The position numbers and the translations under genes were made by a program. From Pseudomonas sp. RC10 (GTDB lineage: Bacteria; Pseudomonadota; Gammaproteobacteria; Pseudomonadales; Pseudomonadaceae): a stretch of 64,000 nt of DNA. Below are positions 1 through 64,000 of the stretch, piece after piece. Below the pieces are notes generated by a model, which was not told where the DNA came from, did not search any database, and saw only the letters and a program-made list of their open reading frames with translations. The DNA lies in contig NZ_CP151650.1 in assembly GCF_038397775.1 (NCBI RefSeq), positions 1,860,001 through 1,924,000 of the forward strand. The letters are read 5' to 3'. Positions within the stretch are counted from its first letter, which is position 1; every line of letters begins with the position of its first letter.

Positions 1-2
1 AC

Positions 3-677
3 AAACTGCCAGCGACCCGCCAGTCGATGCGTTACGCACTCGCCACCGGTGTGGTGCTGCTGGGTGGGTATCAGATCTGCTACCTGCTGGCGCTGGACAT
101 GAAAGTGGCGCCCGGCGTCATGGCGACGATCATGGGCGTGCAGCCAATCCTCACGGCGGTCTTGCTGGAACGCAGCCGCTCCTTCTCGCGGATGTTTGGC
201 CTGAGTCTGGGCCTCGCCGGGCTGGTCCTGGTGGTGTTTCAAGGCATTGGTGACGGCGGTTCACTGGCCGGGATGGCGTTCGGCGTGCTCGGCATGCTGA
301 GCATGACGGTCGGCTCGATCATGCAGAAGCGTGTCACCGACAATCCGCTTGGCACGCTACCCGTGCAGTACTTCGCCGGGATGGTGGTGTGCGCGGTGTT
401 CGTGCCGTTCCAGCCGTTTCACTTCGAGCACGCCATCGGGTTCTACGTCCCAGTGATCTACATGGGGCTGCTGGTGTCGGTGCTCGGCTCGTGGCTGCTG
501 TACCGGCTGATCGCCCAGGGAAATCTGGTCAACGTCACCAGCCTGTTTTACCTGGTGCCTGCCGTGACGGCGATCATGGACTACCTCATCTTCGGTAATC
601 GACTGGCGCTGCTGAGCCTGCTCGGGATGGTGTTGATCGTGGTGGGGTTGGTGTTCGTGTTTCGTAAGGCCAAATGA
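3..677 (+). CDS. EamA/DMT-family transporter, 5' end outside window
   Basis: An inner-membrane drug/metabolite transporter of the EamA family; the substrate cannot be told from sequence. The open frame runs into the window edge without a stop, so the first internal ATG (position 27) is not the real start and about 80 or more N-terminal residues are missing. The visible part is almost entirely hydrophobic, with about seven to eight membrane segments covering the end of the first EamA repeat and the second repeat (around residues 85-215). It ends in a positively charged tail (FRKAK) as is usual in the family. No partner gene is visible in the window. Confidence 0.85.
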   Translation, partial: KLPATRQSMRYALATGVVLLGGYQICYLLALDMKVAPGVMATIMGVQPILTAVLLERSRSFSRMFGLSLGLAGLVLVVFQGIGDGGSLAGMAFGVLGMLSMTVGSIMQKRVTDNPLGTLPVQYFAGMVVCAVFVPFQPFHFEHAIGFYVPVIYMGLLVSVLGSWLLYRLIAQGNLVNVTSLFYLVPAVTAIMDYLIFGNRLALLSLLGMVLIVVGLVFVFRKAK

Positions 678-727
678 AGCGCCACGCTAACGAGCGTTGA
701 CGCTCACTTTAATGAAGCCAGCGTGCT

Positions 728-778
728 GGCGAATGCGGGCGGGTCAGGCGACGTCGTCGTTGACCTTCCGCATTCGCC
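728..778. repeat. Inverted repeat between convergent genes
   Basis: GGCGAATGCGG (728-738) is matched perfectly by CCGCATTCGCC (768-778) around a 29-base loop. It lies between the end of the EamA gene and the end of the ABC exporter gene, so it could act as a bidirectional terminator or be a degenerate REP-type element. No T-run follows, so an intrinsic terminator is not well supported. Confidence 0.5.
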
Positions 779-790
779 TGACCGACGCAG

Positions 791-2650
791 CTACAGGGTT
801 TGCGGCGCCAATGGAAGCTCCTCCACGCCCACAAACCCGCCGGTCTGATGCGCCCACAACCGCGCATACAGCCCTTTGCGCGCCAGCAGTTCGGCATGAG
901 ACCCGTCTTCCACGATCTGCCCATTTTCCAGCACGATGAGCCGGTCCATCTTCGCGATAGTCGAAAGACGGTGGGCGATGGCGATGACAGTCTTGCCTTC
1001 CATCAGCGTTTCCAGGCTTTCCTGAATGGCGGCTTCGACTTCCGAATCCAGCGCGGAGGTCGCTTCGTCCATGATCAAAATCGGCGCATCCTTGAGCAGC
1101 ACTCGGGTGATCGCGATGCGCTGACGTTGACCGCCCGACAGCTTCACGCCGCGTTCCCCCACATGGGCGTCCAGCCCGGTGCGTCCTTCCGCGTCCGACA
1201 GCTGCGGGATGAACCCGTCGGCGCGAGCCTTGCGCATGGCTTCCCACAGTTCGGCGTCGGTGGCATTGGGCTTGCCGTACTGCAAGTTGTCACGAATTGA
1301 GCGGTGCAGCAGCGACGTATCCTGCGTGATCATGCCGACGTGCGAGCGCAGGCTTTCCTGCGTCACATGGGCAATGTCCTGATCGTCGATCGTGATGCGC
1401 CCGCCTTGCACGTCGTACAGCCGCAGCAGCAGGTTCACCAGCGTCGATTTGCCTGCGCCGGACGGGCCGATCAAACCGATTTTTTCTCCCGGTTTGATGT
1501 CCAGGTTCAGCTCCTTGATCACCCCTTTGCCAGGCCCGTACTGGAAATTCAGGTGCTCGAATTTCACCTCGCCACGGCTGATCTGCAGCGTCGGCGCCGC
1601 CGCGCGGTCCGAGACGCCCACCGGCTGGGAAATGCTCTGCAGACCGTCCTGCACCATGCCGATGTTTTCGAAGATGCCGTTGACTACCCACATGATCCAG
1701 CCGGACATGTTGACGATCCGAATCACCAGGCCGGTCGCCAAGGCAATCGCACCCACCGAGATCAGCGATTGCGTCCACAGCCACAGGGCCAAGCCGGTGG
1801 TCCAGACGATCAGGATGCCGTTCAGGGTCGTGATCACCGTGTCCATTTCGGTGATTACGCGACCGGCGAGCTGAGTCTTTTCGGTCTGCTCGCTGATCGC
1901 TTCACGTGCGTACTGATGCTCGGAGTTGGTGTGGGCAAACAGCTTGAGCGTAGTGATGTTGGTGTAGCCGTCGACGATGCGACCCATCAGTTTCGAACGG
2001 GCTTCAGAGGACACCACCGAGCGCGCCTTCACGCGCGGCACGAACCACCAGAGCGAGAGCGTGAAGGCGATGATCCAGCAGATCAGCGGGATCATCAGGT
2101 GCCAGTCGGCTTCGGCGAACAGAACCAGCGCACCGATCGAATAAATCAGCACGTGCCACATGGCGTCAACGGCCTGCACGGCGGAGTCCCGCAACGCGTT
2201 ACCGGTCTGCACGATGCGCTGGGCGATGCGGCCGGCGAAGTCGCTCTGGAAGAAATTCACGCTTTGTTTGAGGACATAGCTGTGGTTCTGCCAGTTGATC
2301 AGGCTGGTCATCCCAGGGCCGATGGTCTGGTGCACCAGCAGATCGTGCAAAAGCACGAACACCGGTCGCAGCACGAGGGCGACGATCACCATCCAGATCA
2401 GCTCATACGCGTGGTCACTGAAGAAATTCGGGTTAGGCGCCCCTTGTGCCAGGTCGATGATGCGGCTCAGGTAGTTGAACAGCGACACTTCGATCAGCGC
2501 ACCAATCAAACCCACCACCAGCAGTGCGACAAAACTGGGCCAGACTTGCTTGAGGTAATAAACGTAAAACGACACAACCTGGTTGGGCGGAGCGACGGTC
2601 GGGGCGTCGCGGAAGATATCAATCAGTTTTTCGAAACGACGATAGAGCAT
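791..2650 (-). CDS. ABC exporter, fused permease and ATPase (MsbA/multidrug type)
   Basis: A half-size ABC exporter expected to work as a homodimer in the inner membrane. The N-terminal 330 residues carry about six membrane helices, and the ATPase domain follows. Walker A GPSGAGKST lies near residues 393-401, the signature LSGGQRQR near 502 and Walker B ILIMDEATSALD near 523, with the switch histidine in IAHRLSTI. At 619 residues it has the normal length for this class. Lipid, drug and peptide exporters share this architecture and no substrate is shown by context. It is monocistronic, with a convergent EamA gene downstream. Confidence 0.93.
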   Translation of the reverse strand: MLYRRFEKLIDIFRDAPTVAPPNQVVSFYVYYLKQVWPSFVALLVVGLIGALIEVSLFNYLSRIIDLAQGAPNPNFFSDHAYELIWMVIVALVLRPVFVLLHDLLVHQTIGPGMTSLINWQNHSYVLKQSVNFFQSDFAGRIAQRIVQTGNALRDSAVQAVDAMWHVLIYSIGALVLFAEADWHLMIPLICWIIAFTLSLWWFVPRVKARSVVSSEARSKLMGRIVDGYTNITTLKLFAHTNSEHQYAREAISEQTEKTQLAGRVITEMDTVITTLNGILIVWTTGLALWLWTQSLISVGAIALATGLVIRIVNMSGWIMWVVNGIFENIGMVQDGLQSISQPVGVSDRAAAPTLQISRGEVKFEHLNFQYGPGKGVIKELNLDIKPGEKIGLIGPSGAGKSTLVNLLLRLYDVQGGRITIDDQDIAHVTQESLRSHVGMITQDTSLLHRSIRDNLQYGKPNATDAELWEAMRKARADGFIPQLSDAEGRTGLDAHVGERGVKLSGGQRQRIAITRVLLKDAPILIMDEATSALDSEVEAAIQESLETLMEGKTVIAIAHRLSTIAKMDRLIVLENGQIVEDGSHAELLARKGLYARLWAHQTGGFVGVEELPLAPQTL

Positions 2651-2771
2651 TGGCTATGACGCCCACGCTTGAGCGGGCTCTCCATTCTGATGGACGGGGG
2701 TGCGTCCCGGAATCTGACCACAGTGCGACGCAATTGCTCACATTTTTCCTGTGATGGGCGTTCCAGAAACG

Positions 2772-2797
2772 AAAAAGCCGGGCAAGTGCCCGGCTTT
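2772..2797 (-). terminator. Intrinsic terminator of ppiA
   Basis: AAAGCCGGGCA and TGCCCGGCTTT form a GC-rich hairpin just downstream of the cyclophilin stop codon. Read on the minus strand it is followed by a run of five T residues, a classic Rho-independent terminator. Confidence 0.9.
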
Positions 2798-2814
2798 CGT
2801 ACACCGTGTGAAGC

Positions 2815-3372
2815 TTAGTTCACGCGCTTGGCAGACTTGATCAGAATCGGGTCCAGCGGCACGTTTTGCATGCCGCCCTTGCTGCCGGTCTGCACGTTGA
2901 CGATCTGGTCGACGACGTCCATGCCCTTGACGACCTTGCCGAACACCGCATAGCCGTAATCGCGGGCGCCGTGGTCGAGCATGGCGTTGTCGACGACGTT
3001 GATGAAGAACTGGCTGGTGGCCGAGTTCACGTCAGAGGTGCGCGCCATGGCCAGGGTGCCACGGACGTTATGCAGGCCGTTGTCGGCTTCGTTCTTGATC
3101 GGGTCATTGGTTGGCTTCTGCACCATCTGCGCGGTGAAACCACCGCCCTGGACCATGAAGCCCGGGATCACGCGGTGAAAAATGGTGTTGGAGTAGAAGT
3201 TGCTGTCCACGTACTTGAGGAAGTTCGCGGTACTGATCGGCGCCTTGTCCTGGTTCAGCTCGATTTCAACCTGACCGAAACTGGTGTCCAGCACAACGTG
3301 CGGCGCGGGCGCGGCCATCAGGTTGGAAGCGAACAGTACGGCGGCGGCAGAGAGGGCGATTTTTTTCAGCAT
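2815..3372 (-). CDS. ppiA: Periplasmic peptidyl-prolyl cis-trans isomerase (cyclophilin)
   Basis: Cyclophilin-type prolyl isomerase that helps exported proteins fold in the periplasm. The chosen ATG begins a typical signal peptide ([13 protein letters not shown], cleavage after MAA). An in-frame ATG 13 codons upstream would add a polar leader and is unlikely. The 185-residue product contains the cyclophilin core motifs [13 protein letters not shown] and TSQFFINV, including the catalytic Arg-Phe-Gln set of the family. It is a single-gene unit with its own terminator downstream. Confidence 0.93.
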
Positions 3373-3452
3373 GGGGAGTAGACGTCCTGAAAAGTGATTT
3401 TTCGACTGCAAAAAACAGGACGTAAGGGAAACACGTTTGGAGGGATTTGGAC

Positions 3453-3472
3453 AGAGCCCCGGGAGGGGCTCT
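3453..3472. terminator. GC-rich hairpin downstream of small secreted-peptide gene
   Basis: AGAGCCCC and GGGGCTCT form a perfect 8-bp stem with a four-base loop, lying just past the end of the minus-strand small ORF at 3506. No clear T-run follows on the minus strand, so termination is plausible but weakly supported. Confidence 0.4.
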
Positions 3473-3505
3473 GAACGTTACGGAAACGAGTGAGCACGGA
3501 CGGCT

Positions 3506-3670
3506 TTAATCTCCAATCGATAAATCCAAATTGAAAGGAAAAAAGTCGTTATCGTAATAACTAACCAACTTTAGAACGTTTAAGCTGATATCTGCACTTG
3601 CCGTCCCTGAATGCAGGACCACGAACAAGCTCAGCGCAACAAATGGCAGTATTTTCTTGATGTTTTTCAT
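3506..3670 (-). CDS. Small secreted peptide of unknown function (54 aa)
   Basis: A 54-codon ORF starting MKNIKKILPF with a clear signal peptide (basic N-region, hydrophobic core, cleavage site near GTASA). The predicted mature peptide is only about 28 residues, acidic and rich in aromatic residues (SYYDNDFFPF). An excellent ribosome-binding site, AGGAGTGA, sits 7 bases before the ATG, inside the end of the hydrolase gene whose stop is only 5 bases upstream. The two genes are therefore probably co-transcribed. I do not recognise the family. The good start context argues against a chance ORF. Confidence 0.6.
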   Translation of the reverse strand: MKNIKKILPFVALSLFVVLHSGTASADISLNVLKLVSYYDNDFFPFNLDLSIGD

Positions 3671-3675
3671 GACAG

Positions 3676-4476
3676 TCACTCCTGTGACGATGCATCCACG
3701 TCTTTCAAGAACTCCAGAAGAGCCCGATTGAATTCCTCTGGTCGATCCAGCGGGGTTGCATGTCGGGAATCCTCGATGACCACCAACTTCGCCTCATGAA
3801 TAAGCCTAACGTACACCTCTTTAAGCGCCACCGGCGTGTAATCATATTTCGCAGTAACGACCAGCGTCGGGCATTGAATTCGCGATAACTTTTCCTGCAC
3901 GCCCCAGCCCACAATCGCACTGAAACTCGCGAGATAGGCGTGTTTTTCATTCTGCGCCCAACGTTTGGCGATCTTGTGCCGCAGGTCCGCCTGTTCGGGT
4001 TTGGGGAACAAATTCTTGCCCAGCGCCTTGCCGATGGCCTCCATGCTGAACACCCGCGCCAGCAGCCAGCGTTTGGCGAATTGCCGGACATCGCTGAGGC
4101 TTTTGATTTTCACTTCGGGGGCGCTGTTGACGATGGTCAGGCTCTTCAATAACTGAGGGTGATCGACCGCCAGTTGAAAGCCGATCATCCCGCCCATGGA
4201 CAACCCCACCAAATGCACCGGTCCTGGCTGCAGATGGTCGAGGAGGGCTTTGATGTCCGCGCTGAATCCGGGAATGCTGTAGCGCTCGCGGGGTTTGCCG
4301 GAGCGTCCGTGACCGCGCACATCGACTGCGATCACCCGGTGCTGCCCAACCAGCGCGGGGATTTGATATTCCCAATCCTGCGCACTCGACCCGAGGCCGT
4401 GGACCAACAGGACCGGGCTGCCCTGCCCGAATTCTTGGTAGTGCAGGGAACAGCCATTGCGTTCGAAGTAGGGCAT
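3676..4476 (-). CDS. Alpha/beta-fold hydrolase
   Basis: Probable cytoplasmic esterase, lactonase or related serine hydrolase of 266 residues. The oxyanion region HGLGSSAQDW is followed by the nucleophile elbow GLSMGG (Ser near residue 100). A late Asp (KYDYTPVA) and His (SRHATPLDRPEEF) complete a catalytic triad. It resembles the 3-oxoadipate enol-lactonase and haloperoxidase-like branch, but no catabolic genes are nearby, so the substrate is unknown. A tiny secreted-peptide gene follows 5 bases after its stop. Confidence 0.9.
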   Translation of the reverse strand: MPYFERNGCSLHYQEFGQGSPVLLVHGLGSSAQDWEYQIPALVGQHRVIAVDVRGHGRSGKPRERYSIPGFSADIKALLDHLQPGPVHLVGLSMGGMIGFQLAVDHPQLLKSLTIVNSAPEVKIKSLSDVRQFAKRWLLARVFSMEAIGKALGKNLFPKPEQADLRHKIAKRWAQNEKHAYLASFSAIVGWGVQEKLSRIQCPTLVVTAKYDYTPVALKEVYVRLIHEAKLVVIEDSRHATPLDRPEEFNRALLEFLKDVDASSQE

Positions 4477-4512
4477 GGGTGACCTCCTTGTTGTCGGAAT
4501 TGAGCACAGCCG

Positions 4513-4604
4513 CCTGTGGGAGCGAATTTGTTCGCGAGGCGTCGGTCCGGGCGATACCTATCTGTGCGCCGACCATTTTTCGCGAATAAATTCGCTCCTA
4601 CAGG
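4513..4604. repeat. REP pair (BIME) of Pseudomonas type
   Basis: Two inverted copies of the repeat CTGTRGGAGCGAATTTRTTCGCGA face each other (4513-4537 and 4580-4604) around a 42-base spacer. The same core recurs at 10881, 16461, 26856 and 60779. It lies between the divergently oriented upstream end of the hydrolase gene and the 3' end of the LysR gene. Confidence 0.85.
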
Positions 4605-4627
4605 GGGATCGGTGTGTGCTTGTGCGG

Positions 4628-5554
4628 CTACACCGTCGGCTGCTGTGCCACAAATGGCGCGTCCAGCGGCGCTGTGTCGAATTTCTGGATCAACTCGATG
4701 AGTATCTGCGTCGCAGGCCCCAGCGGCTTGTCCTTGCTCGCATACAAATAGAAGGTCGGGTTGCGGCTGCCGCCCTTGTCCAGCGGCAGCACTTTCAATA
4801 CACCTTCCTTGATTTCCCGTTCGATCATATGGCGGGGCAACCAGGCGAAACCCAGACCGCTGCTGACGAACTTGGCGGCGGTTGCCAGGCTGCCCACGGT
4901 CCAGCGCTGTTCGGCCCCGAGCCAGCCAACATCACGAGGTTGATTACGGCCCGAATCGCGAATCACCACCTGCAGCTGGCTTTCCAGATCCTGAAAGGTC
5001 AACTCGCGCTGCATCTGGTGCAGTGCATGCTCGGGGTGCGCCACCGAGACGAATTCCACGGCGCTCATCTCTGTGCCCAAATAGCCCGGAATGTTGAAGC
5101 CGCTGATCGCCAGGTCCGCCACGCCTTCAAGCAAGACCTCTTCGACACCGGACAACACCTCTTCGCGCAGTCGCACGCGGCAACCACGGCTTTGCGGCAT
5201 GAAGGCCGTCAACGCACGCACCAGCCGTGCGTTCGGGTACGCCGCATCGACCACCAGCCGCACCTCGGCTTCCCAGCCTTGCTCCATGTGGTGAGCGAGG
5301 TCTTCCAGTTGGCTGGCATTTTTCACCAATTGCCGAGACCGGCGCAGCAACACCTCGCCCGCATCGGTCAGCACGGCCTTACGCCCGTCGATGCGCAGCA
5401 ACGGTACGCCCAACTGATCCTGCATACGGGCCACGGTGTAGCTCACCGAAGATTGCGAGCGGTGCAGGGCGTCAGCCGCCTGGGCAAAACCACCCTGGTC
5501 GACCACGGCCTGCAATGTGCGCCATTGATCAAGGGTCACGCGGGGCGCTTTCAT
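4628..5554 (-). CDS. LysR-family transcriptional regulator
   Basis: DNA-binding regulator of 308 residues. The N-terminal winged helix-turn-helix (residues 5-65) reads LHRSQSSVSYTVARMQDQLG, and the remainder matches the LysR substrate-binding domain. The effector and target genes are not evident. The adjacent divergent gene at 5605 encodes a small exported protein, which is an unusual LysR target, so regulation of it is only a possibility. Confidence 0.93.
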   Translation of the reverse strand: MKAPRVTLDQWRTLQAVVDQGGFAQAADALHRSQSSVSYTVARMQDQLGVPLLRIDGRKAVLTDAGEVLLRRSRQLVKNASQLEDLAHHMEQGWEAEVRLVVDAAYPNARLVRALTAFMPQSRGCRVRLREEVLSGVEEVLLEGVADLAISGFNIPGYLGTEMSAVEFVSVAHPEHALHQMQRELTFQDLESQLQVVIRDSGRNQPRDVGWLGAEQRWTVGSLATAAKFVSSGLGFAWLPRHMIEREIKEGVLKVLPLDKGGSRNPTFYLYASKDKPLGPATQILIELIQKFDTAPLDAPFVAQQPTV

Positions 5555-5604
5555 CTTTCGTTCCTTTTGTCCTACGCTGGCACTCCCGAACCGGAGACTG
5601 CCGC

Positions 5605-5919
5605 ATGAAAAAAATCTGTTGTGTGCTGCTGACCATGTTGCCGCTGAGCGCCTTTGCCTACCCCATCGATGTGGAAAAACACATCAATGGCGTGGAAATC
5701 GACTACAACAGCCACGACACTGCGTACGACATCGGCAGCATCACCGTGAACAACTACGGCGACGTTCCCGCCAAATGCAGCGCGGTATTCAGCAATGGCC
5801 CTGAGGCGCCTCGCACGCGCCGGGTGCAGATTGCGCCGAAGAGCAGCGCCAACGTCTCCGTCAAATTCAGCCGCGAGATCGTCAAGCTGCGGATCAAGCT
5901 GAGTTGCGACCCGCAATGA
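5605..5919 (+). CDS. Small exported protein of unknown function (104 aa)
   Basis: Signal peptide MKKICCVLLTMLPLSAFA, then an 86-residue mature domain with two cysteines (KCSAVF and KLSCDP) that could form a periplasmic disulfide. The segment VNNYGDVPAKCSAVFSNGP and the pattern of alternating hydrophobic residues suggest a small beta-sandwich. The ATG follows GGAGACTGCCGC. Relatives in pseudomonads have sometimes been labelled as 3-phosphoglycerate kinase, but nothing in this sequence supports a kinase. Function unknown. Confidence 0.75.
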   Translation: MKKICCVLLTMLPLSAFAYPIDVEKHINGVEIDYNSHDTAYDIGSITVNNYGDVPAKCSAVFSNGPEAPRTRRVQIAPKSSANVSVKFSREIVKLRIKLSCDPQ

Positions 5920-5934
5920 GCCGCAATGCATCTG

Positions 5935-5959
5935 ACCGAAGAGCCTAGTGTTCTTCGGT
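5935..5959 (+). terminator. Hairpin after the small exported protein gene
   Basis: ACCGAAG (5935-5941) pairs with CTTCGGT (5953-5959) shortly after the stop codon. No uridine tract follows, so this may stabilise the 3' end and not terminate by itself. Confidence 0.4.
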
Positions 5960-6104
5960 GTAAGAAACAATTTATTAGATGTTTAGTAGCACTTTCTTGG
6001 AGGCTTTGATCGATCCGGTCCGGAAGTGACGTGACAAGGGTCTAAAGGGTTCGCGAAGGGCGAGGGTTGTTCCGACTGGCGGCTCAAGGTTTCAGGCACA
6101 TGAT

Positions 6105-6237
6105 TTGACTGCGTTTAATCGCCTGTTAATGCCCAGGCGAGATCCTGCTCGCGTTCATCGACTCTCCCTTGGCATTCACGGCTCCTGAATGCATCACCCG
6201 ATAGACCCGCTCATAGCGTCGGGTCATCGGGTTTTTT
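6105..6237 (+). ncRNA. Candidate small RNA ending in an intrinsic terminator
   Basis: The 576-base gap 5920-6495 has no convincing gene, but its middle is strongly structured. GCGAGATCCTGCTCGC (from about 6137), GCATTC/GAATGC (around 6172-6192) and a terminator stem ACCCGAT...ATCGGGT (6196-6232) followed by TTTTTT occur in series. A TTGACT box lies at 6105-6110, but the matching -10 is poor. The terminator is about 280 bases past the nearest gene, which suggests an independent transcript. A further hairpin AACATCA/TGATGTT with GGAGG in its loop lies near 6373-6393. Confidence 0.35.
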
Positions 6238-6495
6238 ATGGCCCATTGATTGTCGCTCTGCACTCACCCAGTGGCCTTTCTGGCGGGTACTGACAGGTAC
6301 GTCCCCCTCGATTTCGCGTTCAAAGACAACCGCCTGACGCTGAAATAGCCGGGCTAGACATCCCAGTCGCTAACATCATTGGAGGTGATGTTGAGTATGT
6401 TCAGACGTGGTTTTTCAATAGTGCGCTGACCGAATAGATTGGCTCCAACGAAACGAATTAACCCCCTTACTTACGGTTCTCTGGAGATTGAAATC

Positions 6496-6729
6496 ATGAA
6501 AAAATCCATCGCTTTCGGTTTTGCACTGTCGATCCTGGCAGCCGGTTCTGCCTTTGCCGCGCCAGAAAAAACCTACCAACGCGCCATTGTCGATGCCGCC
6601 AGTGTTTCGACCCTGGACAGCAAAGTGGCCAGCAAAGATGCCGTCAAGCCCTTTGACAGCAAGGCCTCCAGCACCGTGATCGTTGCTGAGAACCGCAAAG
6701 AATTCGGGTCGGGCTATCAGCGCTACTGA
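6496..6729 (+). CDS. Small secreted protein, first of a tandem paralogous pair
   Basis: A 77-residue product with signal peptide MKKSIAFGFALSILAAGSAFA and a short mature region ending VIVAENRKEFGSGYQRY. The start was set at the ATG after CTGGAGATTGAAATC; the longer frame from 6439 adds a non-signal leader. Its C-terminal 20 residues are nearly identical to those of the next gene, while the middle diverges. This suggests the tail is the functional part. No known family recognised. Confidence 0.75.
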   Translation: MKKSIAFGFALSILAAGSAFAAPEKTYQRAIVDAASVSTLDSKVASKDAVKPFDSKASSTVIVAENRKEFGSGYQRY

Positions 6730-6763
6730 GTCAACAGTGCATGCTTAGTCCTACCTGAGCGCA

Positions 6764-6801
6764 CTTAATAAAAACCCGGCCGATGCCGGGTTTTTATTAA
6801 G
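6764..6801. terminator. Bidirectional-looking intrinsic terminator
   Basis: CTTAATAAAAACCCGGC and GCCGGGTTTTTATTAAG form a perfect 17-bp inverted repeat with loop CGAT, with a T-run on the plus strand. It separates the two paralogous small genes, so each is probably its own transcription unit. Confidence 0.92.
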
Positions 6802-6962
6802 TGTTTTCGACATATAGAAGCAGCTTATTGCGCCGATAGGGCTTTTTCTATCATCAGCGAACTTGATATTCAGCATGTATCGCAATGTTTTTTAATATCT
6901 CTTCGAAGGACTTAGATTGAATGCAGCACAGCGATTCAACTAACTACTTGGAGAGACCCATC

Positions 6963-7208
6963 ATGAAAAAATCCATCGCCCTCGGCTTCGCTATTTCGGT
7001 TCTGGTCGCGACGTCCGCTTTCGCCAGCCCTCAATCGACCCAGGCCGGTCAGACCATCGTGCTGGAACCTACCTACATCCACGCCACCGCTATCGACGCC
7101 AACGCCGCGGACAAAACCAGCATCAAGCCGTTCGCCGCTCCTTCGTCCAGCACTGTGATTGTCGCTGACAACCGCAAAGAGTTCGGTTCGAGCTATCAGC
7201 GGTACTGA
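6963..7208 (+). CDS. Small secreted protein, second of the tandem pair
   Basis: An 81-residue paralogue of the preceding gene. Signal peptide MKKSIALGFAISVLVATSAFA, then a divergent middle and the shared tail STVIVADNRKEFGSSYQRY. The ATG follows GGAGAGACCCATC. Each copy has its own terminator and an AT-rich upstream region of about 160 bases, so the two may be expressed under different conditions. Function unknown; an envelope or secreted stress peptide is possible but unproven. Confidence 0.75.
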   Translation: MKKSIALGFAISVLVATSAFASPQSTQAGQTIVLEPTYIHATAIDANAADKTSIKPFAAPSSSTVIVADNRKEFGSSYQRY

Positions 7209-7231
7209 GTGATACAGGCTGCACCACAATC

Positions 7232-7258
7232 AAAAGCCCGGCAGATGCCGGGTTTTTT
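7232..7258 (+). terminator. Intrinsic terminator
   Basis: CCCGGCAGATGCCGGG hairpin followed by TTTTTTG directly after the second small secreted protein gene. Confidence 0.88.
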
Positions 7259-7307
7259 GTTTATTCACGTGTTGAGGGTTTGCAGGCTAAGTCCGTAACC
7301 ATGACCC

Positions 7308-7733
7308 TTATTTACGATTAGAGCCCCACGGATCAATAACCTCCAGGCCCGCAGCCTCGTAGGGCGCAGTGTCTCTGGAGGCAATTGCAAAGCCCCGAGC
7401 ATTGGCGATGGCGGCTATATAGCCATCCGGTGTCGGAAATCCGCGACCACTGCGGCGAGCGAGGACCGCCAGTCTGGCGTAATGGCGAGCGGCGTCGGCA
7501 TCGAAGGGCAGCACGCGCTTTTCGAACAATGCCAAAAGCTCCTCAACGGCCAGCGATAACATGTCCCTGCGTCGCCCTTCGGGGAGTGCCGCAATCCCGA
7601 ACAGCATCTCCGCCACGGTGACACTGGAGATGAACAGGGTTTCAGCATGCTGTGCATTGAGCCAATCAAGCACCGCCGGGTTGGGTTGCGGTCTTAATGT
7701 CTCGCTCAATACGTTGGTATCCAGAACGATCAT
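7308..7733 (-). CDS. PIN-domain ribonuclease toxin (FitB/VapC type)
   Basis: Toxin of a type II toxin-antitoxin pair, predicted to cleave RNA in the cytoplasm. The 141 residues carry the PIN signature: DTNVLSE at the N-terminus with Asp5, the central acidic residue in SVTVAEM, and a third acidic cluster in TPDGYIAAIA followed by ASRD. Its ATG overlaps the antitoxin stop by four bases (ATGA), typical of translational coupling. All expected catalytic acidic positions appear intact, so it should be active unless bound by its antitoxin. Confidence 0.92.
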   Translation of the reverse strand: MIVLDTNVLSETLRPQPNPAVLDWLNAQHAETLFISSVTVAEMLFGIAALPEGRRRDMLSLAVEELLALFEKRVLPFDADAARHYARLAVLARRSGRGFPTPDGYIAAIANARGFAIASRDTAPYEAAGLEVIDPWGSNRK

Positions 7734-7987
7734 TCAAACCCCATTGGCTCGGCAGGTTTTTGATCGTGGGCCTGGCTCATCGATTCCACATCCTCATCAC
7801 TCAGATGGAACCGACGGCCTATGTTCATCAGCGCGTCCCCCATCAGCAGACGGGATTCGGGACTGACGGCCTGCGCCAGAATGGCTCGGACTTCGGCCTC
7901 TGTGCTACGGCCGTGCTCTGCGGCGCGCATCCGCAGCGCACGATGCACTTCTTCCGGCACATTGCGAACAGTTAATACCGCCATCAT
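7730..7987 (-). CDS. Ribbon-helix-helix antitoxin (FitA type)
   Basis: Antitoxin partner of the downstream PIN toxin, expected to bind its own promoter and neutralise the toxin. The start is the first ATG of an ATGATG pair preceded by GGAGATCAC; the frame from 8026 has no such signal. The N-terminal MAVLTVRNVPEEVHRALRMRAAEHGRS is the FitA/Arc-like ribbon-helix-helix. The C-terminal acidic stretch (LSDEDVESM) would contact the toxin. About 85 residues, normal for the family. Confidence 0.88.
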   Translation of the reverse strand: MMAVLTVRNVPEEVHRALRMRAAEHGRSTEAEVRAILAQAVSPESRLLMGDALMNIGRRFHLSDEDVESMSQAHDQKPAEPMGFE

Positions 7988-8022
7988 GTGATCTCCATTG
8001 CCCTCAATGACTGCACTATTGA

Positions 8023-9339
8023 TCATATGCTGTCATTTTTCAATGCAGGGGTGATAGAGGGTGTTTCTGGCCCGGGTGGCACAGGCGCCCGCCCCATCAA
8101 CCCCATTCGCATATCCAACCCACTCGGCTGCTGATACACACCCAACCCGAACTCCGGCAACACGGCCAACAGGTAATCGAAAATATCCCCCTGTATCCGC
8201 TCGTAATCCGCCCAACTCGTCGTGCGGGTGAAACAGTAGATTTCGAGTGGGACGCCCTGAGCCGTGGTTTCCATCTGGCGGACCATGCACGTCATGTCGG
8301 TGTGAATGTCCGGGTGGCTTTTCAGGTAGGCGAGGGCGTAAGCGCGAAAGGTGCCGAGGTTAGTGATGCGACGACGGTTTGCGGACAGTTCGGCGACGTT
8401 GCCTTGCGCTTCGTTCCAGGCCTTGAGTTCGGCTTTTTTGCGGCCCATGTAATCGGTCAGCAGGCGAACCTGAGTGAGTTTCTGTTCCTCCGATTCGGCG
8501 ACAAAGCGTACGCCGCTGGCGTCGATGAACAGGCTGCGTTTAATCCGTCGGCCACCCGCCTGCTGCATCCCGCGCCAGTTCTTGAACGACTCGGACATCA
8601 GACGCTAGGTTGGAATGGAGACGATGGTTTTATCGAAATTTTGCACCTTGACCGTGTGCAGCGTGATGTCCACCACATCGCCGTCGGCGCCGACCTGAGG
8701 CATTTCGATCCAGTCGCCGACCCGCAGCATGTCGTTGCTGGTCAGTTGCACGCTGGCGACGAACGACAGCAGCGTGTCCTTGTACACCAACAAGATCACC
8801 GCCGACATGGCGCCCAGACCCGATAGCAGCAACAGCGGCGAGCGGTCGATCAGCGTCGCGACGATGATGATCGCGGCAAACACATAGAGGATCATTTTCG
8901 CCAGTTGCACATAGCCCTTGATCGAGCGCGTGCGGGCATGTTCGGTGCGGGCATAGATGTCGAGCATGGCGTTGAGCAGTGCGCCGACAGTAAGCATCAG
9001 GAACAGAATGGTGAAGGCCAGTGCCACGTTGCCCAGCACATGGGCAGCGGCGGGGCTGAGGTCGGGCACCAGATTCAGGCCGAATTGAATGACCAGCGAG
9101 GGTGTCATCTGCGCCAGGCGATGGAAGACTTTGTTGTGCAGGAAGTCATTGAGCCAGAACAGCGCGGGCTGACGGCCGAGGGCTTTCATCGCGTACAGAA
9201 TGATGAAACGCACCAGTCGGCCCAAGGCGAGGGCGGCGACCAGCAACATCAGCAAACCCAGCGCCGTGCGCAACATGGGCTGGTGTTCGAGCAGCTCCCA
9301 GACTTCCTGGACGCGCAGCCAGAGTGAAGAGGTGTCCAT
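8023..9339 (-). pseudogene. Mechanosensitive channel (YbdG/MscS family) split by an in-frame amber codon
   Basis: Two ORFs in the same frame together encode one MscS-superfamily channel of about 438 residues. The first part (8605-9339) holds the membrane helices and the pore/beta domain up to VQNFDKTIVSIPT. A TAG at 8605-8607 then interrupts, and the frame continues with RLMSESFKNWRGM and the conserved GGRRIKRSLFID cytoplasmic domain to 8023. Homologues carry an aromatic or His codon at the stop position, so one substitution (for example TAC or TGG to TAG) explains it. The FitAB pair lies immediately downstream. The call is a recent nonsense mutation; sequencing error or suppression cannot be excluded. 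Confidence 0.88.
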
Positions 9340-9517
9340 GGGCGCTATATCTCCTGAATGAAAAACGGGGCGGGATTAGAGCATTGTCAGGATGCTCAAG
9401 GGGCAGAAGGGCAAATCCCGTAACAAAATAGGCCCTTTGAGGTAAAGAAACTCGGCGAAGTCGGCTTAAACCGGTAACCTATGCGACTGTTTTTTGTATT
9501 CCGCCGAGGTAACACCC

Positions 9518-10858
9518 GTGTTCTCCCAATTCGCCCTGCACGAACGCCTGCTCAAAGCCGTGGCCGAACTCAATTTCGTCGAGCCTACGCCTGTGCAAAC
9601 AGCGGCCATTCCGCTGGCGCTGGAAGGACGCGATCTGCGAGTGACGGCGCAAACCGGCAGCGGCAAGACGGCCGCGTTCGTATTACCGATGCTCAATCGC
9701 CTGATCGGCCCGGCCAAGGTTCGTGTCGATATCCGCGCGCTGATCCTGCTGCCGACCCGTGAGCTGGCACAGCAGACCCTCAAGGAAGTCGAGCGGTTCT
9801 CGCAGTTCACGTTCATCAAGGCCGGTCTGATCACCGGTGGCGAAGACTTCAAGGTGCAGGCCGCGATGCTGCGCAAGGTGCCGGATATTCTGATCGGCAC
9901 GCCGGGTCGTCTGCTGGAGCAGTTGAACGCTGGCAATCTGGACCTCAAGCACGTTGAACTGCTGGTCCTCGACGAAGCCGACCGCATGCTCGACATGGGT
10001 TTTGCCGAAGACGTCGAGCGCCTGGCCAACGAATGCGCCAACCGTCAGCAAACCATGCTGTTCTCTGCCACCACCGGCGGTTCGGGCCTGCGCGAGATGA
10101 TCGGCAAGGTGCTGAATAACCCTGAGCACCTGCAGGTCAACAGTGTCAGCGAACTGGCTCCGGGCACCCGTCAGCAGATCATCACGGCCGACCACAACGT
10201 GCACAAAGAACAGGTGCTGAACTGGCTGCTGGCCAACGAGACGTACCAGAAGGCGATCATCTTCACCAACACCCGTGCGATGGCTGACCGCATTTACGGT
10301 CGTCTGGTGGCGCTGGAATACAAGACCTTCGTGCTGCACGGCGACAAGGACCAGAAAGACCGTAAGCTGGCGATTGACCGCCTGAAGCAGGGCGGCGTCA
10401 AGATTCTGGTCGCCACCGACGTGGCGGCCCGTGGTCTGGACGTTGATGGCCTGGACATGGTCATCAACTTCGACATGCCACGCACCGGTGACGATTACGT
10501 TCACCGCATTGGTCGTACGGGCCGCGCAGGCGCTGAAGGGCTGGCAATCTCGCTGATCACTCACGGCGACTGGAACCTGATGTCCAGCATCGAGCGCTAT
10601 CTGAAGCAGAAATTCGAGCGCCGCACCATCAAGGAAGTGAAGGGCACTTACACCGGTCCGAAGAAGGTCAAGGCGTCGGGCAAGGCCGTGGGCGTGAAGA
10701 AGAAAAAGACTGACGCCAAGGGTGACAAGAAGAAAACCGCCGCCAAGGGCCCGACCAAGCGCAAGACGGTGAACCGTCCGAAAGCCGAGTCGCTGGTAAG
10801 CCAGGACGGTTTGGCGCCGCTGAAAAAACGCGTGACCCGTCCGCCGGTTTCCGAGTAA
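9518..10858 (+). CDS. DEAD-box ATP-dependent RNA helicase (SrmB/RhlE type)
   Basis: RNA helicase that remodels structured RNA or ribosome assembly intermediates in the cytoplasm. The start is GTG at 9518, preceded five bases upstream by GAGGTAA; an upstream TTG frame lacks a site. Motifs in order: AQTGSGKTAAF (I), PTRELAQQ (Ia), VLDEADRMLDMGF (II), SAT (III), ARGLDVDGLD and HRIGRTGRAG (VI). The last 60 residues form a Lys-rich basic tail suited to RNA binding. 446 residues. The exact subfamily is uncertain. Confidence 0.93.
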   Translation: MFSQFALHERLLKAVAELNFVEPTPVQTAAIPLALEGRDLRVTAQTGSGKTAAFVLPMLNRLIGPAKVRVDIRALILLPTRELAQQTLKEVERFSQFTFIKAGLITGGEDFKVQAAMLRKVPDILIGTPGRLLEQLNAGNLDLKHVELLVLDEADRMLDMGFAEDVERLANECANRQQTMLFSATTGGSGLREMIGKVLNNPEHLQVNSVSELAPGTRQQIITADHNVHKEQVLNWLLANETYQKAIIFTNTRAMADRIYGRLVALEYKTFVLHGDKDQKDRKLAIDRLKQGGVKILVATDVAARGLDVDGLDMVINFDMPRTGDDYVHRIGRTGRAGAEGLAISLITHGDWNLMSSIERYLKQKFERRTIKEVKGTYTGPKKVKASGKAVGVKKKKTDAKGDKKKTAAKGPTKRKTVNRPKAESLVSQDGLAPLKKRVTRPPVSE

Positions 10859-10880
10859 ACGTCAGCACCCATGACGTGAC

Positions 10881-11010
10881 GGTGGGAGCGAACTCATTCG
10901 CGAAAAAAGGGCGCAACCGATAGAGAAAATATCGGTTGTACCCCTACTTCGCGAATGCATTCACTCCGACAGTGAGCTGTAGGAGCGGGTCGTTCCGCGT
11001 CAAAATTGGC
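10881..11010. repeat. REP-type inverted pair plus a third half-copy
   Basis: GGTGGGAGCGAACTCATTCGCGA (10881-10903) faces TTCGCGAATGCATTCACTCCGACA (10948-10971), and a diverged third copy begins at 10977 (CTGTAGGAGCGGGTCGTTCCGCG). They fill most of the space between the helicase gene and the next minus-strand gene and may help end helicase transcription. Confidence 0.75.
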
Positions 11011-11024
11011 ACCCTCTACACGGA

Positions 11025-11300
11025 TCATCCCTCTGCCTTCTTCGCCGCCTCATCCATCTCCTTCAACCGCTGATCTATCAACTGGCATTTGTCCGGCACG
11101 TCCTTCGACGACGTCTCCAGTTGCATGTCTTTGATCTCTTGATTCAACTCCTTCGCCTTCGCAGGGTTCTGCTGCGTTAGCTTGTGTACTTCCTGCGCCA
11201 GTTGTTCACGCTTGGCTTCAGCCTCTTCCGGTGTGCACGCCCAGACCGATGTGCCCGCGAGCAGCGTCAGCGCGGCGGTGATGCTCATCAGGGTTTTCAT
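11025..11300 (-). CDS. Small periplasmic helical protein
   Basis: A 91-residue product starting MKTLMSITAALTLLAGTSVWA, a clean signal peptide ending before a Cys (WACTPEEA). The mature part is charged and almost entirely helical (heptad-like AKREQLAQEVHKLTQQ and later KEMDEAAKKAEG) with a second Cys (PDKCQLID), so a disulfide-linked helical hairpin is likely. The start ATG is preceded by GAGGCAATC; the long upstream frame is proline-rich non-signal sequence. Function unknown. Confidence 0.8.
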   Translation of the reverse strand: MKTLMSITAALTLLAGTSVWACTPEEAEAKREQLAQEVHKLTQQNPAKAKELNQEIKDMQLETSSKDVPDKCQLIDQRLKEMDEAAKKAEG

Positions 11301-11482
11301 GATTGCCTCGGTATCTCTTGCCTGCGTAAGGAGTGGAGGGGGCGCTGGAGGCAAAAGTTCAGCGCGAAGCCGCTGGGCGCGTGGGCTGAACGGCTGCGAA
11401 TGAGGTCGGTCACACCTTCTGAGCACCACCGCCCGACGACCGGATGTCGCGGGCTTTCATCCCTGCTCCTGGAGGTTGGAAG

Positions 11483-11890
11483 ATGTCTGACAAATATGAC
11501 TGGGACCTGATCGAGCGACTGTTGCATGAAGTCCAAAACAGCGCTGATAAACCGTTTGCCCCGCGCAAATACGCCGAAGAGCATGCCGCGGCCAGGGCGG
11601 CTGCCGGTGATAATACCGGGGATCTGGACGCGCTGAAAAAGCGCGCTGCCGATCTGGAGTCGTTGCTGTTCAAGAACGGGTTCATTGAATCGCGGCCAGA
11701 GGAAGAGGGCGGCAACGGCGAGAATTTTGTGTTGACGCAACGAGGTTCACGGCTCTTGGCGATGATCGAGAGCGGAATCCCGGGCGACGCCCCTCCGCGT
11801 CAGGTGCTGGACGAGCAGGCCGATGCCCTTGATCCGGCGACCTTTGACAAGGTGTCGTTGAAGGCGCAGGTCGCGCCGGGCGCTATTTGA
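11483..11890 (+). CDS. Conserved cytoplasmic protein, possible DUF2513-like winged helix
   Basis: A 135-residue protein beginning MSDKYDWDLIERLLHEVQNS after GGAGGTTGGAAG. The helical N-terminus followed by LESLLFKNGFIESRPEEE and ENFVLTQRGSRLLAMI resembles a small winged-helix fold of the DUF2513 kind (helix, then 'gl-I' strand pair). Whether it binds DNA is unknown. It is divergent from the small periplasmic gene at 11300 and sits alone. Confidence 0.65.
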   Translation: MSDKYDWDLIERLLHEVQNSADKPFAPRKYAEEHAAARAAAGDNTGDLDALKKRAADLESLLFKNGFIESRPEEEGGNGENFVLTQRGSRLLAMIESGIPGDAPPRQVLDEQADALDPATFDKVSLKAQVAPGAI

Positions 11891-11965
11891 CGTCCTGTCT
11901 GGCATGCCGGGGCGGCGCACTCAACATCGCCGCCGTCGGCAAGCCAGACTGCTACAGAGGAAGAA

Positions 11966-12838
11966 TCACGATGCTTTTTTCACCCCTTTCAAACAGCTCA
12001 GGTTGGTAAAGTCCTGCCGTACATCCGCGATTTTTGCCAGCAGCTTCTGTCGCTGATCAGGCGAGCTTTGCGCCATCAAATCCGTGATCAACGAAATGGC
12101 CGCCTGCTCGGTGTGGTCGTACGCCGCCCGGTATTCCGGCGTCCAGAACGTCTCGCGATCTTGCAGCAACCGAGCGATTCTCTGATCGAAATCCGGCGCC
12201 TGTCGCTGTTTGACGGCCGTCACCAGCAGCGATTGCCAGTGGGCGCGGTTGTCGATCCAGACCCGGTTCTGCTCGCCCAGTGACGTCGACCATTGCATCA
12301 CGCGATCCTTTTGCGCCGGGCTAAGTTTGCCGACCCACGGGTTCAGGCGTTTCTCCATGCGCTGCGCCCGGTCTTTGATCTGTTGGTCCAAGGGCTGATC
12401 GACGTACTCCGCTTCATGCTTGCTCAAGTCTTTGGCGAACGCGGCCCCCATCTCACTGACCTGCTGATCGTCCAACTGGCGCAGCAACTCGACCGCTGAC
12501 GGCGTGATTTCATGGGAGATGGTCGCGATGGCCTGACGGGCCTCGGCGGTGCGCGCCTTGAGCTGGGTTTCGTTGACCTGGTTGGTTTCGACCATGTTCT
12601 GCAGGCGGTCGAGCCATGTGAGGTAGTCAGGAATTTGCGTGGTGCAATGCCAGGTCAGGTGTTCCTTGAGGCGCTCGTCGAGCCAGTCTTTCTGATTCGA
12701 GTGCATGGCCAGATAGTCGCTGAGTGACCACGGAATGATCAGGTCCAGATGTCGGTACGTCAGACCGATCTGGCTACACCCTGCGACGAGCAGCAGGCTG
12801 AGCCACAGCGAAATACAGGTCTTCAACACAATGCGCAT
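11966..12838 (-). CDS. DUF6279 family lipoprotein
   Basis: Membrane-anchored lipoprotein of 290 residues found widely in pseudomonads. The lipobox LLVAGC at residues 16-21 follows a hydrophobic signal. The mature protein begins YRHLDLIIPWSLSDYL, the family hallmark, and is otherwise predicted all-helical. The start follows AAGGAGCGGAC. Role unknown; the family is often annotated as hypothetical. Confidence 0.85.
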   Translation of the reverse strand: MRIVLKTCISLWLSLLLVAGCSQIGLTYRHLDLIIPWSLSDYLAMHSNQKDWLDERLKEHLTWHCTTQIPDYLTWLDRLQNMVETNQVNETQLKARTAEARQAIATISHEITPSAVELLRQLDDQQVSEMGAAFAKDLSKHEAEYVDQPLDQQIKDRAQRMEKRLNPWVGKLSPAQKDRVMQWSTSLGEQNRVWIDNRAHWQSLLVTAVKQRQAPDFDQRIARLLQDRETFWTPEYRAAYDHTEQAAISLITDLMAQSSPDQRQKLLAKIADVRQDFTNLSCLKGVKKAS

Positions 12839-12901
12839 GTCCGCTCCTTGCCGGTTCGTCTCCTTTTTATAGAGCGAGTCAGGACAAGGCGGTTCAGCCG
12901 A

Positions 12902-13654
12902 TTAGAAGAACGAGCGGACGATCTTGAGGGTCACTGCGCTTTCGCACTGGGTGTTATGCCCGCTGTAGGCAGTGCAGTCGGCGCCATTGAGGCTGGAGCC
13001 GCTGTACATCAGGTTCATGTCCATCCCCAGCCATGGGCGGGAAATGTTGAACGACCAGTCGTTGTAGGCGCTTACCACACCGCCGCCGTCGATGACGGTG
13101 GGCGCGTCGAGCTGATGATTGCCGTACTGCATGCGCAGGTCCAGACCCAGTGGCATGAAGCCGCCCAATGCGCCGAGATCGAGGAACAGCGTGCTGTCCT
13201 GACGCCCGGAATCGGTGCTGACGGCGGTGCCGATGCGGCTGTCAAAAATGCGAAAACCGGCGTACAGCTCGTGGCTGTCGATCTGACTGGTATTGGGATA
13301 GCTGTAGCGGATCACGCCCAGCTCGTAGCCCAGGGTTTTGTCGAAGGGTTTCTTGAAGCCCAGGTAGGAATCGACTTCAAGGGTGGTGTTCGGCGCCAGG
13401 CCCGCGCTGGGCGACCACTGGCCGAAGTAGAAACCGCTTTCGTGGGTGAGGTCCAGGCCACCGTGGAACTTCGAGTCTCCCGCGCTTGGCGTCACCAGCC
13501 CCTGAGCCATGGAGCGGCTGGGCGTGGTGCCGAGTTTGAGACTGAAGTCTCCGAGGTCACGTTCCAGAACCTGAGCCCGAGCGGGGGGATGGATCAATAG
13601 CGCACCTGTCAGCAGCGCGCCGGTCCAGCGGGTAAAACAGCGAGCATAAGGCAT
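12902..13654 (-). CDS. TorF-type putative outer-membrane porin
   Basis: A 250-residue secreted beta-barrel candidate: signal peptide to about residue 28 (HPPARA), repeated amphipathic strands such as GGLDLTHESGFYFGQW, and an aromatic C-terminal residue (VRSFF) suited to BAM-dependent outer-membrane insertion. The pattern with an internal SSLNGADCTAYSG loop matches the family annotated as TorF/Gcw_chp. Substrate unknown. The start follows AGGAGTGAAGC. Confidence 0.82.
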   Translation of the reverse strand: MPYARCFTRWTGALLTGALLIHPPARAQVLERDLGDFSLKLGTTPSRSMAQGLVTPSAGDSKFHGGLDLTHESGFYFGQWSPSAGLAPNTTLEVDSYLGFKKPFDKTLGYELGVIRYSYPNTSQIDSHELYAGFRIFDSRIGTAVSTDSGRQDSTLFLDLGALGGFMPLGLDLRMQYGNHQLDAPTVIDGGGVVSAYNDWSFNISRPWLGMDMNLMYSGSSLNGADCTAYSGHNTQCESAVTLKIVRSFF

Positions 13655-13777
13655 GCTTCACTCCTGTTCGGATTCAGAGGAGTGGATCGAAGGTACTTAT
13701 CTGAATGATGGGCGCAACGCAGGAGCGCCGATAAGAACCGCGAGCTAGAGCCTCGCAAGCATACCGGCGAATGCGCG

Positions 13778-13804
13778 CATGAATCGACCGCTGGTCGATT
13801 CATG
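13778..13804. promoter_or_regulatory. Perfect 12-bp palindrome with 3-base loop
   Basis: CATGAATCGACC-GCT-GGTCGATTCATG lies between two minus-strand genes, 23 bases after the lipoprotein stop and about 120 bases upstream of the porin start. There is no T-run on either strand. It could be a transcription-factor operator for the porin gene or a strong hairpin protecting the lipoprotein mRNA 3' end. Confidence 0.5.
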
Positions 13805-13826
13805 GCAGAAAATTTGAACTTCGCGA

Positions 13827-14312
13827 TCAGTTGTTCTGTGAAATCAATTTGTTGACCACGATCAGCGCTTGAGGAAATGACGGGTAACCGCTCTTGGCGA
13901 CGTCCAGTTCGTCGTACTTCGCCCGGTAGCTACGGGCCTTGTCCTGATCTACAGAACCGGACAGTTGCGCGAGCAGCGCGATGGCCAGCGGGTATTTCTT
14001 GTCGGCGGAGCTCTGCAGCAAATCATGCACCTGCGAGCCTTCAGGGTTCAGCCGCAGTTGCAGCACCGCCTGATAAAACTCGGCTTCCCCGGTCTTGTCT
14101 TGTTTGGCTGCCCGGCTCAGCAATGCGCTCGCCAGTTCGTAACTGTCCTGACGACGCTCGTTGATGATCCACTTGGCCTGCAACATGTCGTTCTGATAGA
14201 GCAGGTAGTCGGATCGGCAACCGCTGCCAACCGTCGTGACATCGCAGCCCTTTGTTGCACAGCCACCCAATCCAAGACAGAGCAAGGCGCTGAAAAACAT
14301 CCATTTCTTCAT
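13827..14312 (-). CDS. Hypothetical lipoprotein with helical repeats
   Basis: A 161-residue lipoprotein: signal MKKWMFFSALLCLGLGGC with the lipobox at LGGC. Two further cysteines (KGCDVTTVGSGC) follow immediately after the lipidated one. The remainder resembles paired antiparallel helices of TPR/Sel1 style (YPLAIALLAQLSG). Family not recognised. It is on the same strand as, and upstream of, the porin, separated by the palindrome. Confidence 0.75.
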   Translation of the reverse strand: MKKWMFFSALLCLGLGGCATKGCDVTTVGSGCRSDYLLYQNDMLQAKWIINERRQDSYELASALLSRAAKQDKTGEAEFYQAVLQLRLNPEGSQVHDLLQSSADKKYPLAIALLAQLSGSVDQDKARSYRAKYDELDVAKSGYPSFPQALIVVNKLISQNN

Positions 14313-14511
14313 ATCGGATTTCCGCTGAGACGTCGGGTCATTCAGGGCATCGTCCGGCCTGTCACCTACAGCCGCCAGTCGAAGACGAGTGGCCTGTGTC
14401 GAGACAGTAAAGCAGAGCTTTGTAGAAGCGGGCTTAATGATTCGGGGAGCGATGGACCTGGCGCCTTGTGATCAAAGCGCCTGGATGTCGACCGCGGAGG
14501 CGGGGAAAAAT

Positions 14512-14691
14512 TTACTTTTTACCGAGGGAGATCTGTTTCGATGTGCCGAAGGTCTGGCCGCTGACGCCTTTTGCGATCTGCTGGATTTCGCCGCCGGACT
14601 TCAGGAAAGCCGCGATTTGTGCGTTGATCGAATCGCTGGTCTCAACGGCAGGAGCTGGCTTGGCTTTCGAGTTGGATGCTTTTACGCGCAT
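14512..14691 (-). CDS. Small basic conserved protein (59 aa)
   Basis: The short form MRVKASNSKAKPAP is preferred to the longer frame from 14805. The C-terminal half INAQIAAFLKSGGEIQQIAKGVSGQ has the pattern I-x-x-FL-x-x-GG-x-I-x-x-I-x-x-G-x-SG found in many small pseudomonad proteins of unknown function. A cytoplasmic nucleic-acid-associated role is possible given the basic N-terminus. The ribosome-binding site is weak. Confidence 0.6.
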   Translation of the reverse strand: MRVKASNSKAKPAPAVETSDSINAQIAAFLKSGGEIQQIAKGVSGQTFGTSKQISLGKK

Positions 14692-15071
14692 GGCTGCAAT
14701 TGACCTATATAAATTTAATACGGCCGGCCATCCTATCGGAATACGCAGAAAATTGCGCGGTAAATATACAGCCTGCGGGGGAGGACGGTATTGACTGCGA
14801 CGCAAATCATACCTTGGGAATACCCGCTAACTGCCTGTTTTAATTGCGCGGGCATCACCGAAATGCGACCCGCGATGGGGGAAATTTTTTCGCGAAATCG
14901 CTGAGTCGATCTGACGAATGGAGACGATTTCCCTTTTCTCTGGCCGCCTGCCTTCACCAATACCTTGATTTTCAAGGCCCGCAACGCCTGCTGAGAAACG
15001 GCCCTCGCACGACCGGCCAGACCGCGCCAATCTCGGGTAGAATGCCGCCCACGCAATGAGGGTATTTGGAC
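14692..15071. other. Intergenic region without a supported gene
   Basis: 380 bases between the small basic gene and the divergent cvfB-like gene. The AT-rich stretch near 14700-14725 (CCTATATAAATTTAATAC) probably holds the promoter of the minus-strand gene. A minus-strand ORF of 107 codons (14733-15056) lacks a start site and family resemblance and was not accepted. Confidence 0.6.
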
Positions 15072-15908
15072 ATGGCTTTAGTCGGGCGCTACAACAGTTT
15101 GCAAGTGGTTAAACACACTAACTTCGGTTTATATCTGGACGGTGCGCAGGACGGCGAGATATTGCTGCCCAACCGCTATATTCCCAAAGATATTCCCAGT
15201 GAAGACGAAGACTGGTTAAACGTCTTCATTTATCTGGACAGCGATGACAAGTTAATTGCCACCACGGAAAAACCGAAAGTTCAGGTCGGTGAATTCGCCA
15301 GTCTCAAAGTGGTGGAAGTGAACAGCATCGGCATCTTCCTGGATTGGGGGTTGCCCAAGGACCTGCTGCTGCCGTATTCCGAAGAAAAGCGTCCGCTAAA
15401 AGCCGGGGATTATTGCGTGGTGCATGTCTATCTCGACAAGCACACCCGCCGCATCACCGCCACGTCGCGCCTGGACCGCTATCTGGACAAAGTGCCTGCC
15501 AACTACACCGTGGGGCAGGAAGTGGACCTGCTCGTGGTTGAAGAAACGTCCATGGGCTTCAAGGCCGTGATCAACAACAAGCATTGGGGCCTGATTCACA
15601 AGAATGAAGTGTTCAAGTTCCTGCGTTCCGGCAAACAGGAAAAAGGCTTCATCAAGGAAATACGCAGCGACGGCAACATCAGCTTGAGCCTGCAACCGGT
15701 GGGCGAACAATTGGCGAGCAGTCTGAACACCAAGATCCTCGACAAGTTGCGCCAGAACAACGGCGTGCTGCCCGTCAGCGACAAGAGCGATCCGGCGGTT
15801 ATCAGCAACCTGTTCGGGGTCAGCAAAGGCAACTTCAAGAAAGCCATCGGCGCGTTGTACAAACAGGGTCAGATCGTGATTCACGCGGACCGTATCGAAC
15901 TGGTCTGA
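15072..15908 (+). CDS. S1-domain RNA-binding protein of the CvfB family
   Basis: Cytoplasmic RNA-binding protein of 278 residues. Three S1-like modules are visible (about residues 3-60, 68-130 and 145-210), each with the NFGLYLD/SIGIFLDWG/SMGFKAVI strand pattern. A C-terminal winged helix ends SKGNFKKAIGALYKQGQI. This matches the CvfB/YitL architecture. The ATG at 15072 is preceded by GAGGG; a TTG two codons earlier is less likely. Regulatory role inferred from family only. Confidence 0.88.
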   Translation: MALVGRYNSLQVVKHTNFGLYLDGAQDGEILLPNRYIPKDIPSEDEDWLNVFIYLDSDDKLIATTEKPKVQVGEFASLKVVEVNSIGIFLDWGLPKDLLLPYSEEKRPLKAGDYCVVHVYLDKHTRRITATSRLDRYLDKVPANYTVGQEVDLLVVEETSMGFKAVINNKHWGLIHKNEVFKFLRSGKQEKGFIKEIRSDGNISLSLQPVGEQLASSLNTKILDKLRQNNGVLPVSDKSDPAVISNLFGVSKGNFKKAIGALYKQGQIVIHADRIELV

Positions 15909-16043
15909 TTCACTCCTTCCTGCGCAGCTCGCATCGCCGTCGAGAGAAAGCGCAACGCTTTTTGCAGCTATCGTCGATGAACGCGGGTCACAGCCAATGA
16001 GCGCGCCAACCGGTGCGACTCATGGCTTGCTCGGGGTGTGCCC

Positions 16044-16457
16044 ATGAAACGATTTTTCAGCGCTTATCTGTCCACGCTCGCAGCGTTTCTGGTGCTCGAC
16101 GGCCTCTGGCTTGGTGTCTTGATGGGGCCGACCTATCGCGCCTGGCTGGGGCCGTTGATGCTGGAAACACCGGTGATCTTCCCGGCGCTGCTGTTCTACC
16201 TGATCTACATCGTGGGCATCGTGCTGATCGGCGTGTTCCCAGGTGCGAGGGCTGGCAGCCTCAAATACGCGGCAGGGTACAGCGCGTTGCTCGGGCTGAT
16301 GGCCTACGGGACCTATGACTTGACCAACTGGGCGACCTTGCAGGGCTGGCCTTCGCAACTGGCGCTGGTGGACTGGGCGTGGGGAACGTTCGCGTCGGGT
16401 GTGGCAGGGGCGGTGGGGTATTGGGCCGTGCGCAGGTTCAAGGTCCAGGCGATATGA
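16044..16457 (+). CDS. DUF2177 family membrane protein
   Basis: A 138-residue inner-membrane protein with about four membrane helices. It carries family-typical segments: FLVLDGLWLGVLMGPTYR near the N-terminus and TYDLTNWATLQGWP near residue 95. Function unknown in the family. The start ATG at 16044 follows GGGGTGTGCCC; a GTG two codons earlier is an alternative. A REP pair follows directly. Confidence 0.83.
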   Translation: MKRFFSAYLSTLAAFLVLDGLWLGVLMGPTYRAWLGPLMLETPVIFPALLFYLIYIVGIVLIGVFPGARAGSLKYAAGYSALLGLMAYGTYDLTNWATLQGWPSQLALVDWAWGTFASGVAGAVGYWAVRRFKVQAI

Positions 16458-16460
16458 ATC

Positions 16461-16546
16461 TGCAGGAGCGAATTCATTTGCGAAGGCATTTCAGCCGACG
16501 CATCGCATCGGCTGGACCCTTTTCGCGAATAAATTCGCTCCTACAG
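16461..16546. repeat. REP pair (BIME)
   Basis: TGCAGGAGCGAATTCATTTGCGA (16461-16483) faces TCGCGAATAAATTCGCTCCTACA (16523-16545) with an internal GCCGACGCATCGCATCGGC hairpin. It lies between convergent genes, a usual REP position. Confidence 0.82.
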
Positions 16547-16587
16547 AGTGATGCGTACAAGGCCGGTGAGCCTGGGTATGCCGTCGA

Positions 16588-16968
16588 TTACTTCTGCACA
16601 AACCCCGCAAAACTCAGATTCGCGCCGTTAGGACGCATGTCCTTGAGGTACGAATCCTTGTCTGCTGACAGCTCCAGGCTGACAGTGGACTTGCGTTTGC
16701 CTTCGTTGCGAATCACCACTCCGTCCTTTTGCTCACGCAGGAACCTGGTCGTCACCTTGAGGTGAATCAGCTCGTCGGTGCTCGGCGTGTGCAGCAGCAG
16801 ATGCAGCCATTCGTATTGACCGACCGCCAGACGCGCGACGGGAAGGTCGAACCACCAGATGTTGCGCTTGGGGTCGAGTACCGCGAAATGGGTGTTGTTG
16901 GTGCCCAGCACGGCGCCGCCCAGTTGCTCATTGCGGCGCGCGATGGCCTGCTGCTTGTCGATTTTCAT
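16588..16968 (-). CDS. Conserved hypothetical cytoplasmic protein (126 aa)
   Basis: No signal peptide or membrane segment. The ATG at 16968 follows AGGAACGTT; the longer frame from 17034 is not supported. The sequence is beta-rich: a run GTNNTHFAVLDPKRNIWWFDLP then HLLLHTPSTDELIHLKV suggests a compact beta-barrel or sandwich. Family not recognised and no informative neighbours. Confidence 0.7.
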   Translation of the reverse strand: MKIDKQQAIARRNEQLGGAVLGTNNTHFAVLDPKRNIWWFDLPVARLAVGQYEWLHLLLHTPSTDELIHLKVTTRFLREQKDGVVIRNEGKRKSTVSLELSADKDSYLKDMRPNGANLSFAGFVQK

Positions 16969-17145
16969 AACGTTCCTGTGTAGCGCTTTCTCGTGATCCT
17001 GAGGGTGTATCCGCTGAAAGGGCAGGATAGTCACAATCCGGTTCGGCCGCGCATTCTCCGGGGTTGTCCGGCAAACATAAAGCCCAAACTGGAACAGGCG
17101 ATGAAAAGCCTCGCAGCCGGCGGATAAACCGCCTCTGAAATAATT

Positions 17146-17174
17146 GAAACTCTCGCGGACGGGGGCCGGTCAAT
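17146..17174 (+). promoter_or_regulatory. Possible extracytoplasmic-sigma promoter upstream of csbD-like gene
   Basis: GAAACT at 17146 and GTCAAT at 17169 are separated by 17 bases, loosely like AlgU-type promoters (GAACTT then TCTGA). CsbD-family genes are commonly envelope-stress regulated, which is the reason for noting it. The match is imperfect. Confidence 0.3.
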
Positions 17175-17221
17175 GCTTATGTCGAGGTTATGACACCTGA
17201 TTCTTACCGAGGAGAAACACG

Positions 17222-17413
17222 ATGAGCAGCACTGGCGATAAAGTCAAAGGCATGGCCAACGAAGCAGCCGGTAATGTCAAACAAGGCGTCGGTAAAGTCA
17301 CCGACAACGACAAACTCAAAGCCGAGGGTAAGGCGCAAGAGCTCAAGGGCGAAGCGCAACAAGCGGTTGGCAAAACCAAAGATGCCGTGAAAAAAGGCGT
17401 CGACAAGGCCTGA
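17222..17413 (+). CDS. CsbD-family stress protein
   Basis: A 63-residue hydrophilic helical protein, MSSTGDKVKGMANEAAGNVKQ, with the repeated K-G-x-A-x-x-x-x-G pattern of CsbD. Members accumulate under general or envelope stress; biochemical role unknown. Strong site GAGGAGAAACACG precedes the ATG. Two hairpins follow, one at GGCCCG...CGGGCC near 17414-17440 and one at GCGGCCATC/GATGGCCGT near 17480. Confidence 0.92.
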   Translation: MSSTGDKVKGMANEAAGNVKQGVGKVTDNDKLKAEGKAQELKGEAQQAVGKTKDAVKKGVDKA

Positions 17414-17681
17414 TGGCCCGCGCGCTTCGGCTTCGGGCCCTGACGAGGAGCCTCAAGCGAATACCCGCATGACCTGTAGCGGCCATCCTTTGATGGCCGT
17501 TATTGTGTCCGGCCCAAAACATTCTGCAACAGACATCCTGCAACGTATTCACCGTGGCAAAAGTGCTTAACTGGATGTAAAAAGCCGCCCCGTTCCAGAG
17601 GGCCTATGGAATTTCAAAGCGTTTGCCCGCTCGTATAGGTAAATGTGCTTCAGATACGTCTACGTCGCGAAAGGAGACGCC

Positions 17682-18695
17682 ATGATATTCCCGGATTTGC
17701 GCCAGCTACGTGTGAGAACCGTGTTGGTCAGAACGGTCAAAGAGTTTCTCGACGACGAGATGTCGACCTACGCCTCGGCGTTGGCTTATCAGATGTTGTT
17801 CTCGCTATTCCCGTTTCTGCTGTTTCTGATCGCCCTGATCGGCTTCCTGCATTTGCCCGATTTCTTCAGCTGGCTGCGCCTGCAGTCGGAACTGGTCTTG
17901 CCGCCCGTGGCGCTGGATCAGGTCAACCCCGTGATTGACCAGTTGCAACAATCCAAGGGTGGCTTGCTGTCCATCGGTATCGTGATCGCCCTGTGGTCGG
18001 CTTCTGCGGGCGTGCGGTTGATGATGAGCGCGATGAACGCCGCCTATGACGTTGCCGAAGGACGTCCGGTCTGGAAGCGCATTCCGCTGTCGGTGTTGTA
18101 CACCGTGGGCTTCGCCGGGATGCTGCTGACCACCGCCGCGCTGATGGTCACCGGCCCTCAGGTGATGAGCTGGCTCGCCGCGCAGATCGGCATGGAAGCG
18201 TTCATCGTTACGCTGTGGACGCTGCTGCGTTGGCCAGTGATCATCATTTTGCTGATGGTCTCGGTGGCGACCATGTATTACCTGATGCCTGACGTGAAGC
18301 AGGAATTCCGCTTCATCTCGCCCGGTTCGGTGCTGGCAGTGGTGGTGTGGATCGTGGCCTCGCTGGGCTTTGCCTATTACGTGAAGACGTTCGCTAACTA
18401 CGACGCCATGTACGGCAGCATCGGGGCGATCATCGTGCTCCTGCTGTATTTCTACATTTCCGCTTCGGTCTTGCTGCTGGGCGCAGAGATGAATGCCGTG
18501 ATCGAGCACATGTCCGAAGAGGGCAAGGCCAAGGGTGAAAAAGTGGCGGGCGATGGCGGTGAAAATGCCGATGGCGAGACCGTGATTGCGAAGAAGCACG
18601 TCTCGGGTCTGGGACGGGATCACACCCACGATCACGATCATGATTACGAACCGGCGCTGCAACCCCTGCAACCGCTCAAAACCGATAAACCCTGA
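17682..18695 (+). CDS. YihY/BrkB-family inner-membrane protein
   Basis: A 337-residue membrane protein with six hydrophobic helices from residue 30 to 275, opening with YASALAYQMLFSLFPFLLFL, the family signature. Some members were mis-called ribonuclease BN; function is unclear. The C-terminal 50 residues are cytoplasmic and end in a His/Asp-rich run (DHTHDHDHDYEP) that might bind divalent metal. The start follows AAAGGAGACGCC. Peptide deformylase lies 62 bases downstream and may be co-transcribed. Confidence 0.88.
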   Translation: MIFPDLRQLRVRTVLVRTVKEFLDDEMSTYASALAYQMLFSLFPFLLFLIALIGFLHLPDFFSWLRLQSELVLPPVALDQVNPVIDQLQQSKGGLLSIGIVIALWSASAGVRLMMSAMNAAYDVAEGRPVWKRIPLSVLYTVGFAGMLLTTAALMVTGPQVMSWLAAQIGMEAFIVTLWTLLRWPVIIILLMVSVATMYYLMPDVKQEFRFISPGSVLAVVVWIVASLGFAYYVKTFANYDAMYGSIGAIIVLLLYFYISASVLLLGAEMNAVIEHMSEEGKAKGEKVAGDGGENADGETVIAKKHVSGLGRDHTHDHDHDYEPALQPLQPLKTDKP

Positions 18696-18757
18696 TCGAT
18701 CCTTGTGGCAGGATGCGCATCTGACCGGCGCATCCGCCCCTTTCGAAAGGTTCTTCC

Positions 18758-19297
18758 ATGATTCGTGAAATTCTGAAAATGGGTGACGAGCGCCTGCTGC
18801 GCGTTGCGCCGCCCGTGCCCCAGTCGATGTTCGGCTCGCGTGAGCTGAAAACCCTGATCGACGACATGTTCGAAACCATGCGCAGCGTGGGGGGCGTCGG
18901 GTTGGCCGCGCCGCAGATTGGTGTCGATCTGCAGCTGGTGATCTTCGGTTTCGAGCGCAGTGAGCGTTACCCGGATGCCGAGGCTGTGCCGCAGACCATT
19001 CTGCTCAATCCGCTGATCACGCCGCTGGAACCGACCGTGGAAGAAGGCTGGGAAGGGTGTCTGTCCGTGCCGGGTTTACGCGGTGTGGTCGAGCGTTACG
19101 AGCACATCCGCTATGAAGGGTTCGATCCCGATGGCAAGGCGATTCAGCGCGACGCGCGAGGGTTTCACGCACGGGTGGTGCAGCATGAATGCGATCACCT
19201 GATCGGTCGTCTGTACCCCTCGCGGGTCAAGGATTTCACCCGCTTCGGCTTCACCGAGGTGCTGTTTCCTGACATGGACCCGAATGCGGATGATTGA
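18758..19297 (+). CDS. def: Peptide deformylase
   Basis: Removes the formyl group from the N-terminal methionine of new proteins. All three family motifs are intact: [10 protein letters not shown] (near residue 46), EGCLSVPG with the metal-ligand Cys (near 93) and QHECDHLIG with the two His ligands and catalytic Glu (near 138). At 179 residues it is normal length. It is not beside fmt, so it may be an additional paralogue of the primary def. Confidence 0.95.
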
Positions 19298-19391
19298 TCA
19301 CGGGATATGAAGTGAAATGCGACCTCATTGTGGGAGCCAGCAAGCCGACCCCACAGGCGCTTTTGCGCTCTACAAACCGTTTTCTTGAAGC

Positions 19392-20222
19392 CTATTTGCC
19401 CGGTTTGACGAACCGCAGCGTCATTCGGTCCGACTCGCCAATCGCCAGGTATTTGTCCTTGTCCTGATCACCCTTCATCAACGCGGGCGGGAGGGTCCAG
19501 ACGCCGTCGGGGTAATCCTTGGTGTCCTTGGGGTTGGCGTTGACTTCGCTCTGACCCACCAGCTTGAATCCCGCAGTTTCGGCCAGTTTCACCACGTAAT
19601 CGGTGGGCAGGTAGCCGTTCTTTTCGTTGTCCTTGGCCGTGGTGCCCGGCTTGGCCCGATGGTCGACTACGCCCAATGTCCCGCCCGGTTTCAGCACGGT
19701 GTAAAACGCCTTGAACGTCGCGGCTTCATTGCCTTCATCGACCCAGTTGTGCACGTTGCGGAAGGTCAGCACGGTGTCCGCCGAACCAGGCTTGCCGAAA
19801 ACCGGAGTCTTGGGGGCATACGCTACTACGTCGACCTTGCCGTAATGCGCAGGGTCGGCGGCGTATTTCTGCCGGAGGCTCTCGGCGGATTTTTTCGCAT
19901 AATCGCTTTCCGAAGGGTCGACGATAGCGGCGACGTAATGGCCTTTGTCTTTGAGCAAGGGGGCCAGCACTTCGCTGTACCAGCCATTGCCCGGCGTGAT
20001 TTCGATGACGGTCTGATCGGTGCGCACGCCAAAGAAGGTCAGCGTCTGTTCCGGATGCCGGTACTGATCGCGGGCCGCATTTTTGGGCACGCGCCAGTCG
20101 CCCTTGAGCACTGTGGCGAACTGTTCATGGCTGATGTTTGACGCGGAAGCAGGTGTGGCGGCAGTGGCCAGTGACGACCCGAAAAGGGCCGCGAGGGAAA
20201 CGGCTAACAGCGTGGTTTTCAT
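19392..20222 (-). CDS. Exported class I methyltransferase-like protein
   Basis: 276 residues with a signal peptide (MKTTLLAVSLAALFGSSLATA) before a SAM-binding Rossmann domain. The glycine-rich motif is altered to EITPGNGWYSEVLAPLL; VDP and DTVLTFRNVHNW follow, as in the family annotated as periplasmic methyltransferases. SAM is normally absent from the periplasm, so activity is uncertain and repurposing is possible. An alternative ATG lies two codons upstream at 20228. Confidence 0.82.
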   Translation of the reverse strand: MKTTLLAVSLAALFGSSLATAATPASASNISHEQFATVLKGDWRVPKNAARDQYRHPEQTLTFFGVRTDQTVIEITPGNGWYSEVLAPLLKDKGHYVAAIVDPSESDYAKKSAESLRQKYAADPAHYGKVDVVAYAPKTPVFGKPGSADTVLTFRNVHNWVDEGNEAATFKAFYTVLKPGGTLGVVDHRAKPGTTAKDNEKNGYLPTDYVVKLAETAGFKLVGQSEVNANPKDTKDYPDGVWTLPPALMKGDQDKDKYLAIGESDRMTLRFVKPGK

Positions 20223-20295
20223 GTGCATCCCGGTTGACGGCAGGAAGTGATGGCCGAGGCTAGCACGCACGATGGAGGGACGCGTGGCACATTTG

Positions 20296-20354
20296 GTTTG
20301 GTCGTCATAACCAAACGATCTACATCTTTCCCGGTCTCGATGTACAACGTTGTA
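20296..20354. promoter_or_regulatory. Two inverted repeats in a divergent promoter region
   Basis: GTTTGGT/ACCAAAC (20296-20302 and 20310-20316) and a perfect 12-bp palindrome TACAACGTTGTA (20343-20354) lie between the divergent genes at 20222 and 20456. The second resembles LacI/GalR-type operators with a central AACGTT. No such regulator gene is in the window. Confidence 0.45.
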
Positions 20355-20455
20355 TCTGTCATGTGCAGAATTGCGGGGCCGCTTCTTCCTTACGTGAAGG
20401 ATCAGGGGGTTCGAGTATTCCTTTGGCGACCTTCGCACCCGACCGGTATCCCGAC

Positions 20456-21235
20456 ATGGCTCAAGGCTACGCAGAATTAAGAATGTACGTTGCCCCTGAC
20501 CGCGTGCGCGAGGCGCAGGAGCAATGGGTGAGCCGCGTGCTTGAATTGCTCGGGGCAGCACGCCTGGACGCCCAGCCGCTTGATTTGCCGCAGCTCTGGC
20601 TGTCGCCGCATTTGTTGATCACGCAAACCTGCGGCTACCCGCTGATGACCCAACTGCGGGGGCAGGTTCAGGTGGTGGGACGTCCGGTGTATCAACTGCC
20701 CCACAGCGCTGATGGCAACCATTGCAGCGTGCTGGTGGCGCGGGCCGATGATGCGCGTGGGCGGCTGGAGGATTTCCGCGGCAGTCGCGGGCTGCTCAAC
20801 TCGCGGGACTCCAATTCCGGCATGAACCTGTTTCGTCACGCGTTGGCACCGCTGCAAGCAGGCGGCACTTTCTTCGCCGACGTGTCGTTGACGGGCGGCC
20901 ACCGCAACAGCTTGGCCGCGATCAAGGCAGGGCGGGGAGATCTCGCCGCCATCGACAGCGTGACCTTCGACTATCTCGCGCGTGATCACAGTGAAGAAGT
21001 CGCGCAGGTGAAGGTGATCGGGCGCACCGCCGAGGGGCCGTGCCTGCCCTATATCACCCGCGTCGGCGCTGATGCCGAGGTGATTCGGGCCGCGTTGAAT
21101 CAGGCCCTCAAAGACCTGCCGCACGTTGCGCAGGTGCTGGCGATCAGCGAAGTGCTGCCCTCCCGCGAAGAGGATTACCAGGTGCTGCTCGATTACGAAC
21201 GACACGCGCAAAGCCTGGGATTGCCAGTGTTGTAA
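20456..21235 (+). CDS. PhnD-like ABC substrate-binding protein without signal peptide
   Basis: A 259-residue protein with the phosphate/phosphonate-binding (PhnD-like, type II periplasmic binding) fold: YPLMTQLRG, RGLLNSRDSNSGMNLFRH, FFADVSLTGGHRNSLAAIKAGRGDLAAIDSV. The Ser/Asn-rich loop SRDSNSG would contact the ligand. No signal peptide precedes the domain from any nearby start, so the protein is predicted cytoplasmic, and no ABC permease or ATPase is adjacent. An alternative start at 20483 shortens it by nine residues. Confidence 0.8.
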   Translation: MAQGYAELRMYVAPDRVREAQEQWVSRVLELLGAARLDAQPLDLPQLWLSPHLLITQTCGYPLMTQLRGQVQVVGRPVYQLPHSADGNHCSVLVARADDARGRLEDFRGSRGLLNSRDSNSGMNLFRHALAPLQAGGTFFADVSLTGGHRNSLAAIKAGRGDLAAIDSVTFDYLARDHSEEVAQVKVIGRTAEGPCLPYITRVGADAEVIRAALNQALKDLPHVAQVLAISEVLPSREEDYQVLLDYERHAQSLGLPVL

Positions 21236-21411
21236 GCCGCTTCGCAGATCACAGGTGGGGCGCTGATGTGAAAAAACTGAAACCTGTGACGTGCGCGCAG
21301 GTCTTGAATGAAACGTGTGCTGTGCCGAAGCCGACCGAGCCTGTCTTGACGTGGGCTTGATCGCTGACGATGTGACCGAACTCATTAACCAAGAACTAAA
21401 AAGAGACAACC

Positions 21412-22425
21412 ATGACATCGATCAAACACTTGCTGGGCGGCTCGCTGCTCGCGTTGGCGGTTCTGACTCAGCCCGCGCACAGCGCTGAAAAGACCACGCC
21501 CATTCATTTCGGCGACATCACTTGGGAAAGCGGCAGCCTGATCACCGAGGTCCTGCGGACTATCGTCGAGAAGGGCTACGGTTACCCGACCGACAAGCTG
21601 CCAGGCAGCACGGTCAGCCTCGAAGCGGCGCTGGCCAAGAACGACATTCAGGTGATCGGTGAAGAGTGGGCCGGTCGCAGCCCCGCGTGGGTGAAAGCGG
21701 AATCCGAAGGCAAGGTCTATGGCCTCGGCAACATCGTCAAAGGCGCCACGGAAGGCTGGTGGGTGCCGGAATTCGTGATCAAGGGTGACCCAGAAAAAGG
21801 CATCAAACCCCTGGCGCCGGACCTCAAATCGGTGGCTGACCTGCCCAAGTACAAAGACGTGTTCAAAGACCCGGAAGACCCGAGCAAGGGCCGGTTCCTC
21901 AACAGCCCGACGGGTTGGACCTCTGAGATCGTCAACACCCAAAAGCTCAAGGCGTACAAGCTCAACGACACCTACGTGAACTTCCGTACCGGCTCTGGCG
22001 CAGCACTGGACGCGGAAATCGCCTCGTCCATTCGCCGTAATAAACCGGTGCTGTTCTACTACTGGTCACCGACGCCGTTGCTGGGCCGTTTCAAGCTGAT
22101 CAAGCTGGAAGAACCGCCATTCAACGAGGCCGCGTGGAAGACCCTGTCCGATGCCTCCAACCCGAACCCGATCGGCTCGGCCTCATTGGCCGCGCACCTG
22201 GCCATCGGTGTGTCCGAGCCGTTCCACAAGCAATATCCAGAGCTGGTGAGCTTCTTCGAGAAGGTTGATCTGCCGATTGATCAACTGAACAAAACCCTCG
22301 GCGAAATGAGCGAGAAACGTCTGGAGCCGGATGCGGTGGCCAAGACGTTCCTGAAAGACCACCCGGAAATCTGGACTGCGTGGGTGCCTGCTGACATCGC
22401 GAAGAAGGTCTCGGCGGGGTTGTAA
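21412..22425 (+). CDS. Orphan OpuAC/ProX-type substrate-binding protein
   Basis: Periplasmic binding protein of 337 residues for quaternary amines such as glycine betaine or choline, by family. It has a signal peptide (cleavage near AHS-AEK), then the OpuAC pattern IHFGDITWESGSLITEVLRTI, EEWAGRSPAW, and the ligand-cage aromatics in GWWVPEFVIKGD and LFYYWSPTPLLGRF. No transporter ATPase or permease gene is adjacent, so it must share a transporter encoded elsewhere. Confidence 0.87.
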   Translation: MTSIKHLLGGSLLALAVLTQPAHSAEKTTPIHFGDITWESGSLITEVLRTIVEKGYGYPTDKLPGSTVSLEAALAKNDIQVIGEEWAGRSPAWVKAESEGKVYGLGNIVKGATEGWWVPEFVIKGDPEKGIKPLAPDLKSVADLPKYKDVFKDPEDPSKGRFLNSPTGWTSEIVNTQKLKAYKLNDTYVNFRTGSGAALDAEIASSIRRNKPVLFYYWSPTPLLGRFKLIKLEEPPFNEAAWKTLSDASNPNPIGSASLAAHLAIGVSEPFHKQYPELVSFFEKVDLPIDQLNKTLGEMSEKRLEPDAVAKTFLKDHPEIWTAWVPADIAKKVSAGL

Positions 22426-22446
22426 GTCGTTTCGAGCAATTCCCCT

Positions 22447-22468
22447 CGTGGGCATGAGCTTGCCCACG
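22447..22468. terminator. Hairpin after the orphan binding-protein gene
   Basis: CGTGGGCA-TGAGCT-TGCCCACG, an 8-bp perfect stem, lies 22 bases after the stop codon. It resembles a REP half-element more than an intrinsic terminator because no T-run follows. The rest of 22426-22718 shows no gene. Confidence 0.5.
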
Positions 22469-22718
22469 GAGGCGGATTCCAGAAACGACAGGGATGTGGA
22501 TGTACTGGCCCTTCGTGATCAAGCCCACTCCCTTCTGTGCCAGGCTTGCAGGCTGCAATCTCCTCAACCTTGCTCCAAATCTGTGGTCTCACCCCAGAAC
22601 GCACCGCTCGCCTTGCGCCGGGCACGCGTTTGATCAGTTGGTAAAGCGTGGCTCAACTGCTAGCGTTCGGGGGAGTCAGTGAGTTGATCACACAGATAAA
22701 AGTCGCCGGGGAGAGGAC

Positions 22719-23285
22719 ATGGGATATAGCAGATCGACTGCGTTGACGATTTTGAACTTGGCGGCCGGAGGGCTTTTTGGCGTATTGGTGGGGGCGTCAG
22801 GCTGTGCGCTGGCCGGCGACACCGCTCCCGATCCCTCAGCCTCGCGCCCAGCACAACCCTCCGCTCAATCACCGGCCACCGCGTCTACAGCGCCCGACGC
22901 GCTGGCTTTCGTCAAGGATCATCATTTGGGCGAGAGCCTCGGCTGGCTGGGGTACCAAGTGGCGTCGCGCACTGTGACGTTCACCACCATCGTCGAAGCC
23001 GTCGGGCGCACTAAGGCCCAGGAAATCGTCAAGGACGAACTCCAGTATTTGCAGCCCCAGTATCAACAGGAATGGGATCGAAACCTCGCCGCTGCCTACT
23101 CGGCTTCGTTTACCCCTGACGAACTGACGGCCCTCGACGCGGGTGATCCGCCGCCTGAAGTTGCCAATAAATTCCGCGCCAAGCAGCGCGACGTCGGCAT
23201 GGACATGAAAGGCCGTTCCAGTGAGTTGCTCAAGGTCTATGTGTCGACCGCGCTGGACAACGCGCTGAAAAAAGCCAAGCCTTGA
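22719..23285 (+). CDS. Hypothetical exported protein
   Basis: 188 residues. A hydrophobic N-terminal segment ends in ASGCALAG, an imperfect lipobox, then a Ser/Pro/Ala-rich linker (residues 35-62), then a helical domain with TAPDALAFVKDHHLGE and WDRNLAAAYSASFTPDEL. The latter resembles the DUF2059-like pattern of a helical bundle with a conserved F-T-P-x-E-L. GAGAGGAC precedes the start. Function unknown. Confidence 0.7.
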   Translation: MGYSRSTALTILNLAAGGLFGVLVGASGCALAGDTAPDPSASRPAQPSAQSPATASTAPDALAFVKDHHLGESLGWLGYQVASRTVTFTTIVEAVGRTKAQEIVKDELQYLQPQYQQEWDRNLAAAYSASFTPDELTALDAGDPPPEVANKFRAKQRDVGMDMKGRSSELLKVYVSTALDNALKKAKP

Positions 23286-23346
23286 GGCGTCGGGTGCTGC
23301 CAGCAGCGTCCGGCCTATTTTTTGATCGACAGGGGAAGGAGAGACC

Positions 23347-23784
23347 ATGGACCCATTCATGCAGGCGGCCATCGACGAAGCGCAGAAAGGGCTGGACGAG
23401 GGTGGCATTCCCATTGGCTCGGTGATCGTCCACGACGGCAAGATCATTGGTCGCGGCCATAACCGTCGGGTGCAAGAAGGCAGCGCGATCAAGCACGGCG
23501 AAATGGACGCGTTCGAAAACGCCGGACGCCAGCCCGCCAGGGTTTACCGCGAAGCCACGCTCTACACGACCCTCTCACCCTGCGCGATGTGCAGTGGCGC
23601 GATCCTGCTGTATGGCATTCGCAAAATCATCGTCGGCGAGAACGAGACGTTCATGGGTGAAGAAGCACTCTTGCGCTCGCGAGGCGTGCAAGTGGACGTG
23701 GTGCACAACGCCACCTGCATCGGGCTGATGAAGCAATTCATCGCCGACAAGCCTGAATTGTGGAATGAGGATATCGGCGAATAA
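23347..23784 (+). CDS. Cytosine-deaminase-like enzyme of the fungal FCY1 type
   Basis: Zinc-dependent deaminase of 145 residues. Zinc and proton-relay motif HGEMDA and the second zinc motif PCAMC are intact. The context YTTLSPCAMCSGAILLYG, VGENETF, MKQFI and the terminal EDIGE closely follow yeast cytosine deaminase, more so than tRNA adenosine deaminase TadA. Deamination of cytosine to uracil for pyrimidine salvage is therefore the best guess. GGGGAAGGAGAGACC precedes the ATG. No pyrimidine transporter is adjacent. Confidence 0.82.
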   Translation: MDPFMQAAIDEAQKGLDEGGIPIGSVIVHDGKIIGRGHNRRVQEGSAIKHGEMDAFENAGRQPARVYREATLYTTLSPCAMCSGAILLYGIRKIIVGENETFMGEEALLRSRGVQVDVVHNATCIGLMKQFIADKPELWNEDIGE

Positions 23785-23811
23785 CGCGTCCCGTCGCCAC
23801 TCCGCGATCCT

Positions 23812-23916
23812 TGTGGGAGACGCCGGAGGGACGACGGCAGCGATTCGGCGAGTCAGTCACAGCGTGTGTATCTGATGTACCGTTTCGCTGCCGTCGTCCC
23901 TCCGGCGTCTCCCACA
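23812..23916. repeat. Long perfect inverted repeat with 32-bp arms
   Basis: TGTGGGAGACGCCGGAGGGA and the next 12 bases (23812-23843) are repeated exactly in inverted orientation at 23885-23916 around a 41-base loop; imperfect pairing continues a few bases further. It lies between convergent genes and begins with the REP-like TGTGGGAG core, so it may be an unusually long REP pair able to form a cruciform or RNA stem. Confidence 0.85.
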
Positions 23917-23961
23917 GGATCTGTGGCGTACCAGAGGTTCTCGCAGACCTTCACACCTTGC

Positions 23962-25281
23962 TTAATCCAGCCGCAACGTCGAATTGAACTGGCTGATCGC
24001 ATCCACCACATGCCGTGATCCCTGCTGGATCTCCAGAATCACTTCCCCGGCCTCATTGGCCAGTTCCACCCCGGTGCCCGTTCTGCTAAGGCTCGACTGC
24101 ATGCTCGACACCGCGCTCTTGGCCAGTTCGTTGTTCTGTCGCACCACGTCCACAATCTCGATGGTCGCCTTGCTGGTTCGCGCTGCCAGCCCTCGCACTT
24201 CATCGGCCACCACCGCAAACCCACGCCCGTGCTCTCCCGCGCGTGCGGCCTCGATGGCCGCGTTGAGGGCCAGGAGGTTGGTCTGATCGGCAATCCCGCG
24301 AATGGTCTGGACGATGGTGGCGATGATTTCCGACTGTTTGTTCACCGCATCGATGCTGCGCGCCGCTTCGTTGAGGTCATTGGAAATCTGCTCAATCACC
24401 TCCACCGTTTGCTGCACCACGCTGGAACCCTTCTGCGCACAGGCGTCGGTGCGTACCGAGGTGTCGTGGGCGGTGGTGGCGGCGTTGCGCTGCACGGTCA
24501 CTTGTTCAGTGATGTCGCTGGCGAATTTCACCACTTTGTACAGACGCCCCTTGGCATCGAACAGCGGGTTGTACGTCGCTTCGAGATAAACCGTATGACC
24601 GTGCTTATCGACCCGCTCGAAACGATGGGCATGATATTCGCCGCGATTGAGCGATGCCCAGAACGCCTTGTACGCCGGGGACTCCACTTCGGCGCGGGTG
24701 CAAAACAGGCTGTGGTGCTGACCCACGATCTCGGCCAGCGTGTAATGCATGGTCTTGAGGAAGTTTTCGTTGGCCGTGATGACCCGACCGTCAGGGGAGA
24801 ACTCGATCATTGCCATCGAGCGGCCGATCGCGCAGATCATGCTCTGGTTTTCATGGCTCTTGTGCGCCCGAGCAGTGATGTCCGACGCCACTTTGATCAC
24901 GCTTTGAACCCGGCCGTCGGTGTCATAGACCGGCATGTAGCTCGCTTCCAGCCAGATTTCCCGTCCGGATTTGTCCAGACGCATGAACTCGCCGCACAGC
25001 GGTTCACCGCGGGCAAGGTCGCGCCATAATTTGCCGTAGGCCTCGCTGTCGCAGAACGCTTTCTCGCAAAAGATCCGGTGATGCTTGCCCACCAGTTCAC
25101 CCGGCTGATAGCCCATGGTGAGACAAAAATTCTCATTGGCGTCGAGGATGATGCCTTCCGGCGTGAATTCGATCATGGCCATGGAACGGCTGATCGCCGC
25201 GAGTTTGGCCTTCGACTGGCACAACGCGGCGGTGGAAACTTGTAACTCGGCTTCGACAGCCTTGCGGACGGAATTGAACAT
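23962..25281 (-). CDS. Soluble chemoreceptor with two PAS domains, BdlA-like
   Basis: 439-residue cytoplasmic methyl-accepting signal transducer without membrane segments. PAS1 spans about residues 28-145 ([17 protein letters not shown]), PAS2 about 150-268 ([17 protein letters not shown]), and the signalling domain follows with the hairpin [20 protein letters not shown]. This layout is that of BdlA, which controls biofilm dispersion in Pseudomonas aeruginosa in response to redox or nutrient cues. Function here is inferred from architecture. GAGGTG precedes the ATG. Confidence 0.88.
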
Positions 25282-25747
25282 GGGCCAGACACCTCGATAA
25301 TTACGAAAACGTGGTCAACGCGACCGTCTTCCTTGATGGGTTGATACGGAAATCGACCTGAGGGCGCCGTGCTTGAGTCATGGCGGTATGACATCGCACA
25401 GCAATGAACGCTGCGAAAAAGGGCTGCCCGGCGCGTGATAGGAGGGTTGGGGAATGTTAAAACATGTGAATACCAGTCGTCTGATCACAATCGAAGCGAT
25501 CAGCGGTAGTCGATTTGCGGAGTGACCGAGCCTGTCCATATGCGGCGCCTGACTTCCAGTGTCGATGACTGATGCGGCCCGTGCACGGCGCGTTGTCAGC
25601 GCCGAGCCACGTTGGATCAGAGCATAGTCAACGTCATGGCGGTTGCAATCCGAATAGTGGCAATTCACATTCGATTGCGTTGGAATTCACAAATGGCCAC
25701 ATAAAACTGCGCCGTCTTCAGAAAGGACAGCGCGACGGTGGGGTAGA
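25282..25747. other. Intergenic region without a supported gene
   Basis: 466 bases upstream of the BdlA-like gene and downstream of the DapF-like gene. A 96-codon minus-strand ORF (25378-25668) has an unconvincing composition and no start site. The region presumably holds the receptor promoter; no clear repeat or terminator seen. Confidence 0.55.
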
Positions 25748-26785
25748 TCAGTGCTGTGGATGGGCCGCCCCGAACAGCTGAACCTGGTGCAATTGGCCGT
25801 TCTGCTCGATGAGCTGGATCGGTGCTGTGCCGCCGGGCATCACCACCTCCACCAGACCCGCCTCGACCCAGCCGCAGAGCCAGGCCGCCGACGCGACCGC
25901 GCTGGCGCTGGTTCCTGAGGAGGCGGTCGGACCTTCGCCGCGCTCGAACACCCGCGCCATGATCTGGTTGGGGGCGATGTGCGTGGCCCATTGCAGGTTG
26001 ATGCCAGCAGGGCAGGGGTCGCCATCACCGAATTCGCCCGCAGCGAAGGCGATGCGAGTCAGGGCATCGTTGAGGGGGGCGTCGTGCAGCGCCTCGAAAC
26101 CGGGCAGGGACTCCACGTCCGGGACCAGCGTTACGCAATGAGGGTTGCCGACTCTGACGAATACGCTGGTGTGCCAGTGAGGGTGCAGCGTGGCGAGCCG
26201 TTCGACGCGATTGACCGGCGCGTCATTGTGCGTGGTCTCGCTGACGCCAGGTCCGATGGCCCCGACCGCTTTTGCCCCGAAGCCTGGTGTGCCGATGTCC
26301 AGCCAGAACCCCGACACTCTGTCGATCACGGCGGGCATCGCTTGCGTCGGCACCGGGCTGGCGGAGTCGGCGCTGTCGTGATGCACCCGTAGCGTGAACG
26401 CCTGATCCCGCGGTGTGCGACCGGTGTCGGCCAAGGATTGCGAGAAGATGGTCAGCCCGTTGCCGCTGCGCTCGGCGAGGGTGGCGTCAGTGTTGACGAT
26501 CAGCACGTCGAACGGCGCTGTGTCCTGAAACGGACCAACCAAGAGACCGTCGGAGCGATGAGCCTTGCTGCCCGCCGGTCGCTGGCCTTCAGGCCAGTCA
26601 CAGATCGCCGCCACCGCCTGAGGCGCCCAGCTTAATCGGGCCAGAGCAGCGTCGGCGGCAGACAGCGGCACGTTCACACCCAGCGCACGCAGGGCTTCAG
26701 GGGAAATCACGGCGTAGATATTGCCGCGCGCGTCGTAGAAAGGGGCCATGGCGGGAGGTCCGGAATTCGTGTTGAAAGCCGGCAT
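25748..26785 (-). CDS. Diaminopimelate-epimerase-fold protein lacking both catalytic cysteines
   Basis: About 345 residues with the two-lobed DapF fold: FYDARGNIYAVI at the N-terminus in place of the DapF LGND motif, ERSGNGLTIF where DapF has the first catalytic Cys, and GEGPTASSGTSASA where it has the second. Both cysteines are Ser, so classical cysteine-pair epimerisation is unlikely and another isomerase or binding role is probable. The start is uncertain: ATGs at 26821, 26785 and 26749 all lack good sites. It is unlinked to lysine genes. Confidence 0.8.
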   Translation of the reverse strand: MPAFNTNSGPPAMAPFYDARGNIYAVISPEALRALGVNVPLSAADAALARLSWAPQAVAAICDWPEGQRPAGSKAHRSDGLLVGPFQDTAPFDVLIVNTDATLAERSGNGLTIFSQSLADTGRTPRDQAFTLRVHHDSADSASPVPTQAMPAVIDRVSGFWLDIGTPGFGAKAVGAIGPGVSETTHNDAPVNRVERLATLHPHWHTSVFVRVGNPHCVTLVPDVESLPGFEALHDAPLNDALTRIAFAAGEFGDGDPCPAGINLQWATHIAPNQIMARVFERGEGPTASSGTSASAVASAAWLCGWVEAGLVEVVMPGGTAPIQLIEQNGQLHQVQLFGAAHPQH

Positions 26786-26855
26786 TAAATCATGTGGGCG
26801 TCCCTTGCACAGATTCGTCATTGCGGCAGGGCTCAGTCTTCAGGCTTCTGCAAAA

Positions 26856-26950
26856 CCTGTAGGAGTGAGCTTGCTCGCGAAGAGGCCTGTACATCCGCCA
26901 CATTTCTAGCGGCTAAGCCTCAGTCGTCGCGAGCAAGCTCACTCCTACAG
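26856..26950. repeat. REP pair (BIME), AGTGAGCTTGCTCGCGA variant
   Basis: CCTGTAGGAGTGAGCTTGCTCGCGA (26856-26880, written as its two halves) faces its inverted copy at 26927-26950. The same variant occurs as a half-site at 60779. It lies between the LysE and DapF-like genes. Confidence 0.83.
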
Positions 26951-27005
26951 AGGATCGCAGTTCTTCAGCGACCCCTGGGGCATGTTGGCGACAACGCGGA
27001 AATTC

Positions 27006-27608
27006 TCACACCACCAACGTCAACCACGCCGATGCCACCAGCAGCAATGCCATGACTTGATTGAACCGTTTCATGCTCTGCGGCGAACGGAAAAACTTCG
27101 CAGCGCTCACGCCCAGGTAGGCCCACGCCGCCATGCACGGGATCGCCACCAGAAAGAACGTCAGCGACAGCCACATCACCCGCAGCATCCGATCCGCGTC
27201 AGTCCCGGCAAACACACTCACCACGGCCAGCGCCATCATCCAGGTTTTCGGGTTGACCAGTTGCAGGCTGGCGGCGCTCCAGAGCCCCAGTCGCGGCCCA
27301 CTGCTCGCTTGGTCAGGATCAATGGCCTCGGCGGGCGCGCTGAAAATCTGCCACGCCAGCCAGGTCAGCCAGGCGATTCCGACCCACGCCATCACCGTTT
27401 GCACTTGATGATGACGGGCCAGCACGTCGCCCAGCCCCGTGCCGACGACCAACACTAACAACGCCGCCCCGGCGCAGCCGCCCACGACGATCGGCAGTGT
27501 GCGCAGCAGGCCGTATCGGGAGCTGTTGGTCAGCACCAGAATGTTGGTCGGGCCAGGGGTGATCGAAGAGACGAACGCGAACAGCAGGAACGGCAGAAAG
27601 GTTTGCAT
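27006..27608 (-). CDS. LysE-family amino-acid exporter
   Basis: A 200-residue inner-membrane exporter with six hydrophobic helices and the family opening FVSSITPGPTNILVLTNS (the PGP motif near residue 18). The second family landmark is SLQLVNPKTWMMALAVV. Cargo is likely an amino acid or related metabolite. The AraC gene lies 56 bases upstream on the same strand, so the pair is probably an operon or a regulator-target unit. Confidence 0.9.
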   Translation of the reverse strand: MQTFLPFLLFAFVSSITPGPTNILVLTNSSRYGLLRTLPIVVGGCAGAALLVLVVGTGLGDVLARHHQVQTVMAWVGIAWLTWLAWQIFSAPAEAIDPDQASSGPRLGLWSAASLQLVNPKTWMMALAVVSVFAGTDADRMLRVMWLSLTFFLVAIPCMAAWAYLGVSAAKFFRSPQSMKRFNQVMALLLVASAWLTLVV

Positions 27609-27664
27609 GGGGAACAACTCGGCAGCGAAGGATCATGCCGTGATGATCGCGGCGCGGGCGGGTG

Positions 27665-28501
27665 TCAGTCTGGAAGATTTGAGCAGCGCTTGCGGTAGTC
27701 GGCAGGTGTCATGCGGTAGGCGCGCTGGAACCAGCGGCCCAAATGGCTCTGGTCGGCAAACCCCAGCGCCGCCGCGACATCGACCGGCAGTTCACCCCGG
27801 GCCAGCAGGCGGCGAGCGCGGGTCAGGCGCAGTTGAATGAGGTAGGCATGGGGCGCCAATCCGAAGGCTGCCTTGAACGCGCGGCTCAAGCGAAAACGGT
27901 CGACGCCGGTCACCGTTGCCAAATCGTCAAGACCGATGTCCTGATGCAGATGACTGTGAAGATAATCCCGCGCCCGTTGCGCCACCAGCGGCAAGCGCGG
28001 ATCGGGATTGATCAGCGCACGCCAGCGCAAATGGTCCGTGAGACTTGATAAAAGGTTGTCCAGCGCGGTCTGGCGCACGATGCGCAGCTCGCCACTGTGC
28101 ATGGCTTCGAAGGCGTTCGCGGTGGCAATGGCCAGTCGGTTGTCGTCGGCCAGGGTCGCGGCAAAGCTGACGTGCCCGTTGTCCGGCGCCTCTTCGAATT
28201 GGGCGCGCAACTCCCGGTCCATCCAGTGCGGGTCGAGGTACAACGTGCGGTAGGTGAAGCCGTCCGCTTCCGGCGCGTGTCCGTCATGAATTTCGCCCGG
28301 TTCGAGCAGAAACACTTTGCCCGGCGTGCTGTTGTGCTGCTGACGACGGCAGTTGAATTGCTGCACGCCTTGCTCGGTGATGCCCACCAGATAACTGTCG
28401 TGCCAATGCGGGTCGTACGCATGCCCTTCGAAATGCGCGCGCACCGTCTCGATGCCGGACAAGGCGTCCTGCTTGAGATCGATCCAGTTGCGTTCGGGCA
28501 T
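27665..28501 (-). CDS. AraC-family regulator, likely controlling the LysE exporter
   Basis: 278 residues: N-terminal cupin ligand-binding domain (HWHDSYLVGITEQGVQQF, LLEPGEIHDGH) and C-terminal double helix-turn-helix with FRLSRAFKAAFG, DVAAALGFADQSHLGRWFQRAY. This AraC-ligand-binding plus LysE pairing is common in proteobacteria. AGGAGCCTCC precedes the ATG; an ATG eight codons upstream is less likely. Confidence 0.92.
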   Translation of the reverse strand: MPERNWIDLKQDALSGIETVRAHFEGHAYDPHWHDSYLVGITEQGVQQFNCRRQQHNSTPGKVFLLEPGEIHDGHAPEADGFTYRTLYLDPHWMDRELRAQFEEAPDNGHVSFAATLADDNRLAIATANAFEAMHSGELRIVRQTALDNLLSSLTDHLRWRALINPDPRLPLVAQRARDYLHSHLHQDIGLDDLATVTGVDRFRLSRAFKAAFGLAPHAYLIQLRLTRARRLLARGELPVDVAAALGFADQSHLGRWFQRAYRMTPADYRKRCSNLPD

Positions 28502-28597
28502 GGAGGCTCCTGAAAAAAGAGGCACGGCTGCTCACGTTAGCGCCCAGCCTACCCTCAGGTCTGGAAGATTTGTGCAGCAGCCGACCGGCTGTCTTCG

Positions 28598-29689
28598 TCA
28601 CGCGTTCAGGTCAAAACCGCTGCGACCCAGGCATTCACCATTGATCAAGACGTCCACCTCATGCCGTCCGGCATAATGCACGCGGGTGGTGAAGTTGCGC
28701 ACCTCCTGTTCGCGGCGCAGGGTCACCGACGCACCCGCGGCCAGTTCCAGTGTCTTGAGCTTGAAGACCTTGGCCGACGTGCCGCCGGATTTCTTCACGT
28801 AATGAATCGCGTAATCGATGATCAGGCGCTGGGCGTCGTTCGATGTGGAGGTCAGCGTGAAAGTCAGCTCGATACGCTCGCCCAGGCTGATTGCCTCAGG
28901 CGTTAACTTCAAGTCGCTCAGCCGAATCTGGGCTTTTTCGCCTGCGCCCATCAGCGTCAGCGCACGCACATCGCCTTTCTTGATCAATGAGCGCAAGGCG
29001 TGGCGAGCGATCCACGCGCTGTTCGGGTTGTCCAGCGACCATCCCTCCAGTTGATCGAGCACCCATTCGGGGTTGTCTTTGGTGATGTCGTTGAAGTGAT
29101 TGGCCACCGACTTGCGCACGTACAGGCTGTCATCGGCTTTGAGATTGTCGAGGATGTCCAGCACCGGCGAGGGATCGACCATCAGGTTTTCCAGCCGAAA
29201 CGACCACGGCAGGCGAGGGCGGCACCCTTCACTGGCCAGACGCCGAACGTGCGGGTTGTCGTCCAGTGACCAGCTGTGCATTACCTCTATGGCCCGCGCG
29301 AAATCCCGGCGCAAGAAGTGCCGCACGGCGAATTCCGAAGAGCCGAAGGCAGTGAAAAACTTCAGCGCTTCCATCGAGCGTTCAAAGTCCTCCTGACCGT
29401 ACAAAGCGACGTATTCCGGGAGGATCAGGCTGACGAACGCGCTGTTCAGGCGTGGGGCCAGTTGATAGAGGATGTCCAGTGCCGCGAGATAATCCTGGGG
29501 CAGTCCGGCGTGCAGGCTTTGGCTGACCCGGTTCAGGCGTTGCATGAGGGAGAGGCCGTCCAGACCCTCTGTCGCCTGGGCGAGAAAGCGCTTTCGGTCA
29601 AATGCTGGATAGACCGCGGAGGTTTCATCGGCAATGTGCTTTAGCCGTTCGTGGTTGAAGATTTCCTTGAGGGCAGGGGCGTCGGACAT
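28598..29689 (-). CDS. AlkC-type DNA alkylation-repair glycosylase with C-terminal Ig-like domain
   Basis: DNA glycosylase expected to excise alkylated adenines, mainly 3-methyladenine types, from DNA. Residues 1-250 are HEAT-like helical repeats (WSLDDNPHVRRLASEGCRPRLPW and SVANHFNDITKDNP are typical). Residues 270-363 form a beta-rich immunoglobulin-like domain ending GRSGFDLNA, as in the Pseudomonas AlkC described structurally. 363 residues, apparently complete. The ribosome-binding site is weak. Single gene. Confidence 0.85.
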   Translation of the reverse strand: MSDAPALKEIFNHERLKHIADETSAVYPAFDRKRFLAQATEGLDGLSLMQRLNRVSQSLHAGLPQDYLAALDILYQLAPRLNSAFVSLILPEYVALYGQEDFERSMEALKFFTAFGSSEFAVRHFLRRDFARAIEVMHSWSLDDNPHVRRLASEGCRPRLPWSFRLENLMVDPSPVLDILDNLKADDSLYVRKSVANHFNDITKDNPEWVLDQLEGWSLDNPNSAWIARHALRSLIKKGDVRALTLMGAGEKAQIRLSDLKLTPEAISLGERIELTFTLTSTSNDAQRLIIDYAIHYVKKSGGTSAKVFKLKTLELAAGASVTLRREQEVRNFTTRVHYAGRHEVDVLINGECLGRSGFDLNA

Positions 29690-29960
29690 GGCAGGTTCGG
29701 AACTCGGCGGCTTTTTTCGTCGGCAGAGGTTACACCCAATCCCGGGTCCGATCATCGAAGGCAGCGACTACCCGACTCTCCGGGCTCTCTTAGACTTTCC
29801 CGGGTTCTCCCAGACACTCATCGTTACAAAGTGAAATGCCCTCCCGGTTGCTCATCCTTTCTCGCACCGCGAATCTCTCTGCGCATCTCGTGGCGAACCT
29901 AGGGCCGCCCGCGCCATCAAATACGGGACTCGCCCCTCAATCATGCCCACGAGGTCAATG

Positions 29961-30299
29961 ATGAACAGCTTTCTGCGACGTCTTGCTCTGTGTTCCCTGA
30001 CTGCCTTGTTGGGCGTCGGCGTGGCTCACGCCGATGTGCCTTCCGCGCAATCCCCTCAACTGTTGGCCTCGGCCAGCTACCCCAACCGCAGCAACAACAA
30101 CGTCGATGACGGCGCCATTCGCCGCGCCAATCCCAACAGCCGCCAAGGGACTCAGCCCATTGCGCCGGTCCCGCGCAATTCGAACCTGAATACGTCACCC
30201 CAACGCATGCCCACGCTGGAAAACGGCGGCATTGGCAACGGCTACCCTACTCGTCAGCAGTCTCCGCGCCCGTCCAGCAACGCGCGCGGCAGCAACTAA
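29961..30299 (+). CDS. Small exported disordered protein
   Basis: 112 residues: signal MNSFLRRLALCSLTALLGVGVAHA followed by a low-complexity Asn/Pro/Ser/Arg-rich tail with no predicted fold (QSPRPSSNARGSN end). GAGG lies seven bases before the ATG at 29961; ATG 29958 is also possible. The sugar dehydrogenase gene starts 24 bases after its stop, suggesting co-transcription. Role unknown. Confidence 0.7.
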   Translation: MNSFLRRLALCSLTALLGVGVAHADVPSAQSPQLLASASYPNRSNNNVDDGAIRRANPNSRQGTQPIAPVPRNSNLNTSPQRMPTLENGGIGNGYPTRQQSPRPSSNARGSN

Positions 30300-30323
30300 A
30301 AATCTCAGCAAAAGGAATCGCCC

Positions 30324-31484
30324 ATGTCCCATCGCAGCCTGTTCCGCAAGACCTTGATCGCCACGCTGTGTGCAACGGCTTTTTTCAGTCTCTCGTTGCA
30401 AGCCTCCGCCGCCACGTACAAAAGCGAGGAGGGCACACTGACGGTGGACGAGGTCGTGGGGGGCTTGAAACACCCGTGGGCCGTGGCGTTCCTGCCGGAC
30501 AACAAAGGCATGCTGGTCACTGAACGCACGGGCAGCCTGCGTGTGGTCAGCCCCGACGGCAAGCTTTCGGCGCCGCTGTCCGGCGTGCCGAAAGTCTGGG
30601 TGCAGGGGCAGGGCGGCTTGCTCGATGTCGTGCTGTCTCCGGACTTCGCCAAGGACCGCATGGTGTATTTGACCTACGCCGAAGCCTCGGCGGATGGCCA
30701 GACCGGTGGCACTGCCGCAGGGCGTGGACGGCTGTCGCCCGATATGACCAAAATCGAAGGCTTCACGCGAATTTTCCAGCAGCAACCGAAGCTGTCCGTG
30801 GGCAATCATTTTGGCTCACGAATGGTCTTCGATCAGGACGGCTACCTGTTCATCGCCCTGGGTGAAAACAATAACCGGCCCACCGCCCAGGACCTCGACA
30901 AGCTGCAAGGCAAGATCGTGCGCCTGAACGCCGACGGCTCGGTCCCGGACGACAACCCCTTCGTCGGCCAGAAAAATGTCCGCCCTGAAATCTGGAGCTA
31001 CGGCCACCGCAACCAGCAAGGCGCCGCACTCAACCCCTGGAACGGCACAGTCTGGACCAACGAACACGGCCCCATGGGCGGCGACGAAATCAACATCATC
31101 GAACGCGGCGCCAACTACGGCTGGCCGATTTCCACCTTCGGCATCGACTACAACGGCCAGCCGATTCCCGAATCCAAAGGCAAAATCGTCGAAGGCGTAA
31201 CCAAACCGTTCCATGTCTGGGAAAAATCCCCGGCCATCAGCGGCATGACGTTCTACAGCGCCGACAAATTCAAGCCTTGGGACCACGACATCTTCATCGG
31301 CGCGCTCTCCGCGCAGGTGCTGATCCGCCTGGAACTCAAGGACGACAAAGTGGTGCACGAAGAACGCCTGCTGGGCGAGCTTGAATCCCGCATTCGTGAC
31401 GTGCGCCAAGGGCCGGACGGTTACCTGTATGTGCTGACGGATGAAGAGGACGGGAAATTGCTGAAGGTGGGGTTGGCGCAATAA
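30324..31484 (+). CDS. PQQ-dependent aldose dehydrogenase (YliI/Asd family)
   Basis: Periplasmic soluble sugar dehydrogenase of 386 residues. After a signal peptide (QASA cleavage) a six-bladed beta-propeller follows: HPWAVAFLPDNKGMLVTERTG, GGLLDVVLSPDF, NHFGSRMVFDQDG, IWSYGHRNQQGAALNPW, EHGPMGGDEINII. The GHRNQQG and HGPMGGDE motifs form the PQQ and calcium site. It would oxidise aldoses using PQQ and feed electrons to the respiratory chain. AAAAGGAATC precedes the start. Confidence 0.92.
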   Translation: MSHRSLFRKTLIATLCATAFFSLSLQASAATYKSEEGTLTVDEVVGGLKHPWAVAFLPDNKGMLVTERTGSLRVVSPDGKLSAPLSGVPKVWVQGQGGLLDVVLSPDFAKDRMVYLTYAEASADGQTGGTAAGRGRLSPDMTKIEGFTRIFQQQPKLSVGNHFGSRMVFDQDGYLFIALGENNNRPTAQDLDKLQGKIVRLNADGSVPDDNPFVGQKNVRPEIWSYGHRNQQGAALNPWNGTVWTNEHGPMGGDEINIIERGANYGWPISTFGIDYNGQPIPESKGKIVEGVTKPFHVWEKSPAISGMTFYSADKFKPWDHDIFIGALSAQVLIRLELKDDKVVHEERLLGELESRIRDVRQGPDGYLYVLTDEEDGKLLKVGLAQ

Positions 31485-31503
31485 ATAAGTTTCTGAATGT
31501 AAT

Positions 31504-31605
31504 CTATATGGCTTTATTTGATGGAGTGAGCCATATAAAGCTCTTTTATGCTTGAATGTAATTTATGTGGCTCGTAAAGTGGTTTTTGCAACCTATATGG
31601 CTCTT
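31504..31605. promoter_or_regulatory. Repeated operator sites upstream of hipB
   Basis: Four copies of TATATGGCT or a one-base variant occur: 31506-31514, inverted at about 31529-31537 (AGCCATATA), 31564-31572 (TATGTGGCT) and 31594-31602. The first two form a palindrome. This is the arrangement expected for HipB autorepression sites immediately upstream of the hipB start. Confidence 0.65.
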
Positions 31606-31660
31606 TCAGCGAATGAGCTTCATAGCGTGCACGTGCTGACCACTCAATTGAGATCGCGCC

Positions 31661-31996
31661 ATGAAAACCACTCTGCTTGATCAAATCCGAAAACAGCGGT
31701 TGGCCCTGGGCCTGAAAATCCAGGACATGACCTTGCGCGCGGGCCTCACCCGTCAGCAGTACGGAAAGATCGAAGCCGGTGGCAATCCCAGGCTCGCCAC
31801 CCTCGATCAGATCGCGGAAGGCCTGGACGCGGTCTTGGTCCTGGTTCCCAAATCGAGGCTAAATCGCGTAGAAAAAGTGCTCGCCAGCGATGTTGCGGAG
31901 AACGTCGAGCCGCTGTACCCCAATGTGGATCGCCCATCCGAGGGCCCGCGCTCGCCTGTCGCGCATGACGACGAAAGCCCGTGGGGAGACATCTGA
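31661..31996 (+). CDS. hipB: HipB-like antitoxin, XRE-family DNA-binding protein
   Basis: 111-residue helix-turn-helix protein (LLDQIRKQRLALGLKIQDMTLRAGLTRQQYGKIEAGG) that would repress its own promoter and bind a HipA kinase. The helix-turn-helix is intact and the C-terminal 40 residues are acidic and flexible. GAGATCGCGCC precedes the ATG. Its hipA partner directly downstream lacks its N-terminal half, so HipB may now act as a solitary repressor. Confidence 0.82.
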   Translation: MKTTLLDQIRKQRLALGLKIQDMTLRAGLTRQQYGKIEAGGNPRLATLDQIAEGLDAVLVLVPKSRLNRVEKVLASDVAENVEPLYPNVDRPSEGPRSPVAHDDESPWGDI

Positions 31997-32638
31997 ATCC
32001 CTGAAATAAAGCTGATCAGGATGGCAGATATTGAGGCCTTTCCGCAGATCAACCTGCCTGACGAGCAGCAGGCTTATGGGATTCGTCGCTACGATCGGTT
32101 GCCAGGAAACCAGAGGGTTCATTCGGAGGATTTTGCTCAGATTTTATATGCGTATGCGCATGACAAATACCGAAGGGCCAGTTACGACCAGATCGGCAAA
32201 CTGCTTTACCAGAATTCGATCCATGGACAGCGGGACGCGATTCAGATGGCACGGCGTCTGTTGGTCAACATTCTGCTGGCGAACGGCGATGCTCACCTCA
32301 AGAACTGGAGCATCATTTATCGGGATGGCCGGCATGCAGAGCTGTCACCGGCCTACGACATCGTGATGACCAAAGGTTATATCGCTGACGAAAGCCAATT
32401 TGCCTTGAACATGGCCAAGACCAAAAACTGGTACGAGGTCACCATGGAGCATTTCAAGCGATGGGCAGACTATGGCGACATTCCTTGGCGCCCGGTGCTC
32501 TACAACCTCAGAGCAGTGATGGAAAGCGCGCGGGCGTTATGGCTGGGGGCATTGAATGACAGTCAAATGATCGACAGCCAAAAGAACGTATTGCGAGCGC
32601 ACTGGAAACGCCTGCACCCCGATTTTCGAATCGAGTGA
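31997..32638 (+). pseudogene. hipA: hipA remnant missing its N-terminal half
   Basis: Directly after the hipB stop, and in the same frame, HipA-type sequence begins in mid-domain (IPEIKLIRMADIEAFPQI, then YGIRRYDR). It continues through the C-terminal kinase domain with the catalytic ANGDAHLKNWSI loop and SPAYDIV metal site. A full HipA is about 440 residues; only about 210 remain. The ATP-binding loop and N-terminal lobe are gone, apparently by an internal deletion that fused the hipB end to mid-hipA. An ORF from ATG 32021 could still be translated but should be inactive. Confidence 0.85.
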
Positions 32639-32642
32639 TGCC

Positions 32643-33077
32643 TCAACCCGACACCGGTTCGCGCGCCGAAGCCGGCACGTCGAACACCCGGTCGAACCCC
32701 CACTGAAACACCAGCGCGTAAAAGAAGAAAAACACGAACAAACCCAGGTTGGTCGCCAGCGCGCTCCACCACGTGATGTCCAGCCACCAGGCCACCAGTG
32801 GCACCAGCATCACCACCAGTCCACCTTCGAAGCCCAACGAGTGCAGCAGCCTGCGGCCCAAGGTCCGTGTGCGGCTGGTCTGGCGGGCTTCCCAGTATTC
32901 GAACAGGGAGTTGTAAACCATGTTCCAGATCAGCGCGCTGGCCGACAGCATGACGGACAGCGCGCCCGCATGGGCCAGGCCGTCGTCATAGATCAGTGAA
33001 AGGGTGGGCGACAGCACGGCAATCGCGATGACTTCGTAGAGGATGGCTTGAACCACCTTGCGTGTAGGGCCTTGCAT
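32643..33077 (-). CDS. PACE-family multidrug efflux protein (AceI type)
   Basis: A 144-residue inner-membrane proton-coupled exporter with four helices in two repeats. Family motifs are visible: WNMVYNSLFEYWE (WNxxyNxxFd) after helix 2 and RLLHSLGFEGG (RxxHaxxFE) opening the second repeat. The first-repeat counterpart RKVVQAILYE is degenerate. Chlorhexidine, acriflavine or short diamines are typical cargo. It is divergent from a LysR gene 114 bases away, as in aceI-aceR. Confidence 0.9.
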   Translation of the reverse strand: MQGPTRKVVQAILYEVIAIAVLSPTLSLIYDDGLAHAGALSVMLSASALIWNMVYNSLFEYWEARQTSRTRTLGRRLLHSLGFEGGLVVMLVPLVAWWLDITWWSALATNLGLFVFFFFYALVFQWGFDRVFDVPASAREPVSG

Positions 33078-33191
33078 GGGCTTTATCCTGAGGCGTGAAG
33101 AACGATGGCCGTCACCCTACCGAATCGTCGGCGTCGGGTGAAATGAGATAAATTGACGCCGCATCAGTTCATTTCATGCAGGGAGCTTTCC

Positions 33192-34088
33192 GTGTTTTCC
33201 ACCCTTCCCCTCAATGCGTTGCGCACCTTCGAAGCGGCGGCGCGGCTGGGCAGTTTCAAGGCGGCTGCCGAGGAACTGTCGGTGACGCCCGCGGCCATTT
33301 CCCATCAGGTCAAAACGCTGGAAGCCTGGCTGGGCGCGATGCTCTTCGTTCGGTCCGGGCAGGGCGTGGCGCTCACGCAAGAGGGCGAGCAGCTGTATCG
33401 CCAGAGCCATCAGGCGTTGCTGGACATCCGTCGCAGCCTGGAAAGCTTCAGCCCTGAAACGGCTTCTCAAACCCTGACGCTGTCGACCACGCCCGCGCTG
33501 GCATCGGCGTGGCTGATTCCTCGGTTGGGCCGTTTTTATCGGGCATTTCCCGAGTTCAACGTTCATGTCGACACCAGTAATGAATTGGTCGATTTGCAGC
33601 GCGATTCCAGCATCGATCTGGCCATCCGCACCGTCAGCCGCGACGACCCGAGCCTGTTTCAGCAGGACCTGATGAATGAGTGTTTCGGCGTCTATGGCGC
33701 GCCCGGTCTGCTGGACGCGCTGGACGAGCATCGGGTGGAATTGATCGATCTGCGCTGGCCAATGCCGGGTGCCTTTTCGGTCAACTGGAAAAGCTGGTGC
33801 GAGGCGGCAGGTAGCCAGCGCTGGCTGGGAACGGCGCGAATTCGCCAGTTCGACGACGAGCATTACGCCTTGAGCGCCGCAGTCGCCGGGCATGGGCTGG
33901 TGCTGGCGAGCACTGTGCTGGTGGCGGACAGCGTAGCGCGAGGGGAATTGGTGGCGTTCAGGCCGGAGGTCAGCCTGCCCGGCCCGCGTTATGTGGCAGT
34001 GTGCGTGCCGGGTCGTGAGCGTGATCCACAGGTGAAGGCGTTTTTGGCGTGGCTGTCGGAAGAGGCGGCGGCCACACCCTTACGCTGA
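33192..34088 (+). CDS. LysR-family regulator, likely of the divergent PACE gene
   Basis: 298 residues from a GTG at 33192 preceded by AGGGAGCTTTCC; a frame from 33153 exists without a site. N-terminal helix-turn-helix RLGSFKAAAEELSVTPAAISHQVKTLE, then the effector domain (STTPALASAWLIPRLGRF). The divergent placement next to the PACE transporter suggests control of its expression in response to a transported compound. Confidence 0.9.
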   Translation: MFSTLPLNALRTFEAAARLGSFKAAAEELSVTPAAISHQVKTLEAWLGAMLFVRSGQGVALTQEGEQLYRQSHQALLDIRRSLESFSPETASQTLTLSTTPALASAWLIPRLGRFYRAFPEFNVHVDTSNELVDLQRDSSIDLAIRTVSRDDPSLFQQDLMNECFGVYGAPGLLDALDEHRVELIDLRWPMPGAFSVNWKSWCEAAGSQRWLGTARIRQFDDEHYALSAAVAGHGLVLASTVLVADSVARGELVAFRPEVSLPGPRYVAVCVPGRERDPQVKAFLAWLSEEAAATPLR

Positions 34089-34091
34089 ATG

Positions 34092-34730
34092 TCAGGGCTT
34101 GCGCGGCAACAACCCCGGCACCGCGTGGGTCAACGCGTGAATCGCAAACCCGATAAACATCACCCCGCACAGCCGCGTGATGGTCAGTTCGTGGCGCTGA
34201 TACAGGGTACGCACGTGGCGAGCGCCGACCACGCCGACGATGATGCCGTAGGCCGCGATGCCGCCCAACGTGCTGATCAGAATCAACAGCGGCAGCATCG
34301 ACCAGTTCAGCAGATCGACCCGGCTGGAAAGCAGCGCGGTGAACGTCGCCACTGCCACCGGGTAGGCCTTCGGGTTGGTCAGGCCAAACATGATGCCGTG
34401 CCAGAACGGGTGGCGGGCTGGGGCTTTGGGCTCGTCTTCGCTGCTGCGTTTGGCGCGAATCGCCCGCCAGCCGAGCCAGAACAGGAACAGTCCACTGATG
34501 ACCCCCAGCACGTCGAAGGTCGTTGACCCGATGACCTTGGCGCCGATGATCGCGGCCAGCGCGGTGCTGCACCAGATCACATCCCCCAGCAGATGCCCGC
34601 AGAGAAACGCCGCACCCGCGCGTCGCCCCTTGGACGCGCCGATGCCGAACACCGCCAGCACGCCGGGGCCGGGCGAAATGGCGTAGATGAAGCCCGAGGC
34701 GAGGACGGCAAGCAGCAACGAAGGGGTCAT
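34092..34730 (-). CDS. LysE/RhtB-family exporter
   Basis: 212-residue inner-membrane exporter of amino acids or similar solutes: six helices, PGPG motif in YAISPGPGVLAVFG and FGLTNPKAYPVAVATF as the second landmark. It is convergent with the LysR gene, whose stop lies 3 bases from its own. ATG at 34730 chosen; a TTG six codons upstream gives no advantage. Confidence 0.9.
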   Translation of the reverse strand: MTPSLLLAVLASGFIYAISPGPGVLAVFGIGASKGRRAGAAFLCGHLLGDVIWCSTALAAIIGAKVIGSTTFDVLGVISGLFLFWLGWRAIRAKRSSEDEPKAPARHPFWHGIMFGLTNPKAYPVAVATFTALLSSRVDLLNWSMLPLLILISTLGGIAAYGIIVGVVGARHVRTLYQRHELTITRLCGVMFIGFAIHALTHAVPGLLPRKP

Positions 34731-34892
34731 GACGGAAATATCCTGCAAAGTAAGTGGCCGAGTGTAGATGAGAGGATGGCTCCGTTTCGAGAGAATTCAT
34801 ACGTTCAAAGAAGACGTATCGAGGTTGTAAAAAAACCATACAGAACGTAAAAAGTGCGCCGAGAAACGATCCCTCCTGGAGCTTCACTGTCG

Positions 34893-37064
34893 ATGACCAC
34901 CCCACGCCGACCTGCAGCCGGTTTTCCGCGCCGCCTGCTGCCGCTGAGTATTGCCTTCGTCTCGCCATGGCTGGCCGCACAAGAGGCTGAGCCGCTGACG
35001 CTCGACGCCGTGAAGGTCTCAGGCGAGCAGGCGTCGATCTACCAGGCCAGCAGCACGTCGGTGGGCGGTTTCAACGAAGCGCCACTGCGCGACACGCCGG
35101 CGTCGATTTCGGTGTTCAGCGAGGAGATGCTCAAGAATCAGCAGGCCAAATTGCTCAGCGATGTGCTGCGCAACGATGCGTCGGTGGGCGACAGCTACGC
35201 GCCAGTCGGTTACTACGAAAATTTCGTCGTGCGCGGTTTCTCCCTCGACGCGGCGAACAGCTACCGCATCAACGGTCGCAGCATCACCGGCGAGCAGAAC
35301 GTGGCGCTGGAAAACAAGGAGCAGGTCGAGTTGCTGAGAGGGCTGTCCGGCTTGCAAAGCGGCGTGTCGGAGCCTGCGGGTGTGGTCAATTACAAGACCA
35401 AACGCCCGGAAGACGTGCGTTCGGTGACGGTGTCCACCAACGAGCACGGCGAGCGGTATATCGCCACGGACGTCGGCGGCTGGTTCGGCAGCGAAAAACA
35501 GTTCGGCCTGCGCGCCAACGTTGCTCACGAAGACATTCGTTCCTACGTCGAACATGCCAATGGCCAGCGGGATTTCGCCTCGCTGGCGTTCGACTGGAAC
35601 ATCAACGATCAATCGACCTTGCAGCTGGACGTCGAGTACCAGACCAAAGAGCAACGCTCGGTGCCGGGTTATCAACTCATCGGCGGAACCGAGCTGCCCC
35701 ACAATGCCTCGCCGCGCAAGTTGCTGGGCTACCAAAGCGGGTCGAACCCGGTGGGCATCGACTCGCTGAACATGAGCGGTCGCTACGAGTACCGTTTCAG
35801 CGACGACTGGAAGGGAAGTCTCAGCGCCTCGCGCAGCCGCGTGGTGATCGACGATTACAGCGCGTTCGCCTATGGCTGCTACTACCAGAGCGATTGCTCG
35901 GCGACACCGGTGACCGGCCATTTCAATACCAACGGCGGCTACGACATCTACGACTTCCGCAGCCCCGACGACACGCGCCGCAACGATGAAGTCGAAGCGG
36001 CCTTGACGGGCCTGTTCAACACCGGCTGGCTCAAGCATGAGCTGACTTTCGGCACCAGCGCGTTTCGCCGCACGGTCGATACCCGGCCGTATTTCAGCAA
36101 TTACATCGGCTCCGGCAACATCAACGAAACGCCGGAAAGCTTCGCCCCGTCCGACCTGCCCGTGGGCCACACCGAACGCCGTCTGGACAGCCGTCAATAC
36201 GGTCTGTTCGCAACCGACCGCATCAGCTTCAACGACCAATGGCAAACCGTGATCGGCGGTCGTCAGGTGCGCCTTGACGAAAAAGCCTACAACGAAGACG
36301 GCAGCGACAATCGCCACACGCAACGTTCGATCTTTCTGCCTCAGGGCGCCCTGATCTACAAGCCCGTGGACAACGTTTCGCTCTATACCAGCTACAGCAA
36401 AGGCCTTTCGTTGGGCGCCACGGCGTCGGTGTTCGATACCAACATCGGTGAGATTCTGGCGCCGACGATCTCTCGTCAACTGGAAGCCGGGGTCAAGTAC
36501 GACTGGCGACGCATGAGTTTCACGGCGGCCGTGTTCCAGACCCGTCAGGCCTATCAGTATTCGAAGCCCAACGACGACGGCACGCTGACGTTTGTGCAGC
36601 AGGGCCAGCAGAAAAACACGGGGCTGGAGCTGAGCGCCAACGGCTGGCTGACCTCGCAGCTACAAATCTCGGCGAGTGCCGCCGCCATCAAGGCTCGCGT
36701 GGAAGACAGCGGCACAACGGCCTATGAAGACCATCAGGCGATCAACGTGCCGAAATTCCGCGGCAGCCTGTCCGCTGACTACAGCCTGCCGATTCCGGGC
36801 CTCGCGCTGCTGGGCGGCATGCAGTACAGCTCTCGCAAATACGCCAACCGCGAAGGCTCGGTAAAGGTCGACGACTACACCGTGTTCAACGCGGGCAGCC
36901 GCTACAGCACCAGGCTCGATGGCTACGACACGGTGTTTCGCCTGACGGTCGACAACCTGTTCGACAAACGTTACTGGCGTGACGTGGGCGAATACCTGGG
37001 CGACGACTACCTGTTCCTCGGCGCACCGCGCACGGCGAGATTGTCCGCGACGGTGAGTTTTTAA
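34893..37064 (+). CDS. TonB-dependent siderophore receptor
   Basis: 723-residue outer-membrane receptor with signal peptide (SPWLAA cleavage), TonB-box-like EPLTLDAVKVSG, plug domain residues about 45-180 (DTPASISVFSEEML, NFVVRGF, GLSGLQSG) and a 22-strand barrel ending RTARLSATVSF. The plug motif VVRGFSLD and RINGRSI are typical of ferric-hydroxamate-type receptors, but the ligand is not determined. No Fur box was recognised upstream; a small ATACGT/ACGTAT repeat lies near 34799-34820. GGAG lies 12 bases before the start. Confidence 0.9.
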   Translation: MTTPRRPAAGFPRRLLPLSIAFVSPWLAAQEAEPLTLDAVKVSGEQASIYQASSTSVGGFNEAPLRDTPASISVFSEEMLKNQQAKLLSDVLRNDASVGDSYAPVGYYENFVVRGFSLDAANSYRINGRSITGEQNVALENKEQVELLRGLSGLQSGVSEPAGVVNYKTKRPEDVRSVTVSTNEHGERYIATDVGGWFGSEKQFGLRANVAHEDIRSYVEHANGQRDFASLAFDWNINDQSTLQLDVEYQTKEQRSVPGYQLIGGTELPHNASPRKLLGYQSGSNPVGIDSLNMSGRYEYRFSDDWKGSLSASRSRVVIDDYSAFAYGCYYQSDCSATPVTGHFNTNGGYDIYDFRSPDDTRRNDEVEAALTGLFNTGWLKHELTFGTSAFRRTVDTRPYFSNYIGSGNINETPESFAPSDLPVGHTERRLDSRQYGLFATDRISFNDQWQTVIGGRQVRLDEKAYNEDGSDNRHTQRSIFLPQGALIYKPVDNVSLYTSYSKGLSLGATASVFDTNIGEILAPTISRQLEAGVKYDWRRMSFTAAVFQTRQAYQYSKPNDDGTLTFVQQGQQKNTGLELSANGWLTSQLQISASAAAIKARVEDSGTTAYEDHQAINVPKFRGSLSADYSLPIPGLALLGGMQYSSRKYANREGSVKVDDYTVFNAGSRYSTRLDGYDTVFRLTVDNLFDKRYWRDVGEYLGDDYLFLGAPRTARLSATVSF

Positions 37065-37137
37065 TCCGTTTCTCAGCATCCGCCGACGGGATGTCTGGTC
37101 TTCGTCCAGCGAAGGGGCAACGCCTTCAGGCGTTTGA

Positions 37138-37176
37138 TTCTGGCCGCAGGCCGTGGGAGCCAGCCTGCGGCCAGAA
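37138..37176. repeat. Perfect 14-bp inverted repeat after the TonB receptor gene
   Basis: TTCTGGCCGCAGGC (37138-37151) and GCCTGCGGCCAGAA (37163-37176) flank CGTGGGAGCCA. The loop contains the GTGGGAGCCAGC core seen near 19331, so this appears to be a REP-type element. It may double as a 3' hairpin; a smaller stem GAAGGGGC/GCCTTC precedes it near 37112. Confidence 0.75.
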
Positions 37177-37287
37177 ACGAGGCCCGGACCTTTCACCGTC
37201 GTATGTAAAAGCGCATCCTGTCGCTCTGGCTCAATGGCTGTGCGCGAACGCGACCGTTCGTGCGTTTTCTCCTTCCGGAATCGCGAC

Positions 37288-37773
37288 ATGATCGAACTCA
37301 AACCCGGCAATATGTCGGACATTCCCCTGCTGTGGTCGCTGCGAACTCGCGCGGTTCGGCAGCTGTGCGCCAGCCATTATTCGCCCGAACAGGTCGAGAT
37401 ATGGAGCGAGTCGCCACCCCCCGAGTCGTACCTTCGGCTGTTTGCCACGCGATGCGCGCTGGTCGCCCAAGAGGACGGGCAGTTGCTCGGCTACGGCATT
37501 CTGGACCGGCAAAGCGGCGAAGTGATTGCTGTGTTCGTCGAACCCGCGCACGCCGGTCAAGGTGTCGGTAAACGCCTCATGGACAGTCTGGAGACGATTG
37601 CCGCCGAAGAACACTTCACCCGGCTCTACCTCTACGCTTCGCTCAACGCCGCTGATTTCTACCGAGCGATGGGTTTCGTTGCGATTCGCGATGAGGCGTA
37701 CGAGCACCCCAGCGGCATTGCGTTGCGCAGCCTCTACATGGAACGGATGATGCCAATGGAATCGGTGCACTGA
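37288..37773 (+). CDS. GNAT-family N-acetyltransferase
   Basis: 161 residues with acetyl-CoA-binding motif VFVEPAHAGQGVGKRLMDSLE (Q/R-x-x-G-x-G/A) near residue 92-112 and the later LNAADFYRAMGF. The acceptor substrate is unknown. ATG at 37288 is preceded by CGGAATCGCGAC. It sits alone between the receptor and an AraC gene. Confidence 0.9.
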   Translation: MIELKPGNMSDIPLLWSLRTRAVRQLCASHYSPEQVEIWSESPPPESYLRLFATRCALVAQEDGQLLGYGILDRQSGEVIAVFVEPAHAGQGVGKRLMDSLETIAAEEHFTRLYLYASLNAADFYRAMGFVAIRDEAYEHPSGIALRSLYMERMMPMESVH

Positions 37774-37846
37774 CCGACATTTGAAACTGGCGCCATGCCT
37801 TTTGGCTTGCTACCGTCGGCAAGCCACTCAACAGGGAAATCGGGCC

Positions 37847-38614
37847 ATGCCAGCACAGTACCCGTTGCAACGCCGCATCCAGGATGGACGACCACTGCTG
37901 ACCAAGGCGCTGTTGCAGGCGGGCAGTGACGAAACGTTGCACCGGTATCGTGAGGGTCAATTGTGGGCCGTCCGGCAAGGGGTCATGACGGCCGAGCTGG
38001 ACACTGGCAGTTGGGTCGTTCCATCGCGGCACATTGGCTGGATTCCTCCCGGTGTCGCCCACGCCACGCGTGTGCACGAGGCCACGAAAGGCTGGATGAT
38101 CTACCTGCGACCCGATCTGTGTCCGCTGTTTCCTAACACACCGACGGTGTTCGACATGACGTCGCTGTCCAGCGCCTTGCTCGAACGCATCGGCGGCTGG
38201 AATGATCACTCGGGGGAGCTCACCTCGCCGCAGCATCGGCAGCTCGACGTGTTGTTTGACGAGTTGAAGGTGTCCCCCGCCAACACGTTGTTTCTGCCGA
38301 TGCCCAGCAGTCCACACCTGGTCGGCATGACCCTGACCATCGTCGCCGATCCCGCCAACAAGACCAGCCTCGACGACTGGGCGCGGCGGGTCGGCATGTC
38401 CCGTCGCGGATTGACCCGACACTTTCGTGCTGAAACCGGGATGTCGCTGATGCAATGGCGCATTGTCGCGCGGATGAAGCGAGCGCTTGAATTGCTGGCC
38501 GAGGGCGACAGCGTCAATCGTGTGGCCCAACGGCTCGGTTACGACAGCGTCAGCACCTTCATCAGCGCGTTCAGTGCGCAGTTCGGCATGACGCCCGGCG
38601 TGTATGCCCTGTGA
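37847..38614 (+). CDS. AraC-family regulator
   Basis: 255 residues: cupin-like N-terminus (PSRHIGWIPPGVAHATRVH) and C-terminal DNA-binding domain (RVGMSRRGLTRHFRAETGMSLMQWR, VNRVAQRLGYDSVSTFISAFSAQFG). AGGGAAAT precedes the ATG at 37847. The MFS gene 110 bases downstream, same strand, is a likely target. Confidence 0.92.
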   Translation: MPAQYPLQRRIQDGRPLLTKALLQAGSDETLHRYREGQLWAVRQGVMTAELDTGSWVVPSRHIGWIPPGVAHATRVHEATKGWMIYLRPDLCPLFPNTPTVFDMTSLSSALLERIGGWNDHSGELTSPQHRQLDVLFDELKVSPANTLFLPMPSSPHLVGMTLTIVADPANKTSLDDWARRVGMSRRGLTRHFRAETGMSLMQWRIVARMKRALELLAEGDSVNRVAQRLGYDSVSTFISAFSAQFGMTPGVYAL

Positions 38615-38723
38615 TGTGACGTAACGCCGGTGGTCTGTGAGCCGCCCTCAACCCGTCAGCTTTGTTATCCTGCGCGCCTTTGTCGCACCTAACTGCCGTT
38701 TTAACTGCCAAATGGGGTCTCTC

Positions 38724-40043
38724 ATGACAGCCATTCTTCGACCACGTCCACAACCGATCAGCCGGGGCGACTATAAGACCCTGGGCTTGGCGGCACTGGG
38801 CGGGGCGCTGGAAATCTATGATTTCATCATCTTCGTGTTCTTTGCGCTGACCCTCAGTCAGTTGTTCTTTCCGCCGGAAATGCCCGAGTGGCTGCGGCTG
38901 TTGCAGAGTTTTGGAATCTTTGTCACCGGCTACCTGGCCCGTCCGTTGGGCGGCATTCTGATGGCGCACTTCGCTGACAAGCTGGGGCGCAAGCGCGTCT
39001 TCAGCCTGAGTATCATGATGATGGCCCTGCCATGCCTCCTGATCGGCGTGATGCCGACCTATGCCGACATCGGCTATTGGGCGCCGTTGATTCTGCTGGG
39101 CCTGCGTATCTTGCAAGGGGCGGCAGTGGGCGGTGAGGTGCCGAGCGCCTGGGTATTCGTCGCCGAACATGCACCCAAAGGCCATCGCGGTTACGCCTTG
39201 GGCGTGTTGCAGGCCGGTTTGACGTTTGGCTACTTGATCGGTGCTTTGACCGCGACGTGGCTGGCCAAGGTGTTCAGCCATGCAGAAATCCTCGACTTCG
39301 CCTGGCGCATCCCGTTTCTGCTGGGCGGCGTGTTCGGGGTAATCGGCGTGTGGCTGCGTCGTTGGCTGAGCGAAACGCCGGTGTTCATGGCCTTGCATGC
39401 CCAGCGTCAAGGCATGACCGAACTGCCCCTGCGCGCCGTGGTGCGGGAGCACCGCCAATCGCTGTTGCCTGCTGCACTGCTGACCTGTGTGCTGACCTCC
39501 GCAGTCGTGACCCTGGTGGTGATCACCCCGACCGTGATGCAACAACGCTTCGGCATGAGCCCCAGCGACACCTTCGCGCTGAGCAGCGTCGGTATTGTCT
39601 TCCTCAACATCGGTTGCGTGCTCGCTGGCATGCTAGTGGACCGCATCGGCGCCTGGCGCGGCGTGGTCCTTTACAGCCTGCTGCTGCCGGTGGGCGTGGG
39701 CCTGCTGTATGCCAGTCTGGTGATCCAGTGGCTGCCGATAAGCCTGGCCTATGCAGTCGCGGGCCTGGCGTGCGGAATCGTCGGCGTGGTGCCGTCGGTC
39801 ATGGTCGGACTGTTCCCCGCGAACATTCGCGTGTCCGGCATCTCGCTGACCTACAACATCAGCTACGCGTTATGGGCCAGCACCACGCCGCTGGCGCTGA
39901 TCGCCTTGATGCCGTGGAGCCCATGGGTGTGCGTCGGCTACTGCGCGATCATGGGCGCCGTGGGCTTGCTGACCGCCATGTTCTTCGGCATGCGCAAGGG
40001 CATGCAAGTGGATGACGCACTGCCTGCACGCTGCGGCCACTGA
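38724..40043 (+). CDS. MFS metabolite:proton symporter (MHS type)
   Basis: 439-residue 12-helix transporter of the metabolite:H+ symporter branch (citrate, ketoglutarate, shikimate or betaine carriers): opening LGGALEIYDFIIFVFF, then GYLARPLGGILMAHFADKLGRKRVF as the loop 2-3 signature, and RILQGAAVGGEVPSAW. The last cytoplasmic loop is short. The downstream half lacks clues to cargo. GGGTCTCTC precedes the chosen ATG; an ATG at 38712 is an alternative. Confidence 0.9.
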   Translation: MTAILRPRPQPISRGDYKTLGLAALGGALEIYDFIIFVFFALTLSQLFFPPEMPEWLRLLQSFGIFVTGYLARPLGGILMAHFADKLGRKRVFSLSIMMMALPCLLIGVMPTYADIGYWAPLILLGLRILQGAAVGGEVPSAWVFVAEHAPKGHRGYALGVLQAGLTFGYLIGALTATWLAKVFSHAEILDFAWRIPFLLGGVFGVIGVWLRRWLSETPVFMALHAQRQGMTELPLRAVVREHRQSLLPAALLTCVLTSAVVTLVVITPTVMQQRFGMSPSDTFALSSVGIVFLNIGCVLAGMLVDRIGAWRGVVLYSLLLPVGVGLLYASLVIQWLPISLAYAVAGLACGIVGVVPSVMVGLFPANIRVSGISLTYNISYALWASTTPLALIALMPWSPWVCVGYCAIMGAVGLLTAMFFGMRKGMQVDDALPARCGH

Positions 40044-40135
40044 CTGACGGGGCGTCGTTGAGCGACGCCCCGGTCAGGACTACGCTTGCCTGACCGCTAT
40101 CCGAATGACTCACAGAACAGTCAAGGAGAACCGTC

Positions 40136-40606
40136 ATGAGCGTCAAACCTATCCCCGACGGTCAGCACAGCCTGACCGTGTACCTGGGCGTTTCACCTGC
40201 CGCCGAAGCCATCGAGTTCTATAAAAACGCATTTGGCGCTAACGAGATGTTTCGACTCGACAGCCCGGACGGCCGTGTCGGCCACGCTGAATTGCAGATC
40301 GGCGACTCACGCCTGATGCTTGCCGACCCTTGTGATCAGGGTGGCTTCACCAGCGCTGATCCTCACGGCAAAACATCCTTCGCCATGCACCTTTACGTGC
40401 CCGATGTCGACGAACAGTTCAAACGTGCCGTGGACGCCGGGGCGACAATCGTCACCGATGTTCAAGACATGTTCTATGGCGATCGCAGCGGCAGCGTTCG
40501 CGACCCGTTTGGCCATCTCTGGTTCATCGGCACCCACAAGGAAGACCTCACACCCGACGAGATCCGTGAGCGGGCCATGAAGATGTTCAGTCAGGCATCA
40601 TCCTGA
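40136..40606 (+). CDS. VOC-family (PhnB/glyoxalase-like) protein
   Basis: 156 residues with paired beta-alpha-beta-beta-beta modules: LTVYLGVSPAAEAIEFYKNAFGANE then HLYVPDVDEQFKRAVDAGA and DRSGSVRDPFGHLWFIGTH. This is the PhnB-like branch, often without known activity. AAGGAGAACCGTC precedes the start. Confidence 0.9.
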   Translation: MSVKPIPDGQHSLTVYLGVSPAAEAIEFYKNAFGANEMFRLDSPDGRVGHAELQIGDSRLMLADPCDQGGFTSADPHGKTSFAMHLYVPDVDEQFKRAVDAGATIVTDVQDMFYGDRSGSVRDPFGHLWFIGTHKEDLTPDEIRERAMKMFSQASS

Positions 40607-41053
40607 TTCCTTGTCATCCATTTCCTTTTTTAGCGTCGGCGATTTGCACTTACTCTAGTGCAAGTCGCCCTTCGTTTTATGAATGTCTCACCCCAAGTCA
40701 AGCCTCGCGCCGTCACATGATTTGTAACGGGTGATTGTATTTGAGAATTGTTCCGTTTATTGTCGCTGTCTATACCTCTGACTCGCACTCCTCATATGCA
40801 ACCTTGTTTGCGTATGAGCCGAACTGTGCCTGTTGCGTGCCTTTGTAAGACCAAATCAAGGATTTGTCTTCAGGGAGTGTAGGATTAATTACCTTTTGCG
40901 GTGCAAATTATAACCTTCATGCCGAATATTCAATTCAAGTGTAAAAAAGACAAATTAACGCTCAATAAACGCCCGTCGACGCCGATGGGAAGTTTAGTGC
41001 CAGGGAAGGCATCCACGAAAAGCGACATCAAGTCGATGCAAGAGGGAGAGCCT
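40607..41053. other. AT-rich leader upstream of the LuxR-type regulator
   Basis: 447 bases without a supported gene, with GC content visibly below its neighbours. ATGs in the regulator frame occur at 40919, 40985 and 41036 but lack sites as good as the one at 41054. The long leader may carry the promoter and regulatory sites of the export cluster; CTCATATGCAACCTTGTTTGCGTATGAG near 40791-40818 is an imperfect inverted repeat. Confidence 0.5.
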
Positions 41054-41302
41054 ATGCGAAAACGAGCGAACCGGGCGACGCCACGGGAGTACGAGGTCTT
41101 GCAGCTGGTGCTGTTGGGCTACACCAACAAGGACATCGCTCAACGATTGGGCATCAGTGATTACACGGCCCGTGATCATGTTTCGGCACTGCTGAAAAAG
41201 AATGATGTGAAGAACCGTACCCAACTCATGGCGCTGCATGTGGTGGTTCCACGGAAACGAAAAACACAAGTACCCCCTACATTTGACGGATTGTTTCGGT
41301 GA
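41054..41302 (+). CDS. LuxR-type helix-turn-helix regulator
   Basis: 82 residues consisting of little beyond a LuxR DNA-binding domain: ATPREYEVLQLVLLGYTNKDIAQRLGISDYTARDHVSALLKKNDVKNRTQL. The start at 41054 follows GAGGGAGAGCCT. There is no sensory or receiver domain, so it acts as a stand-alone DNA-binding module or is controlled at expression. Its position 126 bases upstream of the ABC export operon suggests it regulates that operon. Confidence 0.82.
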   Translation: MRKRANRATPREYEVLQLVLLGYTNKDIAQRLGISDYTARDHVSALLKKNDVKNRTQLMALHVVVPRKRKTQVPPTFDGLFR

Positions 41303-41428
41303 ATCAAATGCGCATAATAGGAAGTATCTTGGGTGGCGTTAACAGGCGTTGGTATTACCGGAAGACGCTTATGTGGCATTCATAAAATAATAAATGCGCA
41401 CGGTGTAGGGCAATGACAGGGAAACTTC

Positions 41429-42148
41429 ATGAGTTATGAATTGGAAGCCTGTCCATCACGTCTTTTTGAATTGCACAGCGTTAGCCAACAGTATGTTCGG
41501 GGGAATGCGACGCTATGCGCATTGGATACTATCGATTTCACGCTAGATCACGGCGACACCTGTGCGATAGTCGGTGCGTCCGGGTCTGGCAAAAGCACAC
41601 TGCTGAATATCCTGGGTTTGCTGGAACGTCCCATTCGGGGAAGTGCACGATTTGTCGGAAACGACATCGTGGCCGCTTCCGCCAATGATCTGGCTGCCTG
41701 GCGAAACCGGCATATAGGTTTCATTTTTCAGGCCTTCAACCTGTTGCCGCGCTTGAGTGCGTTGGACAATGTCGCACTGCCACTGGCGTATCGAAATGTG
41801 CGTCGAAAGTCGGCACGTGCGTTGGCGTTGGCACAATTGCAGGCTGTGGGGCTTGCCGACCGGGCGGAGCATCGGCCTGCGGACCTTTCCGGAGGGCAAC
41901 GCCAGCGGGTGGCGATTGCCAGAGCTCTGGTGGGGCAGCCATCGCTGATTCTGGCGGACGAGCCCACCGGCAATCTCGACCCCTGTTGTGCCAACGAAAT
42001 CCTGGAGCTGTTCCTCGCGCTCAACCGTGAGCAAGGCGCGACGTTGGTCATGGTGACTCACGACGCGAACCTGGCCGCACGCTTCGAGCGCAAGGTCGAA
42101 GTGGCTCAAGGTCGCGTGTATGAGCGTGTCGGGCATGTCGCGGTCTGA
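41429..42148 (+). CDS. ABC transporter ATPase, MacB/LolD type
   Basis: 239-residue ATPase subunit: Walker A GASGSGKST near residue 52, Q-loop FQAFNLLPRLSALDNVALPL, signature LSGGQRQR near 150 and Walker B LILADEPTGNLD near 170, then VTHDANLA. In MacB this domain is fused to the permease; here it is separate but overlaps the permease gene by 29 bases. AGGGAAACTTC precedes the ATG. It drives export by the tripartite complex encoded downstream. Confidence 0.93.
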   Translation: MSYELEACPSRLFELHSVSQQYVRGNATLCALDTIDFTLDHGDTCAIVGASGSGKSTLLNILGLLERPIRGSARFVGNDIVAASANDLAAWRNRHIGFIFQAFNLLPRLSALDNVALPLAYRNVRRKSARALALAQLQAVGLADRAEHRPADLSGGQRQRVAIARALVGQPSLILADEPTGNLDPCCANEILELFLALNREQGATLVMVTHDANLAARFERKVEVAQGRVYERVGHVAV

Positions 42149-43343
42149 CGCGCTGGCACTCGGTCCTTGGGCCATGCAGGTTGCCGAGTCTGTGCACAAC
42201 CTGCTGGCGATGGGGCAGCGCTCCTGGCTGGGATTGCTGGGCATCGCGGTGGGGAGCGCATCGATCGTCGCGCTGCTCAACATCGGTCGCAGTGCATCGG
42301 ACGACGCGATGGCGACCTTCAAGGGGCTGGGCACGGACGTTCTGGTTGTGAGTTTTCCGGGGTTCGATTCGCGCAGAACGCCAATGCCGGGCACCTTGGA
42401 CACTCGATCCGTTCACTTCGCGATGCCTGAGCTGATGCAGCTGGCGCCTGTCAGCCAATACGCCGTCAAGGTCAGGGCGGGCGGTGCCGAACTTGATGCC
42501 ACGGTGATCGGAACCTCTGCTGCGCTGATGCCCGTCATGGGGCTTGAGTTGGCTTCGGGGCGGTTCATTTCGCGGCTGGATCGCAACGGGCTGTTCGCGG
42601 TGATCGGCGACGAAGCTGCCAGCGCATTGGGCATCGAAACGCGTCCGCTACAGCCCGGAGACTTGCTCGGTCTTGGCGATTATCAATTTCAGATCATCGG
42701 CATTCTGAGGCCTCAGCCTCATAACCCGCTGCTTCCGGTGCCCGTCGATTCGGCAGTTTTCATACCCGCACACAGCATGGCCCGACTGTCCTCATCCATC
42801 CGCTTGGGACATGTGATCGCCAAGGTGCAGCCGAACGTGGACGCGTCCGTAGCCGCCCAATCGCTCCAGCGACAGTTGCAGGAGCGACTGCGGGGGCATG
42901 AGGTGAACGTACAGATCCCTCGCCAACTGCTTGATGGCCTCAAGCGTCAGGCCGACATCTTCGCCTGGCTGCTCGCGGGGCTCGGCGGGATTTCCCTGTT
43001 GGTGGCAGGGGTAGGCGTCATGAACGTCATGCTCATGAGCGTGCGTGAACGCCGTCGTGAGATTGGCGTGCGCATGGCGCTTGGCGCCCGGCCTCGGGAC
43101 ATCAGGTCACTGTTCCTGATCGAAGCTGCGCACCTGTCGGTGATAGGCGCTCTGCTCGGGGCAGCGTTCGGCTGTGGCATCGCCTGGTTATTCACGCAAC
43201 TCAACGGCTGGCCATTGAACCTGTCATTCGACGCGCTACTGCTCGGGGTCGGCAGTTCACTGATGACCGGTCTGTTTTTCGGCTGCTACCCGGCGGCACT
43301 GGCCGCACGACTCTCACCCGCTGTAGCGCTCAGGGATGACTGA
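42120..43343 (+). CDS. ABC transporter permease, MacB type
   Basis: 407 residues: membrane helix 1 near residue 30-50 (SWLGLLGIAVGSASIVALLNI), a large periplasmic domain (55-275), and three C-terminal helices of the FtsX-like region (LAGLGGISLLVAGVGVMNVMLMSV, RREIGVRMALGARP). This topology is that of the mechanotransmitting MacB permease. It overlaps the ATPase gene upstream and the next gene follows 58 bases later. Confidence 0.92.
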   Translation: MSVSGMSRSDALALGPWAMQVAESVHNLLAMGQRSWLGLLGIAVGSASIVALLNIGRSASDDAMATFKGLGTDVLVVSFPGFDSRRTPMPGTLDTRSVHFAMPELMQLAPVSQYAVKVRAGGAELDATVIGTSAALMPVMGLELASGRFISRLDRNGLFAVIGDEAASALGIETRPLQPGDLLGLGDYQFQIIGILRPQPHNPLLPVPVDSAVFIPAHSMARLSSSIRLGHVIAKVQPNVDASVAAQSLQRQLQERLRGHEVNVQIPRQLLDGLKRQADIFAWLLAGLGGISLLVAGVGVMNVMLMSVRERRREIGVRMALGARPRDIRSLFLIEAAHLSVIGALLGAAFGCGIAWLFTQLNGWPLNLSFDALLLGVGSSLMTGLFFGCYPAALAARLSPAVALRDD

Positions 43344-43401
43344 TCCACCTGCCGTACGAACTGAACAGATTCTCGACTCAACAACAAAAAGGAATGCCTC
43401 A

Positions 43402-44121
43402 ATGACTGACTGCAATTCAAGCGACCACAGCCCTGCAACCGCGGAGCGTCCAGGCATCACCGACCACGGCGACGATCTGGAAATGGACCGCTTTCATGAA
43501 ATGGTTCACAAACAGGCTGTGTACAGCAAGGAGGACCTGCACACGATGCACCGACAATGGCTCGGCCCCCGTGGCGTGTTCGCGACCTTTGAAGAGGAAA
43601 TCGAGCAACTGGGGCGACAGGCGCCTGCCCTGGAAGACCTCAAGAAGCTCACGACGCCGGAACGCTTGCAGCAGGCCGAGCAGGCTGTGGCATTTGCATT
43701 GGCCCAGAGCCATCGCCGTACGGCGGCGATCAATCCGTTCGCGGGCCTGAGGCGTGAAGCGCTGTGCGGTGTGGTGTTCGACGACTCCGGGGTTTACACG
43801 CTGGTCGAGCGTTACGCCGCTTATCAGGCCGTACGCCAGAGTGACGCAGACATCTTCATCAAATTGATCGCCACCACTCGGGGTGTGGTGGAGAGACGCA
43901 TCGTTTTCCGGGGTTTGCTGGAGCATTACGACCGGCTGTTGCCCATCGAGAAGAGCATCTATCCCGAGGGTTATCGCAGCGTTCAGCAAGGTCATCTGGA
44001 CCGTGAGGAAGCCCTGTATGGGCCGCTCAAGATGGAGGACGAGATCCTGACCTTGCTCGGGACGATGTCCGCCGCCGAACTGTTGGAGCGCGTTCAGCCA
44101 CCGGCGGGTTCATCGCTGTGA
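43402..44121 (+). CDS. Unassigned helical cytoplasmic protein inside the export operon
   Basis: 239 residues, no signal or membrane segment. The N-terminal 40 residues are polar, followed by charged helices (LHTMHRQWLGPRG, FEEEIEQLGRQ) and a more hydrophobic middle LRREALCGVVFDDSGVYTLVERYAAYQAVRQSDADIF, then VERRIVFRGLLEHYDRLLPIEKSIYPEGYR. I recognise no family. AAGGAATGCCTCA precedes the ATG at 43402. It overlaps the outer-membrane gene by four bases (GTGA), so it is translated with the transporter and may be a cargo-handling, modification or immunity factor. Confidence 0.7.
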   Translation: MTDCNSSDHSPATAERPGITDHGDDLEMDRFHEMVHKQAVYSKEDLHTMHRQWLGPRGVFATFEEEIEQLGRQAPALEDLKKLTTPERLQQAEQAVAFALAQSHRRTAAINPFAGLRREALCGVVFDDSGVYTLVERYAAYQAVRQSDADIFIKLIATTRGVVERRIVFRGLLEHYDRLLPIEKSIYPEGYRSVQQGHLDREEALYGPLKMEDEILTLLGTMSAAELLERVQPPAGSSL

Positions 44122-45692
44122 AACACCTCGCTTGGGACCGTTGCCCGGTCCCAAGCCGGACAGCCCGGTGTATCCGGCCTGTCCGCCTGATGGGGTATGC
44201 GCGGCCATTGATGATGGTGTTCAGCGTCCTGTCGATTGATCAGGCGCGAAGTGAGGTGGGCCCGGAACCCCCGATGTCTGCGCCGAGTATGCCCGTGTCT
44301 GCCACGAAGGGCGGCCAATGGGCCTTGTCGCAAGGCACTGTCAGCAGCCTGCAATTGAGCCTGGCTGACGCAGTGGCACTGGGACTGCGCACCAACCGGG
44401 ACATTCGCCGCTCCTACTTGCAGCGGGTGGCGCAGAAGTTCGACGTGCAGGTGGCGGAGGCTTTTTTCTCTCCGCGCTTTCATTTAAGCGCTCGGCAGCT
44501 TGCACGCCGTGATTCGGAGGATCGCAGACAGGAAGTCGGCGTGACGCCGAAAGCCTCGCTCAACACGGAATGGGGAACCCGCTTCAGCCTGTCCTGGGCG
44601 CAACGGGTCGATCGGACTGATCGCGCAGGCCGCCAGCAACAGCGGGGCCTGGGCATCGAAGTTGTGCAGCCGCTACTGAAGAACGCGGGGCGGGACGTCG
44701 TCACCGCTCCACGCCAGCGCGCGCGGTTGAACGAACGCAGCCGTCGGCTCGGGTTGGAAGCGTCAGTGGCGCAAAGCGTGACTCAAATCGTGTCTGCCTA
44801 CCGCGAGCTGCTCAAGGCGCAAGAGCAGCTGCGGATTGTGGCTCGTGCGCTGGAGCGGTCGCGCGAGCAGATGCGAGTCAACGAAGCGTTGATTGCGTCC
44901 GGGCGCATGGCGCAGGTGGATCGTCTGCAAAATGAGGCGGATCTGGCCTATCAGGAACTCAATGCGGAACAGGCCTCGCATCACCTGCAGGCGAGCCGTC
45001 GGGCGCTGCTGAAATTGTTGGCGCTGGACCTCACCACACCGCTGCACGCCAGTGATGATCTGAGCGCCGAGCGTATCGACATCGATCCCGAGCACGCCTT
45101 GAGCATTGCCCGACAACGTCAGCCCGCCTACCTGCGACAGCGCATTGCAGAGGAGCTGGCCGATATCGACCTGTTGATCGCCAAAAATCATCAACAGTGG
45201 GACCTGTCTCTGGTCGCCGGAGCCGCCGAGGATCGCCAGCGTAATTCGTCGAATGCACAGCAAGGCCAGGATAGGCGATGGAGTGCCTACGCAGGCGTGC
45301 AACTGGACATTCCGATTGGCGACCCTGCGCAACGCCAGCGACGGGTTCACGCCCAGGTCGCCGTCGACACCCAGGCGCTGCAACAGGCTGAAGCCCGACA
45401 GTCGCTGGAGCAGGAAGTCACGGATGCCATTCGTACGATGCAGACCCATTGGCGGCAATACGAAATTGCCCTTCGCAGTCGCAGCTTGTCCGAGCAAAAA
45501 CTGGCTGTGGAAAGGCGAAGGTTGCACGTCGGGCGCACCAGCACCTTTCAGGTCTTGAGTTTCGAGGAGGACCTGCGTCGCGCCGAGAATGCCGTGCTCA
45601 ATGCGCTGATCGCCTACCTCAATGCACAGACCCGACTGGATGAACGCTTGGGCATGACCCTGGACAGCTGGGAGATCGCGCTCAATGACTGA
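44118..45692 (+). CDS. TolC-family outer-membrane efflux protein
   Basis: 524 residues with two TolC repeats of long coiled coils (SVTQIVSAYRELLKAQEQLRIVARALERSREQM and EQEVTDAIRTMQTHWRQYEIALRSRSLSEQKLAVERRRL). It completes an envelope-spanning channel with the ABC pump and the adaptor. The start is a GTG overlapping the previous stop; an ATG at 44190 directly before a hydrophobic stretch (ARPLMMVFSVLS) could be the true signal-peptide start. It overlaps the adaptor gene by eight bases. Confidence 0.88.
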   Translation: MKHLAWDRCPVPSRTARCIRPVRLMGYARPLMMVFSVLSIDQARSEVGPEPPMSAPSMPVSATKGGQWALSQGTVSSLQLSLADAVALGLRTNRDIRRSYLQRVAQKFDVQVAEAFFSPRFHLSARQLARRDSEDRRQEVGVTPKASLNTEWGTRFSLSWAQRVDRTDRAGRQQQRGLGIEVVQPLLKNAGRDVVTAPRQRARLNERSRRLGLEASVAQSVTQIVSAYRELLKAQEQLRIVARALERSREQMRVNEALIASGRMAQVDRLQNEADLAYQELNAEQASHHLQASRRALLKLLALDLTTPLHASDDLSAERIDIDPEHALSIARQRQPAYLRQRIAEELADIDLLIAKNHQQWDLSLVAGAAEDRQRNSSNAQQGQDRRWSAYAGVQLDIPIGDPAQRQRRVHAQVAVDTQALQQAEARQSLEQEVTDAIRTMQTHWRQYEIALRSRSLSEQKLAVERRRLHVGRTSTFQVLSFEEDLRRAENAVLNALIAYLNAQTRLDERLGMTLDSWEIALND

Positions 45693-46890
45693 CGTATTGA
45701 AACTCAAACCCGCTGCTCTGAAGGCGGGTATGGCGGGCGTAATGGCGCTGCTGATCGCAAGTGCGGGCTTTTATGGGAGCAGGCAGGATGAGCCAGCGCC
45801 AACGGAGCGCTGGGTACAGGTCACGCCGACTCCGCTGGAGCATCGCATCGGTCTGGTCGGACGTATCGTGCCCGGAGAGGCCATGACGTTGATCGCGCCC
45901 TTCGAGGGCCATATCGAAGCGCACATGTTCGCCATCGATCAACGCGTCGCTCAAGACCAGTTGTTGCTCAGGATCAGCCCCGACCTGTTGCACCTGCAGA
46001 TTCGGGAAGCCTTGGCCGAACGTCTCAAGGCCGAAAGCGCCGTGCAGGTGTTTGAGAGCTGGGCTGACGGCGACGAAATGGCCAGGGCACGCCGGGCGCT
46101 AAGCAGTGGTCAGTTGGGGCTGGCGGATACCCGACGCAAACTCGCAGAGACGCAGGCCTTGCTGGAACAGGGCATTGTGCCGCGCATGGAGGTCGACAGC
46201 CTGACGCAGCAACTGCGCACGCAATCGCTGGATGTCTCGGCGGCTCAAGCTGAGCTGGCTCAGGTCAGCAAGCGAGGGAAGGGAGAGCATCGACAAATCG
46301 CGGACATGCAGCTCGCCAGTGCGCGTGCCCGGCATGACGCATTGCTCGCACTCGAACAGCGCGGCGAGATCAGGGCCCCTTTCTCCGGCATCGTCCTGCG
46401 TCTGCCGGACGGCCCGTCTACCTTGAACGACCGACCCATCGCCGTGGGCGCGCGGGTGAGCCAGGGGCAGGCGTTGTTCGGTCTGGCCAGCGTCGAACGT
46501 TTGAAGGTGCAGGCGAGGGTGGACGAGGTCGACATCAACCAGTTGCATGAAGGCATGCCCGCCGAGGTCAGCGGTGACGGCTTCAACGACGTGTTGCACG
46601 GCACGATCACCGCTGTAGGCGCTCAGGCGATTGAGTCCGACATGCGCGGCAACGGCGCTTCCTACCACGTCACCGTAAGCCTGCCACCGCTTGATCGGGA
46701 CAGCCGTCAACGGCTGCGTTTGGGCATGAGCGCACGGCTGTCGATCCTCATCGCCCGCCACCCCGACGCCGTCGTCCTGCCCACCGATGCCGTGGGTGAA
46801 AAGCAGGGCGAACATTTCGTTATTCATCGGGCGGCGCTCGATGCCCCGGAATCAATGCGCCCCGTCACCTTGGGAAAAATAACTTTGTGA
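45685..46890 (+). CDS. Periplasmic adaptor (HlyD/MacA type) with a short C-terminus
   Basis: 401-residue membrane-fusion protein: N-terminal anchor (residues 16-32), lipoyl halves VPGEAMTLIAPFEGHIEAHMFAIDQRVAQDQLLLRI and EIRAPFSGIVLRLPDG flanking a coiled-coil hairpin (100-235), and beta-barrel VDEVDINQLHEGMPAEV. It would bridge pump and outer-membrane channel. The product stops at RPVTLGKITL, just after the first strand of the membrane-proximal domain where homologues continue for about 25-30 residues with a GL..GD motif. A short overlapping ORF follows. Confidence 0.85.
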   Translation: MTDVLKLKPAALKAGMAGVMALLIASAGFYGSRQDEPAPTERWVQVTPTPLEHRIGLVGRIVPGEAMTLIAPFEGHIEAHMFAIDQRVAQDQLLLRISPDLLHLQIREALAERLKAESAVQVFESWADGDEMARARRALSSGQLGLADTRRKLAETQALLEQGIVPRMEVDSLTQQLRTQSLDVSAAQAELAQVSKRGKGEHRQIADMQLASARARHDALLALEQRGEIRAPFSGIVLRLPDGPSTLNDRPIAVGARVSQGQALFGLASVERLKVQARVDEVDINQLHEGMPAEVSGDGFNDVLHGTITAVGAQAIESDMRGNGASYHVTVSLPPLDRDSRQRLRLGMSARLSILIARHPDAVVLPTDAVGEKQGEHFVIHRAALDAPESMRPVTLGKITL

Positions 46891-47096
46891 GACATGTCTC
46901 GAAGGAAGTCTATGAGCACATGATATTTCCCAAAGGCGATAAGCCTGACAAAACAGCAGATGGTCCAGACGCAACGGCTGCGAACCCTTTGCCCGAATTT
47001 GAACAAGCGCTGACGTTGCGCCAAGCCATCCACAAGTACCTCCAGCAAAACGCCATCCCCACACTCTTCCAAACCATCGCCCGGCTTCGCCGCTGA
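46887..47096 (+). CDS. Small ORF at the 3' end of the export operon
   Basis: 69 codons from GTG 46887, overlapping the adaptor stop by four bases, or 58 codons from ATG 46920 with AAGGAAG upstream. The sequence is polar and Asp/Lys-rich at first (FPKGDKPDKTADGPDATAANP) and ends in an amphipathic helix LTLRQAIHKYLQQNAIPTLFQTIARLRR. No signal peptide or family match recognised. Translational coupling is plausible. It could be a peptide cargo, an adaptor remnant, or a chance ORF. Confidence 0.45.
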   Translation: MRHVSKEVYEHMIFPKGDKPDKTADGPDATAANPLPEFEQALTLRQAIHKYLQQNAIPTLFQTIARLRR

Positions 47097-47097
47097 C

Positions 47098-48171
47098 TCA
47101 CTCAAACGCCAATGACCCACACGCTCTCATCCCGGGCGGCGCCGAATTGACTCGGTTTCGCCCGGTGCTTTTCGCGGCGTATAACGCCATGTCCGCTTCA
47201 TGCAGCCACATACCCGCGTCGGTGAGGTGTGGGCCGTAGGCCGCGATGCCGATGCTCAGGCTTAGCCGCAGGTCAGGAAGGGCGGTGTGGGCGTGGTCGT
47301 GCACCGTTCGGCGCAGGCGTTCGAGGATGTCGTTGGCTTGCGCGAGCGTCGTATCGGGCAGGATCACGCAGAATTCATCGCCGCCGTAGCGACCGGCCAG
47401 ATCCGTTTCCCGAAGGCTCGCGGTCAAGGCACCACTCAATTGCTTGAGCACGTTGTCGCCGATGATATGACCGTAGGTGTCGTTGATGGTCTTGAAGTGA
47501 TCGATGTCGATCAGCGCCACGCTGTTCTGACGCTTGATTGTCTGGCAATTGCTGAACTCGACCCGCAGCAGGTCTTTCCAGGCACCGTGGTTCATCAGGC
47601 CGGTCAGGCTGTCAGTGGTGCTGAGTTTTTCCAGCGCCTTCTTGCTTTTCGACAGCTTCACCGCGACCCGATAGCACACCAGGCCAATCGCCATTGGGTA
47701 GATCACCAACATCGGCAGACAGGCGTAGATCTGGATCTGGCTAATGTCAGGAAACAGTTCCGGAACGAAAATGCCATAAGCCACCAACCCGCCGACCACT
47801 TGAGCCACACTGCCCAACAGAAACAGCCGTGGTCCGCCCGCAGCGATGTTATTCATCGCCATCATCGACAACGCGGTCACGCTGGCCAGAGGGCTAAGCC
47901 CCATCGCGCCGGCCCAGAACCCGCCGGCCAGCGAGTCGTACATCAGATTTCGGCGTTCGGCCTTGTAGGGCTGTTTCGATAACTTGGCCAGAAGATACGC
48001 CAAGTGGGGCCATCCATAGCCATGCAAGACCATCACCACCCAGACCCAAATCGGCGGGTGTGACGGGTATAGCGCGGCGGCAACGGCAAAAAAGCCGATG
48101 CCCATCCCCACGCTGCGCGGCACATGCATGCGCCGGGCAAACGAGAGACCTTTACGGACTGAGGTGTTCAT
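47098..48171 (-). CDS. MASE2-GGDEF diguanylate cyclase
   Basis: 357-residue inner-membrane enzyme making cyclic di-GMP from two GTP. The N-terminal MASE2 sensor (about residues 15-175, six to seven helices) precedes a GGDEF domain with intact active site GRYGGDEF near residue 265 and an RETD inhibitory site (RxxD) five residues before it, so product inhibition is expected. The architecture matches AdrA/DgcC-type cyclases that promote biofilm matrix. It converges on the export-operon end, 1 base apart. Confidence 0.92.
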   Translation of the reverse strand: MNTSVRKGLSFARRMHVPRSVGMGIGFFAVAAALYPSHPPIWVWVVMVLHGYGWPHLAYLLAKLSKQPYKAERRNLMYDSLAGGFWAGAMGLSPLASVTALSMMAMNNIAAGGPRLFLLGSVAQVVGGLVAYGIFVPELFPDISQIQIYACLPMLVIYPMAIGLVCYRVAVKLSKSKKALEKLSTTDSLTGLMNHGAWKDLLRVEFSNCQTIKRQNSVALIDIDHFKTINDTYGHIIGDNVLKQLSGALTASLRETDLAGRYGGDEFCVILPDTTLAQANDILERLRRTVHDHAHTALPDLRLSLSIGIAAYGPHLTDAGMWLHEADMALYAAKSTGRNRVNSAPPGMRACGSLAFE

Positions 48172-48443
48172 AGCTCTTCACCGGGTAGTGACGCAGCATC
48201 CCGACTGAAACATCGGCCACGACGAACGACTCTGAGTGTCACCCCCTTCCCTGAGGGTGGGAAGAGCAATTTGCCACTACTGGTCGAATAATCACCACCG
48301 GCTGTCGTTAAGCCTGGCATCTGTCCGGGTGCTTTTTCCCCGAATCTGTCTATAGACGCTCTTCGGGGATTGGCGTGGAATGCCCACAACCCCACTCGAC
48401 TGCCTTCGAGCGGGTCATTTCCTACAATGGCTGGACAGCGCTC

Positions 48444-49079
48444 ATGCCAGAACTCTCGAACCTCATCGCCTTTTCTCTCATCTCTCTGGGCATGGTTCTG
48501 ACGCCGGGACCGAACATGATCTACGTGATCTCGCGATCGATCTCACAGGGTCGCAAGGCAGGACTGATTTCCCTCGGCGGCGTTGGCATCGGTTTCATCT
48601 TCTACATGCTGTGCGCAGCATTTGGCATCACCGGGCTGGTCATGGCGGTGCCCTACGCCTACGACACCTTGCGCATCGCGGGCGCGCTGTACCTGCTGTA
48701 CCTCGCCTGGCAAGCGGTCAAACCGGGCGGCCGTTCGCCGTTTCAGGTCAAGTCTTTGCCGCAGGACAGCAATAAACAGCTGTTTCTGATGGGGCTGCTC
48801 ACCAACCTGTTTAACCCCAAAGTCGCCGTGCTCTACCTCTCGCTGCTGCCGCAATTCATCACCGTCGGAGCGGGCAACAGCGTGCTCAGCCAATCCCTGA
48901 TATTGGGCAGCGCGCAGATCGGCGTCAGCCTCACGGTCAATGCGATGGTCGCCATGGCGGCAGGGTCGATTGCGGTGTTTCTGGCGACCAAACCCACGTG
49001 GGCTAACGTGCAGCGCTGGTTGATGGGCACGGTGCTGTTCGGCTTCGCGGTGCGCATGGCGGTCGACAGCAGAAAGTGA
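48444..49079 (+). CDS. LysE-family exporter
   Basis: 211-residue amino-acid exporter with the SLGMVLTPGPNMIYVISRS opening and LLTNLFNPKVAVLYLSLLPQF as the second landmark, six helices. The ATG at 48444 is the most plausible start; the upstream frame encodes a non-hydrophobic leader. Third LysE-type gene in the window, each in a separate context. Confidence 0.9.
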   Translation: MPELSNLIAFSLISLGMVLTPGPNMIYVISRSISQGRKAGLISLGGVGIGFIFYMLCAAFGITGLVMAVPYAYDTLRIAGALYLLYLAWQAVKPGGRSPFQVKSLPQDSNKQLFLMGLLTNLFNPKVAVLYLSLLPQFITVGAGNSVLSQSLILGSAQIGVSLTVNAMVAMAAGSIAVFLATKPTWANVQRWLMGTVLFGFAVRMAVDSRK

Positions 49080-49182
49080 CGGGTTTACATCTTCGGAAAA
49101 AAACGTTCTCCGGTCCCTTGTCAGATGCGCCGCCAACGGCCAGATTAGCCGCCGAATTCGCATCATTTCAAAGGATCGGCTG

Positions 49183-50352
49183 ATGCCCCTGAAACGCTTT
49201 CTCCTTCAGATGACGTACCTCGCCGCGTTGATGACACCGCTCGCTCATGCCGCTGATGCCCTGCACGTCTTCACCGGCACCCTCGGTAAATCGCCCATCG
49301 TGGTAGAGCTGGATTTGACCAAGCCCGACGACATCAGCGGGCGCTACTTCTATGAGAAGTACCACAAGGATTTGGCGCTTTCCGGCAAACAGACCGGGCA
49401 GGATCTGACGCTGACCGAAGGCCTGAGCTACGACGACAACCCCGACTTGCCCACCCTGCATCTGCATAAATCCTCAGACGCCGGTTGGGCAGGGGAGTGG
49501 AGCAGTTCCAAGGGCAAATCCTACAAGGTGCAATTGAGCGAAAAGAAGGTCGCCGCGCCTGATGCCACCGCCGAGCCCGGCTGGCAAGGCATCTATCGGG
49601 ACTCTCCTTACGACTACCTGCGCCTCAGCCAGTTGAAACTCAAGGCCGATAAAAAAGAGACCTTCATGGGCCACGACCTGCAATGGTGGGTCGAGCCCGA
49701 ATCAGGCATCACCCTGTTCGAAATCACTTCCGGTTACGCCCCCGAACAGGCCGAGAAAATCAACCGACAACTGCGCTCGCGGCTGTGGAATGAAGTCGTC
49801 AGCTACCACCAGTGCATGCTCGGTGGCAGCCGCACAGAAGGTGAGTTCGACCAGTCCGTCACCCCGGAACTGATGACGTCGGGCATCGTCAGCCTCAACA
49901 TCTCCACCTCCTACGATTGCGGTGGCGCACACCCGGACTTCGGCGATTCGCCCCTTAACCTCGACGCGACCACCGGAAAGGAACTGACGCTGGAAGATGT
50001 CCTCTGGGTCGGCAAAGGCAAGCCCTTCCACTATGAACGTGATGAAGCAGGCGGCGTGAGCTTCGACACGTACTCGGACTACCGCAGCAAGGCCTTCGCG
50101 CCCTGGCTCGTCAGCCAACTGAAAGCCGCCCACCCCGACGACATGAAAGCCCCCGAAACCGACGACGACTGCGACTACACCGACGAATCCGTCTGGGACT
50201 TCCCGTCCTGGTACTTCACCGAGGAAGGCATCTACGTCGGCCCCTATTTCGCCCGAGTCATGCGCGCCTGCGAAGGGCCGGAATGGTCAGTGGTGCCGTA
50301 CGCCGCGCTCAAGGCGCATCCGGGGGGCGTGAAGGTGGTGTTGCCAGAGTAA
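49183..50352 (+). CDS. Exported protein with DUF3298/RsiV-like domain
   Basis: 389 residues with signal peptide to about residue 23 (THAAD boundary; AHAAD in sequence). The C-terminal half holds the pattern SLNISTSYDCGGAHPDFGDSPLNLDATTGKELTLEDV followed by YFTEEGIYVGPYF, as in the RsiV/DUF3298 fold used in some anti-sigma and lysozyme-binding proteins. The N-terminal 150 residues may be a second beta domain. Function unknown. AAGGATCGGCTG precedes the start. Confidence 0.72.
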   Translation: MPLKRFLLQMTYLAALMTPLAHAADALHVFTGTLGKSPIVVELDLTKPDDISGRYFYEKYHKDLALSGKQTGQDLTLTEGLSYDDNPDLPTLHLHKSSDAGWAGEWSSSKGKSYKVQLSEKKVAAPDATAEPGWQGIYRDSPYDYLRLSQLKLKADKKETFMGHDLQWWVEPESGITLFEITSGYAPEQAEKINRQLRSRLWNEVVSYHQCMLGGSRTEGEFDQSVTPELMTSGIVSLNISTSYDCGGAHPDFGDSPLNLDATTGKELTLEDVLWVGKGKPFHYERDEAGGVSFDTYSDYRSKAFAPWLVSQLKAAHPDDMKAPETDDDCDYTDESVWDFPSWYFTEEGIYVGPYFARVMRACEGPEWSVVPYAALKAHPGGVKVVLPE

Positions 50353-50417
50353 GCTCGGATGAGAAGGCAGGTCTGCTGCTTTTCAGGCAGCAATCGCTGC
50401 CCAAAAAGCAGCACTCA

Positions 50418-51071
50418 TCATTTGCTTCCCGTCACACCCTTCACCAGTGCCCCGTGAGCCTTGGCATCCTTGGCCAGCGAGATCACGTTGACCATCGCTG
50501 TGCGGTTACCGGAAGCCGCGGCGACGGTGGTGCTCAGCACCTTGCCGCCGTCGACGCTGCCGGAGATGTCCAGCTGACGCAGCCCGAGGCCTTTTCTGAC
50601 GACCTTCTTCTCGCCCAGCTTGCTGAAGTCCTTGTAGCTGGACTGCTGCTGAACGAGGGTTTCCGCGATGATGTCGTCCAGGGTTTCCGTATCGTTTGAC
50701 GGCACTGTCTTGCCGTCGGGCAGCGGCGTCTCCGTGATGATCACCACGCGCTTGGCGGGCTTGTTCATGTACAGCGAGCCGGTAACTCCAGCCGCCTTGG
50801 CCTTGTCATCGATCTCTTCCATCGGCCCTTTGACGTAGTCCTTGGGCAGATAAAACACGAACTTGCCGCCGAGCATCGAGACCTTCTGCCCCGTGGGTTT
50901 GGCAGGCGCGGTCTTGGAAGTTTTCGACGCCTTCGAGGATTTAGACGAGTGAGTGGTCTTGGACGACTTGGCAGGGTGCTTGATGTCAGTGGCAGCCTGT
51001 GCACCCGCCACGCTCAGGCCAAGCAAAAGCGTGGTGCAGATCAAAGCTGATTTCAGGGTGAGCAAGCGCAT
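50418..51071 (-). CDS. Exported protein with Ser/Lys-rich linker, possibly DcrB-like
   Basis: 217 residues: signal peptide to about residue 26, then a Lys/Ser/Thr-rich linker (SSKTTHSSKSSKASKTSKTA), then a mixed alpha/beta domain GGKFVFYLPKDYVKG, RVVIITETPLP, SYKDFSKLGEKKVV that resembles DcrB-type envelope proteins in strand order. Confidence in the family is low. GAGGTAGGA precedes the ATG. Confidence 0.65.
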   Translation of the reverse strand: MRLLTLKSALICTTLLLGLSVAGAQAATDIKHPAKSSKTTHSSKSSKASKTSKTAPAKPTGQKVSMLGGKFVFYLPKDYVKGPMEEIDDKAKAAGVTGSLYMNKPAKRVVIITETPLPDGKTVPSNDTETLDDIIAETLVQQQSSYKDFSKLGEKKVVRKGLGLRQLDISGSVDGGKVLSTTVAAASGNRTAMVNVISLAKDAKAHGALVKGVTGSK

Positions 51072-51285
51072 TCCTACCTCATCAAAGGTTGATTCCTACA
51101 GAGGTCCGCATTTTGCCTGACGGCTGCAAGCGATGGATAGAAGTGCGTTCGCTCATACCGATGACCGTAGGACCGCGCTTTGCCCGTGAAAAGATCTAAC
51201 AGCGCCCCATGGCATCAAGACTGTTTTCATTAAACAAAACACGCGCGTTATTTCAGCGTTATTACGGTCGTCACTTTTAAGGCCG

Positions 51286-51312
51286 AAAAAAAGCCGCTAG
51301 GGCAAGCGGCTG
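51286..51312 (-). terminator. Intrinsic terminator of the small exported protein gene
   Basis: AGCCGCT (51292-51298) and AGCGGCT (51305-51311) form the stem, and the minus strand then has a run of seven T residues. It follows the gene at 51414-51638. The rest of the gap 51072-51413 shows no gene. Confidence 0.88.
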
Positions 51313-51413
51313 AAGTTTGGAGCTTTGGGGCCCCACGTCGGGAGCAACGACGCGGAGAGTTGCAACAACAGAAACACAACACAGAAAAAGACAGAACAGA
51401 AACGGCGTACAGG

Positions 51414-51638
51414 TCAGGTGTGTTTAGCGTTCTCCACTTGAGGGTCATAGGTTGAGGCTTGCTGAGTCTTGTCCTGCGCTTTGGCCTTCGCGGCCAAGGC
51501 TTCTTCATGCTGCTCGACGTTCGCTTGCAGCGCTTCGTTGCGGGCCACGAAGGCAGGGGATTCTTCGGCGAAAACGGCAGGGGAGGCCATCAATGAAGAC
51601 ACAGCGAGTGCGCTGATAATGCCGATGGATTTGAACAT
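51414..51638 (-). CDS. Small exported helical protein
   Basis: 74 residues from MFKSIGIISALAVSSLMASPAVFA, a clean signal peptide, then a Glu/Ala/Lys-rich helix (NEALQANVEQHEEALAAKAKAQDKTQQ). AAGGTTTATTTCAA precedes the ATG; the frame nine codons longer is unlikely. Function unknown; a stress-induced envelope peptide is possible. Confidence 0.75.
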   Translation of the reverse strand: MFKSIGIISALAVSSLMASPAVFAEESPAFVARNEALQANVEQHEEALAAKAKAQDKTQQASTYDPQVENAKHT

Positions 51639-51765
51639 TTGAAATAAACCTTCTTGCGTGTGCAAGTTCGATTAGGTGAGGCCACTGTAAGAACCCAGCG
51701 CCTCAGGATCAAATGAAACCCGGCTAAATATTGATTAGCGAAAAAGTTATGTGGGTGTCAGGGAA

Positions 51766-52707
51766 TTAAATGTTTTTCATTGGCGCAAAGATAGGTCGAA
51801 TGCCACGACACTTCGGATAATCCCCACAGCCCCAGAAATTACCACCGGCGTTTGCGCCAGTGCGAGCGACGCGGATCACCATCGGTTTGCGGCAATGCGG
51901 ACAAGCGGGCGGCTTGGGCAAGACCGGCGTTGCCACTGGCTCTTCAGGCGCTTGTTCAAAAACCACCGCCGCTGGCTGCATCGGCTCAACCACCGCAGGC
52001 TCAACACGCTCGGGCGCCATTTCAGTCGTTGGCCGAGGACTTGGCTTGCGCGTCTCGACAATCCATTGCCGCAACACGTTCCCGTCCACCAATTGCAGAT
52101 TGCGCCCTGAAGCAAAGTCCCACGCCTGCCTGGTAAACGTCCCACTCGTCACCACGAACCCGCCGACAGCCCCCTCGGCCGCCATCGCCCCGTACAACTC
52201 CCGCACCACCGGCACACCCACCTGCACCGCGCGCCATTGCTTGCACTGCACCAGATAGGTTTCACCGTCCTTGCGCGCCACCAGATCAATCCCGCCGTCC
52301 GGCCCGCGCCCGCCCGTGTCCTGCACCTTGAAACCGCGACGACGCAACGCCTCACCCACCAGCAACTCAAACTCGCGCCAACTGATCCTCAGCAACGTAT
52401 TGCCGCCTGGGGTGGTGACGGATTTCAACAACGTGCGTGATCGGAAACGGCGGAAGAGCGAGGCGATGGTTCCGCAGCCGAAAATGAACGGCAGCGCGTA
52501 CTGGCCAATGCTCGCCGCCATCCGCGTCACGTTGCCGATGACGAGCGACTGAAACTGATGCGGATCGCCAGAGAACGCCGCTGGGGCAGACGAGGCTACC
52601 GCGTGCAGGCCAATGCCTGACACCAACGCAACCGAAAGACTGAGCCACCAGGGCAATTTGCTGGCGATTACAAAAAGGTCGTCAAACAGAGAAGATTTCT
52701 TGGCCAT
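51766..52707 (-). CDS. Membrane-anchored Mrr-like endonuclease with zinc ribbon
   Basis: 313 residues. Two hydrophobic segments (about 16-38 and 62-82) precede an Mrr_cat nuclease domain (residues 107-215): SWREFELLVGEALRRRGF, DGGIDLVARKDGETYLVQCKQW (catalytic Asp and QxK), VVREL. A Pro-rich linker then leads to a topoisomerase-type zinc finger CPHCRKPM...WGCGDYPKC (residues 268-300). The family is linked to restriction of modified DNA, but membrane anchoring and zinc ribbon are unusual and could mean another DNA-processing role. Weak start context. Confidence 0.85.
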   Translation of the reverse strand: MAKKSSLFDDLFVIASKLPWWLSLSVALVSGIGLHAVASSAPAAFSGDPHQFQSLVIGNVTRMAASIGQYALPFIFGCGTIASLFRRFRSRTLLKSVTTPGGNTLLRISWREFELLVGEALRRRGFKVQDTGGRGPDGGIDLVARKDGETYLVQCKQWRAVQVGVPVVRELYGAMAAEGAVGGFVVTSGTFTRQAWDFASGRNLQLVDGNVLRQWIVETRKPSPRPTTEMAPERVEPAVVEPMQPAAVVFEQAPEEPVATPVLPKPPACPHCRKPMVIRVARTGANAGGNFWGCGDYPKCRGIRPIFAPMKNI

Positions 52708-52762
52708 ATCCGTGGTCTTTCACACATCTGTCAAAGAGGATTCAGTCAACAAGCGGCACACA

Positions 52763-52793
52763 CCTGTAGCAGTCCGGCTCGCCGGCGGCAGCG
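52763..52793. repeat. REP half-copy of a second type
   Basis: CCTGTAGCAGTCCGGCTCGC and the following GGCGGCAGCG occur here; an inverted relative (GCTGCCACCGGCGAGCCGGACTGCTAC in two parts) lies at about 60863-60892 between nrdA and nrdB. A distinct REP family from the GAATTCGCGA type. Confidence 0.6.
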
Positions 52794-52967
52794 ATCATAA
52801 GCGTTCTGCAAACTTAGGTTCAGAAAACAACGAACCGTCTGTAAGAACCCTCATCCACAGCAGTAAGAATGCAATCACAGTCTACAGCGAAAAAGCATTG
52901 TGGTGGCTCAATGATGTCATGGTAAAACGCTGTCCGGAAAATCCATCCGCACCGCTAAGGAATAGCC

Positions 52968-53258
52968 ATGACCAAGGTAGGAACCGGCTTCATCGCAGCA
53001 CTCGCACTGCTCAGCGCCTTCACCGTTAACGCCAAGGAAACCCGCCTCACCGATGCGGCGATCGCCCAAATCCTCATCGAAGACTCCATCGCCAACTACT
53101 CCGGCAACTGCCCCTGCCCCTACAACGCCGCCCGTAATGGAAGCCGGTGTGGGAAGCGCAGCGCGTACAGCCGGCCGGGTGGGTATGCGCCGTTGTGCTT
53201 CAAAGAGGATGTGACGAAGGAGATGGTGCAGGAGTATCGAGCGCGGACGAAGGGATGA
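52968..53258 (+). CDS. Small exported cysteine-rich protein
   Basis: 96 residues with a signal peptide (MTKVGTGFIAALALLSAFTVNA) and a compact mature domain with four cysteines, NYSGNCPCPYNAARNGSRCG and GGYAPLCF, a conserved hypothetical motif in many proteobacteria. Two disulfides are likely. AAGGAATAGCC precedes the ATG. Function unknown. Confidence 0.8.
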   Translation: MTKVGTGFIAALALLSAFTVNAKETRLTDAAIAQILIEDSIANYSGNCPCPYNAARNGSRCGKRSAYSRPGGYAPLCFKEDVTKEMVQEYRARTKG

Positions 53259-53434
53259 TGTTTCGGGTTGTCGCCGCCGTGAAGTAGACGGGGCGGGGCA
53301 CAGGATGCTGATACTGCGTAGGACGTCTCCGAACCCTCAGTAAGGTCCGTCTGTTTCAGCCAAGTCCGCATTCCTTAATGCGAATCGCACCTTCAGAATC
53401 CAGCCCCTCATTACTGGTGCTAAGGGGAAGGGCG

Positions 53435-53671
53435 ATGACAATCCCTATGATTTTCGGCCTCGGCATGACAATCAACTGGCTGCTTGTCTACACGCTCAAG
53501 CCCCGTGCATGGCGAAAATGGTTGGGCTTGGGGCTGCTGATCTTTGGAGGCATTGCGATGTTCAAACTCAGAAGTCAAAGCAATGAAGCATCCCTGTCGT
53601 TTCTTATCGCCTTCATGATCGGATGGTCCCTGTTCTCGGCTCGCGACCGGTTCGCTCTGGAAGAGGACTAA
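53435..53671 (+). CDS. Small two-to-three-helix membrane protein, first of a pair
   Basis: 78 residues: hydrophobic N-terminus MTIPMIFGLGMTINWLLVYTL, a basic loop KPRAWRKWLGLGLLIFGG and a final helix FLIAFMIGWSLFSARDRF. AAGGGGAAGGGCG precedes the ATG at 53435. The next gene starts 5 bases after its stop and encodes a protein of the same size and topology. Function unknown. Confidence 0.7.
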   Translation: MTIPMIFGLGMTINWLLVYTLKPRAWRKWLGLGLLIFGGIAMFKLRSQSNEASLSFLIAFMIGWSLFSARDRFALEED

Positions 53672-53676
53672 ATCCG

Positions 53677-53916
53677 ATGCTCTTCATCCTCGGAATCTTC
53701 CTAACCTGCACCGCCTACTACCTGCTCGACCGAAAACTCATTCACAAATCCCCTCGAAAGTGGACTGGCCTTGTCCTCATAAGCGTTGGAGCCACAGCGA
53801 CCTTCACGCTCGATTCCCACATAGACGACTTCTTCATCTGGGGCTTCGTCGTCGCTTGGTGCATTGGCCTGGAACTGTTCTTCAACTGTGAGAAATACAA
53901 GGTTTACTACGGGTAG
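53677..53916 (+). CDS. Small membrane protein, second of a pair
   Basis: 79 residues with the same layout as its neighbour: MLFILGIFLTCTAYYLLDRKL, basic loop KSPRKWTGLVLISVG, then IDDFFIWGFVVAWCIGLELFF. AGAGGACTAAATCCG precedes the ATG. The shared K(P/S)xRKW-x-G-L-x-L-I pattern suggests an old duplication. The pair is probably one bicistronic unit. Confidence 0.68.
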   Translation: MLFILGIFLTCTAYYLLDRKLIHKSPRKWTGLVLISVGATATFTLDSHIDDFFIWGFVVAWCIGLELFFNCEKYKVYYG

Positions 53917-54373
53917 CGTTGGACGCCCGGCGCAGTGCAAAGGGGTTGCGCGATTAACATCTCATCCCCATCGCAGCACCTGAACCGCCATTCTCCACCA
54001 AGGCTCACGCGACTTCCGCTCGCTGGCGCCACTCGCACCTCATCCTGCAGGCACGGCACCACTTCATCGGTAATCCAGCGCTGCAACGTCCGATCCTCCC
54101 GGTTGGAGTGATACGTCAACAGCGCATACACCGACGACTCACTCACCACCAACGCCTCTTCTTCACCTTGCCAATCGACCAGCGTCACCACCCGACCCTG
54201 ATCCACATCCAGCTTGCGCGTCGTGCGCTCGTTCAGCGGCCAGCCCCCTGAGAAGGCCGAGATCGCCGGCGCAGAACCAGACTTCGGATTCCAGGAAGAA
54301 GATGCGTAGGGGGGGGGAGGTTGTGGCGGTGGAAGGTGGTGGGGGAGAGGGTCTTGGCAATGTCCGTATCTCT
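53907..54373 (-). pseudogene. Frameshifted Bro-N antirepressor-like gene
   Basis: Read across three frames this gives a Bro-N (phage antirepressor) domain: TLSPTTFHRHNLP, then LRIFFLESEVWFCAGDL, then GWPLNERTTRKLDVDQGRVV continuing into VVSESSVYALLTYHS and LQRWITDEVVPCLQ. The frame is lost at a run of nine C (minus strand, near 54309-54317) and again at a run of five G (near 54244-54248); one base fewer in each restores a single frame. Either a decayed prophage gene or homopolymer sequencing errors. The start is not determined. Confidence 0.75.
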
Positions 54374-54715
54374 TCTTGATAGCCTTCCATGGCTAAGGGT
54401 GTCGGGAGCTAAGAAACCCCAAAGTAGTAAACGGGCCGGACGTATTCCCCTCACGGGTCTTTTATTAGCCCAATCCCGACATAGCAGAGATTTTACGACG
54501 CGCAGGCGAGGGCCACAGGCGCAAAAAAGCCGCATCTATTGGGAGCGGGCTGGCCGCTACTTTTTGAGTTTCTGCTGCGTTTCTTACGCGCCGAGGCAGG
54601 GTAGGTGCCGACGCTCAACGTATCAAAAGCAGATGTTGTAGGACGCTTCCGAAGCCTAGTCCGTTGCGGGAGGAGCGAGGGAAAGGGACGTGCCTTCCCC
54701 TTGACGTGGACCAGA
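54374..54715. other. Intergenic region upstream of the Bro-N remnant
   Basis: 342 bases with no gene I can support. A minus-strand frame (to 54535) runs into the Bro-N fragment and could be its leader peptide or an overlapping phage-type gene, but has no start site. GGGGAATACG and CGGCTTTTTTGCGCC are visible on the minus strand. This marks the left edge of the AT-rich island. Confidence 0.45.
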
Positions 54716-55111
54716 TCAGATTGGTTGCCAGCTACTAATGCCAGGGCGATGTTCGCTTGTATTTGCTCGAATCAGGATGCAATGGAGCGAGCCTGCGTTA
54801 TCAAAACCGATGATGACATTGTCATCTTCTCTTGCTTGATCCATCACTTGGTTGCCCTGAAAGTAGAATCTGTATTCAGACCGGGTCTCATGGTTCTCAC
54901 GGGCGTCATACCACGTAGCCTTGGCCACTTGAGAAATGTCCTCGCCACGGATCGAAAACGTCGTAGAGAACTCTCTACGCTCGGGGCCAAAAATTTTTTT
55001 TAGCTCAGACACACCGTTGAATTCATGCTGGTTGGAGCGCTCGGGACGCGCTTCAACCGCAGAAAGCGTTTTAATGCAGGCGGGTTTGAGTACTATCGTT
55101 TTTTTTGACAT
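54716..55111 (-). CDS. Stand-alone EcoRII-N-like DNA-recognition protein
   Basis: 131 residues, start ATG preceded by AAGGACAAACGCG. The segment AKATWYDARENHETRSEYR (residues 63-81) parallels ARAIYYNSR followed by KTRNEKR in the EcoRII N-terminal domain, whose Arg94, Glu96 and Arg98 read CCWGG; Arg77, Glu79 and Arg81 correspond here. The strands NVIIGFDNAG and LHCILIRANT fit the B3-like barrel that follows. The EcoRII C-terminal nuclease domain is absent and is not encoded downstream. It is divergent from the Dcm-type gene. Family inference is from memory of EcoRII and needs a profile search. Confidence 0.6.
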   Translation of the reverse strand: MSKKTIVLKPACIKTLSAVEARPERSNQHEFNGVSELKKIFGPERREFSTTFSIRGEDISQVAKATWYDARENHETRSEYRFYFQGNQVMDQAREDDNVIIGFDNAGSLHCILIRANTSEHRPGISSWQPI

Positions 55112-55350
55112 CGCGTTTGTCCTTGATTGCGCTATTGAGATCTGCTCGGCCTGCCACTTGGGTCGTTGGAGTGTAGGCGTCCTAGGAAATGGTGGCATAC
55201 AGCCTTCAATTCAAGATGGCAGTCTGTTTTTTTTGGATCCATCCTATTTTGGAGACCTCAGGTGCTCAGAAAAGAACGATTTACATTTCACGATATAGGG
55301 ATAGAATGGTGACCATTCGTCACAGATTTGACCCAGAGGTCGCTGGATTC
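55112..55350. promoter_or_regulatory. Divergent control region between EcoRII-N-like and dcm-like genes
   Basis: About 240 AT-rich bases must contain both promoters. The methyltransferase has a helix-turn-helix-like N-terminus, and related methyltransferases can repress their own divergent region. An alternative methyltransferase start at ATG 55306 (AGGGATAGA upstream) would shorten this region. No clear palindromic operator recognised. Confidence 0.4.
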
Positions 55351-56778
55351 ATGTCCGCTACAAAATCCCCTACACTTGAATTTTTCCCAGCCATTGAGCT
55401 ATCTTCGGAGTTCGAGATGCATCCCGTCGAAGATATGGCGCTTATTCGAAAATTGCTTGAAATATACGATCAAGGCCAATTAGCAGCTAAATTAAAAGAA
55501 ATAGGGTCATCGCACTGCCGTGAGACAATAAATCGCTGGATGAAAGGGAAGGCCTCTCCGCGCTTGAATTATCGCGAGCACACATATCTGCATTCGCTAC
55601 TTCCCGTACGACCAAAATATAAGAGCTTATTTACATTCATTGATTTGTTTGCAGGGATTGGCGGCATTAGGAAAGGATTTGAATCCATTGGGGGTGAATG
55701 TGTGTTTACGTCTGAATGGAATCCGTATGCGGTAAGAACCTATAAAGCTAATCATTTCTGCGACCCTAATAATCATACATTCAATAAGGATATTCGTAGT
55801 ATAACGTTATCGGATGCTCCGGGTGTTAGCGATGAAGAGGCATATCAAAATATTAAACAGAAAATTCCAGATCACGATGTGTTGCTCGCCGGTTTTCCAT
55901 GCCAGCCATTCTCGCTAGCTGGAGTTTCAAAGAAAAATTCTCTCGGACGTAAGCATGGGTTTGAATGTGAAACCCAAGGAACATTATTTTTTGACGTTGC
56001 TCGTATTATCGCAGCAAAACGGCCTGCGGCTTTTCTGCTGGAAAATGTAAAGAATCTTAAGAGTCATGATAAGGGCAATACCTTTCGAGTAATTTGTGAA
56101 GCTTTGGATGAGTTAGGATATTCTGTCGCAGATGTTGACGCGCCTAAAGGAAACGATCCAAAAATTATAGATGCTAAACATTTCCTTCCTCAGCACCGTG
56201 AGCGTATTGTTTTAGTTGGATTCCGTCGTGATTTGAATGTCCACGGCGGATTTACCTTGCGCGATGTTTTGAAATTAATTCCAAGTCATCGCCCTAGTTT
56301 TGGGGATTTGTTAGATGAGAGTTATGATTCGAAATACATTCTCACTCCTGGGCTGTGGGACTATCTATATAAATATGCAGAAAAGCATCGTAAGAAGGGT
56401 AATGGCTTTGGGTTTGGATTAACTAGGGCAAATGACATTGCTCGCACGCTTTCCGCTAGATACCATAAAGATGGTTCTGAGATTTTAGTTGACAGAGGGT
56501 TTGTGGAAAGCCTTGAATTTAATGGTGAGTTCAACCAGCTACATAGGCCTAGAAGGCTTACTCCTCAAGAGTGCTCGAGACTAATGGGTTTCGATAAGCC
56601 GGGGGAAAGTAAGTTTATTATTCCTGTTTCTGATACTCAAGCCTACAGGCAATTTGGGAATTCTGTCGCCGTGCCAGTATTCGAAGCTGTTGCACATTTG
56701 ATGAAAGACCGAATCTTGGCTGCGAAAGCTAAATTATCTGATGAAAGACATCAGTTAGAGTTTTCACTGCCTAATTGA
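55351..56778 (+). CDS. dcm: DNA (cytosine-5) methyltransferase, Dcm type
   Basis: 475 residues, close to the 472 of Escherichia coli Dcm when started at ATG 55351. N-terminal helical region with [17 protein letters not shown], then motif [21 protein letters not shown], motif [16 protein letters not shown] with the catalytic Cys, motif VI ENVKNL, motif [15 protein letters not shown], the target-recognition region, and motifs IX-X ([22 protein letters not shown]). The match to Dcm includes the recognition region, so 5-methylation of the inner C of CCWGG is predicted. It protects DNA against a CCWGG nuclease. AT-rich codon use marks it as acquired. Confidence 0.93.
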
Positions 56779-56800
56779 GTGTATTGATACGATTTATATG

Positions 56801-56827
56801 CAGTTCGGGCATTTTTATGCCCGACTG
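56801..56827. promoter_or_regulatory. Hairpin between dcm and vsr genes
   Basis: CAGTTCGGGCAT and ATGCCCGACTG pair with a single bulged T and a loop of four T residues, 22 bases after the dcm stop and 21 before the vsr start. No T-run follows. It may trim or stabilise mRNA and set the dcm-to-vsr expression ratio. Confidence 0.5.
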
Positions 56828-56847
56828 CCCTAGCGAGGTGTAGTGTT

Positions 56848-57318
56848 TTGACTGATATTGTCGATGCTGCAATTCGATCTAAAATGATGTCTGGCATTAA
56901 GGCTAAAAATACTTTGCCTGAAGTGTTGGTTCGTAAAGGATTACATTCCCGAGGCATACGGTTCCGTATTCATGCCGATAATCTGCCTGGAAAACCTGAT
57001 TTAGTGCTGCGGAAGTATAGCGCGGTCATATTTATACATGGTTGCTTTTGGCATGGTCACGCATGTAGGTATTTTAAAGTTCCAAAGACTAGAAGTGAAT
57101 TCTGGATCTCCAAGATTCAAAGTAACCAACAGCGCGATCAACTCCATATTGATGAGCTAAGTGAGGCTGGGTGGCGTGTGATGGTAGTCTGGGAGTGTGC
57201 TACCAGACTAATGAGGAAGGGCCACGAAGCAAATCTTGTTGATTTGATTGTTAAATGGTTGAATGGAAGCGGATGTTTTGCTCAAATTGATGAGCATACC
57301 CTTGGAGGCAGTGAATAA
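56848..57318 (+). CDS. vsr: Very-short-patch repair endonuclease
   Basis: 156 residues; nicks the T strand at T:G mismatches made when 5-methylcytosine in CCWGG deaminates. Start is TTG with GAGGTG upstream. Family motifs are intact: TRSKMMSGIKAKNT-like N-terminus (AIRSKMMSGI), PGKPDLVLRKY with catalytic Asp, IFIHGCFWHGHAC with the metal-linked His, and FWISKIQSN, GWRVMVVWECA. It follows the dcm-type gene as in Escherichia coli. It shares the AT-rich composition. Confidence 0.93.
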   Translation: MTDIVDAAIRSKMMSGIKAKNTLPEVLVRKGLHSRGIRFRIHADNLPGKPDLVLRKYSAVIFIHGCFWHGHACRYFKVPKTRSEFWISKIQSNQQRDQLHIDELSEAGWRVMVVWECATRLMRKGHEANLVDLIVKWLNGSGCFAQIDEHTLGGSE

Positions 57319-57389
57319 GCGTTGATTTAAATTGATTTCTGTAGAGCGATCCAGATAGTCGTCTAGATCGCTCTAATAGATCGCTTATC

Positions 57390-59186
57390 TCAACTTGAGG
57401 ATTTTCTTCGATCAAAGAACGTTCGCAAAAGAATAACTTCAATAGGGTCTATCCCTGGAACTGGTACTGTAAGTGTATGAGTTGCTCCTGAAAAAAAGCC
57501 TACGGCTATTGAATCTAGGTCAAATCCAGAGTTTTTTAACGCTTGTTCATTAGCATCCCATGCGATCAGTAAATTGATGTCTGAGAAATTTTTCTGCTTT
57601 TCTTGAAGATCTTTGATCAAAGAGTCCAAGTTGTGCTTGAATTCTATTATCGAGTCTACCACTTGGCCGTCAGGTGAAGTGTATATGGTATGCATATCAT
57701 ATCGCGCAGAATAGCCGGTCTTCAGTGTTTGGTATCCTTTAATTACCCCTGCGCCCAAAAGTTCGTGAAATATAGCGGCGACAGCTGCCTCCTGATTATT
57801 AGGGATTTTCGCATACTGAATATGTGATTCATTAAGGTCTGCTAGGCCTTTCGCCGCAACCCATTCCGCTTGAAGTTCTAACTTCCGCTGGATGCTCGTT
57901 TTTTGTGCTTCTGAAGGTGTCGCTCTTGCATCCCCTTGGTAGACAGCAATATCTTCGAATTTGCTGAATACTTCTGATACTGCTGCTTGGAGGCGTCGCA
58001 CATATTTGTAGTGTAGAGACTTTCTTCCTAGATCAAATTTCAGATCTGATGACTCTACCAAGAAAAAACACCTCTTATAATAGGCTGGGTACCTACCTCC
58101 TGGCTTGGGCTCAATTTTCATCCCCGTAGGCATTCCCTTTGTGCCAACAAATATTCCGCTTTGGAAAAGAGTGGCTCCTTCCGATTCATCCTCGTCGCTA
58201 GAGCATAATGCTAAAGTGGATTTCGATAATTGTTTAAATGTATCGTTATCTGGGAACATCACGCCATACACGTCAATAGACCAGCCATCTATTGCCCGGC
58301 GTTCAGATACATAAACGGTCTTCGAGCCAAGATACTTGCGTTTAGCTGATGCATCGTTCTTACTTACGAACGCGTCTCTAACCGTTTGTAGTGGGATTCT
58401 ATTGCTAGCTGTGACTAGTTCGTGAGGTTTAGTATAGGTACTATCGATTTTTTCTGTAGATGAGCCAGACGGTAGGTTTGTAGTTAGATAGAAATCGAAC
58501 TCCAACGCCTCCGCGGGGTTAAAGAGCTGGCTAGTTACACCAGCTGCGGTGCGGCTTAGAATCAGGACCTTTAGCTGTTGAGCTGTGAGGTGGAAAATAC
58601 TTGTATCATCACTGGGTGTAATGTTTCCCACTGAAATTTTTGTGTAGGAGTCGAGTGGATATGTGGATTGAGTATCGTTGGATATGTTAAGATTTACACT
58701 GTATTTTTCTGGTAAACCTTGAATGTTTTGGTCTGCTGAGAAGAATGGTTTGTTACTGCCGGGATAGTCATTGAGCCAATTCTGTGCTGCGACTACGCTT
58801 CCGCCGTAAGCTTCCTTACCTGCGATTCGGCTTGTAATTAAAAAATTGTTTCCTGAGAAAACAGCATACGTTAGCCCAACTCCTTTCTCACCCACCTCCT
58901 TTCCAATCCCATCTTTGTCCCCTCCTCCAGGGGCGAGCATTTCATGTATCTTTTCGCTAGGTATTCCAATGCCGTTGTCTAATGCTGAAACACTGTTGTT
59001 AGAGGAGTCGATCTCAAGGTGGATAAAAAAAGGGCCTAGCGCGCCGGTTTGTTTTTTTCTGCTGATAGCATCGCGAGAGTTCTGCAAGAGTTCAGCCAAT
59101 AGATCCCAGTAGTGATGATAGCTATCTCTTATTCCTCGGATCTCTTTTCTGATAGCCACGTCGCTGCGATTGCTAAGGAAATCCAT
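57390..59186 (-). CDS. GHKL ATPase fused to a PD-(D/E)XK-like nuclease domain
   Basis: 598 residues, convergent with vsr. The N-terminal GHKL/Hsp90-type ATPase has ELLQNSRDA (Glu32, Asn36), DNGIGIP (70-76) and GEKGVGL (99-105), and a transducer-like middle domain follows. Near the C-terminus RYDMHT (Asp497) and VVDSIIEFK (Glu515, Lys517) give D-x17-E-x-K, as in PD-(D/E)XK nucleases, followed by INLLIAWDANE. GHKL ATPases of MutL/MORC type linked to methylase genes are known from comparative genomics. This one likely is an ATP-gated nuclease or regulator acting with the recognition protein. GAGGCAAAGTAA precedes the ATG. Confidence 0.82.
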   Translation of the reverse strand: MDFLSNRSDVAIRKEIRGIRDSYHHYWDLLAELLQNSRDAISRKKQTGALGPFFIHLEIDSSNNSVSALDNGIGIPSEKIHEMLAPGGGDKDGIGKEVGEKGVGLTYAVFSGNNFLITSRIAGKEAYGGSVVAAQNWLNDYPGSNKPFFSADQNIQGLPEKYSVNLNISNDTQSTYPLDSYTKISVGNITPSDDTSIFHLTAQQLKVLILSRTAAGVTSQLFNPAEALEFDFYLTTNLPSGSSTEKIDSTYTKPHELVTASNRIPLQTVRDAFVSKNDASAKRKYLGSKTVYVSERRAIDGWSIDVYGVMFPDNDTFKQLSKSTLALCSSDEDESEGATLFQSGIFVGTKGMPTGMKIEPKPGGRYPAYYKRCFFLVESSDLKFDLGRKSLHYKYVRRLQAAVSEVFSKFEDIAVYQGDARATPSEAQKTSIQRKLELQAEWVAAKGLADLNESHIQYAKIPNNQEAAVAAIFHELLGAGVIKGYQTLKTGYSARYDMHTIYTSPDGQVVDSIIEFKHNLDSLIKDLQEKQKNFSDINLLIAWDANEQALKNSGFDLDSIAVGFFSGATHTLTVPVPGIDPIEVILLRTFFDRRKSSS

Positions 59187-59293
59187 TTACTTTGCCTCGA
59201 ATTAGGGTGTTTGATGGAAGGGCTGGTTGTTCACATATGTATCATGATTTATTAGAAAGGCGGTCAACACTTTCTGTAGTGGTTATTCAATCT

Positions 59294-59330
59294 ACAAAAA
59301 AGCCAAGAGGATTATTCCTCCCCTTGGCTC
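59294..59330 (-). terminator. Intrinsic terminator of nrdB
   Basis: AGCCAAG...CTTGGCT stem with inner GAGG/CCTC pairing, followed on the minus strand by TTTTTTG, 29 bases after the nrdB stop. It also marks the right edge of the AT-rich island. Confidence 0.88.
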
Positions 59331-59358
59331 AGTGTTGTAGCGAATAATTTGTGGGTAA

Positions 59359-60606
59359 TCAATCCCAGCTCAAAGCCCCACCCGTCTGATACTCAATCAC
59401 TCGCGTCTCAAAGAAGTTCTTCTCTTTCTTCAAGTCCATGATCTCGCTCATCCAAGGGAACGGGTTCGTAGTCCCTGGATACTCCTCCTTCAACCCAATC
59501 TGCGACAACCGACGGTTAGCGATGAACTTCAGATAGTCCTCCATCATCGCCGCATTCATACCCAGCACCCCACGAGGCATGGTGTCGCGGGCGTATTCGA
59601 TCTCCAGCTGGGTGCCTTGCAGGATCATTTGCGAGGCTTCTTCCTTCAGTTCGGCGTCCCATAGGTGTGGGTTTTCGATTTTGATCTGGTTGATCACGTC
59701 GATGCCGAAGTTCAGGTGCATGGATTCGTCGCGCAGGATGTATTGGAACTGTTCTGCGACGCCGGTCATTTTGTTGCGGCGGCCCATGGAGAGGATTTGG
59801 GTGAAGCCGCAGTAGAAGAAGATGCCTTCCAGAACGCAGTAGTAGGCGATCAGGTTGCGCAGCAGTTCTTTGTCGGTCTCGACGGTGCCGGTGTTGAATT
59901 CCGGGTCGGAGATGGCGCGGGTGTATTTGAGGCCCCAGGCGGCTTTTTTCGCGACTGACGGGATCTCGTGGTACATGTTGAAGATCTCGCCTTCGTCCAT
60001 GCCCAGGGATTCGATGCAGTACTGGTAGGCGTGGGTGTGGATCGCTTCCTCGAAGGCCTGGCGCAGGATGTACTGGCGGCATTCAGGGTTGGTGATGAGG
60101 CGATACACGGCCAGCGCGAGGTTGTTGGCAACCAGAGAGTCGGCGGTGGAGAAGAAGCCGAGGTTGCGCATGACGATGCGGCGTTCGTCGTCGGTCAGGC
60201 CTTCCGGGTTACGCCATACGGCGATATCGGCGGTCATGTTGACTTCTTGCGGCATCCAGTGGTTTGCGCAGCCGTCGAGGTACTTCTGCCAGGCCCAGTC
60301 GTACTTGAAAGGCACGAGTTGGTTGAGGTCGGCGCGGCAGTTGATCATGCGCTTTTCGTCGACAGCAACGCGCGCGGCGGAGCCTTCGAGTTCAGCCAGA
60401 CCTTCGGCGATGTCGAGTTTGTCCAGCGCGGCTTTGGCGCGGGCGATGGCAGCGGAGTCGTTGGCACTGACGGCGCGTGCATCGCGAGCGGCAGCACCAC
60501 CGGCGCTGTCGAGTTTGTCCATGGCAGCTTCCGAAGCGTGGCCAGCGTTGGCGCCTTTGGCGGGTTCAGCGGCGTCTTCTTTGTCGAATTCGTCCCAGCT
60601 CAGCAT
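59359..60606 (-). CDS. nrdB: Class Ia ribonucleotide reductase, beta subunit
   Basis: 415-residue small subunit that holds the diiron-tyrosyl radical cofactor for deoxyribonucleotide synthesis. The metal and radical region includes [23 protein letters not shown] and [10 protein letters not shown] with the iron-ligand Glu and His residues. The N-terminal 75 residues are an Ala/Lys-rich extension beyond the Escherichia coli protein, typical of pseudomonads. It ends GGALSWD, the C-terminal tail that docks on NrdA. AGGAGACTC precedes the start. Confidence 0.95.
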
Positions 60607-60963
60607 GACGATGAGTCTCCTGCGTGAGGGTCAGTAGTAGTGACTGACCGGGTGGATCTTGAGTGTTGGTTGCGTATCAGGCGTTGCACGCAAAGAACAT
60701 GAATAGGTGAGGGGTGGCCCTCGGTGTTTCTTCTTTTGAGTGTCGATTCGGGAATCGCCGGTGCATGGACTGGCGTATTCGCGAGCAAGCTCACTCCTAC
60801 AGGTGTGCGGTGCAGGGCCGTTTGCAGTGGTCCGGTTTGCGGGTGGTGGCGGTTTTGAAGACGCTGCCACCGGCGAGCCGGACTGCTACATGTGTTGTGT
60901 CAGCGACTCCAGGGTGTCTGGCTCGCGGGCAAGCGCGCTCCTACAGAAGGAGCGCGATTTGCC
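60607..60963. repeat. nrdA-nrdB intergenic region with REP half-copies
   Basis: 357 bases without a gene. It holds TCGCGAGCAAGCTCACTCCTACAGG (60779-60803, in two REP halves), a second-type REP relative at 60863-60892, and GGCTCGCGGGCAAGCGCGCTCCTACAG (about 60920-60946). Two copies of the first type face the same way, unlike the paired elements elsewhere. Such a gap allows different amounts of NrdA and NrdB. Confidence 0.7.
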
Positions 60964-63879
60964 TTACTGGCAAGCCTCGCAATCCGGCTCGTCAATGGCA
61001 CAGGCCTTTGGCACTGGCGCCGGGCCGGCGGCCGGGGCTGCTTCGGCTGGACGTGGGGCGGTGATCGCCGAGTCGTCCGGGCCGTGGCCGCCGCTGGAAA
61101 CGGCGTTCAGCTTGCCGGTGTTGATGGTCGATTTCTCGGTGCTGGTCGCGGCCAGGGCACGGAGGTAGTAGGTGGTTTTCAGACCCCGGTACCAAGCCAT
61201 GCGGTAGGTCACGTCCAGCTTCTTGCCGGATGCGCCAGCGATGTACAGGTTCAGGGACTGAGCCTGGTCGATCCACTTCTGACGACGGCTTGCCGCGTCG
61301 ACGATCCACTTGGTGTCCACTTCGAAGGCTGTCGCGTAGAGGTCTTTGAGCTCTTGCGGGATGCGCTCGATCTGTTGCACCGAACCGTCGTAGTACTTGA
61401 GGTCGTTGATCATGACCGAGTCCCACAGGTCGCGGGCTTTCAGGTCGCGAACCAGGTACGGGTTGATCACGGTGAATTCGCCCGAGAGGTTCGATTTCAC
61501 GTACAGGTTCTGGTAGGTCGGTTCGATCGACTGCGAAACGCCAGTGATGTTGGCGATGGTCGCGGTCGGTGCGATGGCCATGATGTTCGAGTTACGGATG
61601 CCTTTCTGAACGCGGGCACGGACTGGCGCCCAGTCCAGAGTTTCGTTCAGGTCGACGTCGATGTACTTCTGGCCACGGGCTTCGATCAGGATCTGTTGCG
61701 AATCCAGCGGCAGCACGCCTTTGGACCACAGGGAACCCTGGAACGTCTCGTAGGCACCGCGCTCGTCCGCCAGATCACAGGAAGCCTGGATCGCGTAGTA
61801 GCTGACGGCTTCCATTGAGCGGTCGGCGAATTCGACGGCAGCGTCCGAACCGTAAGCGATGTGTTGCAGGTACAGCGCGTCCTGGAAGCCCATGATGCCC
61901 AGTCCGACCGGACGGTGGCGCAGGTTCGAGTTACGGGCTTGCGGCACGGAGTAGTAGTTGATGTCGATCACGTTATCGAGCATGCGAACGGCAACGTCGA
62001 TGGTGCGCTTGAGCTTCTCGCTGTCCAGCTTGCCGTTGACGATGTGGTTCGGCAGGTTGATCGAGCCCAGGTTGCAGACCGCGATCTCATCCTTGTTGGT
62101 GTTCAAGGTGATCTCGGTGCACAGGTTCGAGCTGTGGACCACGCCGACGTGTTGCTGCGGCGAACGCAGGTTGCACGGGTCTTTGAAGGTCAGCCACGGG
62201 TGGCCGGTTTCGAACAGCATGGACAGCATTTTGCGCCACAGGTCTTTGGCCTGGATGGTCTTGAACAGCTTGACCTTGCCTGGGTACTCGGTCAGCGCTT
62301 CGTAGTACTCGTAGCGCTCTTCGAAAGCTTTACCGGTCAGATCGTGCAGGTCCGGGACTTCGGAAGGCGAGAACAGGGTCCATTTGCCGTCGTCGAAGAC
62401 GCGCTTCATGAACAGGTCAGGAATCCAGTTGGCGGTGTTCATGTCGTGGGTACGACGACGATCATCACCGGTGTTCTTGCGCAGCTCGATGAACTCTTCG
62501 ATGTCCATGTGCCAGGTTTCCAGATAGGCACAGACAGCGCCCTTGCGCTTGCCACCCTGGTTCACGGCCACAGCGGTGTCGTTCACGACTTTCAGGAACG
62601 GCACGACGCCTTGGGATTTGCCGTTGGTGCCCTTGATGTACGAGCCCAGCGCGCGGACCGGGGTCCAGTCGTTGCCCAGACCGCCTGCGAATTTGGACAG
62701 CATGGCGTTGTCGTGGATGGCGTGGTAAATGCCCGACAGGTCATCCGGAACGGTGGTCAGGTAGCAGCTCGACAGCTGTGGACGCAGGGTACCGGCGTTG
62801 AACAGCGTCGGGGTCGAAGCCATGTAGTCGAAGGACGACAGCAGGTTGTAGAACTCGATGGCGCGGTCTTCACGGGCTTTCTCTTCGATCGCCAGGCCCA
62901 TGGCCACGCGCATGAAGAAAATCTGCGGCAGTTCGAAACGCACGCCATCCTTGTGGATGAAGTAACGGTCGTACAGGGTTTGCAGGCCCAGGTAGGTGAA
63001 TTGCTGGTCACGCTCGTGGTTGATCGCCTTGCCCAGTTTCTCCAGGTCGAATTCGGCCAGCACAGGGTTCAGCAGTTCGAACTCGATACCTTTTGCGACG
63101 TAAGCCGGCAGGGCCTTGGCGTACAGGTCGATCATTTCGTGGTGAGTGGCGCTTTCGGCGACGCCCAGGAAGCCCAGGCCTTCGGCACGCAGGGTGTCCA
63201 TCAGCAGGCGGGCGGTCACGAACGAGTAGTTCGGCTCACGCTCGACGAGGGTACGCGCGGTCATCACCAGCGCGGTGTTGACGTCGGTCAGCGCTACGCC
63301 GTCGTAGAGGTTTTTCAGGGTTTCGTTCTGAATCAGGTTGGCATCGACTTCCGCCAGGCCTTCACACGCTTCGGTGACGATGGTGTTCAGACGGCCCATG
63401 TCCAGTGGCACCAGGCTGCCGTCTTTGGCAGTGATGCGGATCGAGGGGTGAGCCTGAACCGGGGCATCGCCGCCACGACCAGCGCGCTCTTTGGAGCGGT
63501 CGTTACGGTAGATCACGTAGTCGCGAGCCACTTTTTGCTCGCCAGCGCGCATCAGCGCCAGTTCTACCTGATCCTGGATTTCTTCGATGTGGATGGTGCC
63601 GCCCGAAGGCATGCGACGTTTGAAGGTCGCGGTGACTTGTTCGGTCAGACGGGCAACGGTGTCGTGGATACGCGAAGACGCGGCGGCGGTGCCACCTTCA
63701 ACTGCGAGGAACGCTTTGGTGATGGCAACGGTGATCTTGTCATCGGTGTACGCAACGACAGTGCCGTTACGCTTGATCACACGCAGCTGACCCGGTGCGG
63801 TCGCGGACAGGTCCTGCTGGGTCGCACCTGTCTGCGGCGCGATGGCCGGCGAGTTCTCGCGAGTTGTGTCTGTTTGCAT
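60964..63879 (-). CDS. nrdA: Class Ia ribonucleotide reductase, alpha subunit
   Basis: 971-residue catalytic subunit reducing ribonucleoside diphosphates. An N-terminal ATP cone (residues 35-125, VIKRNGTVVAYTDDKI) gives dATP overall control. The catalytic core includes STPTLFNAGT, LSSCYL, NLCTEI and the radical-transfer Tyr near the end, and the C-terminal thioredoxin-interacting cysteines are present in EPDCEACQ. Start at ATG 63879 after GGAGACACCC; a GTG four codons upstream is less likely. nrdB follows 357 bases downstream. Confidence 0.95.
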   Translation of the reverse strand: MQTDTTRENSPAIAPQTGATQQDLSATAPGQLRVIKRNGTVVAYTDDKITVAITKAFLAVEGGTAAASSRIHDTVARLTEQVTATFKRRMPSGGTIHIEEIQDQVELALMRAGEQKVARDYVIYRNDRSKERAGRGGDAPVQAHPSIRITAKDGSLVPLDMGRLNTIVTEACEGLAEVDANLIQNETLKNLYDGVALTDVNTALVMTARTLVEREPNYSFVTARLLMDTLRAEGLGFLGVAESATHHEMIDLYAKALPAYVAKGIEFELLNPVLAEFDLEKLGKAINHERDQQFTYLGLQTLYDRYFIHKDGVRFELPQIFFMRVAMGLAIEEKAREDRAIEFYNLLSSFDYMASTPTLFNAGTLRPQLSSCYLTTVPDDLSGIYHAIHDNAMLSKFAGGLGNDWTPVRALGSYIKGTNGKSQGVVPFLKVVNDTAVAVNQGGKRKGAVCAYLETWHMDIEEFIELRKNTGDDRRRTHDMNTANWIPDLFMKRVFDDGKWTLFSPSEVPDLHDLTGKAFEERYEYYEALTEYPGKVKLFKTIQAKDLWRKMLSMLFETGHPWLTFKDPCNLRSPQQHVGVVHSSNLCTEITLNTNKDEIAVCNLGSINLPNHIVNGKLDSEKLKRTIDVAVRMLDNVIDINYYSVPQARNSNLRHRPVGLGIMGFQDALYLQHIAYGSDAAVEFADRSMEAVSYYAIQASCDLADERGAYETFQGSLWSKGVLPLDSQQILIEARGQKYIDVDLNETLDWAPVRARVQKGIRNSNIMAIAPTATIANITGVSQSIEPTYQNLYVKSNLSGEFTVINPYLVRDLKARDLWDSVMINDLKYYDGSVQQIERIPQELKDLYATAFEVDTKWIVDAASRRQKWIDQAQSLNLYIAGASGKKLDVTYRMAWYRGLKTTYYLRALAATSTEKSTINTGKLNAVSSGGHGPDDSAITAPRPAEAAPAAGPAPVPKACAIDEPDCEACQ

Positions 63880-64000
63880 GGGTGTCTCCACGTTCTCTAA
63901 TGTTTATTGGGCATGAATCACATGCCCACCGTTCCGTCTTGAAGCAGTTGACCGACAAACGTCGACCCAATGACTTCATAACGAATGGGAAGGCTGAAGG
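63880..64000. promoter_or_regulatory. Upstream region of nrdA, cut by window end
   Basis: 121 bases of the nrdA 5' region. A GGGCATGAATCACATGCCC inverted repeat (63909-63927) is a candidate regulatory or transcript hairpin. I did not identify a NrdR box with confidence; the promoter may lie outside the window. Confidence 0.35.

Follow-up and report, generated by a model that had tools for sequence, protein, structure and literature searches.

The window, that is, the whole stretch of 64,000 nucleotides of Pseudomonas sp. RC10 that was analysed, contains an island of four genes beside nrdB, for which a sequence-only reading had proposed a split CCWGG restriction system. The features of the island are as follows, in window coordinates.

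54560..59357, no strand: AT-rich island between a degenerate gene and nrdB, delimited by similarity to nine relatives and by GC content
54716..55111, minus strand: stand-alone EcoRII-N (B3) protein of 131 aa, predicted to read CCWGG and lacking a nuclease domain
55351..56778, plus strand: Dcm-type C5-cytosine methyltransferase, predicted CCWGG specificity, probable start
56848..57318, plus strand: Vsr mismatch endonuclease
57342..57375, no strand: terminator-like hairpin of putative function, lying where the vsr and GHKL genes converge
57390..59186, minus strand: GHKL ATPase with an S5-like middle domain and a C-terminal D-x17-ExK segment (paraMORC3-like nuclease)

The four genes lay where they had been placed, in an AT-rich block beside nrdB, as indicated by their ORFs, by a GC content of 0.42–0.49 in the four genes compared to 0.57–0.58 in the flanks, and by the extra DNA at this site. 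The DNA similarity of nine relatives started at the nrdB stop (59353–59359), marking the right border, while the left border is approximate, with the last similarity at 54558 in relative L133. In relatives L134 and L135, both without the island stretch, sequence resembling the left flank occurred only 0.2–0.4 kb from nrdB; the window thus carries approximately 5 kb extra. In L133, other genes occupied the island site. The arms of the hairpin are 14 nt long, 93% complementary and 6 nt apart, and the hairpin was not among the predictions of a terminator scan of the window. A promoter scan found 8 candidates against 8.4 in shuffles.

The 131-aa protein has the same length as its database entry (P0001), and its ORF is itself open up to an ATG at 55198 (160 aa). 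It had no match in Pfam, PADLOC, NCBIfam or PDB sequences, and the profile of its family gave three matches in PDB sequences, all at chance level. Its predicted structure had a pLDDT of 89.6, and the sole Foldseek match of this model at E ≤ 0.001 was EcoRII-N on DNA (E 1.8e-4, prob 1.00); in a second structure comparison, EcoRII-N was tied with plant B3, LlaJI.R1 and BfiI domains. Furthermore, the family profile matched the N-terminal part of enzymes bearing EcoRII-C. The predicted structure and the profile agree that the 131-aa protein has the EcoRII-N (B3) fold, and this agreement ruled out a chance resemblance. In the alignment, reader residues H29, R77, E79 and R81 were equivalent to H36, R94, E96 and R98 of EcoRII, which we take to be its effector-site residues. 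The equivalents were kept in all 31 stand-alone readers (solos) aligned, in 59 of 59 A1-like full-length enzymes and in 7 of 7 subunits of 145 aa, five of the 64 full-length rows (L007, L022, L037, L043 and L063) being set aside as unlike A1 and the fragments L032 and L063 being left out of both the counts and the tree. Rows L022 and L037 visibly lacked part of the R-x-E-x-R stretch in the alignment. The EcoRII-N likeness proposed for this protein was supported, and the reader would be expected to bind unmethylated CCWGG. Within 0.55–1.75 times the reader length, 514 homologues were found, of which the best 120 were listed and 84 aligned, and most solo ORFs were full-length, apart from the two fragments. 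A quick tree with many open forks placed 30 of the 31 solos in one group; a full-length row, L121, fell among the solos.

The Dcm-type ORF is open from 55189 to 56778 on the plus strand, and homologue lengths make the ATG at 55351 (475 aa) the more likely start. The methylase matched PF00145 (E 6.7e-78) and DNA_meth_N, and scored 745 bits in the NCBIfam Dcm subfamily PRK10458 (cut-off 710). Its recognition block of 29 residues was shared with the methylase beside an E. coli EcoRII-C enzyme, suggesting that the window Dcm is specific for CCWGG. The motif G-x-GFG-x-G was present in 25 of 28 solo-locus methylases versus 4 of 7227 other ORFs, as well as in the E. coli methylase adjoining the EcoRII-C enzyme; the methylases of L017, L020, L044, L152 and L153 lacked it. 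The neighbouring gene matched the Vsr family (E 2e-29) and was recognised as a member of PF03852/TIGR00632. Both the Dcm-like and the Vsr assignments of the sequence-only reading therefore held.

The GHKL protein matched HATPase_c_3 (E 1.4e-7), and its D-x17-ExK segment, of PD-(D/E)XK type, corresponds to D497, E515 and K517, which, together with E475, were invariant in the 75 aligned rows representing the family. This part of the earlier description was also upheld. Scoring of 8000 candidates yielded 266 members of the family, of which 120 were listed, and its relatives include P0121 at 85%. The GHKL plus S5 ATPase module by which paraMORC3 is recognised was found in the window protein. PADLOC gave no match for the window protein, and the matches of its relatives were all weak, TmtA among them. 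The protein may be a paraMORC3-like nuclease, possibly an autonomous one. paraMORC3 (PMC2292703) and VcSduA (PMC12137116) share with it the GHKL domain, an S5-like middle and a C-terminal PD-(D/E)XK-type motif, and proteins of this type are described both next to methylases and as solitary genes. Unlike the GHKL-type Shedu protein VcSduA as described there (PMC12137116), the window homologues lacked DUF4263, which was absent from the 12 Pfam families matched by the 75 homologues at E ≤ 0.1; Shedu membership by this domain was thus ruled out.

Among 33 solo loci, a C5 methylase was present in the surrounding DNA of 28; of the five others, four belonged to genomes with a methylase elsewhere and one to a MAG with none, and L009, L016 and the fragment L032 had no methylase within 10 kb. 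These 33 exclude L094–L096, L104, L105, L110 and L111 (duplicate or short, from genomes already counted) and L057 at a contig edge. The cutters varied: EcoRII at 15 loci, SNF2-MORC-HNH with another EcoRII-N subunit at 6, LlaJI-type at 3, DISARM at 1, the GHKL protein in the window, and none recognised at 7, absences being weak where the surrounding DNA was short (L008, L013, L014, L043 and others). The loci under study themselves supplied the profiles for EcoRII-C, SNF2, MORC, HNH and the 145-aa EcoRII-N, with only a subset of members verified by Pfam or PADLOC. At 13 of the 15 loci with EcoRII, the restriction enzyme carried its own recognisable reader (A1, E2N or PF09217 above cut-off), and all six SNF2-MORC-HNH solo loci had a separate EcoRII-N subunit, a different protein of about 145 aa belonging to PF09217. 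Solo and Dcm were 79–83 bp apart in L015, L018 and L019, in whose genomes EcoRII-C was not found (control genome positive, 1/1). The solo is rare, occurring in 3 of 298 Pseudomonas-genus genomes, and a phylum sample of 398 genomes contained only the window's own. The reader had no match in 50,697 phage records, and its relatives occurred on 11 IMG/VR viral contigs, one of which (L118) carries a solo in an SNF2-MORC-HNH locus.

The linkage of the solo with Dcm, together with the shared recognition block, the fold and the conserved residues, forms the basis of our best explanation. Reader relatives travel with the methylase among several unrelated defence machines, which points to an accessory of the methylase rather than to a subunit dedicated to the adjoining nuclease. 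We tentatively propose, holding the whole to be possible but far from settled, that the island comprises two units, a modification unit (Dcm, Vsr and reader) and a convergently expressed GHKL ATPase-nuclease. In this tentative scenario, the solo may be an accessory that reads CCWGG and works chiefly on the side of modification. Dcm would methylate CCWGG, and Vsr would repair the T:G mismatches caused by this methylation. The divergent 131-aa gene would supply a stand-alone EcoRII-N/B3 protein reading the site of Dcm, and this reader may serve as an in-trans occupancy factor on CCWGG sites still awaiting methylation by Dcm, so that occupied sites would be guarded or marked against any CCWGG-directed cutter present. 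The paraMORC3-like GHKL ATPase-nuclease would defend autonomously or else serve as the present cutter for the Dcm mark. Such guarding of unmethylated sites could explain why the solo keeps its tie to Dcm through changes, or even the absence, of a cutter.

Alternatively, the solo may be an in-trans effector-site sensor delivering or licensing the nuclease of its locus, in the way that the N-domain acts in cis within EcoRII, an explanation that we consider unlikely overall. In L006, L011, L013, L014, L023 and L118, effector genes occur within about 130 bp of the solo and on its strand, and on a Moritella plasmid a more distant solo begins 4 bases after an MvaI-like REase without an EcoRII-N match; these arrangements fit a cutter-side sensor better than a modification-side accessory. 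UbaLAI is presumably a B3 reader fused to an MvaI-like nuclease. A B3 domain in UbaLAI is named in the title of PDB 5o63, in line with a sensor of this kind. However, most co-encoded EcoRII-type cutters and all SNF2-MORC-HNH cutters have their own reader, and solo-Dcm pairs last without a recognised cutter.

The split system proposed at first, in which the 131-aa protein would be the CCWGG sensor of the GHKL nuclease and the four genes one restriction system, now appears improbable. All four genes share one insertion of approximately 5 kb, and a recognisable EcoRII-C elsewhere in the genome was ruled out, since PF09019 was not found there but was present in 3 of 3 control genomes. In addition, GHKL genes near C5 methylases also occurred in L107 and L115, two of the five other GHKL loci (L113, L114 and L117 being excluded as weak or fragmentary), and GHKL ATPase-nucleases are placed in R-M operons in PMC2292703. 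Nevertheless, the GHKL gene was found in 0 of the 32 other solo loci and the reader in 0 of the five other GHKL loci, and the gene-neighbourhood comparison, named with the proposal as one that could refute it, revealed no co-conservation of the four genes in this sample. Contig-length fingerprints (the longest contig of each cluster) among the best 120 homologues of each protein gave six shared by reader and Vsr, one being this genome and two (1284 and 1514) short and possibly due to chance, versus 0.7 for shifted values; GHKL shared none with the reader and none with Vsr, its own window copy lying outside its list. The hairpin also separates the convergent vsr and GHKL genes, and VcSduA, a GHKL nuclease of similar architecture, defends on its own according to PMC12137116. 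Cutters that already own EcoRII-N coexist with homologues of the reader, and the 131-aa protein is therefore not simply the missing half of EcoRII.

A controller protein reading CCWGG methylation at the promoters of the locus seems quite improbable: B3 is a transcription-factor fold and the solo and dcm genes diverge from each other in the window, L004, L012, L022 and L031, but CCWGG was scarce in the 300 bp upstream of 33 solo ORFs (4 versus 12.3 expected from their own dinucleotides) and was absent upstream of the window solo gene and dcm ORF. A regulator with a CCWGG operator was set aside as the leading idea on these counts, other operators being possible. Highly improbable is that the solo and the GHKL gene are leftovers or neighbours in a hotspot without a joint role, for although one relative has other cargo at the site, most solo ORFs are full-length with invariant recognition residues and the 514 homologues keep to the reader's length range.

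Compared with known systems, the solo shares with EcoRII (type IIE; PF09217; PDB 3hqf, 1na6) the fold of the N-terminal effector domain, the H36/R94/E96/R98 equivalents and the link to a Dcm-type methylase, but is a separate 131-aa protein without the EcoRII-C nuclease and without a match to PF09217, a family also missing from a capped list of 25 compiled for 84 relatives. Database entries of this family of about 130 residues are often labelled 'type II restriction endonuclease', and a nuclease domain is not recognisable in them. PMC2292703 outlined detached B3 proteins in MORC/SNF2 operons in 2008 and describes operons of MORC, SWI2/SNF2 and HNH (or EcoRII-like) genes with a VP1/RAV (B3) protein, in which a detached EcoRII-N-like protein shares the locus with a GHKL ATPase, a nuclease, Dcm and Vsr; 6 of the 33 solo loci resemble this kind. 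The sequence-only idea of a detached EcoRII-N beside a GHKL ATPase and a nuclease is thus realised in SNF2-MORC-HNH operons, but by the 145-aa PF09217 protein and not by the window's reader; the solo is a second EcoRII-N protein distinct from that subunit, and local profiles detected no SNF2 helicase, HNH nuclease or MORC in the window. UbaLAI and CglI/NgoAVII (B3-PLD plus a separate ATPase, PMC4267653) likewise reuse a B3/EcoRII-N-like module with another nuclease, and the B3 domains of CglI/NgoAVII, taken on their own, bind the cognate site; in these systems, the reader is fused to the nuclease, whereas the window reader is a stand-alone gene. No description of an effector-independent solo reader was found in the literature searched. 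More generally, though we regard this as doubtful, the solo EcoRII-N family could be an effector-independent CCWGG site guard, one that constantly accompanies Dcm-type marking, occupies unmarked host sites and is common to classical EcoRII, SNF2-MORC-HNH, LlaJI-type, DISARM and possibly GHKL-nuclease defence, making self/non-self reading a portable module apart from methylase and cutter. Should this protein be a reader that accompanies Dcm through exchanges of cutter, restriction-modification would be linked with DISARM and MORC-type systems by a common component for recognition or guarding, one that would offer an easy way into the question of how cells keep from cutting their own DNA when methylation lags.

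The 131-amino-acid protein of the window is a stand-alone EcoRII-N (B3) domain, lying in an AT-rich island beside nrdB (~54560–59357) with a Dcm-type C5 methylase, Vsr, and a GHKL protein. For this protein and its stand-alone homologues (solo readers), the data show the fold, the conservation of the recognition residues, an association with Dcm-type methylases, and a change of co-encoded nuclease systems (cutters) between loci. The features of the window considered here are as follows.

51766–52707: zinc-ribbon Mrr-type nuclease, separated from the left edge of the island by ~2 kb
53907–54390: degenerate gene left of the island, visible only as short pieces in differing frames
54716–55111, minus strand: solo reader
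57390–59186, minus strand: GHKL ATPase with a C-terminal nuclease motif

The reader profile, built from 84 relatives (drawn from the best 120 of the 514 found), matched the N-terminal part of ~400-residue enzymes bearing EcoRII-C in their C-terminal part by local profile, and EcoRII-C was also supported by Pfam in the tested examples L022, L037, L043, and L063, in the three control genomes of one genome search, and in the one control genome of another. The conserved reader positions correspond to EcoRII H36, R94, E96, and R98. In an alignment with the EcoRII-like L063 as the reference, their equivalents were present in 31/31 solo readers, 59/59 full-length enzymes with an N-terminal part resembling the reader family (A1-like), and 7/7 145-amino-acid subunits; five full-length rows unlike A1, two of them without part of this stretch, were left out of the 59. 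In a quick tree, 30 of the 31 solo readers formed a single group, one long-branched full-length row fell among them, and the nearest neighbours of the window's reader were those of L002 and L003. The solo reader is predicted to bind unmethylated CCWGG.

A C5 methylase was found in the DNA examined around 28 of the 33 solo loci, and the motif G-x-GFG-x-G occurred in 25 of these 28 methylases versus 4 of 7227 other ORFs. The motif sat in a longer block, as in the window, in 24 of the 25 (the exception being L118), and was also present in an Escherichia coli methylase adjoining an EcoRII-C enzyme. Where no methylase lay nearby (five loci), four genomes encoded one elsewhere and one MAG encoded none. 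Furthermore, among the best 120 homologues of each, reader and Vsr clusters were linked by six shared lengths of contigs, this genome included, versus 0.7 for shifted lengths, and GHKL was linked to neither by matched lengths. A 576-amino-acid ORF (L040:11218–12948) matched Dcm and Vsr queries alike, an apparent methylase–Vsr fusion.

Cutters at the 33 solo loci (31 from genome contigs, viral contig L118, and the window)
EcoRII-C-bearing enzyme: 15/33
SNF2, MORC, HNH, and a separate 145-amino-acid EcoRII-N subunit: 6/33 (L002, L003, L006, L013, L014, L118)
SNF2, MORC, and LlaJI-type enzyme: 1/33 (L020)
LlaJI-type enzymes: 2/33 (L017, L044)
DISARM genes DrmA, DrmB, and DrmC, with Zorya genes also present: 1/33 (L035)
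GHKL: 1/33 (window)
C5 methylase, no cutter recognised: 4/33 (L008, a 3.7-kb contig; L015, L018, L019)
Neither methylase nor cutter recognised: 3/33 (L009, L016, fragment L032)

In L035 (1582–19087, Cytobacillus), the solo reader lies between the Zorya (ZorA, ZorC, ZorD-like) and DISARM genes, with a base-excision glycosylase-like gene alongside. The Pseudomonas loci L101 and L102 encode EcoRII-type enzymes with a convergent neighbour akin to the HNH nuclease of SNF2–MORC–HNH operons.

Because most co-encoded EcoRII-type and SNF2–MORC–HNH cutters already own a reader, and because solo–Dcm pairs persist where no cutter is recognised, we tentatively favour, at somewhat below even probability, a modification-side role in which the solo reader would occupy or guard unmarked sites. 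The same two observations count against a cutter sensor working in trans, which we consider rather unlikely, though solo readers adjoin same-strand effector genes in L006, L011, L013, L014, L023, and L118. Furthermore, on a Moritella plasmid 4 bases separate an MvaI-like enzyme from a more distantly related solo reader downstream of it, the two resembling a split B3–MvaI enzyme.

The sequence-only reading had made the 131-amino-acid protein the CCWGG sensor of the GHKL nuclease in a four-gene split restriction system, which now appears improbable. The reader was absent from all five other GHKL loci (L107, L108, L109, L115, L116), of which two had a C5 methylase (L107, L115) and one Vsr (L107). 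The L115 protein, from a viral-collection contig, is 65% identical to that of the window and is encoded ~2.4 kb from a gene that looks integrase-like on inspection. The ATPase part has a fold like those of Hsp90, TopoVI-B, GyrB, and MORC3, and DUF4263 matched none of the GHKL homologues examined. A regulator is more doubtful still; against one acting at CCWGG operators, such sites are scarce upstream of solo ORFs (4 found versus 12.3 expected).

Both families are sparsely distributed. The solo reader is not common: the reader profile matched 9/298 Pseudomonas genomes, three with a stand-alone gene, and 5/398 genomes of the phylum sample, where only the window's own copy stood alone. The GHKL family is rare, occurring in 3/298 Pseudomonas genomes at E<1e-30 and, among the 398, in two at E<=1e-25 and only as the window's own copy at E<=1e-50.

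A longer version of the window's degenerate gene, antirepressor-like as judged by inspection, adjoins nrdB in L135 and L139 and lies beyond other cargo in L133. This cargo (724- and 287-amino-acid genes, L133:6282–9322) occupies the same nrdB-downstream site and differs from the island, marking the site as an integration hotspot. L015 and L021 likewise have genes of the Mrr-type nuclease's cluster no more than 8 kb from their solo readers.

In the portions of the openly licensed literature consulted, no description was found of a second, solo reader or of one with DISARM or LlaJI-type systems. The window's GHKL protein has an architecture like that of paraMORC3, which, according to Iyer et al. 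(2008; PMC2292703), occurs beside methylases and Vsr and also as solitary genes; VcSduA, of this architecture, is described in PMC12137116 as an autonomous defence protein dependent on its ATPase and nuclease residues. Iyer et al. also note VP1/RAV (B3) proteins in MORC–SNF2 operons with EcoRII-like or HNH nucleases, and a detached EcoRII-N-like protein is thus already of a known kind.
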